Assembly (NCBI RefSeq): GCF_000317475.1
Contig: NC_019729.1
Coordinates: 1,812,501-1,876,500, forward strand
Reading direction: 5' to 3'
Length of the DNA: 64,000 nucleotides
From: Oscillatoria nigro-viridis PCC 7112
GTDB taxonomy: Bacteria > Cyanobacteriota > Cyanobacteriia > Cyanobacteriales > Microcoleaceae
Shown: piece after piece, positions 1 to 64,000 of the stretch
Position numbering within the stretch: position 1 is the stretch's first letter
How the letters are laid out: every line of letters starts with the position of its first letter
Notes under the pieces: model-generated
What the model was told of the DNA's origin: nothing
Seen by the model: the letters and a program-made list of their open reading frames with translations, nothing else
Database searches by the model: none
Translations under genes and position numbers: made by a program

Positions 1-2381
1 ATTCTGGCTAGCAATTCATTTTTGACAAACGGTTTAGTTAAAAAATCATTGGCTCCTGCATTGAAACCTTGCACTAAGTCAGATACTTGATTTTTGGCAG
101 TTAGCATCACAATTGGCACTTCTATAGCGGTGAATTTCTCCCGGATTTTCTCGCAAACTTCGTAACCTGTCATCCGCGGCATCATCAGATCTAGCAAGAT
201 CAAATCGGGCTTGTAGCCTCTGTCTATAAGGGCTAAAGCTTCTCTACCGCTGCTAGCTTTGGCGAGCGCATATTTTTCGAGAAGTAAATTGTTAGCCAAT
301 ACCTGAATATTCACAGCTTCGTCATCTACAATCAAGATTTTAACCCGACTGTTTTCTTGGCATTCTTTATCATCGCTCAAACTGTTATCATTAAAAGTTG
401 GTGCAGCAGTTGCATTAGTTATTAACTTGCGATCGTTGGTTCTTGAAACTAAAGACGGCCGAACCGTTGCTGGCAACTGCTTGCGGTCGAGATACTGATT
501 TTGAGAGATTGGCAAACTAAAGGTAAACTGCGAACCCATACCTACTTTTGAATATACCTGAATTTCGCTGCCGTGCAGCTCGACTAACTTCTTTGTCACG
601 GCCAAACCTAAACCTGTTCCTCCGTATTCTCTAGAAGTGGAACCATCTGCTTGTTCAAAAGATTTAAAAATTCGTTCTAATTTATCTTCAGCAATGCCAA
701 TACCAGTATCGGATACCGTAATTTGCAGTTTTGACCTGACAATTAAAGATTGAAGCTGGCTTGTTAATGAACTTTCTTTTTCTGCCAAAGGCGGCGAGTC
801 CAAGCCGATCGCATTAGCGGAAATTTCTACAGTACCATTGTCGGTAAATTTAATCGCATTTCCGATTAAGTTATAAAGAATTTGTTGCACCCGATTTTCA
901 TCCGCATCCACGAGGGGAATGTCGGCAGTGACTGAATTAATTAACTGCAAATTTTTTGTACCAATTAGAGGTTGAGAAAGAGTCACCACAATATCGACAA
1001 TTTCTCGGATGCCAACAGGCTTGATTTGCAGTTCAATATTTTTGTGTCTCAGCTTCGAGAAATCGAGAATGTCGTTGATGAGATTGCACAGTCTTCGGCC
1101 GCTAGATGCAATAATTTCCAAGTTGGAAATAGTCGCTTCTGGCAATTGTCCTGTGGCCCCGTCGAGCAATGATTCAGTTAAACCGATAATTCCGTTAAGC
1201 GGGGTGCGGAGTTCGTGAGAAGTGTTGGCTAAAAATTCGTCTTTGAGTTTGTCAAGTCGCTGCAATTGGGCATTTTGCTGCTCTAATTTTGTGAAAGATA
1301 CTTCCAATTGACCCGCCATGCTGTTGAAAGCATTAGCTAATTTTCCGAGTTCGTTAGATGCCGCAATATTTACCCGAGTTTCAAACATTCCGCTACTCAT
1401 TTTAGTAGCGGCAGATGTTAGGGATTCCAAAGGATGTGTAATCGATCGAGCAAAAGCCACTCCCAAACCCACGGCGACGAGGGCGCTGGCGAGGGTAACT
1501 GCACCCATGACGTATAGGAGGTTACGCACGGGAGCGTAAGCTTCGGCTGTAGGTAGCTCTACAACCACCATCCACTGAACCCTCCGCACGATCGCACCCG
1601 TGCCAATAACTTCTTCCCCGCGCAAGCCTCGATAAACGATCGGAGATTGAATCGCCGAAGCTAAAGCTAATTTGGATAACTCTCGCACAAAGGATCGCCC
1701 TCGCAAATCTTGCAGTAAATACGGATTAATCTTGCTTCCGGTTTCTGAAATCAGTACGGATCGGTGATCGAGAACGTAGCTGTATCCAGTTTTTCCAACT
1801 TGCGATCGGGCGGCAATTTGAGTTAAAAAATTGAGACTAACTCTGGCAAATAATACTCCGGCAATTTGATTGTTATTGTCGCGAACAGGCACTGCTAAAT
1901 TAACAACATTAACTGCTGTTTTTAAATCTACATCTACTGGACTAACATAATTTTGACTTTGCCGAAAAGTCTCCCAAAACACAGGTGTTTCTGCTGAAAT
2001 ACCTGCTAAATTTAAGCTGTAGATAGAGAAGGATTCGTAAGGCGACATCGCCTGTAGGATTTGACCTTGACTGTTAAAAATTCCGACCACTTCGTAGGCG
2101 CTGTTGCTGTTGACCAATCCTTCAAGAATGCTGCGCTGAGTTTCAGGATTAAATTCTGTTAAACCGCGCAATTCTGACAAATAATTGAGTTGGCGCTGCA
2201 AGTTATCTAGATAAGCGCTAATTTGGACAGCAGCAGCTTGCGATCGCTCGTACTGAAGCTGTTTTGTCTGTTCTATTTGTCCCCGAAAGCTGAGGTAAGC
2301 TAAGGTACTTCCCGCCATCAATACGCTTGCCACAACAATCGAGACAAAACCGTAACGCAGTTGATTGGCAATTGAGGACAT
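1..2381 (-). CDS. hybrid sensor histidine kinase / response regulator (3' end beyond window)
   Basis: I translated this frame by hand; it stays open from an ATG at 2381 to the left edge, so the C-terminus is missing. Residues 1-35 form a membrane anchor, followed by about 240 residues resembling a periplasmic double-Cache sensor, a second membrane segment near 285-310 and a HAMP linker. The HisKA box reads TSHELRTPLNG with phospho-acceptor His389. The HATPase has the N box (NLIGNAIKFTD) and G boxes (DTGIGI, GGTGLGL). A receiver domain follows with its acceptor Asp at residue 731 (LILLDLMMPRMTG) and the conserved Lys (TKPF) just before the edge. It would sense an extracytoplasmic ligand and phosphorylate its own receiver. 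A binding-protein gene lies 117 bp upstream on the same strand and may share transcription. The output partner is not visible. Confidence 0.92.
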   Translation of the reverse strand, partial: MSSIANQLRYGFVSIVVASVLMAGSTLAYLSFRGQIEQTKQLQYERSQAAAVQISAYLDNLQRQLNYLSELRGLTEFNPETQRSILEGLVNSNSAYEVVGIFNSQGQILQAMSPYESFSIYSLNLAGISAETPVFWETFRQSQNYVSPVDVDLKTAVNVVNLAVPVRDNNNQIAGVLFARVSLNFLTQIAARSQVGKTGYSYVLDHRSVLISETGSKINPYLLQDLRGRSFVRELSKLALASAIQSPIVYRGLRGEEVIGTGAIVRRVQWMVVVELPTAEAYAPVRNLLYVMGAVTLASALVAVGLGVAFARSITHPLESLTSAATKMSSGMFETRVNIAASNELGKLANAFNSMAGQLEVSFTKLEQQNAQLQRLDKLKDEFLANTSHELRTPLNGIIGLTESLLDGATGQLPEATISNLEIIASSGRRLCNLINDILDFSKLRHKNIELQIKPVGIREIVDIVVTLSQPLIGTKNLQLINSVTADIPLVDADENRVQQILYNLIGNAIKFTDNGTVEISANAIGLDSPPLAEKESSLTSQLQSLIVRSKLQITVSDTGIGIAEDKLERIFKSFEQADGSTSREYGGTGLGLAVTKKLVELHGSEIQVYSKVGMGSQFTFSLPISQNQYLDRKQLPATVRPSLVSRTNDRKLITNATAAPTFNDNSLSDDKECQENSRVKILIVDDEAVNIQVLANNLLLEKYALAKASSGREALALIDRGYKPDLILLDLMMPRMTGYEVCEKIREKFTAIEVPIVMLTAKNQVSDLVQGFNAGANDFLTKPFVKNELLAR

Positions 2382-2498
2382 TAGATTCTGCCAGTTAACA
2401 GTTTGAACTCACTTTATAGGATACACCCAATTTCACATTTTTAAGACTTGCGGAATCGCGATCGTTGATTTCTTGTTACCTTTGCCTGAGTTATGGTT

Positions 2499-3557
2499 TT
2501 ATAGATCTAATTTTTGTTTCCAGATAACATCTTCAATCCAAATGCGATCGGGAAGCAGTCCCAACCGAAAGAAAATTTCCGCAATCCGCTGCTGTTCTTC
2601 AACAGCCCTGTCTTGAATTGGCAGCACATCGTAGCGGCGGCTTTTCGTTAACATGATAGCTGTGGTTATTTTCATTCCCCTTCGAGCGCTGATAAATTCT
2701 GCTGCTGGCTCGGTATTCTTAGTTATCCAAGTAGCCATCTGTCGCGTTTCTCCCATCACTATTTTAACAATATCGGGAAACTCGCTAGCAAAAGAGCGAC
2801 TTGCCAAATAGAAGTTTCGATCATTCATCAGTCCGTCACTGTTAGTCAAGAAATGAACAGGCATCGTTTCCTGTAACTGAGCTAGAAACGGCTGCCAAAT
2901 AGCCCAAGCATCAACCTCGCCTCTCACAAATGCTTGCTGAGCTGTTGGCGGCGGCAAATCGACGAATTGGACATCTTTTAACTCCAAGCCACCTTGAGTT
3001 AACGCCCGAATTAACAAATAGTGACCTGCTGTTTTCCGAGTTGCTGCTATTTTCTTGCCTTTGAGATCCGCTAGAGTCCGAATAGGAGAATCTTCAGGAA
3101 CTATGATGCCAATGCTTCCCGGTAAAGCGGAATCATTAGCAATATAAACAAAAGGTACGCCGTCTGATTGGGCAAAAATTGGCGGCGCAACTCCTGCATA
3201 ACCCAGATCGATTTTTCCTTTTCCTATTGCTTCTAGAATTGGCGGCCCTGCAGCAAATTCTGTCCATTCTACAGACCACCCCATTTTTGCTAAACGTCTT
3301 TCCAAAGAGCCTTTAGCTTTGAGATAAAACAGCGCTCCGAAACGCTGATGCCCGATTCTTACAACTCTTGTTAAGTTTGAGGGTGCATTTTGGGTTTTTG
3401 CTAGAGAGTTATTTATTAGCTCTGAGTTGCAACTTGCAATGGCTGAACTCAAGCAAACAAACAGTATAAATAACAGCGCATATCCCCAATTAAAACGCTG
3501 TTTAATAGAAATTAAACTAATATTTAATGATTTAAACCCAGTTTTTTTGTGGCTCAT
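2499..3557 (-). CDS. ABC-type substrate-binding lipoprotein, sulfonate/nitrate/taurine (SsuA/NMT1-like) family
   Basis: This 352-residue protein has a long basic N-terminus, a hydrophobic segment and a lipobox ending at Cys43 (SSAIASC), so it is probably a lipoprotein in the periplasm. The body has the two-lobe SsuA/TauA pattern: VRIGHQRFGALFYLKAKG at the start, [36 protein letters not shown], and GEVDAWAIWQPFLA. The ligand cannot be read from sequence; aliphatic sulfonates, nitrate-like anions or pyrimidine precursors are all bound by this family. No permease or ATPase is nearby. The next gene downstream on the same strand is a Cache-type hybrid kinase, so a role as ligand receptor feeding that kinase is possible but inferred. 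The ATG at 3557 gives a complete signal sequence. Confidence 0.85.
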   Translation of the reverse strand: MSHKKTGFKSLNISLISIKQRFNWGYALLFILFVCLSSAIASCNSELINNSLAKTQNAPSNLTRVVRIGHQRFGALFYLKAKGSLERRLAKMGWSVEWTEFAAGPPILEAIGKGKIDLGYAGVAPPIFAQSDGVPFVYIANDSALPGSIGIIVPEDSPIRTLADLKGKKIAATRKTAGHYLLIRALTQGGLELKDVQFVDLPPPTAQQAFVRGEVDAWAIWQPFLAQLQETMPVHFLTNSDGLMNDRNFYLASRSFASEFPDIVKIVMGETRQMATWITKNTEPAAEFISARRGMKITTAIMLTKSRRYDVLPIQDRAVEEQQRIAEIFFRLGLLPDRIWIEDVIWKQKLDL

Positions 3558-3745
3558 ACAATATCGGACAAGTAGGTTTTACCTCATAAAAATGATTTAT
3601 TGTATTTAGATTAATTATATTATGTGCGCTTACTTCGGGCGGTTAAAAACGGTTAAATTAAGAATAAAATATTGGCTCGCTGCTCCTGAAATTAGCCACA
3701 AAATTAAGCTATATTATAGCAGATTTCCGGAAAGTGAGATTTGCT

Positions 3746-4045
3746 ATGGCTGACTCTATTGCTCGTCGCTTGGAACAATACACGGTAAAACGATCGCGCG
3801 AAGTTTTAATCGTCAAGGCCGAAATTGACGGCGAATTCGATGAAATTGCTATTTTTAAAGGCTTTTCTAGCTCCCTGACGCGATCGACCGCGAGCGATCC
3901 AGAGGTTCCTGTTTTGCCGGAGGAAGCAAAAATTGTCAGTGTCGATCGCCTGGAGAGCCCCTACAATCCAAATAACCCCCGCTATCTTCAGCAGGGGTTA
4001 TCTTGGGAAACCATGCAATCTCTATTGTCCGAGGCGGGAGTTTAG
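3746..4045 (+). CDS. conserved cyanobacterial hypothetical protein (about 99 aa)
   Basis: This small soluble protein begins MADSIARRLEQYTVKRSREVLIVKAEIDGEFDEIAIF in three short stretches that look like an alpha helix followed by beta strands. It resembles a conserved cyanobacterial/plastid family of unknown function (I think DUF7734, but I am not certain). A GTG at 3734 could extend it by four residues; the ATG at 3746 is preferred because the conserved part begins there. There is no signal peptide or membrane segment. The 3' part of the gene holds a 7-bp inverted repeat (TAACCCC/GGGGTTA, about 3972-3999) inside the coding frame. It is convergent with the atpBE operon. I assign no function. 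Confidence 0.7.
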   Translation: MADSIARRLEQYTVKRSREVLIVKAEIDGEFDEIAIFKGFSSSLTRSTASDPEVPVLPEEAKIVSVDRLESPYNPNNPRYLQQGLSWETMQSLLSEAGV

Positions 4046-4065
4046 CTCTGGCATTAGGGACACAA

Positions 4066-4105
4066 CGCGAGAAAAACAGCAGGGACACAACAATGTTGTG
4101 TCCCT
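4066..4105 (-). terminator. probable Rho-independent terminator of the atpB-atpE operon
   Basis: On the minus strand, 30 bp past the epsilon stop codon, there is a perfect 11-bp stem (AGGGACACAAC / GTTGTGTCCCT, 4081-4105) with a 3-nt loop, followed four bases later by a run of five T. The U-tract follows only on the minus strand, so it fits atpBE rather than the convergent plus-strand gene. The 5' arm sequence AGGGACACAAC also occurs once more about 25 bp away, so the hairpin may derive from a dispersed repeat. Confidence 0.5.
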
Positions 4106-4134
4106 ACTACAAAAGCACTATGTCCTTACCCTTA

Positions 4135-4542
4135 CTAGAGCGTGCCGCCGGCAGCTTGGAAACGAGCTCTCGCGCGTTTGATTGCTTGCTTGGCTTGAAT
4201 TTGCTCTTGCAAAGTGCCGCTAGCAGACTTTTCCAAACGAGCTTCTGCTTCGGTGTAAGCAGTACGAGCAGCTTCTTTATCAATGGTTTCGCCTTTTTCA
4301 GCGCCGTTGACAAGAATAGTCACTTGGTTTTCTTGGATTTCTGCAAAGCCGCCCATCAGAGCAATAGACACCCATTCCTTGCCGGGACGGACGCGCATCA
4401 CTCCGGTATCCAAAGCCGTCAACATTGGAGCGTGACCGCTCAAGATACCCAGTTGGCCTGTGGTGCTCGGCAGAATTACTTCTTCAGCATTAGAATCCCA
4501 AACAGTTTTGTCTGGGGCCACTACGCGCACAGTTAATGTCAT
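4135..4542 (-). CDS. atpC: F0F1 ATP synthase subunit epsilon
   Basis: This 135-residue protein is the epsilon subunit of the F1 sector (called atpE in cyanobacterial operons, atpC in the E. coli scheme). It couples central-stalk rotation to catalysis and can inhibit ATP hydrolysis. The N-terminal beta-sandwich is typical ([22 protein letters not shown], then [13 protein letters not shown] split over two strands), and residues about 88-135 form the C-terminal two-helix region rich in Ala, Glu and Arg. Its length is normal for cyanobacteria. It lies downstream of the beta subunit gene on the same strand, as usual in the cyanobacterial atpBE operon, but the spacer is unusually long and made of tandem repeats. 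Confidence 0.97.
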
Positions 4543-4546
4543 AAAT

Positions 4547-4722
4547 TGTCAGTTTTCAGTTGTCGGTTGTCAGTTGTCAGTTGTCAGTTGTCAGTTGTCA
4601 GTTGTCAGTTGTCAGTTATCAGTTGTCAGTTGTCAGTTGTTACCAATAACCAATAACTAATAACAAATAACTAATAACTACTGACTCATGACTACTGACT
4701 CATGACTACTGACTCATGACTA
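4547..4722. repeat. tandem-repeat tract filling the atpB-atpE spacer
   Basis: From about 4551 to 4640 the heptamer GTCAGTT is repeated a dozen or so times with a few variants. After a transitional stretch built of AATAACTA-like units, a 14-bp unit (ACTACTGACTCATG) is repeated three times around 4676-4720. These are short tandemly repeated repetitive (STRR) sequences of the sort common in filamentous cyanobacteria. The tract occupies almost the whole 183-bp spacer between two co-transcribed genes, so it should be transcribed in the atpBE mRNA. Confidence 0.93.
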
Positions 4723-4725
4723 AAA

Positions 4726-6231
<1,506 letters not shown>

Positions 6232-6321
6232 TTAACATTTAGAAATGCTATTCCTCAGATTACCACTGAACAGACGCACTATTTAGATTTGTATGGGGCT
6301 GGTTAAGAGTCATTTTTATGG

Positions 6322-7110
6322 TTACTGCCCTCGCTTTTTTTTCCTGCGAGCTGCAGCCAAAGCCCCGATCCCCAGCATAGTCCCGAACACTGTGACTGGT
6401 TCGGGTGCTAACTCAGCCGATACGCTGAAGTCTTGGAAGTCCAAGTCGTTTCCTCCTCCAACATCGTCGAAGGAGATTTTTGTGCCCTGAGCCAGTTGGG
6501 TCATGGTGACCGATGAAAATTGTTCTGGGCCTTTACCGCCGTTGATGTTGGTAAATGAGTTGGTGGAGTTGTAGTCGAGATTAAAGTTGCCAAACACGGC
6601 TTGCTGACAGCCCGCCACCAGACAGTCATCTCTTCGGAACTGGGTGTTGGCGGCAAACCATTTGGGGCTGTTCATGAACCTGCTGCTGGAAGCGTACTGC
6701 TCGAATTGTTTGCCGGTGCCGCTGTCGCTCCACAGCAGGAGGGCATAAGTTTGATCCTGCAAAAATTTGAAGGTTTGGGTGATGGAGCCGTTGTCGGAGG
6801 TGACTGCGTTGCCGAAGCTTCCCTGCCAGTCATCCGCGCTGCCGTTATCTGAGGGTTTAGTCTCGTAAAACAGTCTGGCGATGTTGCTGTAGCCAGTGTT
6901 TCCTGACTCAGCTTGGGCTACCCACAAGCTGGATTGGTAATTGCCGTGAGATTGGTCGAATGTAAAGTTTATATTGGTATCTCGATCGAACTGGATGCCG
7001 CCAGTGCCAAACATGAAAGCTCGGACGGGCGTGCAGATGCTGAGCAACATTGTGGTTGCCAAGCTGGCGACTGTAAAAGATGTTTTTTTGACTAGCGTTA
7101 AGGTAGTCAT
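6322..7110 (-). CDS. PEP-CTERM sorting-domain protein, probably exported
   Basis: I place the start at the ATG at 7110 because GGAGG lies about 11 nt upstream on the coding strand and it opens directly into a signal peptide (MTTLTLVKKTSFTVASLATT..., cleavage near TPVRA). The longer open frame to 7245 lacks such support. The mature part is Gly/Asn/Ser-rich and beta-strand-like, with a DDCLVAGCQQ cysteine pair. The C-terminus is a canonical PEP-CTERM signal: PEP (APEPVTVFG), a hydrophobic segment and a basic tail (AARRKKKRGQ). Such proteins are processed by an exosortase and released to the envelope or matrix. Its upstream flank is the 0.9-kb gap before the haemagglutinin gene, which diverges from it. 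The specific function is unknown. Confidence 0.88.
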   Translation of the reverse strand: MTTLTLVKKTSFTVASLATTMLLSICTPVRAFMFGTGGIQFDRDTNINFTFDQSHGNYQSSLWVAQAESGNTGYSNIARLFYETKPSDNGSADDWQGSFGNAVTSDNGSITQTFKFLQDQTYALLLWSDSGTGKQFEQYASSSRFMNSPKWFAANTQFRRDDCLVAGCQQAVFGNFNLDYNSTNSFTNINGGKGPEQFSSVTMTQLAQGTKISFDDVGGGNDLDFQDFSVSAELAPEPVTVFGTMLGIGALAAARRKKKRGQ

Positions 7111-7960
7111 AACCCTGATTCCTCCAGTATTGTTAGGTAGTAAGGCGGAAAATGCCCTAAATGCCCTGTTGCCGTGACACGAATCGACGATCGCGAGCCT
7201 GCGATATTTAGGACGATCGTCAAACCTCAAGAAGAGGCTCCACACCAGTGAATCTACATACAGATCTCACTTAAGGGTGTTTTGGAGTAAATGAGTGCTT
7301 CTTCTAAGAGTTTTCACTGACACCAGATTGCCACAGTTTAATCTGTAACAGCAAGAATTTCATCCTGCCTAGACTTCCAACCTACTACACTTACTTCGTT
7401 TCGGTAACGGTCTCAAGTTGAGTGCAAGACTTGCAACTATTGGCTTTCATCAAAAATACATAAAAATTTTACTGGAGCTTTATAAAGTTTTGGTAAAGTT
7501 AATCCAAAAAATATAAAGTTTTTGAGAGAACGTCCGCTGTTGAGTCAGTTGCTCCTGAAAGCGGTCTGCAAGCTGCTCGCCCCATGCAGAAAGAAGCAGC
7601 GGCGACCGCGAGTAGGGATTTGAGCGATTTTTTTGCCTCTCTCAGCAAGCTGTATAACAGGCGATCGGTACTTACGTACTTTCGACTAATATTCCGAGCT
7701 TTTTAAACCCCTAAACCTCGCGTTCGGTGCCATATTTTCACCGACAGTCCCGGACGAATTAACCCGGTTTTTTAAGGTAATTGGGTCAGGGAAGCAGTCA
7801 AAGTCAAAAAAAGAAACCAAGTTTCATTTCTCGCGCCTGATTTATAGTAAAAAAACAGTTTTTACGTAAATCATAGTAATTTAAAATATACATTTCCTTG
7901 TCCCATTTTAATTATTCGGTAACTAAAAATAGGCTGCTCCTATTGACATGAGGAATTTTT
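7111..7960. promoter_or_regulatory. long divergent intergenic region between the PEP-CTERM and haemagglutinin genes
   Basis: About 850 bp with no convincing gene. It must hold the promoters of both divergent genes. I see AT-rich tracts around 7450-7520 and 7850-7930, and a GAAAC-caa-GTTTC palindrome near 7815-7830 followed by a CTCGCGC stretch that looks like a dispersed repeat. No promoter could be assigned with confidence. Confidence 0.4.
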
Positions 7961-8065
7961 ATGAGTAAATATAGGACAGATAAATACGATCGCACTTTAA
8001 GCAAAATCTTTCAAAATAATGACACCCAACAAACTACATTTGCTCGGATGGTTATTCATTGTTAG
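7961..8065 (+). other. possible 34-codon leader ORF overlapping the haemagglutinin start
   Basis: An ATG at 7961 with ATGAGGA seven nucleotides upstream opens a 34-codon frame ([20 protein letters not shown]...) that ends at 8065, inside the large secreted-protein gene and in a different frame. The large gene's own ATG at 8019 has no clear Shine-Dalgarno sequence. The small frame could couple translation to the large one, or be chance. The predicted peptide is hydrophilic and not recognised. Confidence 0.35.
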
Positions 8066-11000
8066 CTGGCTGAGTGCAGTGGCGGGTTCGGCAAACGCGC
8101 AACCTATCACCCCGGCAGCGGACGGCACTAACACAGTTGTTACTCCCAACGGCAACCGCTACGACATTTCCGGGGGGTCTTTCAGCGGAGATGGGGCTAA
8201 TCTTTTTCACAGTTTTACTCAGTTTGGCCTCAGCGAGGCTCAAACGGCTAACTTTCTGACGAATCCCAATATTCAAAATATTTTGGGAAGGATTACTGGG
8301 GGTAATCCTTCTTTAATAAATGGCTTAATTCAAGTTACGGGTGGCAATTCCAATTTATTTTTGATGAATCCTGCCGGCATAATTTTCGGGCCGAATGCCA
8401 GCCTCAACGTGCCTGGATCTTTTAATGCTACTACGGCGACAGGGATTGGTTTTGGGAACAATCAGTGGTTTAGTGCGATCGGCAATAACAATTGGGCAAC
8501 TTTAATCGGGGCGCCGAACAGTTTTGCCTTTACAAATTTGCCAGGAGGAAGCATTGTTAATGCAGGCAATTTGGCGGTGACACCAGGTCAAACTTTAAGT
8601 TTGATCGGCGGTACGGTTGTCAATAATGGTCAGGTAACTGCGCCTAGCGGCAATATTCTCATCAGCGCCGTACCCGGTAACAATTTGGTGCGGATCAGTC
8701 AAGCTGGAAATTTATTGAGCTTGGATATTCAGCCGACAGCAAATCAAAGTTCGCTGCCCAACAATTGGACGCAGCCGGTGTTATCTTTGCCCGAGTTGCT
8801 GACTGGGAAAGGTGTGGCACAGGCGACGGGTTTGACGGTAAATCCCAATGGGGAAGTTGTGTTGACGGGGAATGCTGCTGTGCCGGTAACTGCGGGAACT
8901 GCGATCGCATCCGGCAGTCTCAATGTCTCTGGCAACACTGGCGGTAGTGTAACTATTTTAGGCGACAAAGTAGGTGTTATTGCGGGCAAGATCGATGCTT
9001 CTGGGATTAACGGCGGCGGTAATGTACTGATTGGGGGAGATTATCAGGGTTTGGGTACGGTGCCCAATGCTTTGCGGACTTTTGTTAGCAGCGACTCGAC
9101 GATTAATGCTGATGCTATTAGTAATGGGAATGGCGGGCGAGTCATAGTTTGGGCTGATGAAACTACTCGCTTTAATGGCAATATTACGGCGAGAGGTGGC
9201 TTGTTTTCTGGGAATGGCGGCTTTGTGGAAGTGTCGGGAAAGCAATCGCTGGATTTTCAAGGATTAGTTGATTTGCGATCGACCTTTGGGATTGCTGGAA
9301 CCTTATTGTTAGATCCTACTGATATCACTATTAGCACAGGTGCGGATGCAGGCGGCACTTTAGGAGGGGGAGCATTTACGCCATCGGCGGGTACTTCTAC
9401 GATTAATAATGGGACGCTGCAAACACAGCTAGGTTTGGGAAATGTGACTATTTCCACTGCCTCCGTTTTTGCGAATCAAGGCGATATTAAAGTCAGCGCT
9501 CCGATCTCTTGGGCTAATAGTAATTCCCTAACTCTGATTGCTAATAATAATATTAATATTAATAATACCAATATCACTACTCAGGGAGGCAATATTACTC
9601 TGAATGCTGATAGTGATAATCTAAACGGTGGTGCTGTCCGTATCGTAGATTCGACGATCGATACTAATGGTGGTAATTTCCTGAGTAACGGTCAGGGGAA
9701 TTTTGGGTTGGGGCCGGGAATCGAGTTCAAGAACAGCACACTTAATGCCGGGGGTGGAAACATTGACCTGAATGGTATTGGAGGAAAGGCGACAGCAAAC
9801 AATCATGGTATTTTGATTTCCGATGCTAGCACACTACAAACTATTGGCAGCGGGAATATTACTCTCAATGGTACTAGCGGAACCAACCCATTCACCCCCA
9901 CCCCCCATGAAGGTATTGTTGTTACAGGTACATCTAAGGTGACTTCAGCTAATGGAAATATCACCCTGACTGGCACAGGAAACGGAACTGGAAGCGACAA
10001 CAACGGGATTAACATTGATACCAGCACAGTGGAATCGATCGGAACAGGAAGTATTACTTTCAACGGTACTGGCGAGAACGGGACAGATGGTAATCGAGGG
10101 ATATCCATTGACGGCAGTACAGTACGGGCTGGGGGAAATATAAACTTGACTGGTAAAGGTGCTGGGACTTTAACCAACAACACTGGCGTTAGAATATTCA
10201 ACTCTACAGTAGATTCAACGCCGGGGAATGGGACTGTCACCATCAGCGGGACGGGAGGAAAGGGGACTGACAGCAATCAAGGGATAACTATTGATAATCC
10301 CAGCAGGGTAAAATCGCAGAATGGAGATATCGCCCTGACTGGAAAAGGTAACGGTAGCGTGGGCAACAACACGGGCATTTCGGTGGAAGGGCTGGTGGAG
10401 TCCACAGGCACCGGGAATGTAACTCTCAGCGGTGTTGGGGGCAATGGGACTGATAGCAATCAAGGGATACGACTTGTGGGTGGCACAGTGAAAGCGATCT
10501 CTGGAAATGTCAGTCTGACTGGTACAGGCGGTGGGGCTGGAATTACCAACGAAGGCATATATATAGACGTTGGTGCTACAGTCCAAACCGCAGGCTTGGG
10601 AAAGGTGACGTTGACGGGGACGGGCAGTGCAGGGACAGGCACTAATTCCGGGATATACGTCAACTCAGGCACTGTAAAATCGCAGAATGGAGATATTGCT
10701 TTAATTGGTACCGGTGTAGGGACATCAACTAGCAACGACGGCATTTACTTCGCCCCGGCCTTACCGCCGGTAACGGTACAAGCTACGGGAACGGGTAATA
10801 TTAGCCTTACGGGAAAGGCTAACAACAATTCCATTCCTATTAACCTCACTGACGGTGTGATTGATGCGGCTTTGGGCGGCAATGTCACTTTGACGGGCGA
10901 TGAAATTCAACTGTTAGGGCCTACTCAAGTCAATGGCACCGGCACTATTACTTTGCAGCCGCTGACACCGAGTTTAGGTATTCTGATAGGCGGTACTCAG

Positions 11001-14000
11001 AACAACCCTGACGTTCCTCCTTTGAATCTAATCCAGACGGAACTCGACACGTTAAATGGGTTTTCCCAAATGGTGATTGGGCGGACGGATGGGACGGGGG
11101 CGATCGCAATTGACCCCGCTGGTGTTACTTTTAATTTCCCCATCACAATGCAAGCTGGGACAATTGCAGTTAATGGAAACATTACAGGTGCAAACAACGC
11201 TTCAATTACTTTTAACGCTCTAACGACTAACTTAAACGCAAATATTCTTACCAACGAACAGAATATTACCTTTGGTAAGCAAGTCTCTCTCGGTACGGGT
11301 TCTAATGTCACTCTCGATACTGGGTTAACGAATGCAGGCGACATTAATTTTGGGGGAACGGTTGACGGCGATGGCAACCTAGTTTTGACTGCGGGAACAG
11401 GCGTTATTAATGCCAACGGCTTCATTGGAAATACAGTACCTTTACGTTCCCTGACAACAATCAATTCTTTCGATGTTAAGAATCCGATCGATTTTTCGAT
11501 TAAAACTACAGGCAATCTTACCGTTGGTAGTATGAGAAATCCCGGACGGGCGATCGCTCTTACCAGCAGTAATGGCAATATTGATACGACTGCGGGGGCA
11601 ATTGATACCACATCCACTACCGGAAATGGTGGCCCGATCGCACTCAGTGCCAACAATACGATTGACGCTAGCAATCTTAACTCTAGTTCCACTGCTGGTA
11701 ATGGCGGAAAAATCGATATCACTAGCACAACTGGCGATATTATTGCAGCCCCAGGAGTAGTTTGGAATTCTAGTTCTAATTCTGGTAGCGGCGGAGATAT
11801 TGCGATCGCAACTCTCAAGCAAGTTGGGATACAAGGCATTGATGCTAAGGGATTGCCCGGTACTGGAAATATTATTATTAGCGGCAATGAGATGAGCTTT
11901 TCGGGAGGCCCAGATTCCGTTCAGGGTAAAGGTACTTTTTCAATTCAGCCTTTTTCGCCAAATGTCGGAATTCGCTTCCAGGCTGGACTTCCTGACGATC
12001 CGCAGGCGATCGATTTAGGAACGCCCTTTTTATCGGCATTGGCTAATGGATTTAGTGAAATTGTTGTCGGAACTAATACTACCACAGGCAAGATCGCTGT
12101 AGAGAATTTGCCGATAGTTTTCAAAGATCCTGTGACTTTCAATACTCAAGGCACTATTTCTGTAAATCTCGCTAGCTCGATTTCGGGAACTGATAATGCC
12201 TCAATTACTCTCAATGCTCCAACTAATAACCTGAACGGCAATATTACCACCCAATCTCAAAATATCACAATTAACGGCAATACCTTAGTGGGAGATAGCG
12301 TCTTAGTCAGCAATGGCAATTCAGCAGGTGGCAATATTCTGTTTAACAATAACATTGATGGCAGTGGCAATCTCACTTTAGAAACTGGTACTGGAAACAT
12401 TGATGTTAAAGGTGCTGTAGGCAATACCACACCATTAGGAAATCTTACAGTCAACAGTGCTGGTACAACTACATTTAATGCTGTCAAGGCTACCAGTTTC
12501 ACCACCAATGCTGGCGGCACAACTCAACTCAAGGGAAATGTCACTACAACTGGGCCTCAAACTTATGGAGATGCAGTGACAATTGCCACTAATCCGATTA
12601 TTTCAGGCAGCGGCGTTACTTTCAATAATACTGTTGATGCTAATAACATTGGCAGCGATTTGACTGTAAATGGGGGTGCAGGTAATATTACATTCAATGG
12701 TGCAGTTGGCAATACCAAGCCATTAGGCAATATTACCGCTAATTCTACAGGCACAACCGCATTTAATCAAACAGTCAATGCCGCGAGTTTGACTGCAGAT
12801 GCTGGCGGCACAACTAAACTTAATGGCAATGTGACTACAACTGGCAGTCAAACTTATGGAGATGCAGTGACAATTGCCAACAATCCCATTCTCTCCGGCA
12901 GCGGCGTTACTTTCAATAATACTGTTGATGCCAATAACATTGGGAGCGACTTGACCGTAAATGCGGGTGCTGGTAATGTTACATTCAATGGTGCACTTGG
13001 CAATACCAAGGCATTAGGAAATATTACCGCTAACTCTACAGGAACAACCGCATTTAATCAAACAGTCAATGCCGCGAGTTTGACTGCAGATGCTGGCGGC
13101 ACAACTCAACTCAAGGGAAATGTCACTACAACTGGCAGTCAAACTTATGGAGATGCAGTGACAATTGCCAACAATCCGATTCTCGCAGGCAGCGACATTA
13201 CTTTCAATAATACAGTTGACGGCAGCAGCGATTTGACTGTGAAGGCGGCTAGCGGTAATCTTACCTTCAATGGTGCAGTTGGTGCTGCAAGTGCGATCGG
13301 CAATTTAACAGCTAATTCTATAGGAACAACCGCATTTAATCAAACAGTCAATGCCGCGAGTTTGACTGCAGATGCTGGCGGCACAACTCAAGTCAAGGCA
13401 AATGTCACTACAACAGGCGCTCAAACTTACGGAGATGCAGTGACAATTGCCAACAATCCGATTCTCGCAGGCAGCGACATTACTTTCAACAATACAGTTG
13501 ACGTAGCTGGCAATCTGGGTATTGCGGCTGATAATGTTAATCTCAAAGGAACTGTAACAACCACCAATGACGGCACGCTCACAATTACCAATAAGGTGAA
13601 TCTCAATATTGAGAAAAACCTGAATTTAGACGGTGCATTTATTCAAAATGGCGGGGGAAATGTTGCGGTTAGCGGAAATATCACCACAACTAATGATAAT
13701 ATTAGTTTTAGCAATCCGGTGACATTAAAAGCTCCTGTAAGTTTTACGCTGGGAGATGCAACTATTGCTTTCGGTTCGACTGTATCGGCAGGTAGTAACC
13801 CGCTGAATTTAACAGCAGGTGAAATTGATTTTGCCGGGAATGTTTCTGGTACGGGCGCGCTAACGCTGCAACCCGCAACAGCAGGACAAAATATTGTTGT
13901 TGGCGGAATTGATAACAATACTAGCGCTTTAGATTTGACTGCATCGGAAATTAGTTTAATTCAAAATGGATTTAGCTCGATCGCGATCGGGCGATCGGAT

Positions 14001-17000
14001 AGCAGTGCCAATATTAGTGTTCCCTTTAATCTCACATTTTTAGATCCAGTAAATATTCAAACTGGAACAGGTACGATCGCACTTGATGGCACTATTACCG
14101 GACTTGACAACAGCAGCATTGCTCTCAAGGCTGCCACAATTAATTTGAATGATGGCATCAATACCAATAAAAATCCGATCGCTCTCAACGGCACTGTCAC
14201 ACTCGGCAACGATATTAATCTCAGTACCAGCGGCGGAGATATTAAGATAATTGGTGCGATAGACGGCAATCATTTGTTGAACTTAGATACGGCTACAGGC
14301 AATGTGCTGGTACAAGGAAATATCGGAGTAACTGCACCGCTTTCTGTTTTGAATGTTACTGCATCAAATGCCGAATTTATTGGAAACGTTAACAGCAATT
14401 CAGGTTTTAATGTTACGGGATTAAACACTAAATTAGGCGGTAATGTTACGACGAATAACGGCAACATTAATATTAGCAATGCTGTGGTTTTGACAAAGGA
14501 TGCGGTATTTAGTACCGCAGGGGGAAATATTGCTTTGGGTGCGATCGACAGTGACAGCATTAATGCCCGCAGCCTAAATCTGGATGCAGGTAGCGGCAGC
14601 ATCACTTTCAACGGTGCGGTGGGGGCCACCAGCAAGTTAGGAAATCTTGCGATCGAAAATGCTGGCAATGTGACAGGAAACTCGACAATTAACGCGCAAC
14701 AATTGACAGCACTAAACACGGAAAAAGTCAACTTATCGGGAGATGTCACCGCCGGTAAAGTCGATATTACTGCCAAGGGCGATATAAGTGTTAAAAACAT
14801 TACTACTAATGGCGGAGAAATTCTATTTACAAGCGGTAACAATTTCACCGCAGGCAATTTGAATACATCGGCAAACAGTGGCGGCAACATAACTGTTAAG
14901 GCGATAACTTCAATTACGGCGGGACAAATTAACTCTAGCGGTATAGTCGGAAATGCCGGCAATGTGTTTTTAGATCCGATCGGCGATATTCAAGTAGAGT
15001 TTATCAATGCCCAAGGCGGCACTGGCGGCACCGGCGGCGATGTCACAGCAATAACAGGCAATTTTTTCCGCGCTACGGGTACTTTTTCCACACCGCTGTC
15101 GCCGACGGGAGTCGCTAGCATTTCTACTGCTGGCGGCACAGGTAGCGGAAATATCGCAATTACACACGCTGGCGGAGATGGAGGGACGCCGATTCAACCG
15201 TTTGTGGTGGGGGATGCTGCTAGCAACGGTACGGCGGGTGCAATTACAACGGGACAATCTAGCATTACATCGCAGTCGTTTCCGCGTTCTAGTAGTGTTG
15301 GTAATATTGTGTTTTCGACTGACGACGCGATCGACCCGCCGCCAACGCCAACTCCGACTCCGGCAGTAACTCCGACTCCGACTCCGAGTGTCACTCCGAC
15401 TCCGGCAGTAACTCCGACTCCGACTCCGAGTGTCACTCCAACTCCAGTTGTCACTCCGACTCCAACTCCAGTTGTCACTCCGACTCCGACTCCAGTTGTC
15501 ACTCCGACTCCGCTGGTAACTCCGACTCCGACTCCAGTTGTCACTCCGACTCCGCTGGTAACTCCGACTCCGACTCCAGTTGTCACTCCGACTCCGGCAG
15601 TAACTCCGACTCCGACTCCAGTTGTCACTCCGACTCCGGCAGTAACTCCGACTCCGACTCCAGTTGTCACTCCGACTCCGAGTGCAGTTGTCACTCCGAG
15701 TGCAGTTGTCACTCCGACTCCGAGTGCAGTTGTCACTCCGAGTGCAGTTGTCACTCCGACTCCGAGTGCTCCTACGGAAATACAAGTGCCCGCGCCCGCA
15801 GCTACAGCCGCAGCGCAACCCTCAACCCCCGACGCAGAAGACTTTCAGCGCAAAAAAAATAATCCCCAGCTAGAAAATCCCGGTGCTGCAGCCGATCGAG
15901 TTTTAACCCTCGATCGAAGTATCACCAGTCAATTACCCAGCGACTTAGTACCACCCTCACCAACACCACCACAACCGCAAACACTCAACCCTACTTCTAA
16001 TTTAGTTCTGGGATACGCCCCGTCTCCCGATCGACTTTTTGAAGGTAACGACATACAGAAAACAGTCTGGGGAATCGAAGAAATGAGGAATCAAGAATTT
16101 GGAGAATACTTGGGGGTAAAAGCCAACCTCCCAGAGGAAAAAACCTTGATTTCGACTTTCCAACAAACTTTACAAGATATCGCACAGCAACCGGGCAAGC
16201 GGTCTGGTATTATCTACATAGTCTCGCGAGAAGATCGACTGGAACTAATTTTAGTTCCTCCCGTGGGGCGACCGATTCACTACAGCGTCCCCGAAGCCAA
16301 CAGAGCAGCTCTTTTTCCCACCGTTCAGGAGTTTCGCAATGAAATTACCAATCCCGCAAAACGCGGTACTAGCACTTATCTAGCTGCCGCCCAGCAATTA
16401 TATAAATGGGCGATCGCACCCCTAGAAAAAGACTTACAAAACTTAGGAATTCAAACTTTATTACTGTCAGTCGATCCCGGATTGCGGAGCCTGCCCTTTG
16501 CCGCTTTGCACGACGGTAAAGGCTTCTTGATTGAAAAATACAGTTTCAGCCTAATTCCAAGTTTTAGTTCGACTAATACTGATTATAAAGCTGTTAGAGA
16601 CGCCACAGTGCTAGCAATGGGAAGGTCGGAATTTGTTGACCAAAACCCCTTGCCCAGTGTGCCGATCGAATTGGAGGCGATTTCGGCTCAGTGGCACAGC
16701 CCATCTTTCCTCAATTCTACTTTCACTTTAGATAATCTCACGTCGGAACACGCCAAGGGAGGATTTCGGATCGTTCATCTAGCAACTCACGCTGAATTCA
16801 AACCGGGAAAAGCGAGCAATTCCTACATTCAACTGTGGAATTCCAAATTGCAGCTCGATCGCATGGAGAGTTTAAATTGGCGCAATCCGCAGGTAGACTT
16901 GTTAGTATTAAGTGCTTGTAGAACTGCTATGGGCGATCGGGAAGCAGAGTTAGGTTTTGGAGGTTTAGCAGTAAAATCCGGCGCCAAATCTGCTTTAGGT

Positions 17001-17261
17001 AGTTTGTGGTATGTTGACGATGGAGGCACTTTGGGGCTGATGAGCGAATTTTACCACCAGTTGCAAGCAACCACAACTAAGGCAGAAGCTTTGCAACGCG
17101 CTCAACAAGCAATAATGTCCGGTAAAGTGCGACTGGAAAACGGACAGTTAGTAACAACAGGCGGCAAGTTAAATTTACCTGCTAATTTACAACAAACAAA
17201 CCAAAATTTTTCTCATCCTTACTATTGGAGTAGTTTCACTCTAATTGGAAGTCCTTGGTAA
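8019..17261 (+). CDS. giant two-partner-secretion filamentous haemagglutinin with C-terminal CHAT protease domain
   Basis: This 3080-residue protein has a Sec signal peptide (residues 1-27, cleavage near GSANA-Q) and then the TPS/haemagglutination-activity domain (about 30-160). That domain includes the diagnostic asparagine motifs TNPNI and [14 protein letters not shown]. Residues 160-2430 are Gly/Asn/Thr-rich beta-helix repeats, including about four 97-residue near-identical repeats. Residues about 2440-2585 are a Pro/Thr/Val linker. From about 2690 to the end lies a CHAT domain of caspase fold, with the catalytic pair in VHLATH (His2924) and LSACRT (Cys2967) and downstream [20 protein letters not shown] infer export by a TpsB pore and display of a protease at the tip of a surface fibre. 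No TpsB gene is adjacent; one lies at the right edge of the window. Overlapping minus-strand open frames are composition shadows. Confidence 0.95.
12420..13520 (+). repeat. four in-frame ~291-bp repeats in the haemagglutinin passenger
   Basis: The segment containing TATGGAGATGCAGTGACAAT recurs near 12564, 12855, 13146 and (as TACGGAG...) 13428, giving a period of 291, 291 and 282 bp. Each unit encodes about 97 residues, including [17 protein letters not shown] and [15 protein letters not shown]. The copies are close to identical, implying recent tandem duplication or gene conversion within the beta-helix region. Confidence 0.9.
15340..15770 (+). repeat. coding minisatellite for a Pro/Thr-rich linker
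   Basis: Units of ACTCCGACTCCG with interspersed CCAGTTGTC or GCAGTAACT repeat for about 430 bp, coding for (TPTP) with VV, AV, SV or LV spacers. It separates the haemagglutinin beta-helix from the CHAT domain. The repeat length keeps the reading frame. Confidence 0.95.
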
Positions 17262-17546
17262 GCTGTCATACTTTAGCTCGTGTTGGGTAAAATCAACCAT
17301 TCTAGGTTGTAATGATGACTAAAGTCTGAGCGAGTTTTATGAGGACTAAAGTCCTCACTACTAAGAGGTTTGATGATGGGTTATGATGGGCAATTAATTA
17401 AATTTTAGATTTTAAATACAAGCCCACAGATGAATCTGGGGGCTTGAACTAACGTCCAAACTTTTTTTCTCAGCGCGACTCCTGTGGGGATTGTATCCGT
17501 ATTTAAGTCAGAGCGATTCAAAAATTATCAGAAACCCGCAGATGCT
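17262..17546. repeat. intergenic region with small palindromic repeats
   Basis: The 285-bp gap after the haemagglutinin gene has a GAGGACT-aa-AGTCCTC palindrome at about 17341-17356 and a related ATGACTAAAGTC copy some 30 bp upstream. These look like members of a dispersed family rather than a terminator, as no T-run follows. Confidence 0.45.
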
Positions 17547-17960
17547 CTATCTAGGGTTGATTTGTCTCGCATTTGGGGCGGCAGTTCCGTAATTGACTCG
17601 ACAGCCGATATTGAACAAACTCGAACTGCACTCAAGAGGGACAATTTGCTGATCGAGGAGGGCGCTGCAACTGACATACTCGTCATTATTAGTATCTCTT
17701 ACCATACATTCGATCGGCTGAGCTCCCGATCGCGCCGACCAACTCTTCATACCTACGACTGCAATTATATGCTGCCAGTAGAAAGCCAATAGCAACACTG
17801 CAAACAGTGCAGCAACGGCTAACCCTGCTTTCAACTTCCAACTATTTAGGACGTTTCCCAAACTATTTTTCACCTTTTCCACAGCAGAAATCGAGCTTTC
17901 GGTAGTTATTTCTGGAGTTGTCAAGTTTGTTTGTGTTTGTTCTGCTGGAATTTCAGACAT
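17547..17960 (-). CDS. small single-pass membrane protein of unknown function
   Basis: The 137-residue product starts at an ATG preceded by AGGAGA at a good distance. Residues 1-45 are Thr/Glu/Ser-rich and cytoplasmic in character, residues about 46-68 form one transmembrane helix (LAVAALFAVLLLAFYW), and the rest is extracytoplasmic with four cysteines (ECMV, SCSALL, LECSS, IGCRV) that could pair in disulfides. I do not recognise a family. It converges with the haemagglutinin gene. Confidence 0.65.
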   Translation of the reverse strand: MSEIPAEQTQTNLTTPEITTESSISAVEKVKNSLGNVLNSWKLKAGLAVAALFAVLLLAFYWQHIIAVVGMKSWSARSGAQPIECMVRDTNNDEYVSCSALLDQQIVPLECSSSLFNIGCRVNYGTAAPNARQINPR

Positions 17961-18114
17961 AATGTATCTCCTATGATTGCTGGGATTTGGCTAAGCTGGC
18001 AATTGCGATCGCTATTGCAAACTTTATCAAATTTTAGCAAAACTAGCCTGTACCGACAACCGATTGGAGAAGAGCCGCCGGGGAAGTATGTATATTCACC
18101 AAGTACGATCCTCT

Positions 18115-18160
18115 GCGTTGGCGTAGCCCCCGTAGGGGCGGGCAACGCTTACGCGATTTC
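18115..18160. repeat. dispersed GGCGTAGCCCCCGTAGGGG-type palindromic repeat
   Basis: The sequence GCGTAGCCCCCGTAGGGGC followed by GGGCAACGCTTACGCGA is a GC-rich, partly self-complementary block in the 377-bp gap (17961-18337) between the small membrane protein gene and ligA. Similar blocks are widely dispersed in filamentous cyanobacterial genomes. Confidence 0.6.
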
Positions 18161-18269
18161 TATGCCTTTTGAGGTATTGCCCAATTCGCGATCGGCTATT
18201 TTGCACCTAGGGCAATAGAATTGTTGGCGATTTTCTGTGAAAACGGCTCAAGTGAATCAGCTTTTTTTG

Positions 18270-18320
18270 CGAACCGCAGAGAGCGCAGAGGGCGCAGAGA
18301 AAGAGAAAAGAGAGATATAT
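18270..18320. repeat. AACCGCAGAG-type dispersed repeat (copy 1)
   Basis: The purine-rich unit AACCGCAGAGAGCGCAGAGG continues into GCAGAGAAAGAGAAAAGAGAG. A second copy of the same family lies at about 35642-35685. It is next to the 3' end of ligA. Confidence 0.7.
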
Positions 18321-18337
18321 TGACTTTCACCAATTAT

Positions 18338-20535
<2,198 letters not shown>

Positions 20536-20710
20536 ATTAATTTTAAAATGTATATTTTTTAACTGCAGATGTATAGGATAAACACAGCTCGTACAGTCAT
20601 CGACGCACCAACTATTTGTAGGGTGCTTGTGGCGCACCTTACCTTACTTATAGCGGATTTTACCACGCTCTGGGTCACTCTGCGGTTGTAGTTTGGACAT
20701 TTAAAATTAA

Positions 20711-21775
20711 TTAACGATCCCAATCTTCAACTTCATAAAGGAAACGAGTTCCCCCCATCAGCTTGCGATTTGCTGAGGTACTTTGCACAAAAACCGCATA
20801 CTTTTCTAGATTGCTCGGTTTGATGCGAACAGTTTCGCCCATTGGCAAACCCAACATTTCTCGCGCCGCTTCTCCTTCAAACAAATCCCCTGTCGAACGT
20901 TCCATCAGCACAATTTCTTTCTTACCTTGGATAGTTTCTGTTTTAGTAAATTCATAAAACCCGCGCCCGGTTTTAAAAGTCAAGCCATTTTCCAGAACAA
21001 AAGCTTTAATGGAAATCTCGCTGTCAACTTCTAGAATCTGAAATCTCCCCGGTTTTACGGCTCGCAATTCTGCTGATTCGTAAACAGTGGCGTCTTCCCG
21101 CTTCAGCATGGTATCAAACATCTTGTTTAATCCGCGACTCATGCGACCTTGGCTGACAACTTCTTGTTCGTAAGCTTGCAGTTGTTCGTTAGATGACTGT
21201 TGGTAACAAACTGCTAAAAATAAATCTGTAATGTAGGAAAATTGGTCTAGATTGAGGTGAAAACCGCCAGATTTTTCGGCTAGTTCTTTGTAAAATAAAG
21301 TAGCGTGCTGGCGGTTGAGAGCTTGGATGCCATACACGGTAATTCCCATCTGTGCTAACTTATCTACTTCCTGACGCCAGTTAAGTTTTTGAGGAGTTTG
21401 AGCGGGTGCGTGGGGGATGTCGTCGCCAATTAGTACCAAGGTTTTGGAATTAGTTGGAGTCCAAGAAAGTGACTGAGCTTCGTGCAAGACTAATTCGTAA
21501 CATTCTGGAGCATCGCCGCCGCCAGTTGGCTCTACATTTTGAACAAAATTGCAAATCTTGCCGACATCGCCGGACAAATCGAGGTGTTTAGTTACGTAGG
21601 TGCTGCCAGCATCGCAATAGTCTCCGTGGGCAATAATTCCAATCCGAATGCCGGGAATTTCATCGAGCAGTCTCGTTACCGTCTCTTTGATTTTCCGACG
21701 AACTTGTGTCAAACAAGGGTACATACTGCCAGTTGTATCAAAGCTAAAAACGACTTCAATATTGTTGGTTTCCAT
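20711..21775 (-). CDS. VWA-domain protein
   Basis: The 354-residue protein starts at the ATG at 21775 (AGGAAG upstream); an in-frame TTG eight codons earlier is less likely. Residues 1-200 form a von Willebrand A domain with a metal-ion-dependent adhesion site: DTTGSM at residues 13-18, and the TGGGDAPE loop. There is no signal peptide, so it is cytoplasmic. Residues beyond 210 have a second domain of unknown role (RFQILEVDSEISIKAFVLENG ... RSTGDLFEGEAAREMLGL). Intracellular VWA proteins often act with chaperone-like or stress complexes, but no partner is adjacent. It lies 135 bp downstream of an HD-domain gene on the same strand. Confidence 0.8.
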   Translation of the reverse strand: METNNIEVVFSFDTTGSMYPCLTQVRRKIKETVTRLLDEIPGIRIGIIAHGDYCDAGSTYVTKHLDLSGDVGKICNFVQNVEPTGGGDAPECYELVLHEAQSLSWTPTNSKTLVLIGDDIPHAPAQTPQKLNWRQEVDKLAQMGITVYGIQALNRQHATLFYKELAEKSGGFHLNLDQFSYITDLFLAVCYQQSSNEQLQAYEQEVVSQGRMSRGLNKMFDTMLKREDATVYESAELRAVKPGRFQILEVDSEISIKAFVLENGLTFKTGRGFYEFTKTETIQGKKEIVLMERSTGDLFEGEAAREMLGLPMGETVRIKPSNLEKYAVFVQSTSANRKLMGGTRFLYEVEDWDR

Positions 21776-21909
21776 GACCTCACTCTTCCTAATCAACAAC
21801 TAATTTTTAGCTAGATCATAGCTAAAAAAAAAGGAATCCCCAACTAAAAGATCCATCTTGTTTTAATTATGATTCTTGTTTTTAGCTGCCTAATTCAGCG
21901 CGTCAATCA

Positions 21910-22884
21910 TCACAAATTTAAGTCTTGAAAGTCGGTAAATTTCTTGTTTTCCCCGGACACGGGTTGAAGACTATCACCATCTTTTTCGCCGTTTAAGTGG
22001 CTATGGGCGGGGTATTTGGTTAATTCTTGACCCTTTGGCTTGAAAGCGAGCGGTTCAGCGTGTTCAACCTGAAAGACATTGGCGTAGAGGTTGGCAATAA
22101 TTTGTTTGCCTCCCTGGGTCAATTCCAAGTAGTTCAAAGCTGCTGGAATGTAGGGAAAAACTCCATTCCAATAAAACTTGGCGTAATTTTGCCGCAAATC
22201 TCCCGGAGATTTGTAGCCCAAGATTTTATTAGTGCCGACTTCCTCAAATTCGTAGAACAGGGCACTTATTTTTCGCAGGTAATTTGGATCGCTCAACTGA
22301 CCGATCAAATCGGCGGCCCTAGCGAGTCCAGAATAATTATTTCGGTCTTGATGAGTTTCGCTAGCAGGAACTGGGAAGCGCGTCAATTCAATATTGCGCT
22401 TGATTTGTTCGGCATCAATTAATGTGTGGCCGCCGAAGCGTTCGTCAATTACGAGTTTTCCTCGATCGACATGATAAGGAGTTAAACTGGCAGAAGTTGC
22501 GCCGATCGGCACAGAAACCATGCCCCCGTCAATACCCGTAGCGTAGAGTCCCACAGCTTCTTGGTCTTGGCGGCAAACACCTTTGACGTAGCCGATATCG
22601 TGACACAGCAGCGAGATCAGGTAGTGCAGCCAATCTTCCGGCGACACTCCCCCTTCGCGAATATGCTTGCCGCGGAGAATCTCTTGTCCCACCAAAGCCA
22701 CGAGCATTGTGTGTTCCACATTGTGGTACAGAGCATCGCAGTTAGCGATATTTTCCAGAGCCATAGTCCCTGCCCAGGCGATAATTTCAGGGTAGTCAGG
22801 CTTGTACTTGCCGTAGGTGCGGCGGTAGCCGGCCTGCAGCTCTTGCACAAAAGCGTCAATCAGGATAGCAGTTGCATTGAACAT
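21910..22884 (-). CDS. HD-domain metal-dependent phosphohydrolase
   Basis: From the ATG at 22884 (an in-frame GTG at 22899 is the alternative) this 324-residue protein has the HD signature: His54 and His58 in YHNVEHTM, then His95-Asp96 in LCHDIGY, and a later Asp in ARAADLIGQLSD. The rest is all-alpha. HD enzymes hydrolyse phosphoesters such as cyclic or stringent-response nucleotides, but the substrate here cannot be told. There is no membrane segment. It heads a same-strand pair with the VWA gene; its 5' region diverges from an exported hydrolase gene. Confidence 0.82.
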   Translation of the reverse strand: MFNATAILIDAFVQELQAGYRRTYGKYKPDYPEIIAWAGTMALENIANCDALYHNVEHTMLVALVGQEILRGKHIREGGVSPEDWLHYLISLLCHDIGYVKGVCRQDQEAVGLYATGIDGGMVSVPIGATSASLTPYHVDRGKLVIDERFGGHTLIDAEQIKRNIELTRFPVPASETHQDRNNYSGLARAADLIGQLSDPNYLRKISALFYEFEEVGTNKILGYKSPGDLRQNYAKFYWNGVFPYIPAALNYLELTQGGKQIIANLYANVFQVEHAEPLAFKPKGQELTKYPAHSHLNGEKDGDSLQPVSGENKKFTDFQDLNL

Positions 22885-23170
22885 GATAAATTCTCTCACT
22901 CAGACTTTAGTTACAAACTCGATCGAAAATATCTTGCATAGCTGAAAAAATAATCGATGGGCATTCCAGTAGGTTTGACCCCTCGGCGTTGAATTTTAAA
23001 TTTCAGCTAGTCTTGTCAGGTCAGAAAATTGCTTTTTTGGCTATGCTTCCCAAGATAACCTAATTTCCGAAGCATCCGAAGCAACAGATCGATTTTTTGG
23101 CATTAAATATTGGCGAAACAATTTACATCATTTCACCGACTAATTATTAGAAGTCCTAGGTGTGAAAGTT

Positions 23171-24916
23171 ATGAACTGTCTGTTTTCGAGCCTCTCCCCT
23201 GCTGCCCTTCGCACTCGGCGGTCGATCGCCCAAAAATACCTAGGATTGTTTGCATTCACGGCTGTTTGCACCGCCGCACCGGCAATGGGTGCCGAGCGAA
23301 TTTACGTAACTTACGGGCCGCTAGAAGAATCAGTTCCGATCGAATCCCTGGCACTGTTCGCCAAAGAAGGCAAAATAGACTCGAATTTGGACGGCTTCGC
23401 TCAGTACGTCAAAAAATCTCAGCTAGCTGAGATTCGCAGCGCCTTGCAAGCAAAAGCTGAAATCAGCCACGTGACGATCGCCCAATTCCTCTACACGCCT
23501 CAAGGAGAAGTGCTGCTGAAACGCTTGGGCCGAGTAATTCAAACCAAAGCTCGGCAGCCCGGATTTTATGCCATCCGATCGGCCCTGATTTTAGCAGCCT
23601 CAGATCCAGAAGGGCTGACAATACTCAACGTGCTGCGGAAATTCCCCACTTATGGCATCAGGATTGACATCGCCCGCGGCTTGGCTATCGCCAACGAGCT
23701 GACATCGCTGATCAACCGTTCCAATCAGACGATCGCCGGAGTCGCCCAGTTGTCTGAAGCACAAGCAGCTTTGGAACCCGCCATACCGCCCGCCGAAATG
23801 CTGCAGCCCCAGCTACCGGGCCCCTATACTTGGAAAAAATCATCGGTAACTCTGACGAGTCCAAATCGCGATCGCACGTTTGATATGGACATTTACCTGC
23901 CGCAGCGGAGTCCGCAACCCGCCCCAGTAGTAGTAATTTCCCACGGTTTAGGTTCCGATCGCCTTTCCTTCGAGTATTTAGCCAAACACCTAGCCTCCTA
24001 CGGCTTTGCCGTCGCCGTGCCCGAACACCCAGGCAGCAACGCCCAACAAATCCAAAACTTAGTAACAGGGAGAGCCAATGAAGTAGCAGAACCAGCAGAA
24101 TTTGTCAACCGCCCCCTCGACATCAAAGACTTGCTCGATTATTTAACCAAACTTTCCATAACCGATCCGGCCTACCAAGGGCAGCTCGACTTGCAGCGAG
24201 TCGGAGTCATCGGCCAGTCCTTCGGTGGCTATACGGCTTTAGCGTTAGCCGGGGCGGGGATTAATTTTGCACAGCTAGACAAAGACTGCCAGCTCGAAAA
24301 CCAAACTTGGAACCTCTCCCTGCTGTTGCAGTGCCGCGCCCGCGGGCTAGAGCGCAACCAGTACAATTTCGACGACCCGCGCATCAAAGCTGTGATTGCC
24401 GTCAACCCGATCGTCAGCAGCATTCTCGGAGAAACAAACCTCAGCAAAATCCAAATCCCAGTCATGCTAATCGGAGGCAGCGCCGATACCGTCGCCCCCG
24501 CTTTGCTCGAACAAATTCAACCGTTCACTTGGCTGACATCGCCCAACAAATATCTGGTACTGATGAACAACGGGACTCACTTCTCAACGATCGAGGAATC
24601 CCCTCAAAGCCTCTTTCTGCCACCAGCAGAGGTCATCGGACCCGAACCAGCTTTAGCCCGCCGCTACCTCAGCGGACTCAGCCTAGCTTTCATGGAAAGC
24701 TATTTGAACAACAAATCCAATTTCCGCCCGTATTTGGAGCCATCCTACGCTTTAAGCATCTCCCGAGACACTCTCGGACTGAGAATTTTGCGATCGCTAA
24801 CCCCGCAGCAACTCCAGCAGTTCAGCAGTGCTCCACCTCCTCGCATCCCGGCCTCTCCACCTCCCATCGCTCCTGTTTCTCCACCTTCTCCAACTCCCAT
24901 CGCTCCCGTTCGTTAG
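23171..24916 (+). CDS. exported alpha/beta hydrolase with N-terminal cyanobacterial DUF1400-type domain
   Basis: The 581-residue protein starts at ATG 23171 with AGG ten nucleotides before it (a GTG three codons upstream is possible). An N-terminal signal peptide ends near AAPAMGAE. Residues about 30-160 are a helical segment typical of DUF1400 (YVTYGPLEESVPIESLALFAKEG). The alpha/beta-hydrolase core follows, with the oxyanion strand VVVISHGLGSDR, the nucleophile elbow GQSFGG and a late catalytic His in NNGTHFS. The C-terminal 40 residues are Pro-rich (PPPIAPVSPPSPTPIAPVR). It is probably a periplasmic esterase or lipase; the substrate is unknown. It is followed by psbA on the same strand, but psbA has its own promoter. 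Confidence 0.87.
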   Translation: MNCLFSSLSPAALRTRRSIAQKYLGLFAFTAVCTAAPAMGAERIYVTYGPLEESVPIESLALFAKEGKIDSNLDGFAQYVKKSQLAEIRSALQAKAEISHVTIAQFLYTPQGEVLLKRLGRVIQTKARQPGFYAIRSALILAASDPEGLTILNVLRKFPTYGIRIDIARGLAIANELTSLINRSNQTIAGVAQLSEAQAALEPAIPPAEMLQPQLPGPYTWKKSSVTLTSPNRDRTFDMDIYLPQRSPQPAPVVVISHGLGSDRLSFEYLAKHLASYGFAVAVPEHPGSNAQQIQNLVTGRANEVAEPAEFVNRPLDIKDLLDYLTKLSITDPAYQGQLDLQRVGVIGQSFGGYTALALAGAGINFAQLDKDCQLENQTWNLSLLLQCRARGLERNQYNFDDPRIKAVIAVNPIVSSILGETNLSKIQIPVMLIGGSADTVAPALLEQIQPFTWLTSPNKYLVLMNNGTHFSTIEESPQSLFLPPAEVIGPEPALARRYLSGLSLAFMESYLNNKSNFRPYLEPSYALSISRDTLGLRILRSLTPQQLQQFSSAPPPRIPASPPPIAPVSPPSPTPIAPVR

Positions 24917-25057
24917 GGTTGAGGTGCGCCGCGCGTGCACGCTGTCATCTCTTTTCGCGCGGGGGCGATGGCGTCGGGTCCCGCAAGCTACCGCCCATCT
25001 CTCTCCTTACATCAGCTTTCCTAATCACAGTCATCAGTTTAACTGTCGCCACACCCC

Positions 25058-25089
25058 TTTACAAACCTTAACGATAGGCGTAATAATAT
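25058..25089 (+). promoter_or_regulatory. candidate psbA promoter
   Basis: TTTACA at 25058-25063 is followed, after 17 bp, by TAATAA at 25081-25086 (overlapping TAATAT), giving a sigma70-type -35/-10 pair. Transcription would start near 25094, leaving a short leader of about 40 nt before the psbA ATG, as is usual for cyanobacterial psbA. Confidence 0.6.
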
Positions 25090-25134
25090 AAACATCATCC
25101 GAACATTGACAAATTCATACGCAATCATAAAACC

Positions 25135-26217
25135 ATGACAACGACCTTACAGCAGCGCTCTAGCGCCAACGTCTGGGAACGCTTCTGCGAGTGGGTAACA
25201 TCCACCGACAACCGCATCTATGTAGGTTGGTTCGGCGTCTTGATGATTCCCACCCTGCTCAGCGCCACCATCTGCTACGTCATCGCCTTCATCGCTGCCC
25301 CACCAGTGGACATCGACGGCATCCGCGAACCAGTAGCAGGTTCCTTAATGTACGGCAACAACATCATCACAGGTGCAGTTGTCCCCTCATCCAACGCCAT
25401 CGGCTTGCACTTCTACCCCATCTGGGAAGCAGCTTCCCTCGATGAGTGGCTGTACAACGGCGGCCCTTACCAATTGGTAATCTTCCACTTCCTGATCGGT
25501 GTATTTTGCTACATGGGTCGCGAATGGGAACTGTCCTACCGCTTGGGAATGCGCCCTTGGATCTGCGTAGCTTACTCTGCACCAGTAGCAGCAGCAACCG
25601 CAGTATTCTTGATCTACCCTATAGGACAAGGCAGCTTCTCTGACGGTATGCCCTTGGGTATCTCCGGTACATTCAACTTCATGATCGTGTTCCAAGCCGA
25701 GCACAACATCCTGATGCACCCCTTCCACATGTTGGGAGTTGCCGGTGTCTTCGGTGGTAGCTTGTTCTCCGCCATGCACGGTTCTTTGGTAACATCTTCC
25801 TTGGTTCGCGAAACAACCGAAACCGAATCGCAAAACTACGGTTACAAATTCGGTCAAGAAGAAGAAACCTACAACATCGTCGCAGCCCACGGCTACTTCG
25901 GTCGTTTGATTTTCCAATACGCTTCCTTCAACAACAGCCGTTCCTTGCACTTCTTGTTAGGTGCATGGCCAGTAGTCGGCATCTGGTTTACCGCTTTGGG
26001 TATCTCCACGATGGCGTTCAACTTGAACGGTTTCAACTTCAACCAATCGATTATCGACTCTCAAGGTCGCGTCATCAATACTTGGGCTGATGTCATCAAC
26101 CGCGCTAACTTGGGTATGGAAGTAATGCACGAGCGCAACGCTCACAACTTCCCGCTCGACTTGGCTGCTGCTGAAACTACTCCAGTAGCTTTGGTTGCTC
26201 CTTCTATCAACGGCTAA
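25135..26217 (+). CDS. psbA: photosystem II reaction-centre protein D1
   Basis: Full-length 360-residue D1, which binds the photosystem II electron-transfer cofactors and most Mn-cluster ligands. Mn ligands Asp170, Glu189, His332, Glu333, His337, Asp342 and Ala344 are all present, as are His198 and His215. Ser264 at the QB pocket is present, so no classic triazine-resistance change is seen. Residue 130 is Glu, which in cyanobacteria marks the high-light form rather than the Gln130 low-light form. Cys144 and Pro173 argue against the PsbA2-like variant. The C-terminal 16 residues after Ala344 ([15 protein letters not shown]) are removed by CtpA. The gene appears monocistronic, with its own promoter and terminator. 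Confidence 0.99.
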
Positions 26218-26236
26218 GTTTTAGCTTTTGATTAGC

Positions 26237-26270
26237 AAAAAGCGCTCCTAGAAATAGGGGCGCTTTTTGT
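26237..26270 (+). terminator. Rho-independent terminator of psbA
   Basis: About 20 bp after the psbA stop, AAAAAGCGCTCCTA pairs with TAGGGGCGCTTTTT around a GAAA loop, with one G-U pair, and the 3' arm ends in a T-run. Confidence 0.9.
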
Positions 26271-26443
26271 TTGGGAAAAAAGGTTTTTCCGGCGAGGATG
26301 GCAAGTATAGCTGCCGCCAAGGGACTTAGATCGAGCTTATTTGAGATGGCAATTTGCGGAGATAACAGTTCCCTCGCTTCTGGTAACTCCTGTTAGGCTG
26401 GATTGAGGTCGGCTATCTGGTGGGAGACTCACTCATGATAAAT

Positions 26444-26998
26444 TCAAGTTTCTTTAAACATCACAATACATTCATAATTTTCTAAATCTAGAAATAGGTC
26501 AATTTGCAAAGTTCCTATTTGTTCAAATCCCTGTTTTTGGTGAAACATTAGGGAACGGGTATTAGATATTGGCTGGGTAACAATAAACAGTGAAATAAAG
26601 GAATTTGGAAAAAATTGATAAATTTCTTTATACATAAATCGAGCAACACCTCTACCCATCCAATCTAACTTTGTTGCTACTCTTTCGAGATAAAAATGCC
26701 GATCGCTTGTGACTCGTTTCTGAAAAACCTCATCTTTCCAGATAATTTTATCCAACATTTCATCAGATATTTTGGGTTTTGATATAGCCACAAATCCCAG
26801 AATTTCCCCATCGGTTTTAGCTGCCACAAAATATCTGCATGAATTATTTAAGCTTTTGACAATCTCATCTTCAGTAATTTGTGTTAGCAAAAAGCCGCGC
26901 TCGATCGACGTATTTTGACTGCGCGCATGAGAATTGTGAATATTGACGATCGCCTGTATGTCATCTCGATCGGCTTCTCTAAAAATTAGATATTCCAT
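26444..26998 (-). CDS. GNAT-family N-acetyltransferase
   Basis: This 184-residue protein has the GNAT order: N-terminal strand and helix (YLIFREADRDDIQAIVNIHN), the central strands (EILGFVAISKP, HFYLERVAT) and the acetyl-CoA loop WMGRGVARFMYKEI, followed by FHQKQGFEQIGT near the C-terminus. It transfers an acetyl group from acetyl-CoA to an amine; the substrate is unknown. It lies at the edge of the accessory islet downstream of the glutamate synthase, just beyond the duplicated 3' fragment of that gene. No strong ribosome-binding site precedes the ATG at 26998. Confidence 0.8.
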   Translation of the reverse strand: MEYLIFREADRDDIQAIVNIHNSHARSQNTSIERGFLLTQITEDEIVKSLNNSCRYFVAAKTDGEILGFVAISKPKISDEMLDKIIWKDEVFQKRVTSDRHFYLERVATKLDWMGRGVARFMYKEIYQFFPNSFISLFIVTQPISNTRSLMFHQKQGFEQIGTLQIDLFLDLENYECIVMFKET

Positions 26999-27070
26999 TG
27001 CATAGTGTGTAGGAACTCGGACAAGGGGCTTAAAGCTCCTTGCTACATGAGTAGAATTCTACCGCAGAAC

Positions 27071-27161
27071 CCTAGCTGCCGCCACTGCAGGCCAGATAGC
27101 TAGCGTTTTCTTCAAAAGCCGCCGTCAGCGCATTATCACCGCTTAAACCCGATGCGATCGC
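27071..27161 (-). pseudogene. decayed duplicate of the glutamate synthase 3' end
   Basis: This 91-bp segment aligns without gaps to 30825-30915, the last 30 codons of the glutamate synthase gene, at roughly 85% identity by eye. Read on the minus strand it gives [16 protein letters not shown] then EENAS and ...GGS-stop, against [21 protein letters not shown] and ...GGS-stop in the intact gene. Upstream sequence does not match. It sits in the 308-bp gap 26999-27306, otherwise empty. Confidence 0.85.
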
Positions 27162-27306
27162 CGTAGTCCGGCATTGGCAAAGCCAAGGAATTACCCAAGT
27201 TGCTGAGGTGTATTTTTGCTGTCATACATTTGCAATTTTAACGCTCAGGTTGATCTATTCTAAGAGCTAGATATAGATCGGATACCAGATTTAGTTTTGT
27301 AAATAT

Positions 27307-27552
27307 TTAGGGGCGAGATCCTTCGGACAATATCATGACTTTAGGTATGTCTGCACTTGTGGGCGATCGCAAATAACTTCCAGGTAGCGTCGCAACTGCT
27401 ATAGTGTTCCCCAACAAATCGAAGAACTCAACGCTATAACCTGTTTCTAGTCCCTCAAGGTGATGTTGTTCTACAACCGTACCGATATCGCCGGCATAAA
27501 GTCCTTCTTCTGGAAGGTTGCACAGCAAGATGACATCTGAATAAAGTTTCAT
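27307..27552 (-). CDS. DUF4926-like small protein, copy A
   Basis: The 81-residue product (MKLYSDVILLCNLPEEGLYAGDIGTVVEQH...) is a small beta-rich protein of the DUF4926 type. It begins 6 bp after the stop of the DUF6883-like gene, so the two form an operon. A second copy at 29779-29973 shares almost all of the first 60 residues, but the C-terminal tails differ. Proteins of this family often neighbour toxin-like genes and have been suggested to act as immunity or accessory partners; that role is an inference here. Confidence 0.7.
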   Translation of the reverse strand: MKLYSDVILLCNLPEEGLYAGDIGTVVEQHHLEGLETGYSVEFFDLLGNTIAVATLPGSYLRSPTSADIPKVMILSEGSRP

Positions 27553-27558
27553 GAAGTG

Positions 27559-27903
27559 CTAAGAAGCTACTGCAAAATCGGTGTATTGCCGCATCCCAGG
27601 CTCGTGAAATGCCAACACAATATCTTCCTTGGGAACCCCTGCACGCACCAAAGCCTTTGCAATCCCATCTTCTGTCCAGTCTTCCTCAATCCAGAATTTG
27701 CGATCGCGAATCCGAACGTAAACAGTGATACCGGTAATGCGATCGCCATGAGGCCAGCCCAGATTCATCCAGATGTAATGACCGTTTTGCTCGTCTGCAA
27801 TCAAGAATGTCTCGATGTCTTGTTGAGAAGGCCGATCGCACAATTCTATATACTCGGTCAAAATACGTTTGATTAATTGGGGAGACTCGATTAGTTTATC
27901 CAT
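27559..27903 (-). CDS. DUF6883-like small protein, copy A (intact)
   Basis: I start it at the ATG at 27903 (MDKLIESPQLIKRILTEYIE), where similarity to copy B begins, not at the upstream alternative at 27948. The 114-residue product is a soluble alpha/beta protein with a charged middle (YVRIRDRKFWIEEDWTEDGIA). DUF6883-type domains occur as C-terminal modules of polymorphic toxins and as stand-alone proteins next to DUF4926, so a toxin/antidote pairing is plausible. Copy B at 29980-30133 lost its middle by deletion. Confidence 0.65.
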   Translation of the reverse strand: MDKLIESPQLIKRILTEYIELCDRPSQQDIETFLIADEQNGHYIWMNLGWPHGDRITGITVYVRIRDRKFWIEEDWTEDGIAKALVRAGVPKEDIVLAFHEPGMRQYTDFAVAS

Positions 27904-27967
27904 TGCACTATTTTCTATACTATCGATCGATCTTTTTTTCCCTCGCACTGCGCGAATTGCGATCGCA

Positions 27968-28825
27968 TCAAATCCCTGATTCAGTAAAAGCTAGGTTCAA
28001 ATCATCAATCAATCCCAATTGTTGGGCCCACTCTGTTAAGTAACCCCGCTCCAAATTCTCAGATTGGACTTTCAGAATTCCCAAAATATCATTCCATTGT
28101 TTTTGAGACTGAGACTGTTGCCGCCAGAGCAGTTTTGCCAACACAATATCTTCAGGAGAAGCAACCCAAAATTGTTCTACACCAGCTTCGTCAAGCGCTT
28201 CTAATCGTCGTCTTGCCATTTTTGAGCGATCGAATTCAGTATGAGAATTCAGCACAATATCAGCGTTCAATACTAAAGTCATGTGAGTGACGCTCAACAC
28301 CATCCCTCTACCCTCTTGAATATCTTTTACCGAACCAGGAGGGCAGTAAAAACCAGCCGTTTCAAGTGCTGCAACTAATTGAAAAATATTGTCCCGCAGC
28401 AATTCAATTACTAAATCTAAATCGCGTGTTGTTCTCGGGTCGCCATAGACAGAAGCGGCAACGCCTCCTGTAATATAATAAGAGACACCTAATGTTTCAA
28501 AAATTGGGTGCAACAGTCTAGCAATTTCGCTGGGGTCTTGCGTCCACATAGAGGGCTCACTGGTGGGGGTTAAAATTGGCAACCACTTGCTACCTAATAT
28601 CGATCGAGCAAATCGCTCTTTGTAGGTTGAGGGACAAGCTTTTTTCATCCCGCGCAAGCTAACAGTTTTTGCCCAACGATTTAATTTTGCCCCCATTTGC
28701 CACCGTTGGGAATTGGTGAGTTGCCGCAGTAGGTAAAAATCAATTGCATCAGCTTCAGGAGTTTTATCATCCGACTGGGGACGGTATCCAGGTTTAATGG
28801 ATATTTTCGGTAGGGGTTGAATCAT
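27968..28825 (-). CDS. nucleotidyltransferase-fold protein (AbiEii/DUF6036-like)
   Basis: From the ATG at 28825 the product is 285 residues. Residues about 1-100 are basic and helical. The rest has the minimal nucleotidyltransferase signature: YYITGGVAASVYGDPRTTRD with DLDLVIELL, then an acidic VLNADIVLN strand and ASPEDIVLAKLLWR. Such proteins form the toxin or modifier half of AbiE/MNT-type systems or act on nucleotides. A longer frame to 28951 would overlap the RelN-type antitoxin and is less likely. It starts 28 bp after that antitoxin gene, so the two are probably co-transcribed. Confidence 0.72.
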   Translation of the reverse strand: MIQPLPKISIKPGYRPQSDDKTPEADAIDFYLLRQLTNSQRWQMGAKLNRWAKTVSLRGMKKACPSTYKERFARSILGSKWLPILTPTSEPSMWTQDPSEIARLLHPIFETLGVSYYITGGVAASVYGDPRTTRDLDLVIELLRDNIFQLVAALETAGFYCPPGSVKDIQEGRGMVLSVTHMTLVLNADIVLNSHTEFDRSKMARRRLEALDEAGVEQFWVASPEDIVLAKLLWRQQSQSQKQWNDILGILKVQSENLERGYLTEWAQQLGLIDDLNLAFTESGI

Positions 28826-28853
28826 TTTGCTTGTTGATTTCCCTAATTCTCTA

Positions 28854-29084
28854 TCAATTCCACAGTTGAGACAAGGGGAGAGTTTGTCCGGTAATTGCCT
28901 CATGGAAGCCTTGCTGAAGCCCTTCGAGGACAGTTTCAGTGGGGTCATCATCTGGATCGATGTCAGTGTCTTCCGGTACTAAAACAATAATCCGAACGTG
29001 GCTGCAGTTGGCAATAGCAAGGGGTCGATCGATACAAAGCATTCCTCGACGGTCAATTTTTCCGGTAGTTTCGATCGCTTTCAT
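28854..29084 (-). CDS. RelN-type antitoxin
   Basis: The 76-residue protein begins MKAIETTGKIDRRGMLCID, a swapped-hairpin-like N-terminus, and ends with the acidic EDTDIDPDDDP and a helix LEGLQQGFHEAI leading to TLPLSQLW. This is the pattern of the cyanobacterial RelN antitoxin family, normally paired with a RelE-like toxin. No RelE gene follows directly; the downstream neighbour is the nucleotidyltransferase gene, and a ParE/RelE-like toxin lies 22 bp upstream with its own antitoxin. Confidence 0.65.
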   Translation of the reverse strand: MKAIETTGKIDRRGMLCIDRPLAIANCSHVRIIVLVPEDTDIDPDDDPTETVLEGLQQGFHEAITGQTLPLSQLWN

Positions 29085-29106
29085 AATATAAGAAACTCGA
29101 CACAGT

Positions 29107-29406
29107 TCACTCAGAGAATAAATTTTCTAAATCTCGGTAGCCGCTAACAACCCGCAGAACTTCAATTCCTGCTTCGATCTGACTATAGAAAATGAGGTAA
29201 TCATCGATCGGGAAACTCCGTACATTTTCCATTAACTCATCGCGATTCCGTCCCATACTCGGAAACTGCGAGAGAGTTTGACACTTATCGTTAATTCTGT
29301 CCAGAAAGCTTTCTGCTGCATCGAAACCGCTGCGATCGGCAATATAGTCCATAATGCTTTCTATGTCCCGACTTGCCGGAATTGTAAATCTACAAATCCG
29401 ATTCAT
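29107..29406 (-). CDS. RelE/ParE-family toxin
   Basis: The 99-residue protein has the ParE/RelE fold pattern: FTIPASRDIESIMDYIADRSG, the central helix AAESFLDRINDKCQTLSQFP, then GRNRDELMENVRSFPIDDYLIFYS with the typical basic residues, and VLRVVSGYRDLENLF at the end. These toxins cut ribosome-bound mRNA or poison gyrase. Its start overlaps the stop of the upstream antitoxin gene by four bases (ATGA), the classic coupling of an antitoxin-toxin pair. Confidence 0.88.
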   Translation of the reverse strand: MNRICRFTIPASRDIESIMDYIADRSGFDAAESFLDRINDKCQTLSQFPSMGRNRDELMENVRSFPIDDYLIFYSQIEAGIEVLRVVSGYRDLENLFSE

Positions 29407-29657
29407 ATATCTGCTTGCGTGCGACGTTGTTGTAGCTTTAAGCGCAAACTCCGAAACATATCTTCAGCATCGATTACTTCACCCCGCCCGGCCGCATCCA
29501 TTCCCAGACGAATTTCTTGCTGGAGTTCTTTGAAGCGTCCTTTATAGATATCTTCCCATTTATCGGACTGCAAGAATTTGATGAAAGCTAAGACTTCTTG
29601 TTGCTGGTCTGCCGATAAGACCTTCACATTTTCCAAAATGGCTTGTTCGACGGTCAT
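29403..29657 (-). CDS. DUF2281-like antitoxin of the RelE/ParE toxin
   Basis: The 84-residue all-helical protein starts MTVEQAILENVKVLSADQQQ and continues with EVLAFIKFLQSDKWED, the pattern of DUF2281-type antitoxins that wrap the toxin through a C-terminal tail (MFRSLRLKLQQRR). It overlaps the toxin gene by four bases and is placed first, so antitoxin is made before toxin. An AT-rich upstream region (29658-29750) probably carries the promoter. Confidence 0.8.
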   Translation of the reverse strand: MTVEQAILENVKVLSADQQQEVLAFIKFLQSDKWEDIYKGRFKELQQEIRLGMDAAGRGEVIDAEDMFRSLRLKLQQRRTQADI

Positions 29658-29778
29658 AATTATCCCTTTTTTTTATTGCTATTTTACAATCTAGTAACAA
29701 CATTATATCAAACGGGTGGCTTGACAGCAATTCGGGGGTGAGTTCAATTTCGAGCAGTTGTGGAGCGGTTGCGATCGC

Positions 29779-29973
29779 TCAATTAAATCGCAAATAACTT
29801 CCAGGTAGTGTGGCAACTGCTGCAATGTTTCCCAACAGATCGAAGAACTCAACGCTATAACCTGTTTCTAGTCCCTCAACGTGATGCTGTTCTAAAACTG
29901 TACCGATCTCGCCGGTATAAAGTCCTTCTTCTGGAAGGTTGCACAGCAAGATGACATCTGAATAAAGTTTCAT
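29779..29973 (-). CDS. DUF4926-like small protein, copy B
   Basis: The 64-residue product differs from copy A (27307-27552) at only a handful of positions over 60 residues, but ends earlier (GSYLRFN) where copy A continues with about 20 more residues. It follows the deleted DUF6883 copy B by the same 6-bp spacing. With its partner gene broken, it may be an orphan antidote-like gene. Confidence 0.65.
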   Translation of the reverse strand: MKLYSDVILLCNLPEEGLYTGEIGTVLEQHHVEGLETGYSVEFFDLLGNIAAVATLPGSYLRFN

Positions 29974-29979
29974 GAAGTG

Positions 29980-30133
29980 CTAAGAAGCTACTGCAAAAGA
30001 TGTAATGACCGTTTTTCTCGTCTGCAATAAAGAATGTCTCGATGTCTTGTTGGGAAGAGCGATTATTGCACAATTCTATATACTCGGTCAATATACGCTT
30101 GATTAGTTTGGGATACTCGATTAGTTGATCCAT
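29980..30133 (-). pseudogene. DUF6883-like protein, copy B with internal deletion
   Basis: The start (MDQLIEYPKLIKRILTEYIE) matches copy A through GHYI. Relative to copy A, about 194 bp (27578-27771) are missing, joining GATGTAATG directly to TGCAAAA and to the last codons before the stop. Since 194 is not a multiple of three, the frame shifts and runs into the DUF4926 gene. Confidence 0.85.
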
Positions 30134-30172
30134 TGCACAATTTTCTCTACTTCTGTATTTACAATAATTATT

Positions 30173-30676
30173 TTATAGATGACAAGCAGATAGTTTGGAA
30201 TCTAACCAATGCAATCCCAATCCCCAGCTATTTCCACCAGGGACGATGACACTTCTATGTCCTAACCAATATACAAAAGTATGGGGAAGATGACCAAGGG
30301 GAGCGCGGAGTTCATAGGTCATTCTACTATTAAATAAATCCCATTTAACGTATTCGCAGAATTTGTCATAATCTTTACCCGCTTGTTGCCAAATAGACCT
30401 TTGTACTGAAAATCCGAAACGCTCATTTGAGTATTTTACCCAAAGTTGGTTAATTGTTTGGAGGTCTGTACAAGGAAAGTTTACCCAATCTGAATGCCCT
30501 AAATAGCCTAATTTTTCACAGCACGCTACCCAAAGTATAATTTGTTGAGTTTCGCAATCAGCTTCTTTAAACTTGCCCTCTGCTAAAAACTTGCGTAATT
30601 GAGTGTAATCAGCTCCGCTTTCTGAAGCCAGATTAAGAAATTGGTTGTCATAATTTAAAGATTGAAAATCACTCAT
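30173..30676 (-). CDS. GUN4-domain protein
   Basis: The 167-residue protein contains a GUN4 core: DYTQLRKFLAEGKFKEADCE, KLGYLGHSDWVNFPCTDLQTI with NQLWVKYSNERFGFSVQ and RSIWQQAGKDY, the tetrapyrrole-binding fold. The true GUN4 activates magnesium chelatase. This one is shorter than typical GUN4 (usually 220-240 residues) and lacks the N-terminal helical domain, so it is more likely a GUN4-like accessory protein. It stands between the glutamate synthase gene and the islet, on the same strand, 148 bp downstream of the former. Confidence 0.85.
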   Translation of the reverse strand: MSDFQSLNYDNQFLNLASESGADYTQLRKFLAEGKFKEADCETQQIILWVACCEKLGYLGHSDWVNFPCTDLQTINQLWVKYSNERFGFSVQRSIWQQAGKDYDKFCEYVKWDLFNSRMTYELRAPLGHLPHTFVYWLGHRSVIVPGGNSWGLGLHWLDSKLSACHL

Positions 30677-30784
30677 GGTCAGCGCCCAAGATATTTTGAA
30701 TATGAGATTATTTGACTTGATCCGTATGAATTTGCTTCACGCCCGCTTCGAGAAACCCATGCTTGAGTTAATTATAGTTTTGTA

Positions 30785-30815
30785 GGGTGCGTTAGGCCGT
30801 AGCCGTAACGCACCC
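30785..30815. repeat. dispersed GGGTGCGTTA inverted repeat after glutamate synthase
   Basis: GGGTGCGTTA (30785-30794) and TAACGCACCC (30806-30815) are perfect 10-bp arms around an 11-nt loop. It starts 10 bp beyond the stop codon on the minus strand and has no T-run, so it is more like a dispersed element than a terminator, although it could serve as an mRNA 3'-end stabiliser. Confidence 0.65.
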
Positions 30816-30824
30816 ATACTAATA

Positions 30825-33800
30825 CTAGCTGCCGCCAATCCGGGCGACATCGCGAGCGTTTTCTTCAAATGCAGCAGTCAGCGCATCATCACCGCTTAAA
30901 CCCGATGCGATCGCCCTTTCAATAGCCTGCAACACCCGCTTATAATCTCGCGGCATCACCTTCACAAACACCGGCACCATCTCATCCCACGCAGCCAAAA
31001 CCTTCGATGCTTTCGCACTTCCAGTCAAATCACAATGAGTCTGAATTAACTGCCGCAAATCGCTAATTTCTTCAGCATCCTCCAACTTTTCTAAACCTAC
31101 CATCGACATATTGCAGCGAGTTGCAAAATCCCCCGCTTCATCCAAAATGTAAGCAACACCGCCACTCATACCCGCAGCAAAATTGCGCCCGGTTTTGCCC
31201 AAAACTACAACTTTGCCGCCAGTCATGTACTCGCAACCGTGATCGCCCACACCTTCAACTACTGCGTTGACGCCGGAGTTACGCACCGCAAAACGTTCGC
31301 CCGCCATCCCTCGGATGAAAACCTCGCCGGATGTCGCGCCGTAAAGCACTACGTTACCGACAATCACGTTTTCTTCCGCGACAAAGGTGGAAGCTGGCGA
31401 CGGATACAGGATGATTTTGCCACCGCTGAGCCCCTTGCCCAAATAGTCGTTAGCTTCGCCTTCGAGCTCCAGAGTGACTCCCTTGGGCACAAAAGCCCCA
31501 AAGCTTTGCCCGGCGCTGCCTTGGAAGTGCAGGTGTACCGTGTCATCCGGCAAACCTTCCCAGTGGCGTTTGGTGATTTCGTTGCCGAGAATTGTGCCGA
31601 CAACGCGGTTGACATTGGTAATCGGCAGTTTGGCGCGTACCTTTTCGCCGTTTTCGATCGCACCTTTGCACAAATCCAGCAGTACACTCATGTCGATCGA
31701 CTTTTCCAACCCGTGATCCTGCGCCATCTGGCAATAGCGCCCGACATCCGCCCCAACTTCCGGCTGATAAAGGATTTTCGAGAAATCCAAACCCTTAGCC
31801 TTCCAGTGTTCCACCGCTTGTTTCGCTTCCAAAACATCAGTGCGGCCAACCATTTCATTCAGCGTGCGGAAGCCCAACTGCGCCATAATTTCCCGGACTT
31901 CCTGCGCGACGAAGGTCATAAAGTTTACCGTGTGATCGGGGTCGCCGGTAAAGTTTTTCCGCAGCAGCGGGTCTTGCGTCGCCACGCCCACCGGGCAAGT
32001 GTTCAGGTGGCAAACGCGCATCATGATGCAGCCCAATGTCACCAGCGGCGCTGTGGCAAAACCGAATTCCTCAGCACCAAGCAAGGCAGCAATTGCTACA
32101 TCGCGGCCGGTTTTCATTTGACCGTCAGTTTCTACCACAATCCGGCTGCGGAGATTGTTGAGTACCAAAGTCTGGTGAGTTTCCGCCAGTCCCAATTCCC
32201 AAGGTAATCCCGCGTGTTTGATCGAAGTCTGCGGCGAAGCGCCCGTACCCCCGTCGTAGCCGGAAATCAGCACGACATCGGCGTGGGCTTTCGCAACCCC
32301 GGCCGCGATCGTCCCGACTCCCACTTCCGACACGAGTTTCACGCTGATCCGCGCTTCCCGGTTGGAATTTTTCAAGTCGTGAATCAATTCGGCCAAATCT
32401 TCGATCGAATAAATGTCGTGGTGAGGAGGAGGCGAAATCAAACCCACACCCGGAGTCGAGTTCCGCACCTTGGCAATCCACGGGTATACTTTTTTACCGG
32501 GCAACTGTCCGCCTTCACCGGGTTTCGCGCCTTGCGCCATCTTGATTTGCAGTTCCTTCGCTTGGGAAAGGTACAAGCTGGTAACGCCGAAACGCCCGGA
32601 AGCAACTTGTTTGATCGCGCTGTTTTTCGAGTCGCCGCGATCGTTCGTCCAAGTGTAGCGTTCCGGATCTTCCCCGCCTTCACCTGTGTTCGATTTGCCG
32701 CCAATGCGGTTCATCGCCACAGCTAAAGATTCGTGGGCTTCCTTAGAAATCGAACCGTAACTCATCGCCCCAGTTTTGAAGCGTTTGAGAATAGATTCAA
32801 CGGGCTCAACTTCCTCAATCGGTATCGATTCCCGCTGTTTGAATTGCAACAAACCGCGCAAGGTAAAATGCTGCTGGTTTTGTTCGTTAACCAGCCCAGA
32901 ATACTGTTTGAAAAGCGTATAACTGCCCTCGCGCACCGACTTTTGCAGCGCGTGAATTGTCTGCGGACTAAACAAATGCGCCTCGCCTTCTTTCCGCCAC
33001 TGATATTCGCCGCCAACATCGAGAGTATGTCCGCTGGCTGGGCGGTCTGGGAAAGCGTGAGTATGGCGTAAAATTGCTTCTCGGGCGATGACTTCGAGGT
33101 CTACGCCTTCAATCCGCGAGGCTGTCCAAGCAAAGTATTTATCGACTACGGATTTGTTTAAGCCGATCGCCTCAAAAATCTGCGCGCCGCGATAACTTTG
33201 AATGGTGGAAATCCCAATTTTCGAGGCAACTTTCGTCACCCCTTTAGTCGCGGCTTTGATGTAGTTTTTGCAAGCTGTTTTGTACTCCACATTTAGCAGC
33301 AATCCTTCGCGGATCGAATCGGCGATCGTCTCAAAGGCCAAATACGGATTGATCGCGCCGCAACCATATCCAATAAGTGTCGCAAAGTGATGCACTTCCC
33401 TCGGTTCGCCGGATTCGAGCACGAGTCCCGCCCGCGTGCGCGTACCTTTGCGGATCAAGTGGTGGTGCAGCCCCGCAACTGCCAGCAGCGCCGGAATTGG
33501 GGCTTGGTCTGGACTGATACCCCGATCGCTCAAAATGAGGATATTCACCCCGGAGGCGATCGCGCTGTCTGCTGCTGCAAAAACCTCTTCTAAGGCTTGT
33601 TCTAGACCTTTTACGCCGCTTTTGGGGTCAAACAAAATCGGCACGGTGACGGACTTGAAATTGCCCTCATTTACGTGTTGGAGCTTAGCTAATTCTTCAT
33701 TGCTGAGAATTGGCGTTTTCAGTTCAATCAAATGACAGCTTTCCGGTTCCGGTTTGAGCAAATTGCGTTCAGCGCCGATCGTAGTTTCGGCAGAAGTTAC

Positions 33801-35411
33801 AATTTCTTCGCGGATAGAATCGATCGGCGGATTGGTAACTTGAGCAAACAACTGCTGGAAGTATTCGTAAAGCAGTTTTGGCCGGTTGGAAAGCACCGCC
33901 AGCGGCGTATCCGCACCCATCGCGCCGACAGCTTCCACGCCATCTTTCGCCATCGGCGCTAACAGCAACCGCAGTTCTTCAAAGGTGTAGCCAAAGGCCA
34001 TTTGCCGCTGCAATAATGTTTCCGGGTGGGATTCTGCTACTGCAGGCGCATCTTTCAGTTTGGCGATTTCGACCATGTGCTGGTCGAGCCACTCGCGGTA
34101 CGGGTGTTCCGAGGCAATTTGATGTTTAATTTCCTCGTCAGAGACGATGCGGCCTTCCTCGGTATTTACCAGGAACATCCGCCCCGGTTGCAAGCGACCT
34201 TTTGATACAATTCGTTCAGGGGCGATCGGCAAAACTCCGGCTTCCGATGCCATAATTACCAAGTCGTCTTTGGTAACGCAGTAGCGGGAAGGGCGCAAAC
34301 CGTTGCGATCGAGGACTGCCCCGATCGATGTACCATCGGTAAATGCGATCGAAGCTGGGCCGTCCCAAGGTTCCATCAAGCAAGAATGGTATTCGTAGAA
34401 AGCTTTTTTCTCGTCACTCATGGACTCGTGGGCTGTCCAAGGTTCGGGAATCATCATCATGACAGCGTGCGGCAAAGAACGCCCGGCCAAATTCAGCAAT
34501 TCCAAAGCATTGTCAAAAATCGTCGAGTCGCTGCCTTCGATATTGATTAAATTGGGGATTTTCTTTAAGTCATCGCCGAATAGTTCCGACTCGAACAGCG
34601 ATTGCCGCGCGTGCATCCAGTTAATGTTGCCGCGCATCGTGTTAATTTCGCCGTTGTGAGCGATGTAGCGGTAAGGGTGCGATCGTTCCCAGCTCGGAAA
34701 AGTATTCGTGCTGAAGCGCGAGTGAACCAGGGCTAGAGCGCTTTCCATGTCGGGGTCGTGCAGTTCGGGATAGTAATCGCCGACTTGCACCGGCATTAAC
34801 ATACCCTTGTAGACGATCGTCCGGCACGAGAGAGTGGAATTGTACCAGTAGGGGTCTGTGTTAGTCCTGCGGATGGCATTGTGAGCCCGTTTGCGGATGA
34901 CGTACAGTTTGCGCTCGAAAGCCGCCTCGTCAATACCTGCGGCCCGCCGGAGGAACACTTGCTGCATGAAGGGTTCGCTAGATTTGGCGGTGTCGCCGAG
35001 GGACGAATTGTCCGTGGGAACATCGCGCCAGCCGAGCACTTCTTGACCTTCTTCTGCCGCGATTTCCTCAAAAATGCGTTGGCCGTTTTCGCGTTCAGCT
35101 CGATTTGGCGACGAGTAAATCGCGCCAACGCCGTACTCGCCGGCTTCGGGAAGTTCGATGTTTAGACCCGCCGTTACTTTTTTGAGAAACTTGTGGGGTA
35201 TCTGCATCAAAATCCCCGCCCCGTCTCCGGTGTTGGGTTCGCAGCCGCACGCGCCCCGGTGGTCGAGGTTCAATAGGATTGTCAGTGCTTGCTCGACAAT
35301 TGCGTGGGATTTGTTACCCTTCATGTGTACGATGAATCCGACTCCGCAAGCGTCGTGCTCGAACTGCGGATCGTACAGACCTTGCTTTTGTGGCAGTCCG
35401 TTGCTGTTCAT
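30825..35411 (-). CDS. gltB: glutamate synthase large subunit (GOGAT)
   Basis: The 1528-residue enzyme makes two glutamates from glutamine and 2-oxoglutarate and is the main ammonium-assimilation step with glutamine synthetase. A short propeptide precedes the N-terminal nucleophile Cys22 (HDACGVGF), followed by the class-II glutaminase domain. The central domain, the FMN-binding synthase barrel ([19 protein letters not shown]), the [3Fe-4S] cysteines ([15 protein letters not shown]) and the C-terminal beta-helix ([17 protein letters not shown]) are all present. Cyanobacteria have ferredoxin- (glsF/gltS) and NADH-dependent (gltB) forms; I cannot decide between them by eye, and no small-subunit gene is adjacent. 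A degraded duplicate of its last 30 codons lies 3.7 kb downstream. Confidence 0.95.
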
Positions 35412-35489
35412 TTTGATGCTCCTGTCAAAGTGGCGAAAAGATGTCGATCTAGAGTAGATGGTGGGATGCCGATCGCTCTAGTATCATGT

Positions 35490-35495
35490 ATTATA
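35490..35495 (-). promoter_or_regulatory. candidate -10 box for glutamate synthase
   Basis: TATAAT on the minus strand lies 79 bp before the gltB ATG. Just upstream is an ATCTAC-N8-GTAGAT palindrome (35501-35520). This has TAC-N8-GTA, not the GTA-N8-TAC of an NtcA site, so I do not call an NtcA operator. Confidence 0.4.
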
Positions 35496-35639
35496 TGTGC
35501 ATCTACTCAATTGGGTAGATCCACCCAAACATCCCAGCTTATTCGATCCGAGTAAAAAAATAGTTAAAGCCGATAACTTAACTATGGAACCCGGAGATTA
35601 AAGATTTATGCTTAAAGACTCTTCAATTATCTGAATTAT

Positions 35640-35807
35640 TAAACCGCAGAGGCCGCAGAGAGCGCAGAAGAAGAGAAGAGAGATGAGTAATTCCGATACC
35701 AACTCACATCTTGCACCCTTGTTAATAAGCTTTTCAAGGGCGGGCCAGATGCCCGACCCACAAAATTTACTCTCTGTGGAACAGGCCGGAAAGCCTGTTC
35801 TTGAGAA
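35640..35807. repeat. two dispersed repeats upstream of the fic remnant
   Basis: AACCGCAGAGGCCGCAGAGA (from 35642) is copy 2 of the purine-rich repeat at 18270. From about 35707 follows a CATCTTGCACCCTTGTTAAT segment and paired hairpins, ending with GAACAGGC-cggaaa-GCCTGTTC (35780-35801). This is a diverged relative of the inverted-repeat element at 49243-49360. The rest of the 480-bp gap 35412-35890 shows no gene. Confidence 0.7.
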
Positions 35808-35890
35808 ATGACTTTATAGCATTGTTAATGCGACTGTATCCTCAGCGTGTGGGTGACATTCTCCACCAGTATTTTGCCTTCTCAACAGCA

Positions 35891-36622
35891 ATGAGTATTT
35901 CTGAAAAATTGCCACAAGTCGATCGACTCAAAGCCTGGTTGGATAGCTTTCGTCCGCTTTCTCCCACCATGGTTGCAGAATTGAAAAAATTCTACGATGT
36001 TCGGTTCACCTATCATTCTAATGCGATCGAGGGAAACACCTTAACGCAGCGCGAAACCGCATTAGTCTTAGAAACCGGCATCACTGTCGGTGGCAAAACT
36101 TGGCGCGAACACCTAGAAGTCATCGGACATCGAGATGCGATCGGCTACATTGAAATGCTAACGCGATCGGACGCGGAGATCGGTGAATGGGAGATTAAAT
36201 AAATTCACAACTTAATTATAAGGGCGATCCTCTTCGAGGGCTTCGCTAACGCCCCGGAGGAAGTTGGGCGCTATCGGCAGTTAGATGTCAAAGCCGCCGG
36301 TACTGAATACCTCTATCCGCCTCATTATTTGCTTTCGCGTTTGATGCCGGAATTTATCGAATGGCTCAACAGTGATAAAATCAAATTGTTGCATCCGTTA
36401 GAGTATGCAGCCGAAGCACATCTTCGCTTTGTGTAGATTCATCCATTTCGGGATGGTAACGGACGGACGGGACAGCTATTTTTGAATCTCCTGCTGTTGC
36501 GGGCGGGATATCCAATTGTCATTATCTCTAACCAGATGCTAGAAGTTTTGCGGCAGCAGTCTCAAGAGCTGGATGAGGATTTACCTTTAATCAATATTCA
36601 AGAACCAGCGCCCTTTCTATGA
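35891..36622 (+). pseudogene. Fic-domain AMPylase, inactivated by two in-frame stops
   Basis: Read straight through in one frame from ATG 35891 (MSISEKLPQVDRLKAWLDSF), this encodes a Fic protein with the inhibitory-helix-like FTYHSNAIEGNTLTQRE and the active-site motif IHPFRDGNGRTGQ. The frame is broken by TAA at 36200-36202 and TAG at 36434-36436, both where relatives would be expected to have Gln (CAA/CAG). There is no frameshift. A short in-frame stretch around 36220-36260 (AILFEGFANAPE) looks like a dispersed repeat inserted between the halves. The C-terminus also ends early (EPAPFL). Fic enzymes transfer AMP to target proteins; this copy is presumably dead. Confidence 0.88.
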
Positions 36623-36855
36623 AGATTTGATGTAGATTGGGGCGATCGAGCCAATACCGGGTGACAACAGCTATGTTGGTTTTGCTATGGTTGTTAAGGC
36701 AAGTCGATCGGGCTGAGCACAACTCTTGCAAAACTCTACACTCGGCTAACCAGTCCCCGCAGGTGGGCTTCGGTTTTAACTATAGATTAGTTAATCTCAA
36801 AAAACAACGTCGTTTACCAAAGGATTCAGCAAGCAATCCTCAAGGAGTGAAAATC

Positions 36856-37275
36856 ATGGTTCAGATTCAAGAAATTTCTCAAGTATCAACCCTGCACGCA
36901 CCTGCAGCACCCAACGGAATAGCCGCTACAGAATTGCGACCTTGGGGCTCATTTACGACTCTAGAAGAAGGCCCGGGATATAAAATTAAGCGGATCGAAG
37001 TTAAGCCCGGACACCGCCTCAGCCTGCAAATGCACCACCACCGCAGCGAACACTGGATCGTAGTTTGTGGTACTGCAAAAGTTACTTGCGGCGAAACTGA
37101 ACAAGTTCTGTTTACAAATCAGTCTACCTACGTTCCTCAGTGCATTTCTCACCGCCTGGAAAATCCGGGAGTTATCCCCCTGGTTTTAATTGAGGTGCAG
37201 AATGGCGAATATCTCGGAGAAGATGATATTATCCGCTTTCAAGACGATTATGCCCGTACTGAAAAGGCTAAGTAA
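36856..37275 (+). CDS. cupin-type mannose-6-phosphate isomerase / mannose-1-phosphate guanylyltransferase C-terminal-like protein
   Basis: The 139-residue protein starts at ATG 36856, preceded by AGGAG. Its core is the cupin fold of type II phosphomannose isomerases: ATELRPWGSFTTLEEGPGYKIK, then RLSLQMHHHRSEHWIVVCGTAK with the metal-binding His cluster, TYVPQCISHRLENPG and VLIEVQNGEYLGEDDIIRFQDDY. It would interconvert fructose-6-phosphate and mannose-6-phosphate for polysaccharide precursors. A fused guanylyltransferase domain is absent, so it is the stand-alone form. It follows the fic remnant on the same strand. Confidence 0.88.
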   Translation: MVQIQEISQVSTLHAPAAPNGIAATELRPWGSFTTLEEGPGYKIKRIEVKPGHRLSLQMHHHRSEHWIVVCGTAKVTCGETEQVLFTNQSTYVPQCISHRLENPGVIPLVLIEVQNGEYLGEDDIIRFQDDYARTEKAK

Positions 37276-37299
37276 CTCAAGTTGCTAAAAATATAGGGG

Positions 37300-37326
37300 T
37301 AAGGTGCGCGCCAAGAGCGCACCTTA
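37300..37326. repeat. perfect 10-bp inverted repeat after the cupin gene
   Basis: TAAGGTGCGC and GCGCACCTTA flank a 7-nt loop, 25 bp after the cupin stop. No T-run follows, so it may be a dispersed repeat or a weak terminator. Confidence 0.6.
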
Positions 37327-37386
37327 CATTCTCCGGGTAAGGTAAACGCCTAGGCACACTCTACATTTTCACAACTCAACATTACT

Positions 37387-37414
37387 TACCAATTACCAAT
37401 TACCAATTACTAAT
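37387..37414. repeat. heptamer tandem repeat at the ribosome-binding position
   Basis: Four copies of TACCAAT (the last TACTAAT) run up to one base before the ATG of the IscA-like gene, replacing any Shine-Dalgarno sequence. Confidence 0.9.
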
Positions 37415-37415
37415 A

Positions 37416-37745
37416 ATGATTCATCTGAGCAAAACAGCAGCAACAGAAGTAACGCGCCTCAAGTCGAAGCATTCCAATCCCAATGCTTTATTTCGTCTGG
37501 GCGTGGAATCGAGCGGCTGCTCCGGTTTGTCTTATACAATGGCATTTGACGATGCGCCAACCCCAGAAGACGCTGTATGCGAGTCGGAGGGAATTTCCGT
37601 TGCGATCGACCCCCAGCACTTAAAATATCTCAATGAGCTTACCTTGGATTATTCAGAAGACTTGATGGGCGGAGGTTTCCGATTTCACAATCCCAATGCC
37701 GCCCAAAGCTGTAGCTGCGGCAACTCCTTTTCGCTCAAGGAATAA
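37416..37745 (+). CDS. HesB/IscA-family iron-sulfur cluster assembly protein
   Basis: The 109-residue A-type carrier has the three conserved cysteines: Cys35 in ESSGCSGLSY and Cys99/Cys101 in QSCSCGNSF. These bind iron or an Fe-S cluster for transfer to apoproteins. The length and spacing fit IscA/SufA; assignment to a particular paralogue (for example SufA or the HesB of nitrogen-fixing strains) is not possible from the context, as no suf or nif genes are nearby. Its ribosome-binding region is a heptamer repeat, so initiation may be leaderless-like or S1-dependent. Confidence 0.93.
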   Translation: MIHLSKTAATEVTRLKSKHSNPNALFRLGVESSGCSGLSYTMAFDDAPTPEDAVCESEGISVAIDPQHLKYLNELTLDYSEDLMGGGFRFHNPNAAQSCSCGNSFSLKE

Positions 37746-38298
37746 TCAATATGATGACACTCAAAGACTTAGAAAAAGTCCCAAAAAAGTTCAAATAAGC
37801 GAGTCAAAACTACCGATATCGACGCCTGTTCAGCATTAGGAATTGACGGTAATATCGAACTCAGAACTCCCGATCCTGACTCCGTAATATCACATCCGGT
37901 TGCATCGAAATGATTAAACGAATGAGTAATCTCAATTCCGGTTGCACTCTTCATGACTGTTGACTGTTGACTCGGATTCAAAAAATTGAATGGTTGAGTG
38001 TTAGCTGTTGACTCGAGTTTATTATTCCGATGCAACCGGAAACAATACGAGAACTCAGACATGATAGGTCGGACACGGCATCATGACGTTTCCCTACCCG
38101 GATGAATTGTAGGGAAAAGGTACGCCCCCCTCTCGAAACCTGTGGGTAATATTAATTCCGATGCTACCGGATTGGATATCACTTCCTCCCTGAAAAGCGC
38201 TATAGATTGTTTGTAAAACCAGCCTTGACGATCGCGCAAATTATATGGTCGCGAATCAACCAGAAATGACATACAAGCTCGATCGACTATCAACACAA
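37746..38298. repeat. repeat-rich intergenic region
   Basis: About 550 bp without a credible gene. A CCGATGCAACCGG-type motif or its complement occurs near 37892, 37936, 38027 and 38155, with two close copies in inverted orientation (TCCGGTTGCATCGA and TTCCGATGCAACCGGAA). A CTGTTGACTGTTGACT heptamer run lies near 37958. Short open frames here (97 and 87 codons, minus strand) have no recognisable features. Confidence 0.6.
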
Positions 38299-39285
38299 TC
38301 AAGCTGGTGTACCGAGAATAGTCCAGTGCATTAACTGCTGCCACTCGGGAGATTGAGCTAATAAATCTGCATCGAATTCATTTCCCGCATCCTGCGAAAA
38401 CTCGGCGAAAGCTTCCGCCCAATTAATTACTGTTTCCACAGGTAAATAAGGCGTATAATTCCAAGAACGCTGCAAAAACTCTACCATCTCAACAGAATGA
38501 CCGGTGCGGTACAAATACCAAGCAATCCAAACTAAGGTACTGTACTTGATTTGCTTTTCCAACAAACGTATTTTATCCGGCAACTCGGGGCGGGCAAAAA
38601 AATTGTCCATCACGGCAGCGAGGGATTTAGCCTGCGGTAAACCTTTGTACATGGCGCTTTGTTCGTGCTGGCGGTAGCAAACAGTTACTTGCTGCAGCCA
38701 CTCTGCTTCGCATCCCATTAAGGCTAAACGCAGCACTAAATCTGTATCTTCCGCCGGGGGAAATCGAGGATCGAATCCGCCGGCGCCCTCTAACCACTGA
38801 CGGCGAAATACCATCGCGCTGGGTAATACTGGTTTCCACCGCAGCCACATTTCTAAGTCTAATTTAGGTACATTTTGCCAGGGTTTGACATCTTTTAGGG
38901 GTTCGCCTATACTATTAACAAGACGCCAGCCGCTGTGAACTATTCCTAGATTTGGTCGCGCTGCAAATACAGCCATTTGTGATGCTAATTTGTCGGGAAA
39001 AAAGTAGTCGTCAGCATCGAGAAAGGCGATAAATTCTCCTCTGGCTAGCTCGATACCGTGATTTCTGGCAATCGAAACTCCTTGATTTTGTTGGTATATG
39101 TAGCGAATTCGATCGCCATATTTCTCTAAAACTAACTTGGTATCGTCTCGGGAGCCGTCGTCTACGACAATAATTTCCCAGTTACCATAGGTTTGGTGCA
39201 GGACGCTATCGACGGCTTGGCCGACGTAAGCAGCGCAGTTGTAAGCCGGAATTACTACGCTCACCTGCGGGGTGCGATCGCTCAT
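38299..39285 (-). CDS. family 2 glycosyltransferase
   Basis: The 328-residue protein starts at ATG 39285 (an in-frame TTG four codons earlier is possible). It is a GT-A enzyme: VSVVIPAYNCAAYVGQAVDS at the N-terminus, IIVVDDGSRDDT for the nucleotide-binding Asp, and the metal-binding ADDYF in AFLDADDYFFPDKL, followed by GGFDPRFPPAEDTDLVLRL. There is no membrane segment. It likely adds a sugar to surface polysaccharide or lipid; donor and acceptor are unknown. It is not in an obvious polysaccharide cluster, although a phosphomannose-isomerase-like cupin is 1 kb away. Confidence 0.92.
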   Translation of the reverse strand: MSDRTPQVSVVIPAYNCAAYVGQAVDSVLHQTYGNWEIIVVDDGSRDDTKLVLEKYGDRIRYIYQQNQGVSIARNHGIELARGEFIAFLDADDYFFPDKLASQMAVFAARPNLGIVHSGWRLVNSIGEPLKDVKPWQNVPKLDLEMWLRWKPVLPSAMVFRRQWLEGAGGFDPRFPPAEDTDLVLRLALMGCEAEWLQQVTVCYRQHEQSAMYKGLPQAKSLAAVMDNFFARPELPDKIRLLEKQIKYSTLVWIAWYLYRTGHSVEMVEFLQRSWNYTPYLPVETVINWAEAFAEFSQDAGNEFDADLLAQSPEWQQLMHWTILGTPA

Positions 39286-39315
39286 AATTAATATCAAGTT
39301 TTAGGGATTATACCA

Positions 39316-39360
39316 TTTTAGATTTTAGATTTTAGATTTTAGATTTTAGATTTTAGATTA
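39316..39360. repeat. TTTTAGA heptamer tandem repeat
   Basis: About six copies of TTTTAGA lie directly upstream of the glycosyltransferase gene. The same heptamer recurs upstream of atzF (about 45257-45286). The rest of the 340-bp gap to the response regulator shows only the hairpin at 39562-39600. Confidence 0.95.
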
Positions 39361-39561
39361 AAAAACAGGAAATGACTGATGAGCGTCTGGCTGGGAACTT
39401 GCCTACAGTTGCATTCTTTTTGTCAACTGGTAGGAACTGGTATTAGAATCAATACGCGCTGGGCAAGTTTACGGAAATGCGGGCTTTGAAAGCAAGAAAA
39501 ACCATGCAACCGCCTCTAGAAGATTTATTGATAAAATCCGGTGGCGTCTTTATTGTACAAT

Positions 39562-39600
39562 ACTTATCGGGTGACTCGGAGGCTCACGCACCCGATAAGT
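39562..39600. repeat. perfect 12-bp inverted repeat near the response-regulator 3' end
   Basis: ACTTATCGGGTG (39562-39573) pairs perfectly with CACCCGATAAGT (39589-39600) around a 15-nt loop that can itself pair (GTGA/TCAC). It lies 25 bp beyond the stop codon of the minus-strand response regulator and may end its transcript or be a dispersed element. Confidence 0.65.
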
Positions 39601-39625
39601 GACGATCGATCGGCATAATTTGGGT

Positions 39626-40840
39626 TCAAGAATTGGCCAGGGCAAGTTGTCGTGGATTAAGTATATCTTGGGGGCGAATTGCTGAAGGGTGGCCATCGCC
39701 TTTTACCTTCAAATACTTGTCAGCTATTTCCAAAACCTGTTCGGGATTGGCTGGTTTCCTCAAAAAATCGGAAGCACCTGTCAATTTCGCTCGCGTGCGG
39801 TCAATTATACTATCTTGACTGGTCAAAAACACGATCGGAGTTTCGCGAAAAGCGGGTGTCTTTCGCAAAAAATTGCACAAAGCAAAGCCACTTGTCTTCG
39901 GCATCACCACGTCCATAAAAATTAAAGCAGGCTTTTGTTTGGCGAGGAGGCCCACTCCCTGCATGGGGTCTTGAATTTTTAGGACTCGATACCCCTGGGG
40001 CAATAAAATTTGCTCTAAAAATTCGCATACTGTCGGACTGTCATCGATACAGGCAATCAAAGGGCGACCCGGCCCTGCAATCGCTGCGGCAAGGCGCCAC
40101 TGTTCTATAGGCGACGGCAAGTCTGGTACTGTTCGGAAATTTACTAAACCCTGTTTGATGTAATTAACTAAAGCGCGAGTTGCCACTGTCACGCACTGCT
40201 TTTTCTTAAATGCAATATCCCAAAGAGTATTCTCGCCGTTGAATACGTTACTCAAAGCGATCAAAGAATTAGAACTAAATCGATTTTGCTGCAACTGGGC
40301 CGACGGTTTTAAAAGCGGTGCTTGTTCTGGATCTACCAGCCACAAACCCATTGCTTTCCACTTCTGCCAAATTTCTTCTGTACAACACAGAACTTTCTCT
40401 ACTTCTGTTAAAGACAGCAGCAAAGAAGAGGTAATTGTAGAAAAATATTTCTGGGACGGACGCCACTCCCGGCGCAAACCCGATTGACCGATCAGAGCAA
40501 ATAACACTTCCGAAAGGCTGGTCTGGACGATCGCCCTAGCTTGTTCCAGACTCATTTCGCTGGCTGCTATCCCTCGCTGAAGCAGTTGATATTCCCACAG
40601 TTCTCCAGCATCGAGGTCTCTGAGATCCACTTGAAAGTTTCGACAGTGTTGCCCGATCGCCCTGTACCACCGCCTCGCTCTGTGCGATCCTCCCGTGGCA
40701 TACACCAAACTACCCTGAAAAAAGTAAAGTTGCCACTGTTGTTCCCCTTGCTCTAAAACCAGTTTCCCTGTTGCTTGTTTCTGGCTGAGTACAGCCAGAG
40801 TATGGGACAACATTTTGTATCCGATTGCGGTAGCAGACAT
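39626..40840 (-). CDS. PatA/PixG-like response regulator (DUF4388 + receiver)
   Basis: I choose the ATG at 40840 (MSATAIGYKML); in-frame alternatives are at 40852 and 40939. The 404-residue protein has an N-terminal PatA-type domain (HTLAVLSQKQATGKLVLEQ, QWQLYFFQGSLVYATGG, then a helical part) and a C-terminal receiver with acidic pocket CIDDSP, acceptor in FMDVVMPKTSG and Lys in FLRKPANP. Cyanobacterial proteins of this build act in phototaxis, pilus control or heterocyst pattern signalling, usually with CheY/CheW/kinase genes. None is adjacent here, so its partner kinase is elsewhere. Confidence 0.87.
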   Translation of the reverse strand: MSATAIGYKMLSHTLAVLSQKQATGKLVLEQGEQQWQLYFFQGSLVYATGGSHRARRWYRAIGQHCRNFQVDLRDLDAGELWEYQLLQRGIAASEMSLEQARAIVQTSLSEVLFALIGQSGLRREWRPSQKYFSTITSSLLLSLTEVEKVLCCTEEIWQKWKAMGLWLVDPEQAPLLKPSAQLQQNRFSSNSLIALSNVFNGENTLWDIAFKKKQCVTVATRALVNYIKQGLVNFRTVPDLPSPIEQWRLAAAIAGPGRPLIACIDDSPTVCEFLEQILLPQGYRVLKIQDPMQGVGLLAKQKPALIFMDVVMPKTSGFALCNFLRKTPAFRETPIVFLTSQDSIIDRTRAKLTGASDFLRKPANPEQVLEIADKYLKVKGDGHPSAIRPQDILNPRQLALANS

Positions 40841-41056
40841 ATCAACTCGCATCCCCTGTACTCTGTTTGTACCATTATATAGCTGCTGAGTTTTGAAAGA
40901 TAACAGTAATTTTACTGAAGTTGGGTTAAGAAACACCACTTATTGTGCGAATTTAACCCTCTTAGGGAGTGATTCCCCTCGGTAGTTTTAGCCATGAGGA
41001 TGCAGCGCCTATTTGCACTATTAACTAATCACTAAAATCCGGCTTCTAATTAATAA

Positions 41057-41290
41057 CTAATTGCCCTCGCTATCTTTGGGAGGTACTGGATCGTAACCCC
41101 CTGCATGAAAAGGATGACAGCGTAAAATTCGCTTAACTGCCATCGAGCTGCCGCGGGCAGGCCCAAATCTTTCTATTGCTTCGATGGCGTATTGCGAACA
41201 AGTTGGCTGAAATCTACAGGCGTTAGGCAGGTAAGGAGAAATCCCCATTTTGTAGCCTCTGATTAATCCGATCAGCACTATTTTCACCAT
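41057..41290 (-). CDS. yidD: membrane protein insertion efficiency factor YidD
   Basis: The 77-residue protein has the YidD pattern of conserved Tyr, Pro and Cys residues: [20 protein letters not shown] then [12 protein letters not shown] and [17 protein letters not shown]. It is a small membrane-associated protein that aids YidC-dependent insertion. Length is normal. It is followed downstream by AT-rich sequence and no obvious operon partner. Confidence 0.95.
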
Positions 41291-41436
41291 TTTTACCTCA
41301 GCGATTGATTAGATTAATAGGCAAATCTTGTCCCGTACCGCTGTAAGCTAGGTGAATCGAGAGCATTCCCAGCGGTTAGAGTTCCGCCAACTTTTCCTGT
41401 ACCAATTATACCTTTTTTCATTTTTATTTTAGATAC

Positions 41437-42378
41437 TTAAAGCACAATTTGAGGAGATAATATGGTACTTGTCTCTGAGTTCGCTACTTGACCGATACCT
41501 AAAAAATTACCGTCTCGATCGTAAACCTGCAAGGGATAGGGAGGTTGGGGTATTGGGTTGTGGGGGGGCTGGTTGCTACTTTCCTCCTCTGCCCCGATCG
41601 GCGTTTCGGGAATCGGGAGGCGCTGTCCTTGAAACCAGCGTTTGGTATATTCAGGGGAAAGGACGATCGCACCTAAATGTCCCAAAACCGCCGATGGCAA
41701 AATCGGGCAGAATTTATTCTCCTGCAATTGCAGTTCCAATTGTTCAAAACTGAGACTTTCCCCGATCGAAAAACCGCTACTTTCGGTGCGAGTCAAACCA
41801 GCCAAAGTACCGCCTGCATTCAACAGTGCGCCCAAATCCCGCGCGATCGCCCGAATGTAAGTACCCGCCCCGCAGGCGATCGACAAATCCAATTCAGGAA
41901 AATCCCCCGGCCGCCAATCCAAGATTTCCAGCCGAAAAACCTCCACTTTCCTAGCAGCAACTTCCACTGTTTCGCCTTTTCTAGCTAACTCATAAAGGCG
42001 TTTTCCTCCCACCTGAACCGCACTAAAACTCGGCGGAAATTGCTCGATTTTTCCTATAAAGTTGGGGAGTGCAGCTTGCACTTGTTCCAAACTCAACTCT
42101 GGCACCGGTCGAGAATGGAGAATTTCTCCTTCTAAATCGTCAGTAGCAGTAGTTAAGCCAAACCGAATCGTGCCTCGGTAAGCTTTATTGTGTTGGAGAT
42201 ATTGCAGCAGTCTGGTTGCTTTGCCCAGGGCGATCGGCAAAACGCCAGTCACGGCAGGATCGAGGGTTCCTCCGTGTCCGACTCGCTTGAGTTTCAATAG
42301 CCGGCGCACTCGCCCCACGCAGTCGTGAGAAGTCATGCCCGCAGGTTTGTTGAGATTGAGAAAACCGTCAGTAGTCAT
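41437..42378 (-). CDS. truB: tRNA pseudouridine(55) synthase TruB
   Basis: TruB isomerises U55 in the T-loop of tRNAs. The 313-residue protein starts at ATG 42378 (a TTG five codons before is less likely). It has [16 protein letters not shown] and the catalytic Asp40 in [15 protein letters not shown], then [17 protein letters not shown] and the [15 protein letters not shown] motif. A C-terminal extension (about 70 residues, with a Pro-rich stretch [16 protein letters not shown]) resembles a short RNA-binding tail. Confidence 0.96.
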
Positions 42379-42574
42379 TAGGAAGTTCGGCAACGAGCAA
42401 TGTACGGGATGTAACTGATCTAACGGATGTCAGGAAGAGAGAAGAAGGAAGCAGGAAAAAGGAAGATGAGAAGTTTTGAGATTGCTTGCCTTCGCATTGC
42501 GAAAGCTAACGTTACTTGCAACGCAAAAGCGGTTTTGAGTTAAAAAGTTTAATATTGAAAACTTAAAACTACAA

Positions 42575-42632
42575 AGTCCCCAATTCCCAATTCCCAATTC
42601 CCATTCCCAATTCCCCATTCCCCATTCCCCAC
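42575..42632. repeat. AATTCCC heptamer tandem repeat
   Basis: About eight units of AATTCCC or CATTCCC fill the end of the 260-bp gap between truB and the RTX gene, stopping a few bases from the RTX stop codon. Confidence 0.92.
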
Positions 42633-42638
42633 GACTAA

Positions 42639-43385
42639 TTAAAGAATAAAGTCCGCCTGAGTGATAGAAGTGCGGGCAACTCCGAATAAAGTAGCGAGAG
42701 TTTCGTTGGTGTTTGTAAGCTGAATAATTGTACTCGGCGAAGTTCCGGCCCCAGCCGAAATGGTGAGTTCGCCAAAGGTGAGGCCGGCAGCCAAGCGAAT
42801 TCGATCCGTACCATCAGTAAAATCTGTAATCACATCACCATCTGCCAAACGCCCGATCGCAAAAGTATCGTTTCCGGCGCCCCCAGTTAAAGTATCTAAG
42901 CCGCGATCGCCCGATAAACAGTCATTGCCGATGCCACCAAACAGCGAGTCATCGCCGGCACCCCCAAAAAGCGTGTCATCGCCCGCGCCGCCCAACAAAG
43001 TATCGGCGTCTTGGTTGCCAAACAGCAAATCATTGCCATCTTCGCCCAGCATTGAGTCAGAACCTTTGCCGCCGTAGAAAGTATCGTCGCCCACGCCGCC
43101 CAAAACGCTGTCGCGACCCGCACCGCCGAACAGCAAATCATTGCCAGCGTCCCCCAGTATTGAGTCGTCGCCGTCGCCGCCGTAGAGGGAATCGTCTGCG
43201 CCTAAGCCAAAAATGCTGTCAGGCCCACCCAAACCAAATATCAAGTCCGCGCCCGCACTACCCCTGAGAGAGTCGGGGCCGCTGGTGCCATTTCTGCCGC
43301 CAGAGACCCCAGAGGGACGGGTACCGCCGCCGGTGGGGGTTGGGGTTGTGATGGGAATTGGTCGAATTGGCACTGCTGATGGCAT
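42639..43385 (-). CDS. RTX-type calcium-binding repeat protein
   Basis: The 248-residue protein has a Pro/Thr-rich N-terminus, then about a dozen nonapeptide repeats of the GGxGxDxLx type (residues about 38-180, for example LYGGDGDDSILGDAGNDLLF), which fold into a Ca2+-binding parallel beta-roll. The C-terminal 65 residues (DTFAIGRLADGDVITDFTD) resemble the serralysin-type cap that follows such repeats. RTX proteins are usually exported by a type I system with a C-terminal signal; no transporter is nearby. No enzymatic domain is visible. Confidence 0.9.
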   Translation of the reverse strand: MPSAVPIRPIPITTPTPTGGGTRPSGVSGGRNGTSGPDSLRGSAGADLIFGLGGPDSIFGLGADDSLYGGDGDDSILGDAGNDLLFGGAGRDSVLGGVGDDTFYGGKGSDSMLGEDGNDLLFGNQDADTLLGGAGDDTLFGGAGDDSLFGGIGNDCLSGDRGLDTLTGGAGNDTFAIGRLADGDVITDFTDGTDRIRLAAGLTFGELTISAGAGTSPSTIIQLTNTNETLATLFGVARTSITQADFIL

Positions 43386-43424
43386 GATTCTGAAGATGGT
43401 AGAAATTTGCCATTCTAACTTAGC

Positions 43425-45239
43425 CTAAAACCGGAAGTGATACGCTCGCCAACCGCCGAGATGAGAAATATCGATCGCATCCGCCACAGCATAAGATTCG
43501 CACAAAAAGCCCTGCACCGTGGAGCCGTCCTCCAACACCAGCGTACCAATTCCCAGCGGCGGGGGAATTTTAGCGACAAATCCGCCGAAAGCCGCGATCG
43601 ACAACTCCCAAACTTCCACCTCGATCGCGCTACCGCCCTCTACCTGACGCACCAATCCCGGCTTGCCCAGAGCAGTACCCGTCAAAGCGTACAGCTTGTA
43701 AATCGGGCTGGTACGGCAGGCGCGAACCAAAACGCCTCCCCCCTCGATTAGTTGATAATTCAGCGGCTCACCGCTCAAATGAGCGCCAACCACGGCTATT
43801 TTGACTCGTTCTTCTGAGTCAGGTTTGGCTGCGCTGGCGGGTTCCGGGAGGGTTGGCAGCGCCAGCCCGGTTGCGCCCAAAGTTCCGCCCAAGCTAGCGT
43901 GGAAAGCAGATCCCAGGCTGCAGAGCGATAAATCGTGCCACGCAGGAGCCATCAGTGTCAATCCTGCGGGCAATCCGCTGCTTTGAAACCCGCTGGGAAC
44001 TGCGATCGCGCACAAATCGAGCAAATTCGCAAAGTTCGTGTAGCGCCCGAGATTGGTGTTGAGGGCGATCGGTTCGGCTGCAACTTCTGCGACAGTATAA
44101 ATCGTGCCTGTCGTGGGAACAGCCAAAACATCCATTGACTCCCACTGAATTTCTGCCTGCAGGCGGAGTTCGGCCAACCGGTACGACGCGCGGTAGGCAG
44201 AGACGGCATCGTAGCGTTTGCCGCCGCTGATAATTTCGCAGACGATCGGATCGATCGCATCTGGGTGCGCGTCGAGGAAATCGCCGATCGCGGCCAACCT
44301 TTCTGCTACCCAAGGCCCGCCGTAGAGCAGTTCGGCAGCATCCGCAAAGGGTTTGAAGTCAATAGGTACGATCGTGCAGCCCAAAGATTGCAAGCGCGCG
44401 ATCGCCTCTCGGTAGCGCTGTTCGGCTTCTGCATTCCCGAAAAATTCGAGTTCGCCGTCTGCGGGAACTCCCACCCGCAAGCTGGATAAATCCGGCAAAA
44501 CTTTCGTTTCAGGGCGACGAGAAAACGCATCCTCAGCGTCAAAACCGCTGGCTGCTTGCAGCACGGAAGCCGCATCCGCACAGGTGAGAGCGAACACAGA
44601 AACGCAATCGAGCGATCGCACCGCCGGTAACAGGCCGCGAGTGCCGATCGAGCCGCAACTTGGCTTCAGCCCGACAATGTTGGTAAAAGCAGCGGGAACC
44701 CGCCCCGATCCTGCGGTATCGGTACCCAGAGCAAAACTCACCAATCCGGCGGAGACTGCTGCGGCGGAACCGGAACTCGATCCGCCCGGGATGTAGCGCC
44801 GGTCGAACGGATTGCGGCAAACTCCATAAGGCGTGCGGGTTCCGACTAATCCTGTGGCAAACTGATCCATGTTTGTTTTGCCGATCGCGATCGCACCTGC
44901 CGCGCACAAACGCTCTACGACTGCGGACGATCGCGCTGGAGTGCGAGCAAACTGCGGACATCCCGCCGTAGTCGGAACGCCCGCCCAATCGAGATTATCT
45001 TTGATCGCAAAAGGTATCCCGTAGAGCGGCAACTGCTGCGGGTCTAGGTTTTCCAAGGCTTTGGCGCGTTCGAGGGTTTCCGCCTGCGGTGCTAAATAAA
45101 TCCATACCGCCGGATCTGCATAGCGCTCGATCCGATCGTACACGCTCGCGATCGCATCTGCAGGCGCGAGCGAGCCGGTGCGGTAGCGATCGAGCAGCGA
45201 ATGAATGTCGAGACTCTGACTGTAGTTAACTTTTTCCAT
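43425..45239 (-). CDS. atzF: allophanate hydrolase
   Basis: The 604-residue enzyme splits allophanate into ammonium and CO2. The amidase-signature triad is intact: Lys80 (FAIKDN), cis-Ser154 (PGGSSSGS) and nucleophile Ser178 (DTAGSGR), each 11 residues before the positions in the Pseudomonas AtzF. The C-terminal 150 residues (EERVKIAVVGAHLSGEPLNYQL ...) are the AtzF-specific domain. In guanidine degradation it acts after carboxyguanidine deiminase. It diverges from the riboswitch-controlled importer genes, so it is not under that riboswitch and must have its own promoter in the 45240-45460 region, which holds TTTTAGA repeats and a duplicated CACTTCACAGGCT block. Confidence 0.96.
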   Translation of the reverse strand: MEKVNYSQSLDIHSLLDRYRTGSLAPADAIASVYDRIERYADPAVWIYLAPQAETLERAKALENLDPQQLPLYGIPFAIKDNLDWAGVPTTAGCPQFARTPARSSAVVERLCAAGAIAIGKTNMDQFATGLVGTRTPYGVCRNPFDRRYIPGGSSSGSAAAVSAGLVSFALGTDTAGSGRVPAAFTNIVGLKPSCGSIGTRGLLPAVRSLDCVSVFALTCADAASVLQAASGFDAEDAFSRRPETKVLPDLSSLRVGVPADGELEFFGNAEAEQRYREAIARLQSLGCTIVPIDFKPFADAAELLYGGPWVAERLAAIGDFLDAHPDAIDPIVCEIISGGKRYDAVSAYRASYRLAELRLQAEIQWESMDVLAVPTTGTIYTVAEVAAEPIALNTNLGRYTNFANLLDLCAIAVPSGFQSSGLPAGLTLMAPAWHDLSLCSLGSAFHASLGGTLGATGLALPTLPEPASAAKPDSEERVKIAVVGAHLSGEPLNYQLIEGGGVLVRACRTSPIYKLYALTGTALGKPGLVRQVEGGSAIEVEVWELSIAAFGGFVAKIPPPLGIGTLVLEDGSTVQGFLCESYAVADAIDISHLGGWRAYHFRF

Positions 45240-45449
45240 AATGCACCGTCAATCGATTTTAGATTTTAGATTTTAGATTTTAGATTGAATAGTTGACTTC
45301 ACAGGCTTTGCTGGGCGATCTTTCGATTTTAGATTTTCGATTGAAGAAATCACTTCACAGGCTGTGCAAGGCGATCGTTCTTACAAATAGAAGGTTAGTT
45401 TACCGCATTGTCGATCTTACTTGCATCTAGTCGAGGCAGCGAAGTATTT
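45240..45449. repeat. atzF upstream region with tandem repeats
   Basis: The region starts with four TTTTAGA heptamers (45257-45286), followed by a block GACTTCACAGGCTTTGCTGG with GGCGATC that is repeated as CACTTCACAGGCTGTGCAAGG about 55 bp later. It must hold the atzF promoter, which I cannot define. Confidence 0.6.
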
Positions 45450-45589
45450 CTTGAGAAATATTCGGCGTTGCTGATTCAGGGTATGAATCAACTTTTCGCT
45501 TGATGTTACAAAACTCACCATACTTGGCTGATAGCAATTGGGAAATCTGAATTCCTACCTGTATTCAGCAACGCCCTTGAGAAATATTC
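45450..45589. mobile_element. MITE-like element with 14-bp flanking duplication
   Basis: A 112-bp element (45464-45575) begins GGCGTTGCTGATTCAGGGTA and ends with its imperfect complement, TACCTGTATTCAGCAACGCC, so it has terminal inverted repeats of about 25 bp. It is too short to code for a transposase. It is flanked exactly by two identical copies of CTTGAGAAATATTC (45450-45463 and 45576-45589), read as the target-site duplication made on insertion. Confidence 0.85.
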
Positions 45590-45902
45590 AACCCTGACCT
45601 TGCGGGTTTCGTCTTTGTGTGCAGGCAAACTTCACGATTTCCCATCGCCCCGTCTCATCGCCCGGTTTAATCTTCCAAAAATTTTAATTTTACAAATTCC
45701 AGAAAAACCGTTTTTTGTAACATTTTACACATTTTTGCATCAAGTTTGCTGTTACGGTTTGAAACATAGCAATCTAATAGGATTGCACTCTACAGTATGC
45801 TTACCTTTCAAAAAGCTAAGTGCATTGCTGCTACCAACAGTCTCGAATAACTCCTTGGGTTGCAAACAGGACTTATACAGACAAAAAACGAAAAATTTAA
45901 CC

Positions 45903-46047
45903 GCTTCTAGGGTTCCGATTTGAATCAGTTTCTAACTCAGGTTAGACAGTTCAAGTGCTGGTCCGAGAGAAGCAGACTGGTTCTCCCAAGATTTTAAATT
46001 TAGGGAAACACTAGCCAGTTACACGGCGGGATAAAAGCCCGGGAGAA
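45903..46047 (+). promoter_or_regulatory. guanidine-I (ykkC) riboswitch aptamer
   Basis: The conserved blocks of the guanidine-I aptamer occur in order: CTAGGGTTCCGA (45907-45918), CTGGTCCGAGAG (45958-45969), and ACACGGCGGGATAAAAGCCC followed by GGGAGA (46021-46046), with pairing segments between. Guanidinium binding should stabilise the 3' stem and release the terminator just downstream. It lies 145 bp before an ABC importer and DUF1989 operon, the classic context. Confidence 0.95.
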
Positions 46048-46091
46048 ACGCGATCGGTCAGCAAGACTCGGTTCGTTAGCTCTCGGGCTTT
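46034..46091 (+). terminator. riboswitch expression-platform stem
   Basis: AAAGCCCGGGAG (46034-46045), the 3' part of the aptamer, can pair with CTCTCGGGCTTT (46080-46091) with one G-U. The two structures are mutually exclusive, giving an off state without ligand. The T-run after the stem is weak (TTTATCCTTG), so attenuation could also be Rho-aided or involve the next hairpin CCTTG-tatat-CAAGG. Confidence 0.7.
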
Positions 46092-46191
46092 ATCCTTGTA
46101 TATCAAGGGGGTTTGCGGCAGCTAAGGAAGCCAAAGAAGGTGCAAAAGCTCGATCGACATATTCACCTCTAACCAGCAACAAGAATATGCT

Positions 46192-47259
46192 ATGAATATC
46201 CGATATTGCTCCCCCAAAATAACGCGATCGCCCTTGTCCTACTGCGCCCTATTTTTTATCACCTTGTTTTTCGCTGTCGGCTGCGTCAACCCGGCAATTT
46301 ATATCAAAACCACGACAGAAAGCGAAGCAGCTTCTTCAGTAAATGCTGATGCAGTTAGCCTCGGATTCAGCGCGTGGCCCGGCTGGTTTCCTTGGCAAAT
46401 TGCCAAAGAGCAAAAGATATTTGAAGCCAACAAAGTTGCTGTAGACTTAAAATGGTTTGACGGCTACTTAGAATCGATCGGCACTCTCACAGCAGGACAG
46501 ATCAATGCTAACAGCCAAACCCTCGGCGATACAGTAAACTCCATATCCGGCGGCGCCGACCAAGTAATTGTTTTAGTCAACGACAACTCGACTGGAAATG
46601 ACAAAGTGATTGTCGCCGAAGGCATCAATTCCGTTGCCGATTTAAAAGGAAAAAAAGTTGCCGCCGAGGAAGGTACAGTCGATCACTTTCTATTGCTGTT
46701 AGGGCTGAGAAAAGCAGGTTTATCAGTGCAAGATATTCAATTTGTACCGCTGGAAACCGGCAAAGCTGCGGCGGCTTTCGTCGGAGGACAAGTCGATGCG
46801 GCGGCAGTATTTGCGCCGTTTACCACGCAAGCATTAAAACGATCGAACAGCAAGGAACTGTTTAGTTCAAAAGATTTTCCGGGGGCGATTTCCGACCATT
46901 TGGTATTCACGCGAAAGTTTATCGGCGAACACCCCGATCGAGTGCAAGCCCTGGTCAATTCCTGGTTTGCAACATTGGAATACATGAAATCAAATCAAGA
47001 GAAATCTTACGAGATTCTAGCCAACCGCGCCGGAGTCAGCGTTGAGGAATACAAAGAATATGAAGACGGCACTAAGATATTCACGATCGAGGAAAACTTG
47101 AAAGCCTTTCAACCGGGAAATGACATGACATCATTGCCGTTTGCGGCCGCAGAAATGACCAAATTTCTCGTAGATGTAAATTTAGCAAAAACCCAACCAG
47201 ATATCAGCCAATTATTTGACGATCGTTTTATAAAAGCTTATTCTGAAGGTAAAAGCTAA
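46192..47259 (+). CDS. guanidine ABC importer, substrate-binding lipoprotein
   Basis: The 355-residue protein has a signal peptide with lipobox Cys31 (FFAVGC) and an SsuA/NMT1-type binding fold (VSLGFSAWPGWFPWQIAKEQ, GYLESIGTLTAGQINANSQT, DLKGKKVAAEEGTVDHFLL, GGQVDAAAVFAPFT). By homology alone it would be called a nitrate/taurine-type receptor. Its place directly behind a guanidine-I riboswitch and before permease, ATPase and carboxyguanidine deiminase genes indicates guanidine as the likely ligand. Confidence 0.9.
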   Translation: MNIRYCSPKITRSPLSYCALFFITLFFAVGCVNPAIYIKTTTESEAASSVNADAVSLGFSAWPGWFPWQIAKEQKIFEANKVAVDLKWFDGYLESIGTLTAGQINANSQTLGDTVNSISGGADQVIVLVNDNSTGNDKVIVAEGINSVADLKGKKVAAEEGTVDHFLLLLGLRKAGLSVQDIQFVPLETGKAAAAFVGGQVDAAAVFAPFTTQALKRSNSKELFSSKDFPGAISDHLVFTRKFIGEHPDRVQALVNSWFATLEYMKSNQEKSYEILANRAGVSVEEYKEYEDGTKIFTIEENLKAFQPGNDMTSLPFAAAEMTKFLVDVNLAKTQPDISQLFDDRFIKAYSEGKS

Positions 47260-47367
47260 AAGGCAGAATTTACGATTATGCAGACACAAAAAGCTTTCAA
47301 GAATATTCTTTTTGAAAATACCAAAAAGCTACTAAAATTACTCGCTCAACTGTTCTGCAATTAAATC

Positions 47368-48219
47368 ATGCCACCAAATCCCGAACCCCGATCGATCCAA
47401 TCCCACCTCAAGCAAAAAAGCCTAAATCCCACCGTTTTCTGGCGGATTGGGGAAGAGATACCACAACCCCTCAATATTGGGTTAACGGTAACATCGATCG
47501 CACTGCCGCTGCTGCTGTGGTGGCTAGTAACAACCTTCGCCAACGTAGACCCCAAATTTTTGCCTTCCCCCGGCAAAGTTTTAGAGGCATTTGGTCGGCT
47601 GTGGAACACTCGCGAACTTTTGAAAGACACGGTAGCGAGTTTGTGGCGGGTGGGAGTGGGCTTTCTGTTCGCCTTGGTTTTTTCCATACCAATTGGCGTG
47701 CTGATGGGCAGTTTTGCCAGTATTCGCGCCTTGCTAGAACCCATGTTCGGCTTGATGCGATATATGCCCGCACCAGCATTCATTCCCCTGCTAATTCTCT
47801 ACTTGGGAATCGGCGAAGAACCCAAAATAACGCTGATATTTATCGGTGTCTTTTTCTTCAATTCGCTGATGGTGATGGATACAGTCAAGTTTGTTCCCAA
47901 AGACTTGATCGAATCTACTTATATGTTGGGCGGGAATCGCTGGGAAATCCTAACTCAAGTTATTTTCCCCCACGTTTTGCCGGGAATTCTTGATGCTAGC
48001 CGCATCAACTTAGCTGCGGCTTGGCAATTGGTAATCGTCTCGGAATTGATTGCCGCCACCGAAGGCTTAGGTCGCCGGATCAGCGTCGCAGGTCGATTTC
48101 TCCGAACCGATGAAATTTTTGTGGGGCTGATTGTCATTGGGGCGATCGGACTGACTTTTGACTTGCTTTTTCAATATCTGCTGCGGGTTTCTTGTAAATG
48201 GTCAAGTCAGAAACAGTAA
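47368..48219 (+). CDS. guanidine ABC importer, permease
   Basis: The 283-residue inner-membrane protein has about six transmembrane helices and the ATPase-contact EAA loop (MLGGNRWEILTQVIFPHVLP, then GILDASRINLAAAWQLVIVSEL). It belongs to the SsuC/TauC/NrtB family. It follows the binding protein by 108 bp and is followed by the ATPase gene. It should act as a homodimer with the ATPase. Confidence 0.93.
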   Translation: MPPNPEPRSIQSHLKQKSLNPTVFWRIGEEIPQPLNIGLTVTSIALPLLLWWLVTTFANVDPKFLPSPGKVLEAFGRLWNTRELLKDTVASLWRVGVGFLFALVFSIPIGVLMGSFASIRALLEPMFGLMRYMPAPAFIPLLILYLGIGEEPKITLIFIGVFFFNSLMVMDTVKFVPKDLIESTYMLGGNRWEILTQVIFPHVLPGILDASRINLAAAWQLVIVSELIAATEGLGRRISVAGRFLRTDEIFVGLIVIGAIGLTFDLLFQYLLRVSCKWSSQKQ

Positions 48220-48254
48220 GCAGGTGTTATACAAATCCTTGTTAAAAAGTCTCG

Positions 48255-48320
48255 ATCGTAATCGGCGGTTTAAACCGCTTCTTGTCAAACGAAGTCCGCC
48301 TTCGCAGACTAAAGAGTTAC
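48255..48320. repeat. palindromic dispersed repeat between permease and ATPase genes
   Basis: GCGGTTTAAACCGC (48265-48278) is a perfect 14-bp palindrome, followed by CGAAGTCCGCCTTCG, another self-complementary block. The pair recalls a frequent interspersed repeat of oscillatorialean genomes. It lies inside the operon, so it will be transcribed. Confidence 0.7.
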
Positions 48321-48387
48321 TAACGAGTATTTGGTGTTAGGAAGCAGAATGGTGTGATTTTTTACTTACAATACGGAGGATTTACTC

Positions 48388-49164
48388 ATGTTTCTACAAA
48401 TCAACAATCTGCACAAAAACTTTGAAACTAAAAACGGTAAATTAGTTGTCCTCAAGGACATCAATATGAGCATCAAGCAAGGCGAATTTATCTGCGCGGT
48501 AGGCGCATCCGGTTCGGGCAAATCTACTCTGTTGAGGCAGATTGCGGGATTGGACAAGCCGACAACAGGGGAAGTTAAAATTGATGGCAAGGAAGTTGTT
48601 TCGCCGGGACCGGATCGAGGTATGGTATTTCAGCATTACACTCTTTATCCTTGGATGAACGTGCAGGAAAATGCCGAGTTTGGCCTCAAACTTCAAGGCG
48701 TTTCCAAGAAAAAGCGGCGCGAACAAGCGAGCTATTATTTGAGTGTGGTAGGATTGACGCAGTTTGCTTCGTCGCTGCCGAAGGAATTGTCGGGCGGGAT
48801 GAAACAGCGGGTGGCGATCGCCCGCGCCCTCGCTTCTGAACCTAAAGTGTTATTAATGGATGAACCTTTCGGCGCATTGGATATCCACACTAAAGAATCG
48901 ATGCACGAATTCATGCTGGATTTGTGGCGCCGCACTCAGATTACAATCTTTATGATTACCCACGATGTCGAAGAAGCGGTGTTTCTTTCCAATCGGATTT
49001 ATGCTTTGGGCGCTCGTCCCGGTACAGTGAGAAAGGAAATGTCGATTAATTTGCCCGATCGCACTCCCAGCGTCAAACGCCACGCCAAATTCCACGATTA
49101 CCGCGACGAACTCATGGATTTGATGCGGAAACACGGACAGGAAGCAGTTGCAATGGCTGCTTAA
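48388..49164 (+). CDS. guanidine ABC importer, ATPase
   Basis: The 258-residue nucleotide-binding subunit has Walker A GASGSGKST (residues 39-47), signature LSGGMKQR (134-141), Walker B VLLMDEP (154-160) and the switch His in FMITHDVEEA. It is of the SsuB/TauB family. GGAGG lies nine nucleotides before the ATG. It completes the importer begun by the two preceding genes. Confidence 0.95.
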   Translation: MFLQINNLHKNFETKNGKLVVLKDINMSIKQGEFICAVGASGSGKSTLLRQIAGLDKPTTGEVKIDGKEVVSPGPDRGMVFQHYTLYPWMNVQENAEFGLKLQGVSKKKRREQASYYLSVVGLTQFASSLPKELSGGMKQRVAIARALASEPKVLLMDEPFGALDIHTKESMHEFMLDLWRRTQITIFMITHDVEEAVFLSNRIYALGARPGTVRKEMSINLPDRTPSVKRHAKFHDYRDELMDLMRKHGQEAVAMAA

Positions 49165-49242
49165 ATAAAAATAGGTTTGTAGTTGCACTTTTTGCACCCG
49201 CGCCAACAGTACAACGGCCAACCTAAGTAAGTGGAAACTTAA

Positions 49243-49360
49243 CATCTTGCACCATTGTCAATTACCTATTTAGGAACGGGCTCTCCGGCCCGTTCCACAA
49301 AACTCAATTTTATTGTGGAACGGGCCGGAGAGCCCGTTCTTAAGAATCGTGCAAGATATC
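49243..49360. repeat. 120-bp inverted-repeat element with perfect 27-bp arms
   Basis: GAACGGGCTCTCCGGCCCGT continuing into TCCACAA (49274-49300) is complemented perfectly by 49313-49339 across a 12-nt loop. An outer pair ATCTTGCAC / GTGCAAGAT frames it. A diverged relative is at about 35707-35805. It lies between the importer ATPase and the first DUF1989 gene of the operon. Confidence 0.85.
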
Positions 49361-49459
49361 AGTGGAAATAAATATTACTTTGGGAGAGGACGGGTTTGGC
49401 CATTACAAAATACTATTGTTTTATGTCGCTGACCTACCTAAATACATCAAGAGGAACTT

Positions 49460-50191
49460 ATGGTACAACTATCATCGATCGACACAAACTCACAAATTGA
49501 TTCTGACCTCGTATTAATGCAAGAAACCGTACCGGGCGGCGCGTACTGGTCGGGAGTCATCAAGCGGGGAAACACCCTGCGAATCACCGATTTAGAAGGC
49601 TCTCGCGGCGTTTCCATGCTGTGCTACAACGCCGACAATGCGATCGAACGTTTCAACGCAGCAGACACCGCCAAAATTCAATTCAACGCCTTTCTCAAAC
49701 AAGGCATGGTGATCTACACAGACATGGGGCGCATCCTATTTTCCATCACCCAAGACACCTCCGGCTGTCACGATTTGCTAGGAGGATGCAGCAACGCCAT
49801 TAGCAATGCCAAAAAATACGGCGAAGGAGACTGGAAAAACTCCCGCGACAACTTCCTCAAAGCCCTAAGTCGGTGGGGATTGGGCAAAAAAGATATCATG
49901 CCCAACCTCAACTTATTTACTCGAATTGCCGTCAAACCCGACGGCACGATGGAGTTTCGCGAAGGCTGCGAGAAACCCGGTAGTTTTATCGATTTGCGAG
50001 CCGAAATGAACGTATTAACCATTATCTCTAACTGCCCCCACATCCTGCATCCGGGTTCAATTTACGATCCAAAACCCATCCAAATTCAGATTGTGAAAAC
50101 CCCCGCACCCGCACCAGACGACTTGTGCCGCACCGCCAACCCGGAAGCAGTGCGCGGGTTCATCAACACCGATGCTTTGTTCGTCCAATAA
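49460..50191 (+). CDS. carboxyguanidine deiminase subunit (DUF1989, urea-amidolyase-associated protein)
   Basis: The 243-residue protein is one of the paired DUF1989 proteins long called urea carboxylase-associated (UAAP) and since shown in other bacteria to be carboxyguanidine deiminase subunits, which turn carboxyguanidine into allophanate plus ammonium. Visible family blocks are VPGGAYWSGVIKRGNTLRIT, DTSGCHDLLGGCSN and ISNCPHILHPGSIYDPKPIQ. A GAGGA sequence precedes the ATG. The second subunit gene follows after 76 bp. Confidence 0.9.
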   Translation: MVQLSSIDTNSQIDSDLVLMQETVPGGAYWSGVIKRGNTLRITDLEGSRGVSMLCYNADNAIERFNAADTAKIQFNAFLKQGMVIYTDMGRILFSITQDTSGCHDLLGGCSNAISNAKKYGEGDWKNSRDNFLKALSRWGLGKKDIMPNLNLFTRIAVKPDGTMEFREGCEKPGSFIDLRAEMNVLTIISNCPHILHPGSIYDPKPIQIQIVKTPAPAPDDLCRTANPEAVRGFINTDALFVQ

Positions 50192-50267
50192 ACCAGATTC
50201 CAGCACTCAATCTTGTCCGCACCAATCGGCGGGAAAAAATCTGCAATTCCATCACAAAAAGTGAACC

Positions 50268-50909
50268 ATGACTGCAACCACACAACAAATTCTCGATCCA
50301 AAAACTGCAATTTATAACGAAGTTTTACCCGCCAGACATCCCTGGTCTCGCGTCATCAAAAAAGGACAAATTCTCCGCATTGTAGATTTAGGCGGCAATC
50401 AAGCAGTAGATTTTTTAGTTTACAATGCCGATGACCCTTCCGAACGCTACAGCGCCCCCGATACGATCGTCAATCAAGGCAACATCTTTGTCACTACAAA
50501 CAGCCAACTGATTTCCAACGAAGGGCGAGCCATGATGACCATAATTGCTGACTCCTGCGGGCGGCACGATACCTCCGGTGGCGCCTGTAGCTGCGAGAGC
50601 AATTCGGTGCGGTTTGGGCTAGATAAAAAATACCAGCACGCCTGTGTTGAAAATTTCCTCGCCGCAATTCTTCCCTACGGTTTGGGCAAGCGAGATTTAG
50701 TCAGCAATATCAACTTCTTTATGAATGTTCCGGTTAGCGAAGATGGCACGCTTGAAATTGTTGACGGTATCTCCGATCCGGGAAGTACAGTTGATTTGCG
50801 AGCCGAAATGAACGCGCTGGTTGCTATTTCTAACTGCCCGCAAATGAACAATCCTTGCAATGCTTACAATCCTACGCCGATTCAATTGATTGTTTGGGAT
50901 GCTGTGTAA
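50268..50909 (+). CDS. carboxyguanidine deiminase subunit (second DUF1989 protein)
   Basis: The 213-residue partner has the same fold blocks as the previous gene product: ARHPWSRVIKKGQILRIVDL, DSCGRHDTSGGACSCESN, and VAISNCPQMNNPCNAYNPTP. The conserved Cys/His/Asp residues suggest a metal site. The two proteins should form a heteromer. In typical loci the guanidine carboxylase gene would come next. Here the operon ends, and a small gene on the other strand overlaps its last 28 bp. Confidence 0.9.
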   Translation: MTATTQQILDPKTAIYNEVLPARHPWSRVIKKGQILRIVDLGGNQAVDFLVYNADDPSERYSAPDTIVNQGNIFVTTNSQLISNEGRAMMTIIADSCGRHDTSGGACSCESNSVRFGLDKKYQHACVENFLAAILPYGLGKRDLVSNINFFMNVPVSEDGTLEIVDGISDPGSTVDLRAEMNALVAISNCPQMNNPCNAYNPTPIQLIVWDAV

Positions 50910-51187
50910 ATGTAGGGTGGGCGCTGCCTCCGCAATTTTTTTAGGGGCGGGCTAGAAGCTAATTGTTTTTGGTTGCCATATGTACTTAGAAGATTGGCCG
51001 CACTTCTTAATTTACGGGCGGCAGCTTCACCTCCAAAATCTCCAGAAATTATATTGAAAACGCCAATAAATTCTTCCACTTCATTGAACTGATTCTTCAA
51101 TAAAGCAGTTACAGTCAGATCGTAAATAGCTTTTGCTGCCCAAGCACCTTGACCAACTTTCGAGGATTTTTCGAGATAGTTTGTCAT
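50882..51187 (-). CDS. small hypothetical protein
   Basis: I choose the ATG at 51187 (ATGAGG lies 9-14 nt upstream) over the one at 51202. The 101-residue product begins MTNYLEKSSKVGQGAWAAKA with a helical body (LTVTALLKNQFNEVEEFIGV) and a probably read-through C-terminal tail that overlaps the convergent DUF1989 gene. I do not recognise a family. It is 32 bp downstream of the dioxygenase gene on the same strand, so co-transcription is likely. Confidence 0.5.
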   Translation of the reverse strand: MTNYLEKSSKVGQGAWAAKAIYDLTVTALLKNQFNEVEEFIGVFNIISGDFGGEAAARKLRSAANLLSTYGNQKQLASSPPLKKLRRQRPPYIYTASQTIN

Positions 51188-51219
51188 ATTTGCTAACCTC
51201 ATGTCATGTGTTGAAATAT

Positions 51220-52029
51220 TTAGTTCATTCTAGTTCTGAGTAGTAATCTGTTAAAATCAGCGAATGATGACCTACCGTGTAAGAATCTGTGATTGTCAAG
51301 AAAGGTGATTTCGTTAGGTAATGATATAAAACGAAATCGATGAGGAGTTGATTGAATAAAAAGATCGAGCAAATCAAGATTTTCATGAAAAGCTGCAACT
51401 CGACCATGTTCTATTAGAGACAATCCAGCTTTGAGAGTATCATACCTATATCTAATCAAAGGGCTTACTGAAACCTGCTTTGCTTGTATAGATGCTGGCT
51501 TAGAAGATTCCTGAACAACACTTGGAATAGCAATAGGAAAACTTTCATTTCTGATAAACTCGACAACTCTACTTCCCATAGCAGTACATTTTATATCTTC
51601 TAAAATCTTCCTAAAGTCAACTATTTCTGTATAGCCACCACCGCAATGAGCTTGGCGTATTGCCATCAAAGCAATGAATCTTTCAGGCTGATTCCTATAT
51701 TGAGAATCTGTATGAAGTGGAGCGTGTTGATTGTGTTCCGAAAAAGTCTTGAGAGCAGAAGTAGATAATTGAGATTTGATTTGCCAAACAAAGTCATTCT
51801 TGCCAGGATTATGAGGTACTAGAGTACCGATCGATGAGCAGAGTTGACTTAAACTTAAAAATAAACTTGAGCGCTCTACATCAGAGCTACCCTCTACATT
51901 TTGCAAGATTAGAAAACCATGTGCATCAACATATCTTCTAATCCAAATGCCTAGCTCTTTTTGGCAACTAATTTTTTTGAGTAAGTACCGATAGTCAAAC
52001 ACATAATTTTTGTGAATCATGCTATACAT
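51220..52029 (-). CDS. TauD/TfdA-like Fe(II)/2-oxoglutarate dioxygenase
   Basis: The 269-residue protein has the two iron-binding ends of the family: HTDS (in HAPLHTDSQYRNQPERF) as the HxD motif, and a distal His with the 2-oxoglutarate-binding Arg in FLDNHRFLHGRSSF ... RLLLRTRMN. It resembles the clavaminate-synthase/TauD superfamily used in sulfonate breakdown or amino-acid hydroxylation in specialised metabolism. Codon use looks more AT-rich than that of the flanking operons. The substrate is unknown. Confidence 0.8.
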   Translation of the reverse strand: MYSMIHKNYVFDYRYLLKKISCQKELGIWIRRYVDAHGFLILQNVEGSSDVERSSLFLSLSQLCSSIGTLVPHNPGKNDFVWQIKSQLSTSALKTFSEHNQHAPLHTDSQYRNQPERFIALMAIRQAHCGGGYTEIVDFRKILEDIKCTAMGSRVVEFIRNESFPIAIPSVVQESSKPASIQAKQVSVSPLIRYRYDTLKAGLSLIEHGRVAAFHENLDLLDLFIQSTPHRFRFISLPNEITFLDNHRFLHGRSSFADFNRLLLRTRMN

Positions 52030-52154
52030 ACATTTTTAAAGTTATTTTTTGATAGTAAAGTCATATAAAATATCAGATTGCAGATTATTTGAAGAATCAT
52101 CATTTCAATATTTCCGGCAATACAACAATCGTTGCTCTGCTATTTATGAGACAT

Positions 52155-52436
52155 TCAATCTATTGGTAGTAACGAACGAAAGCTGTCCAATTCTGGAAAG
52201 ACCCGTAACAAATCTTGAGTTCGCCATTCATTGAGAAATTCGCCATCAGCTTTGCCATCAGAGACCAAGCGCTCCTGCTTGACAAGGTATTTATAACCGT
52301 TGGAAAGAGTTACTAACAAGTTAAAGTTTTTAGCGGCAACTGAATCTACATGAAAGAGGTCTGGCTCTGTATCGGTACAGAGCTCTACATCTCTTAAATA
52401 CTTGGCAACGTTATGGGAACTTAAAAGAAGTGCCAT
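52155..52436 (-). pseudogene. N-terminal fragment of an APH-like phosphotransferase
   Basis: The 93-residue frame (NFNLLVTLSNGYKYLVKQERLV, GEFLNEWRTQDLLRVFPELDS) matches the ATP-binding N-lobe of aminoglycoside-phosphotransferase-like kinases, with the nucleotide Lys in LVKQER. It ends just after the N-lobe, and the catalytic HGD/DFE part is absent because the dioxygenase gene begins soon after. It is probably a truncated remnant. Confidence 0.6.
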
Positions 52437-53149
52437 TGTTCAAAAATATGCAAATCAATTTGTGCGATCGGGAAATTTCGTAATTGTCAATATCTTAGAC
52501 AATCGGAGTAAGTTTATCTCTTAAGTTGAGGCGAGTTTTTAGCTAAAACATTCAAAATTATGTCTGCTAATTTATGCAAATTGTTCAAAAGCTGCTCAAT
52601 TGAATAAGTAAGGGCGATCGAGCTAGCTAACAGCCAGAGGCGATCGCATTTGAGGACTGAATTTTAGAACTGGAGGGCGATCGCAGTCGATTGTGGGACA
52701 ATGCAATGACAGAGGCAACCAGCCAGATATTCTGGGACTGCCTGTGAGGTCTAGCGCCCCACTTTTGGAGGAATGCGCCCAGAAGCTGGACTGTTGTAAC
52801 TCCAACTCAAGCAGTTATGTCTCAAGAGTTAGACACCAGCCCCACTTTCAGCCTCAGCACGGGGGCAAGCAACAGATGCACTGCTACTGCCTTGCTCAGA
52901 GACAATGCTGCATCCCCAACTCAGAGCTACCCGCATAAATGTCGGCTGACGACACCAATAAGTTAGTAGCACACTTTAGAGGACGCTCTTCCAGCCACTA
53001 TGCTTCAGTCGCCCAATTTCCCCCATGACTCCGAGTCAAAAACCTCTGAGCCTCTGTACTGGCCAACAGCTTCCTCTCCAGCGAGGCTGCTGTAAACTCA
53101 AAACTTCTGGCTCAATTCCTCCTTTATTGTTCTTCGATAACAAACTAAG
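52437..53149. promoter_or_regulatory. long upstream region of the CHAT-CHASE2 operon
   Basis: The 713-bp gap has AT-rich sequence at 52440-52600, HIP1 sites (GCGATCGC, e.g. near 52643 and 52678), and no recognisable gene; a 48-codon frame at 52816-52962 (MSQELDTSPTFSLSTGASN) has no supporting features. It must contain the promoter for the following operon. It includes no strong ribosome-binding site near 53150. Confidence 0.45.
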
Positions 53150-54811
53150 ATGACCAACCCTTCTCACCAGGGAAATATTCCCCGACTGCCGGAACGTCAA
53201 AATTACACCGACGAATTTTGCACCTATCTCAGGCTGAATACCAGCAAAAATGCCCAGATTATTGAGTGGCACAACCAGAATCATCTCAGAACCAATTTTA
53301 ATTTGTATCAACAACGCAACCCAGAATTTGCACAGTTATGTTCTCAGCAAAATTACAGCAAAAATCTAGCACTCTATTGGAGAAAAATAGCAATTAATGC
53401 GGCATCAATCCCTCAAGAATGGGAACCAAAAAATCGCCAGAAGCTAGCCTTAGAACACTTGGTTTGTTACCTTCAAAAAAACTGCTATTATGCAGCAAGA
53501 GAAGCCTCCAGAGCCTCACAGGAGCAGCTTTGGGACGAGTATCTCTCCTCTGCTCGCATTTTTATCTACAATCCTGACAATCTGTGCCGCCTGTTACAAT
53601 CCTATGATTGCGATCGTCAGGCTTCTCTAGATACCTACATTCAAGCTGCCTTGAGCCAAGATATCCGAGATAAAATGTCTGTAGGTAAGTTTTCGCCGTG
53701 GCGAATGCTAGTTAAAAAATCCGATAAACTGCTTCGGGAAGCCCTAGAAACTTCTGCGATTCCAGAACCAACAATTACCCAATGTATCTTTGCACGCAAA
53801 TGTTTTAAACAAGTTTATAGCTTAAACAAAGTTTATAATCCTGCGGTCAGGAAAAGAGGGGATAAATGGCACGAGGCTGATACTGAAGACTTTCGGCAGA
53901 CCGCTGAATCTTACAATGCAGAAAAGGTCCTATTGAATGCACCTCACGAAGTCTCCGCTGGCTCAAATATCAATCAAGAGCAAGTGCAAGCTTGGATGAA
54001 ATTATGTATTCAAGCATTACAAAATTACCAAAATCCCATTAACCATAACATCAACATCCCCTGGGAATCACTTGAGGAAAAAGGCGGTGAAAATTTATCT
54101 GAGTCAAATACCGAAGAATCTTTCGATATAGAAGCAAATGAAAATACTGAGTCAAATAGCAGAAAAAGCCAGCAAGTTCACTCTGCTTTTCGCAAACAGA
54201 TAGAAGAATTTAAACCAGATCAACACAAAACTCTCCTGCTTTATTATGGTTGCGGCATCAAGCAAACACAACTAGAAATTAAATTAGGAATCAGTCAATC
54301 TGCTATTTCTCGTCGCCTGAATACTATTAAAACAAAACTCATCAAAACTATGGCTGAAATGTCACAACCGGAAGTATGGTCAGAAAAGTATGTATTGCAA
54401 TGGCTGCATAAAAACTTCCGAGCTCCCCTGCATTCAGATTTAATTCACGCAGCTTTAGTTGAAGCTGTTAAAAAACTTGAATCTCAAGAGGAAACTGTTT
54501 TCCATCTTCACTATGGTCAGCAGTTAAACGTAGAAAGGATTGCGATTATGCTGGGCATGGATAACTTAGAGGTGAATGCCATACTTTCTCAATCTCAGCA
54601 AAACTTACAATCCAATTTAATTGCGGAAATTCAAAATTGGCAGCGGGATTGTGTGGACAAGTGGTTATTGCGCTTTTATCAATCTCAAGTTCGAGCTGTC
54701 TGTCGCAGTCGGAATCTCTCTCTTCAGGCTGAAGATACCTCCCAAACAGTGGATGTTATCGTTGACGAATGCTTGCAAATTCTAATGGCTAACAACAAAA
54801 AAGGAGAATAA
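53150..54811 (+). CDS. sigma-70-like regulator of a CHAT operon
   Basis: The 553-residue protein is a large divergent sigma-like or helix-turn-helix regulator. The middle part is helical and basic. Near residues 355-405 lies a probable region-4-like HTH (HKTLLLYYGCGIKQTQLEIKL then GISQSAISRRLNTIKTKLI), and a second similar HTH-like unit near 445-480 (EETVFHLHYGQQLNVERIAI, MLGMDNLEVNAILSQSQ). An acidic Ser/Asn/Glu stretch (about 318-345) separates the N-terminal half. It is followed after 3 bp by the DUF1822 gene, so it belongs to that operon. It may be a sigma factor for the operon or for the TPS/CHAT genes; regions 2.3-2.4 are not obvious, so this is tentative. Confidence 0.7.
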   Translation: MTNPSHQGNIPRLPERQNYTDEFCTYLRLNTSKNAQIIEWHNQNHLRTNFNLYQQRNPEFAQLCSQQNYSKNLALYWRKIAINAASIPQEWEPKNRQKLALEHLVCYLQKNCYYAAREASRASQEQLWDEYLSSARIFIYNPDNLCRLLQSYDCDRQASLDTYIQAALSQDIRDKMSVGKFSPWRMLVKKSDKLLREALETSAIPEPTITQCIFARKCFKQVYSLNKVYNPAVRKRGDKWHEADTEDFRQTAESYNAEKVLLNAPHEVSAGSNINQEQVQAWMKLCIQALQNYQNPINHNINIPWESLEEKGGENLSESNTEESFDIEANENTESNSRKSQQVHSAFRKQIEEFKPDQHKTLLLYYGCGIKQTQLEIKLGISQSAISRRLNTIKTKLIKTMAEMSQPEVWSEKYVLQWLHKNFRAPLHSDLIHAALVEAVKKLESQEETVFHLHYGQQLNVERIAIMLGMDNLEVNAILSQSQQNLQSNLIAEIQNWQRDCVDKWLLRFYQSQVRAVCRSRNLSLQAEDTSQTVDVIVDECLQILMANNKKGE

Positions 54812-54814
54812 AAA

Positions 54815-56272
54815 ATGTTTGAATTCACAAAAATCCAACCCTTTGAGTCTCAAATTTCTGATAGGCTGCGCTTGACTATTGACGAAGTAGACCTAGAGAC
54901 TGCTTGGCAACAAAATCAACATCACTCTAATCCTATTTCTCGCTACAATGGTTATCTCAATGGCGCTTGTTTAAATGCTTTATTTAACTGGCTTTCTGAA
55001 TGGCTGGAACCAGAGAACCCTCAACCTTTAGTCTGGCACGGTCAGGATCTTGCTAGTATTTGGGAAGTAGTCAACGGTACAGCTATTCAGATTGGTGATA
55101 GCAGACTGGTGTTTATTCCCAGTGACGAGTCAGATGTAGAAGAAATTTGTGTGCCGCAGGAATGGATTGATATTCCTAGTTGGGCTGGTGATTATTATGT
55201 GGCTGTGCAGGTGAATTTGGATGGGGATGATGACGATCGCTGTTGGCTGGAAGTCTGCGGGTTTGCGACTCATCAGCAACTGAAGCATCAAGGCAGATAC
55301 AGTGCGGGCGATCGCACTTATTCTTTAGCCATAGATGAGTTGACCGCATCTCTGACTGTCATGCAAATTACTCTAGGATTAAACTTGCAAGCAGAAGTTG
55401 CTCCCGTGCTTAATTTATCAGAGATGGAGGCGGCGAAATTATTACAGCTTTTGAGCGATTCCTCGCTATATTCTCCCCGACTGAAAGTATCCTTTGAACA
55501 GTGGGCCGCTTTCTTGGCAAATGACAAATATCGGCAATTATTGTATCACAATCGTGTAGCAAATTTTGTGCCAGTTGTCGCGAGTTCAACTCCAGCAGTT
55601 TTGCTTCAGCGCATGAAGAATTATCTCCAAGATGGCTGGAAGACAGGTGAGCAAATGTTTACAGAGATGTTGGGAAATGTAGACCAGAGTTTAGTGAATG
55701 GGAGGGTAGGAGCTTTGTCCTATAGGGACGGTAACTTTAAGAGTCACAATACCATTCCCACATTGATTGAAATTTCACAGAATAAGCGCAATCCCCAGAA
55801 TCAATTGCAGGCGATTAAATTATTAGGTGGTCTCGAACCAGGAAATCAAGAGGCGATCGCCACCCTGACTCACCTGCTGGAAACGACTGAAAATGACGCC
55901 TTGCGCCGCGAAGCATCCGTGAGTTTGGGGAAAATTGATCCGAGTAATGAGAGTGCGGGTGTCGGCATTGGTAAGACTATTAATTTAGGGATGCGCCTTG
56001 ATAGCGATCGACTTCGGCTTGTGCTGACTCTCACCCCCGAAGAAACTGATAAAATCAAGGTTCATCTGCTATTACATCCTGAGCGATCGCCAATTCTGCC
56101 ACCAAATCTGCAACTTACTATCCTAGATGAAGATGACGAAGTTTTCTTTGAAGAACAAACGGATGCTGCTGACAATCTAATTGAATATGAATTTACGGCG
56201 GCGATCGACGATTATTTCCTGGTTAAAATAGCAGTGAACGGAGTGAGCCTCAAAGAACCTTTTACTGTTTAA
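54815..56272 (+). CDS. DUF1822 family protein
   Basis: The 485-residue protein has the N-terminal DUF1822 pattern (FEFTKIQPFESQISDRLRLT, then NGACLNALFNWLSEWL and VPQEWIDIPSWAGDYYVAVQ). Around residues 308-375 there is a HEAT-like repeat pair (TIPTLIEISQNKRNPQNQLQ, then ALRREASVSLGKIDPS). The C-terminal part is beta-rich with acidic residues. No signal peptide or membrane segment is visible. The family is cyanobacterium-specific and often sits beside sigma-like and CHASE2/CHAT genes. Function is unknown; a scaffold or adaptor in the CHAT complex is an inference from position. Confidence 0.85.
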   Translation: MFEFTKIQPFESQISDRLRLTIDEVDLETAWQQNQHHSNPISRYNGYLNGACLNALFNWLSEWLEPENPQPLVWHGQDLASIWEVVNGTAIQIGDSRLVFIPSDESDVEEICVPQEWIDIPSWAGDYYVAVQVNLDGDDDDRCWLEVCGFATHQQLKHQGRYSAGDRTYSLAIDELTASLTVMQITLGLNLQAEVAPVLNLSEMEAAKLLQLLSDSSLYSPRLKVSFEQWAAFLANDKYRQLLYHNRVANFVPVVASSTPAVLLQRMKNYLQDGWKTGEQMFTEMLGNVDQSLVNGRVGALSYRDGNFKSHNTIPTLIEISQNKRNPQNQLQAIKLLGGLEPGNQEAIATLTHLLETTENDALRREASVSLGKIDPSNESAGVGIGKTINLGMRLDSDRLRLVLTLTPEETDKIKVHLLLHPERSPILPPNLQLTILDEDDEVFFEEQTDAADNLIEYEFTAAIDDYFLVKIAVNGVSLKEPFTV

Positions 56273-56303
56273 ATCAACCATCATTACCAGCCGACCAAAA
56301 CCT

Positions 56304-58667
56304 ATGAGCAAGTCAATCGTCTTAGATATCAAAACAGAGAGCAAACAGCCTTATTCTGTCAGTCTTCAAGTTGATAGTATATCCTATTCTATTTCTGGGT
56401 CGTTGCCACCAGCTACAGATGTGCTGAAAGCATCTGAAAATTTACGCTTAGCTCGCGAAAAAGCAGGTTGTGGTTCTTACCGCAAATTAGAACAGAGCAA
56501 AAAGGGGCAAATTACCAAAATTTCCGTTAAAGATTCAGCTAAGTCTGTGGAAACAAGTATGAATACTTGGTTGAATTCAGGAGATAAAAGATTTCAGCCT
56601 GTCCGGGATAAGCTCTTACAAGTCTTGAGCGCTGAGGGAGAAAATGTCAGATTAATCATTCAAACAGATGATATCGCTCTTTGGGAATTCCCTTGGCATT
56701 TGTGGGATGTTTTACATGATGCTGAAATCGAGCCAATTCTGAGCAAAGTCAACCATAAAGAACCCCATAAATACCAAGGCAAGAAAAATCAAAACCAGGT
56801 CAGAATTCTGGTTGTCATGGGAGAAGATACAGGGATCAATATTAAGGCAGATTTGAAGCTTTTGACCGAAAAGCTTCACCAAATATCTGCCTACATTAAA
56901 CCTCTGATAGCTACTTCCAACAGCGAGCTCAATGATGAGTTATGGCGACAGCATTGGGATATTTTATTCTTTGCTGGTCATAGTTCGAGCAATGCTGATT
57001 ACACCGAGGGTAAACTTGCCCTCAGTGAAGCCGAAAGCATAACAATTAAAAACTTAAAGTATGGTTTAGAAAATGCTATTCAACATGGTTTAAAATTAGC
57101 GATTTTCAATTCTTGTGACGGCATGGGATTAGTGCAGGAACTCGCTTCTCTACAAATTCCAGCAGTTATCGCCATGCGAGAGCGAGTCCCTGATGAAGTA
57201 GCTCAAAAATTTTTGGAGTATTTGTTGGACGCATTTGCTATAGAAAATAAGTCTTTGGATAAATCAGTTGGGAAAGCGCGGAAAAAACTGGATCGATTTG
57301 AGGTTAACTATCCTGGTGCTAGCTGGTTGCCGATGATTTATGAGTCTCCGGGTGTTGGGGCTCTAACTTGGATTGAGTTGTTGAGGGGAAATGAGGAAGA
57401 GCGCAAACGCTTTTCTATTTGGCGCAATCTTCAGACTGTGTTGATGGCAAGTGCGATCGCCACCGGTGCGATCGTGGGAGTGCGATCGCTACAATTCCTC
57501 GAACCTCTGGAATTACCTGCTTACGATTATTTAATGCGACAGCGCGAAGCTGAGGCTATCGATCCCCGTATCACAGTAGTTGAAATCAATCAACAAGAAG
57601 TTGATAAGTATGGTGGCTATCCGATCAAAGAATCCGCTTTAGCAGAAATCGTCAAAAAAGTAGAAAAATATAAACCAGCCGCCTTTGGGCTCGATATATC
57701 TCGCAATCAACCTAGAATCAAGGATGATATGGATATCACAGCCCGTAAAGATTGGATCGAAATTTTTAAAAGAAATAAAAACTTTTATACCGTTTGTTCC
57801 TACCAATCGTCTGCGGCAGATTATGCTCCGCTTCCTGAGTTTTCCCCGAAACAATTAATCGGTCAAGTCGGATTTGTAGATATTTTTGATAATAACATTC
57901 AAGACAATAAACATCAGACAGTTCGTCGCCAAGTCTTATCCTATGAACCCAATTATTTGCCTAAATCTTCTAAATGTATTACACCTTACAGCTTCAGTTT
58001 TTTATTAGCATTTTCATTCTTATCATCCCAGAAAATTGAACCATTACAAGTTAATCAAACTACAAAAAATTGGGAATTGGGCGGAGTAACTTTTAATCGC
58101 TTAGCCTCACACACAGGAGGTTATCAAAGCCTCGATGGCAAGAGTAGCCAAATTCTCCTCAACTACCGCGCCAATCCTAGACCCGCAAAAATAGTTTCAC
58201 TGACAGATATTTTAGAGGGAAAAGTCAGCGAAAATGCCATCAAAGATCGGGTAGTCATCGTCGGCTATACTGCGGAAGTAGCTAGAGATGATTTTGATAC
58301 TCCCTATGGCCAAATGCCAGGAGTATGGATTCATACCCACATGACAAGTCAAATTCTTAGCGCCGTGATGGATAACCCAAAACGACCTTTGTTAGGGGTG
58401 CTACCACAGTGGGGTAATCTGCAATGGGGCGATGCAGTATTTGTTTGGCTATGGGCGTTTACTGGCGGAGTGTTGGTGATATATGTTCGCCCCCGGCTGC
58501 ACTTGACAATAGTCACTTGTGTTGCTAGCGTGCTGTTATATCATATTTGTCTTGAGATGCTTAACCAGGGCAGATGGATGCCTCTAGTTCCCTCAGCCTT
58601 AGCTTTAGTAGCGACCGGCAGTGGATTAGTCATCCATAAAATATCTCAAAATCGACAGCCGGAATAA
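56304..58667 (+). CDS. membrane CHAT-CHASE2 protein
   Basis: The 787-residue protein joins an N-terminal CHAT caspase-like domain (residues about 160-360) to a CHASE2 sensor. Catalytic residues are His226 (FFAGHSSS) and Cys271 (IFNSCDG), with an SW-type strand LPMIYESPGVG at the end. A first transmembrane helix at about 371-390 leads to the extracytoplasmic CHASE2 domain (about 395-695, beginning LPAYDYLMRQREAEAIDPRI), followed by three C-terminal transmembrane helices. CHASE2 usually feeds a cytoplasmic kinase or cyclase from the C-terminus; here the effector is CHAT at the N-terminus, so a membrane signal may control proteolysis. It lies 31 bp after the DUF1822 gene in the same operon. Confidence 0.9.
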   Translation: MSKSIVLDIKTESKQPYSVSLQVDSISYSISGSLPPATDVLKASENLRLAREKAGCGSYRKLEQSKKGQITKISVKDSAKSVETSMNTWLNSGDKRFQPVRDKLLQVLSAEGENVRLIIQTDDIALWEFPWHLWDVLHDAEIEPILSKVNHKEPHKYQGKKNQNQVRILVVMGEDTGINIKADLKLLTEKLHQISAYIKPLIATSNSELNDELWRQHWDILFFAGHSSSNADYTEGKLALSEAESITIKNLKYGLENAIQHGLKLAIFNSCDGMGLVQELASLQIPAVIAMRERVPDEVAQKFLEYLLDAFAIENKSLDKSVGKARKKLDRFEVNYPGASWLPMIYESPGVGALTWIELLRGNEEERKRFSIWRNLQTVLMASAIATGAIVGVRSLQFLEPLELPAYDYLMRQREAEAIDPRITVVEINQQEVDKYGGYPIKESALAEIVKKVEKYKPAAFGLDISRNQPRIKDDMDITARKDWIEIFKRNKNFYTVCSYQSSAADYAPLPEFSPKQLIGQVGFVDIFDNNIQDNKHQTVRRQVLSYEPNYLPKSSKCITPYSFSFLLAFSFLSSQKIEPLQVNQTTKNWELGGVTFNRLASHTGGYQSLDGKSSQILLNYRANPRPAKIVSLTDILEGKVSENAIKDRVVIVGYTAEVARDDFDTPYGQMPGVWIHTHMTSQILSAVMDNPKRPLLGVLPQWGNLQWGDAVFVWLWAFTGGVLVIYVRPRLHLTIVTCVASVLLYHICLEMLNQGRWMPLVPSALALVATGSGLVIHKISQNRQPE

Positions 58668-58701
58668 GCATCCTAGACAAAAACACAACAACGAAATCCT
58701 A

Positions 58702-59448
58702 ATGCCTCGGCTATATTTCCAACTAGCTTTTGCTATCATTATTGCGCTGGCGATTATCACGATTTCTCCTATCTCTTTACAAACCTACAGTGCAATTTTT
58801 TTGAGCCAATCCCCCCCACCACCTCCTCAAACACCGCCACCGCCACCGCCACGAGATAATCAACCAAGACCGGGAACCGGACTTGACCCCACTAATCCAA
58901 ACTGTAAAAAGACAAGTAAGTCAATTACCGCTCTTGTACCTATTAAAAATCCGATCTTCACTACTTCTGAATATCCAACTTTTTTGTTCTATATTCCCTA
59001 CCATCCTGAAGATATAAACTCAGCCGAGTTTTCCCTGGTAAGTAGAGATGGGAAAAATACAATTTATCAAGCTGCTATCTCTTTGCCAAAAACACCAGGA
59101 ATTATTAGTGTTAGCCTGCCAAAATCTCCAAAATACGCTCTTGAACTCATAGAGTATTACCGTTGGTACTTCAAATTCAATTGTGAACCTTATAAGCGCT
59201 CTACAACTGACCTGTATGTGAGTGGGTTTGTCGTACGAGTACCACTCACCTCGGAACGCCAACAGCAAATCAATACAGCAACACCTGATATTTGGTATGA
59301 TTCAGTCGCCCGTTTAGCTCAGCGTTTACTTGCAAATCCTAAAGATGAAACCTTGAAAATTCAATGGATTAAGTTATTAGAATCTGGTGGATTTAAAGAT
59401 CTGGCTGAAGAACCCTTAGTTGGTAATGTGCAACTCTTGGAAAAATAA
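58702..59448 (+). CDS. DUF928 protein, exported or membrane-anchored
   Basis: The 248-residue protein has a hydrophobic signal/anchor (residues 5-27), a Pro-rich spacer (SPPPPPQTPPPPPPRD), and the DUF928 beta-sandwich (SITALVPIKNPIFTTSEYPT, FLFYIPYHPEDINSAEFSLV, PGIISVSLPKSPKYALELIE, and YYRWYFKFNCEPYKRST). It ends with a helical stretch (DIWYDSVARLAQRLLANPKD). DUF928 proteins are cyanobacterial, periplasmic in character and found beside CHASE2/CHAT genes. No catalytic site is evident. It is the last gene of the rightward operon. Confidence 0.85.
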   Translation: MPRLYFQLAFAIIIALAIITISPISLQTYSAIFLSQSPPPPPQTPPPPPPRDNQPRPGTGLDPTNPNCKKTSKSITALVPIKNPIFTTSEYPTFLFYIPYHPEDINSAEFSLVSRDGKNTIYQAAISLPKTPGIISVSLPKSPKYALELIEYYRWYFKFNCEPYKRSTTDLYVSGFVVRVPLTSERQQQINTATPDIWYDSVARLAQRLLANPKDETLKIQWIKLLESGGFKDLAEEPLVGNVQLLEK

Positions 59449-59530
59449 CTCAATAAAGTTGGGTTAACGGGGTTATCTTACTTTTTCCTAGGGTTTTGTC
59501 TCCTCGATGGTCTGATTCAGACCTATGGGA

Positions 59531-62500
59531 TTAAAGCCAATTACCAACGATAATATAAGGTGCCCAAAAATGGGGTTCTTGGTCTTCTTTTGCTTGAAAG
59601 TACGCTTTTTGAGCATTATGAAGTGCTTTTGCCCTTGTCATTCCCGGTTGACGCAACTCTTCATAAAATCTGACTATAATTTTTGTGTTGACTGCATCTT
59701 CTGCTACCCACAAACTTGAAACGGTACTGCGAGCTCCTGCCCGTATAGCTACGCCCGATAGTCCTAACACTGCTCTATCATCCCCCTGTGCTGTTTTGCA
59801 AGCACTGAGTACCAGTAACTCGATCGCTCGAACATCCTTTTTATTGCCCCTCTTAATCAATTTATCCAAATCGTTACTTTTTAACAAAGTTCCAAAAGCA
59901 ACAAGAAAAGTTTTTTCTGGGTCAGAGCTAAACTGACCGTGTGTTTTGATATGTAGAATGGGGATATTAGCCAAAGCCAACTCTTGTTGCAGGTTTGTTA
60001 GAGTAAAGTCTTCATTCAAAAATCTTTTGCTGGTTGCTACATTTTTTGCGATTCCATCCAATTCTTCTAATAATTTTTGGATTTTTTCAAAATGCTGACC
60101 TTCTAGTGTCTGGGGTAGATCCACACCTCCTAGCAACACTTTTAACTTGCTTGATTTTACTTGATTCCAAGATTTAGGATCGAGAAGCTGCAAACCGGAA
60201 ACTAGAGCAAGAGCATAATCTTTTTCCATTAAATACTGATCTGAGCGCTCATCGTAAAGAGCTCCCATTGGGATCGACTGTAAGGGTCTGTCTAAGATAA
60301 ATACTAATGTTTTCACATCTCGATCGCTTTCTAGCAATGATTCTATTGGTTGTATCAGCCATTTGTAAAGTTTCTTTGATTCTGCTAAGACTTCATCAGT
60401 ATTACCTGGTTGAATTAAATGAGTTTGTAAATGATTGATAGTATCTTTTACGAGTGTCTGTTTCTGGTAAATCTCCCGATACTCCAAGTCTTTTTTACCC
60501 GGTAACTTCAAGATAATTGCTAAACGATTTGGTAAAATAATTGCATGGATAACTGCTGCTGTCGGATCGTATTTATCTGCGATCGCATCAATCTCTTCTA
60601 ACTTGTTCACTACGATACAAGCATCCCTAAACAAGTTATCCAACTCAGCTACCTGAAGCGCCTCAATGACATTACGGGCTTGCTTCAACTTCTCCTGAAT
60701 AGGCTTCTCTCCGTGCAACAACAAATCCACCAATTCCCGATAAACAGGCTCTATTTTATCGCGAAAATCAAACTGCCCATCCCGACTAATCGGCACTAAA
60801 TCATCCCGTACCGATTGTAAAGTATTAAATGCAGCGGTATAAGCCGCGATCGCACCCTTAACATCCCTCGCCCCATTCCAACGAATCCGCCCCAATTGCC
60901 ACTGCCACTGATAGGCAAGATCCGGCGCATTTAACTGAACATTCTGCGACAACAACAAAGCTTGTTCAGTACACTGTTGAGCCTCCAGCCACCGCTGATT
61001 CCCTTCATACACCTTACCCAAATTGCCCAAAGCATAGGATTTTGCCCTCGAATCCCCCAAATCCCTAGCCAACTCGATCGCTTTTGCTCCCAATTCGACA
61101 ATTTCTCTCTCAGATACAGACGATTTATTGCCAGATAAACTTTCAGCCACAATCGAAGAATTTTGCAAACAATAATTTGATAGTTTTTCTGAAATTTCGC
61201 CAGACGAATTTGAAACATTACTAGCAATTTTTAGTTCTTCCTGCTTGAGGCGAACCAAACTATTCATCAAACTAACTTCTGCATAAACTATCTTGTGGCT
61301 TGGTGGCAATTGACTCAATTGAGACAATATTTGCAACCGCACTGCTTGACTTTCGTTTAAATCTATAGCCAATCCGATTTTATTGTCAACTAAAAGACTT
61401 AATAAATTTAGTTGTGCCTGGACTTTGACAAAGGAATTATTGGCAGCGACATTTACCGATTTTCGATAGGAATCTATAGCCTTTTGGTAGTATTTTTTAT
61501 ATTCGTTCGATTTAGACAAAAATTTGTTTCTATTTCCCAGAGCTTGATAAGTATCACCTAAACTTAATAACACTAAAGCTTTTTCTTGAAGATATTCTTG
61601 TTGAGTAACAACTCGATCTACTTGTTCCAGCAACTCTTGAGACTCATTCAAATAGCCAAGCTGTCTCAACACATCGCCAAGGAAACGCGCCCCGGTAATT
61701 TGGATATTTTTCAAAGTCGGATTTGATGGCCTTTTGACACTTTCTTTGATTGCTGCTAATTTTTCAGTAATGAATTGCTGACAATCCTGACTGGGGATAG
61801 CGAAGTTTTCGGGATTGTTTGATTCGACAACTGGGATGATTGCTTGGCAAGCTTGCTGATATAAACCTAATGCTTGCAGGGTTTTAACTTGAGCAATTAG
61901 GCTACGTTTCCAGCCTAAATTATCCTTTAATTTAACATAAATTTTCGTTGCTTGTTGCCCGGTTTGCAAAGCAAGATTGGCTTGTCCTTGTTCCCATTGC
62001 CCATTGGATTGAATATCGAGAATTTGCCCGATCGCCTTTAATTCCACTAACGATTTTACCTTAGACTCCTCTGGTAACAAACTGCGACTCTTGGCGATCG
62101 CACTATTGGCCTCTTCCCAACGCCCAAGCTGTTGATATGTCAACGAAAGATTACCCAGGGCGATCGCCTGATTCAACCAATCTCCCCCCACCTCAAAACC
62201 CGCAACAGCTTGCCGCCAATACTTCGCAGCCTCTGGAAACTCCCCAGCAGCATAACTTGTTCTAGCCAAATCCTCCCATTCCTGTGGCGATCGCGGCTGA
62301 GTGCCAATCCCTAATTTTCCAGAAATTACTGAAAATTCATCCACTTTTTCCCAACTAATTAGAGAATGTGATACCCCACTTTTTTCCAAATTCAATCCCG
62401 ATTGAGCCTTGACATTTGCAGCAAACAATGATAATAATGCTGCCACAAATAAGATAGTAAATAGTCTCAGACTTCGCCCCCACCTCAGACGTGCTGGTTT

Positions 62501-62551
62501 CAAAAAGAGAACCTGGATAGAACGGAAAAATGTAAACCTTTTTCTTGCCAT
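59531..62551 (-). CDS. exported TPR-CHAT protein
   Basis: The 1006-residue protein starts with an extended signal peptide (basic n-region of about 30 residues, then LFTILFVAALLSLFAANVKA-Q), like those of two-partner-secreted proteins. Residues about 85-620 are TPR-type helical repeats (for example AEDLARTSYAAGEFPEAAKY-like units and SYALGNLGKVYEGNQRWLEA). The C-terminal CHAT domain (about 690-1006) has catalytic His871 (HIKTHG) and Cys918 (LSACKT), then GLSGVAIRAGARSTVSSLW. Its start overlaps the upstream TpsB gene by 52 bp, so the two are co-translated. An exported TPR-CHAT protease next to a TpsB pore suggests it is a cargo or periplasmic partner of that pore. Confidence 0.93.
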   Translation of the reverse strand: MARKRFTFFRSIQVLFLKPARLRWGRSLRLFTILFVAALLSLFAANVKAQSGLNLEKSGVSHSLISWEKVDEFSVISGKLGIGTQPRSPQEWEDLARTSYAAGEFPEAAKYWRQAVAGFEVGGDWLNQAIALGNLSLTYQQLGRWEEANSAIAKSRSLLPEESKVKSLVELKAIGQILDIQSNGQWEQGQANLALQTGQQATKIYVKLKDNLGWKRSLIAQVKTLQALGLYQQACQAIIPVVESNNPENFAIPSQDCQQFITEKLAAIKESVKRPSNPTLKNIQITGARFLGDVLRQLGYLNESQELLEQVDRVVTQQEYLQEKALVLLSLGDTYQALGNRNKFLSKSNEYKKYYQKAIDSYRKSVNVAANNSFVKVQAQLNLLSLLVDNKIGLAIDLNESQAVRLQILSQLSQLPPSHKIVYAEVSLMNSLVRLKQEELKIASNVSNSSGEISEKLSNYCLQNSSIVAESLSGNKSSVSEREIVELGAKAIELARDLGDSRAKSYALGNLGKVYEGNQRWLEAQQCTEQALLLSQNVQLNAPDLAYQWQWQLGRIRWNGARDVKGAIAAYTAAFNTLQSVRDDLVPISRDGQFDFRDKIEPVYRELVDLLLHGEKPIQEKLKQARNVIEALQVAELDNLFRDACIVVNKLEEIDAIADKYDPTAAVIHAIILPNRLAIILKLPGKKDLEYREIYQKQTLVKDTINHLQTHLIQPGNTDEVLAESKKLYKWLIQPIESLLESDRDVKTLVFILDRPLQSIPMGALYDERSDQYLMEKDYALALVSGLQLLDPKSWNQVKSSKLKVLLGGVDLPQTLEGQHFEKIQKLLEELDGIAKNVATSKRFLNEDFTLTNLQQELALANIPILHIKTHGQFSSDPEKTFLVAFGTLLKSNDLDKLIKRGNKKDVRAIELLVLSACKTAQGDDRAVLGLSGVAIRAGARSTVSSLWVAEDAVNTKIIVRFYEELRQPGMTRAKALHNAQKAYFQAKEDQEPHFWAPYIIVGNWL

Positions 62552-64000
62552 GTTGTCCCCCTCGAATTCACATCAACTAAAGGAATACCCCAATAAAAAT
62601 TGGCCGACATACTATCACCCAATTCCCACCGCAAACCCGTACCAACCGAGAGCAACAATTGACGCTCTAAGCTATCTCTACCTGAACTATTCCAAACAGT
62701 ACCAGCATCAACAAAAGGAGTAATTTGTAAAACCCCTAACCCTCGATCGGACTTACCCAAAATCGGAAACCTAAGTTCCGCCGATGCTGAAATTCCATTA
62801 TCACCCAACAGAATATCCTGCCGATAACCTCTGACACTATTCCCACCTCCAATTCCAAATTGTTCTAGAGGTAAAAGCGTCCTATTCGCCAATTGTATAT
62901 CAGTTTTTGCCAACACAAAAGTGTCTCTCCTCAAGCGGCGAATCCATTGTCCCTGACCGCGCCATGCCAAAAATCGGCTATCAGGAGCCTCGCTATTAAC
63001 AGTAGCATTAAACGCTCCTAATCCCAAACTAAATTGAGAGCGCAAAGCCAATAATTCATCATTGTTCCGCACAGTCCAATCTTGAAAAAACCTGACTGCT
63101 GATATTCCCGTGCGCCCTTTGGCATCTGCTCCTGCAGAAAGAGGAAAATCTTCCCCTAAAATTGAAGTGCCAGTTTCCCGCCTAGTTACTGTCACTCCGA
63201 TAGCTACCTCTTGTCTAGGATGTATCAATAAAGGTTGGCGCAAAGTTATATCTAAATATTGTGCTGCTGCTTTTATATCAACCTTTTCAAAAGGTTTCTC
63301 TACGACGCGATTGGCAGTAACGCCCGCTGAGAAATTAATTGTGCCATTGTTAGGATTTAATGGCAATGTATAGCTTAGATCAAAAGCATTACTGCCCTCA
63401 GTATTGGTGTAAGCCACACTCAATCCATCGCCTTTTCCGAATAAGTTTGCTTCCGTTAGCTGTAGCTGGTGGCGGAAACTGCCGACACTGGGAGCCCGTC
63501 GATTGTCTAGTAGCAATGCAGCACTAAATGTTTTTTCTTCCTCGAAATTAACTTCAAGGGCACTTCTGTTGGACTGAGAGCCGGGTATCAACTCAGCAGA
63601 AATATTTCTAATTAAAGGATCTAGTTCGAGCAATCGTAGGGCATCTAGCAGGCGAGAAACTTGTAAAGGCTGGGAGGCGATCGCCAAACGGCTGCATACA
63701 TAATTGAGATTTAGGCGCTGCTTTCCCGTCCGCCTCCTGACCCGAATTGATTCTAAGCCTCCTTCAACGATTTTGATCGTGACTTCCCCAGCAGCCCCTC
63801 GGTTTTGCAACCTTTGATTTGGTTCTTCGCTCGTGGTGGGAATGTAGGCAAAAGAGTTAATATATCCTCGGTCATTATAGAATTTTGTTACTTCGGAAAT
63901 TAGTTGCTGCAATTGAGCAAATGTGATTTTTATTTCTGATAACTGATGAGTATTGCTATCTAATGTTAGCAATTTGTTAGTAATTTCCGTTTCAAGGGTT
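62500..64000 (-). CDS. TpsB outer-membrane transporter (FhaC/ShlB/HecB-like), 5' end beyond window
   Basis: The frame is open at the right edge, so the N-terminus and signal peptide are missing. What remains is part of a POTRA domain (FAQLQQLISEVTKFYNDRGYI with NSFAYIP), a second POTRA (VTIKIVEGGLESIRVRR ... DPLIRNISAELIPG), and the 16-strand barrel. The barrel includes the TpsB motif GGGNSVRGYRQD in loop L6 and the C-terminal aromatic strand ending HFSVLSRFSF. It should secrete TPS proteins across the outer membrane, probably including haemagglutinin-like TpsA partners. The TPR-CHAT gene downstream overlaps it by 52 bp. Confidence 0.94.
   Translation of the reverse strand, partial: TLETEITNKLLTLDSNTHQLSEIKITFAQLQQLISEVTKFYNDRGYINSFAYIPTTSEEPNQRLQNRGAAGEVTIKIVEGGLESIRVRRRTGKQRLNLNYVCSRLAIASQPLQVSRLLDALRLLELDPLIRNISAELIPGSQSNRSALEVNFEEEKTFSAALLLDNRRAPSVGSFRHQLQLTEANLFGKGDGLSVAYTNTEGSNAFDLSYTLPLNPNNGTINFSAGVTANRVVEKPFEKVDIKAAAQYLDITLRQPLLIHPRQEVAIGVTVTRRETGTSILGEDFPLSAGADAKGRTGISAVRFFQDWTVRNNDELLALRSQFSLGLGAFNATVNSEAPDSRFLAWRGQGQWIRRLRRDTFVLAKTDIQLANRTLLPLEQFGIGGGNSVRGYRQDILLGDNGISASAELRFPILGKSDRGLGVLQITPFVDAGTVWNSSGRDSLERQLLLSVGTGLRWELGDSMSANFYWGIPLVDVNSRGTTWQEKGLHFSVLSRFSF

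Follow-up and report, generated by a model that had tools for sequence, protein, structure and literature searches.

Oscillatoria nigro-viridis PCC 7112 encodes a two-partner (type Vb) secretion system whose genes form a unit with the gene for a TPR-CHAT protein, in the order tpsA-tpsB-tprCHAT, each gene overlapping the next. We consider it probable that the TPR-CHAT protein is a Sec-exported, most likely periplasmic, separase-like protease that serves as a dedicated third type Vb partner by cutting the C-terminus of TpsA. Judged from sequence, the C-termini of the TpsA proteins appear to be the best functional clue for the TPR-CHAT protein. In many cyanobacteria, the gene for what is probably an exported caspase-like protease adjoins fibre-secretion genes, and its product probably trims or releases the fibre tail.

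A three-gene unit facing a convergent cassette

The window, that is the whole stretch of 64,000 nucleotides analysed (C1:1812501-1876500 of an 8.27 Mb genome), ends inside tpsB (Table 1). Because tpsA was found past the window end, the unit comprises three genes, with a tpsA/tpsB overlap of 20 bp just outside the window. The tpsB product matches ShlB (2.8e-27), Omp85 (3e-19) and POTRA_2 (5.6e-08) in Pfam, which identifies it as a type Vb TpsB, and a TpsA bearing an N-terminal TPS domain is encoded in the same operon. The earlier note had described a TpsB gene that overlaps, and is coupled to, the gene for a TPR-CHAT protein lacking a TPS domain. Both open reading frames and the 52-nt overlap are confirmed, and Pfam and NCBIfam scans detected no TPS domain in the TPR-CHAT protein, which is itself not a TpsA. 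The overlap of the two genes stands, but the two-gene view is too narrow, as tpsA also lies in the operon and the convergent sigma/DUF1822/CHAT-CHASE2/DUF928 cassette is part of its conserved surroundings. A promoter and terminator scan gave a result near chance.

Table 1. Features of the locus; positions are those of the window, extrapolated beyond its end at 64000 for tpsB and tpsA.
Feature	Position	Strand	Description
TPS-CHAT protein	8019-17261		3080 aa; TPS domain and CHAT in one frame
ECF-type sigma factor	53150..54811	+	Pfam sigma70_r4; NCBIfam sigma70-ECF 1e-15
DUF1822 protein	54815..56272	+	Pfam 4.2e-69
CHASE2 sensor membrane protein	56304..58667	+	Cytoplasmic CHAT/caspase-like domain; CHASE2 9.5e-52, CHAT 2.8e-12 (Pfam)
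DUF928 protein	58702..59448	+	Signal-like N-terminus; convergent neighbour; Pfam PF06051 2.3e-43
TPR-CHAT gene	59531-62551	-	1006 aa; Pfam CHAT (PF12770) 2e-51 and TPRs
Catalytic Cys918 codon	59798..59800	-	Cys in 138/139 family members, one gap
Catalytic His871 codon	59939..59941	-	His in 139/139 family members
TPR-CHAT protein parts			Signal-peptide-like N-terminus, residues ~1-49; TPR solenoid, ~89-640; CHAT protease domain, 725-1004
52-nt overlap	62500..62551	-	tpsB 3' end TWQEKGLHFSVLSRFSF encodes, in the -1 frame, the TPR-CHAT start MARKRFTFF
tpsB	62500-64452	-	650 aa; POTRA_2 and ShlB/Omp85 barrel
tpsA	64433-67153	-	906 aa; TPS domain 1.8e-68

Conservation of the linkage and the long N-terminus

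To find the TPR-CHAT family, we used a profile of 41 relatives (A1). The family was found in 20 relatives, at 80 named cyanobacterial loci and in 42 of 146 genomes across the phylum, with Microcoleus and Tychonema supplying the closest named matches. Where a family locus has 4 kb or more of upstream sequence, it is accompanied by a TPS or TpsB gene in 39/47 and 49/61 cases, and in 28/47 and 37/61 that gene lies directly upstream on the same strand; no TPS gene is nearby at 8/47 and 12/61, in some cases through gene scatter. TPR-CHAT genes thus do adjoin TpsB genes in other cyanobacteria, the check that the earlier note had proposed, and the adjacency extends beyond this strain to Nostocales, Oscillatoriales and other members of the phylum. 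On a Planktothrix agardhii plasmid, publicly annotated genes for a haemagglutinin-N protein, ShlB and CHAT follow one another in this order too, with DUF928 and CHASE2 on the opposite strand and one extra gene between those for the haemagglutinin-N protein and ShlB. A second family copy in the present genome, on the (+) strand, is arranged as TpsB-(one gene)-TpsA-TpsA-TPR-CHAT.

The gene overlap is conserved as well, at 49-52 nt in nine tpsB-tprCHAT pairs examined in detail and at 46-52 nt in about 15 distinct loci, this one included. In all nine overlapping pairs the TPR-CHAT start codon (ATG, once GTG and once TTG) falls at the same TpsB codon pair, spanning xW of a terminal (T/N)WQ motif, which reads TWQ at this locus. 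Non-overlapping TpsBs mostly have a residue other than Trp at that motif position. Because the start codon is fixed in the TpsB terminal motif, overlapping members share the start MARKR; non-overlapping members have ordinary short n-regions, for example MKFTRSLRQ.

By inspection, the TPR-CHAT N-terminus consists of a basic n-region, a hydrophobic core and a VKA-QS site. A simple hydrophobicity rule, rather than a trained predictor, scores the N-terminus as signal-peptide-like in 118 of 131 intact relatives, compared with 21% of background ORFs. The signal peptide had previously been called extended, and its length is as described. However, the overlapping tpsB 3' end, which is conserved, accounts for this length. 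Long n-regions go together with the overlap, and an ESPR-type special export signal was rejected on that ground. Likewise, an exported CHAT protein had been considered notable; it is unusual in the literature but common within this clade. The present genome by itself holds seven TPS-CHAT fusions, two family members and three further CHAT proteins with signal-like N-termini or TPS domains.

Two other explanations of the gene arrangement were discarded. A programmed frameshift yielding a TpsB-CHAT fusion was ruled out by inspection, which showed no slippery sequence conserved across the overlapping pairs. A single ORF joining TPS, TpsB and TPR-CHAT (L090, G019) was set aside as a Rosetta-stone fusion; because its TpsB POTRA sequence is lost and the last barrel strand replaced, gene decay or a frameshift may have produced it.

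Separase-like fold and the TpsA C-terminal module

The PF12770 domain with its His/Cys dyad places the TPR-CHAT protein among the CHAT peptidases (clan CD). His871 is invariant in A1, and Asp952 is conserved as Asp in 134 of 138 family members, within an LWxVxD segment that we take to be the counterpart of the separase segment binding the P1 Arg. An AlphaFold2 model of the protein (mean pLDDT 84.7) finds its best structural matches over the TPR arm and protease in the TPR-CHAT/Csx29 chains of Craspase (Z ~29), and its protease domain aligns with separase 5fby at Z 24.9 (rmsd 3.4 over 318 residues). A PDB sequence search using the CHAT domain alone gave nothing useful. The predicted fold, even if shared with these proteases, does not by itself imply proteolytic activity.

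Like Craspase TPR-CHAT/Csx29 of type III-E CRISPR systems, the protein combines a TPR arm with a CHAT protease, at a sequence identity of ~11-12%. Unlike it, Csx29 is cytoplasmic and RNA-activated with Cas7-11, and has neither a signal peptide nor a link to TPS. Among the annotated neighbours in the neighbourhoods read, we found no gRAMP/Cas7-11 gene of the kind that, with a CRISPR array, adjoins type III-E TPR-CHAT; these neighbourhoods hold TPS, DUF928 and CHASE2 genes. As a defence-system candidate the protein was rejected, PADLOC giving only a generic TPR model match. Separase shares with the family a helical-repeat arm ahead of the protease and the conserved LWxVxD segment, but is eukaryotic, cohesin-cleaving and securin-inhibited.

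Alignment of the TpsAs adjoining the family reveals a shared C-terminal module, composed of a Cys, the motif F..TGRGGLP.NP, a linker, IVEAQGW....G.V.L.A and a final Cys. In a 50-member alignment (A2), every sequence has Cys120, Phe132 and Gly138, and at least 90% have Cys217 and Arg137, the latter being Arg823 of the TpsA at this locus; the TG[R/K]GG motif carries a near-invariant Arg. The conserved pair Cys120 and Cys217 resembles the C-terminal cysteine pair of HMW1/HxuA-type anchors, with a spacing of ~97 residues that is wider than in HMW1. In a model of the module, the beta-helix stops close to residue 100, and the Arg-bearing segment is predicted with low confidence and shows no secondary structure.

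This module and a CHAT domain in cis appear as alternatives. Among the intact TpsAs of the fetched loci, 119 carry the module, nine carry CHAT in cis, none carries both and 14 carry neither, the last being broken, truncated or N-masked; because the sample was centred on CHAT and TpsB loci, these counts are no census. The split is complete in the present genome, where seven of the ten TPS-domain proteins have a C-terminal CHAT in the same frame (one of them within the window; Table 1) and the TpsAs of the two TPR-CHAT loci make up the remaining three. In a domain tree, cis and trans CHATs fall into separate clades, and the tree does not settle a common origin.

Phylogenetic profiles agree with this complementarity. 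All 42 TPR-CHAT genomes of the 146-genome sample have both the module and TpsB. The module is absent (E 0.01) from 9/9 genomes that have TPS-domain proteins but no TPR-CHAT family, with the proviso that the alignment of the module is based on CHAT-linked loci and very divergent modules elsewhere could escape it. In at least six of these nine (G066, G072, G095, G099, G103, G144), the matches to TPS and to CHAT fall in frames that have exactly the same length. Among TPS-bearing genomes, the association between family and module has a Fisher's exact p of 3e-10 when shared ancestry is ignored. From 42/42 against 0/9 we conclude that the module follows the trans protease rather than TPS systems in general. 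G060, a genome without the family, holds a 60-residue module remnant.

Proposed function and competing explanations

We propose the following sequence of events. TpsA, TpsB and the protease would be made together from one overlapping gene cluster, and TpsB would secrete TpsA as a beta-helical fibre, whose two-cysteine C-terminal module would stay in or near the TpsB pore. Anchors of the HMW1/HxuA type provide the precedent, in which a disulfide-closed C-terminus locks TpsA in the TpsB pore (PMC5422565), and cyanobacterial TpsBs cluster with Hmw1B (PMC4104836). The TPR arm of the protease may then dock on the module for the CHAT domain to cut, with the near-invariant Arg/Lys of TG[R/K]GG as the most likely site; the fibre would thereby be matured or released, or its state reported. 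A second form of the system would carry CHAT on the TpsA C-terminus itself, in place of the module. The earlier suggestion of a periplasmic processor of TpsA is retained as the best reading. Gene linkage and overlap, conservation, catalytic residues, fold and the module/CHAT complementarity are observations, and compartment, substrate, cut site and outcome are assigned by inference. The main mechanistic weakness of a release model is the position of the Arg between two conserved cysteines, if these are disulfide-linked: a single cut between them would not alone release the fibre. No covariation was seen between CHAT Asp952 and the TpsA Arg/Lys, for which variation is too small; a few TpsAs have no basic residue at the Arg137 position although the partner CHAT keeps Asp952.

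Among known systems, the closest functional parallel is FhaB, whose C-terminus is trimmed by the periplasmic proteases DegP and CtpA ahead of surface release, with SphB1 among the periplasmic and surface proteases that control release (PMC8263021). DegP, CtpA and SphB1 belong to families other than CHAT, and none is encoded within the fha operon (PMC5422565). Conversely, HMW1ABC, HxuCBA and cdiBAI resemble the present locus in having an accessory tps-operon gene that acts on TpsA, yet these third partners are glycosyltransferase, TonB receptor, immunity or acyltransferase proteins and none is a protease (PMC5422565).

The alternation of module and CHAT as TpsA C-termini could also mean that TpsA is a carrier, which delivers CHAT, cis-fused or docked on the module, as a cargo against outside or neighbour-cell proteins in a CdiA-like manner. 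A toxin role has been proposed for caspase-like C-terminal domains of polymorphic toxins (PMC3482391), and several copies per genome would fit such a role. However, the neighbourhoods offered no recognisable candidate for an immunity gene, the trans-family CHAT is highly conserved (His/Cys invariant) rather than polymorphic, and the TpsB pore is unlikely to let through a folded TPR protein of ~100 kDa that has no TPS domain; we regard delivery of this kind as rather unlikely. Mere coincidence of neighbouring genes is far less credible. Large cyanobacterial genomes hold many CHAT and TPS genes, which are mobile; both families are multicopy, present on plasmids and missing from small genomes, and could meet without functional linkage. 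Against this, 18 of the 36 TpsB genes listed from near-closed genomes have a family member within 20 kb, compared to a chance expectation of 0.94 on average and 6 at most (2000 randomisations), overlap and gene order are kept across orders, the module profile is perfect, and the non-family CHAT genes of this genome are not TPS-linked. These linkage results already strongly disfavour an accidental neighbourhood.

The cassette at 53150-58667, whose CHASE2 gene together with DUF928 usually faces the tpsA/tpsB/TPR-CHAT genes across relatives, suggests a further explanation. Its caspase-like CHASE2 protein, DUF1822 and ECF sigma genes match in composition the EACC2-caspase-CHASE2 neighbourhoods that Kaur et al. 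2021 (PMC8195603) predict to be signalling or conflict systems, with autopeptidase activation and a sigma output proposed; the passages of that paper on these systems contain no TPS genes, DUF928 or exported TPR-CHAT, unlike this locus. The exported protease might thus mainly signal the state of the fibre or envelope to this cassette, with fibre processing secondary: CHASE2 would sense the product, and the cytoplasmic caspase-like domain would free or activate the ECF sigma factor. DUF928 and CHASE2 occur at 41/56 and 37/56 named loci, respectively (4 kb on both sides), and DUF1822 and sigma often follow, in 36/69 and 15/69 loci holding both TPR-CHAT and CHASE2. Yet CHASE2 is missing at roughly one third of loci, and the complementarity of module and CHAT points to TpsA itself, such that we consider a relay as the primary role quite unlikely. 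It is compatible with, and does not exclude, a TpsA-cutting protease.

With TpsA cleavage as the preferred reading, this locus and its many relatives form an apparent exception to the rule, given in a 2017 review, that maturation-protease genes apparently lie outside TPS operons (PMC5422565); by that review, a dedicated caspase-like protease within a TPS system would be new. In the literature covered, which includes little of subscription journals and preprints, we found nothing joining a CHAT domain with two-partner secretion or haemagglutinins, and a prior description is possible. TPR-CHAT proteases, familiar from CRISPR Craspase and separase, would gain a likely non-cytoplasmic role, and the specific substrate and cut site predicted here can be tested by peptide, providing an entry point to the control that cyanobacteria exert over large surface fibres. 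More tentatively, and with less confidence than for cleavage itself, we suggest that most cyanobacterial TPS systems might be three-part machines, with a separase-like protease in cis, as a TPS-CHAT fusion, or in trans, as a TPR-CHAT protein that recognises the two-Cys/Arg module of TpsA, and that its cut is coupled to gene expression via the CHASE2-caspase-sigma relay. If so, they would constitute a surface-fibre sensing and release system without counterpart among described TPS systems. A third TpsB gene of the present genome adjoins a DUF928 gene.

Fused and multiplied tps genes

The genome encodes seven TPS-CHAT fusions, among them the 3080-aa protein. The 2362-aa ORF of L090 is probably decayed, because its TpsB part lacks both a POTRA sequence and the last strand. 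Each TpsA-TpsB fusion (L118 and L131) retains the conserved two-Cys C-terminal module between its two parts and is followed by an overlapping TPR-CHAT gene. At L127, the run of TpsA genes is flanked by one TpsB and one TPR-CHAT gene, which suggests that a single protease serves several fibres. The CHAT-free TpsB type with its DUF928 partner occurs in several genomes of this genus (e.g. L145, L147 and L148).

Features of the window and of other loci (L-numbers; coordinates within each locus)
Feature	Locus	Position	Strand	Remark
ECF-type sigma factor, DUF1822, CHAT-CHASE2 genes	window	53150-58667	+	matches EACC2-caspase-CHASE2 cassette
Third TpsB type, CHAT-free, with DUF928 gene	L038	10031-13363	-	
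Five successive TpsA genes	L127	1782-19901	-	
TPS-CHAT fusion, 3080 aa	window	8019-17261	+	TPS N-terminal, CHAT C-terminal
TPS, TpsB and TPR-CHAT in single ORF, 2362 aa	L090	4832-11920	+	
TpsA-TpsB fusion, single ORF	L118	4797-9122	+	
TpsA-TpsB fusion, single ORF	L131	7201-12597	+	

The sigma/DUF1822/CHAT-CHASE2 cassette

The cassette match is to the system described in passages of Kaur et al., 2021 (PMC8195603); judging by these passages, its association with TPS loci seems not to have been described so far. On a Nostoc sp. TCL26-01 plasmid (L265, 1330-19112), a CHAT-DUF928-CHASE2-DUF1822 set is present and a giant pre-peptidase C-terminal domain protein takes the upstream tpsA position; from this locus, the cassette may also serve other surface proteins.
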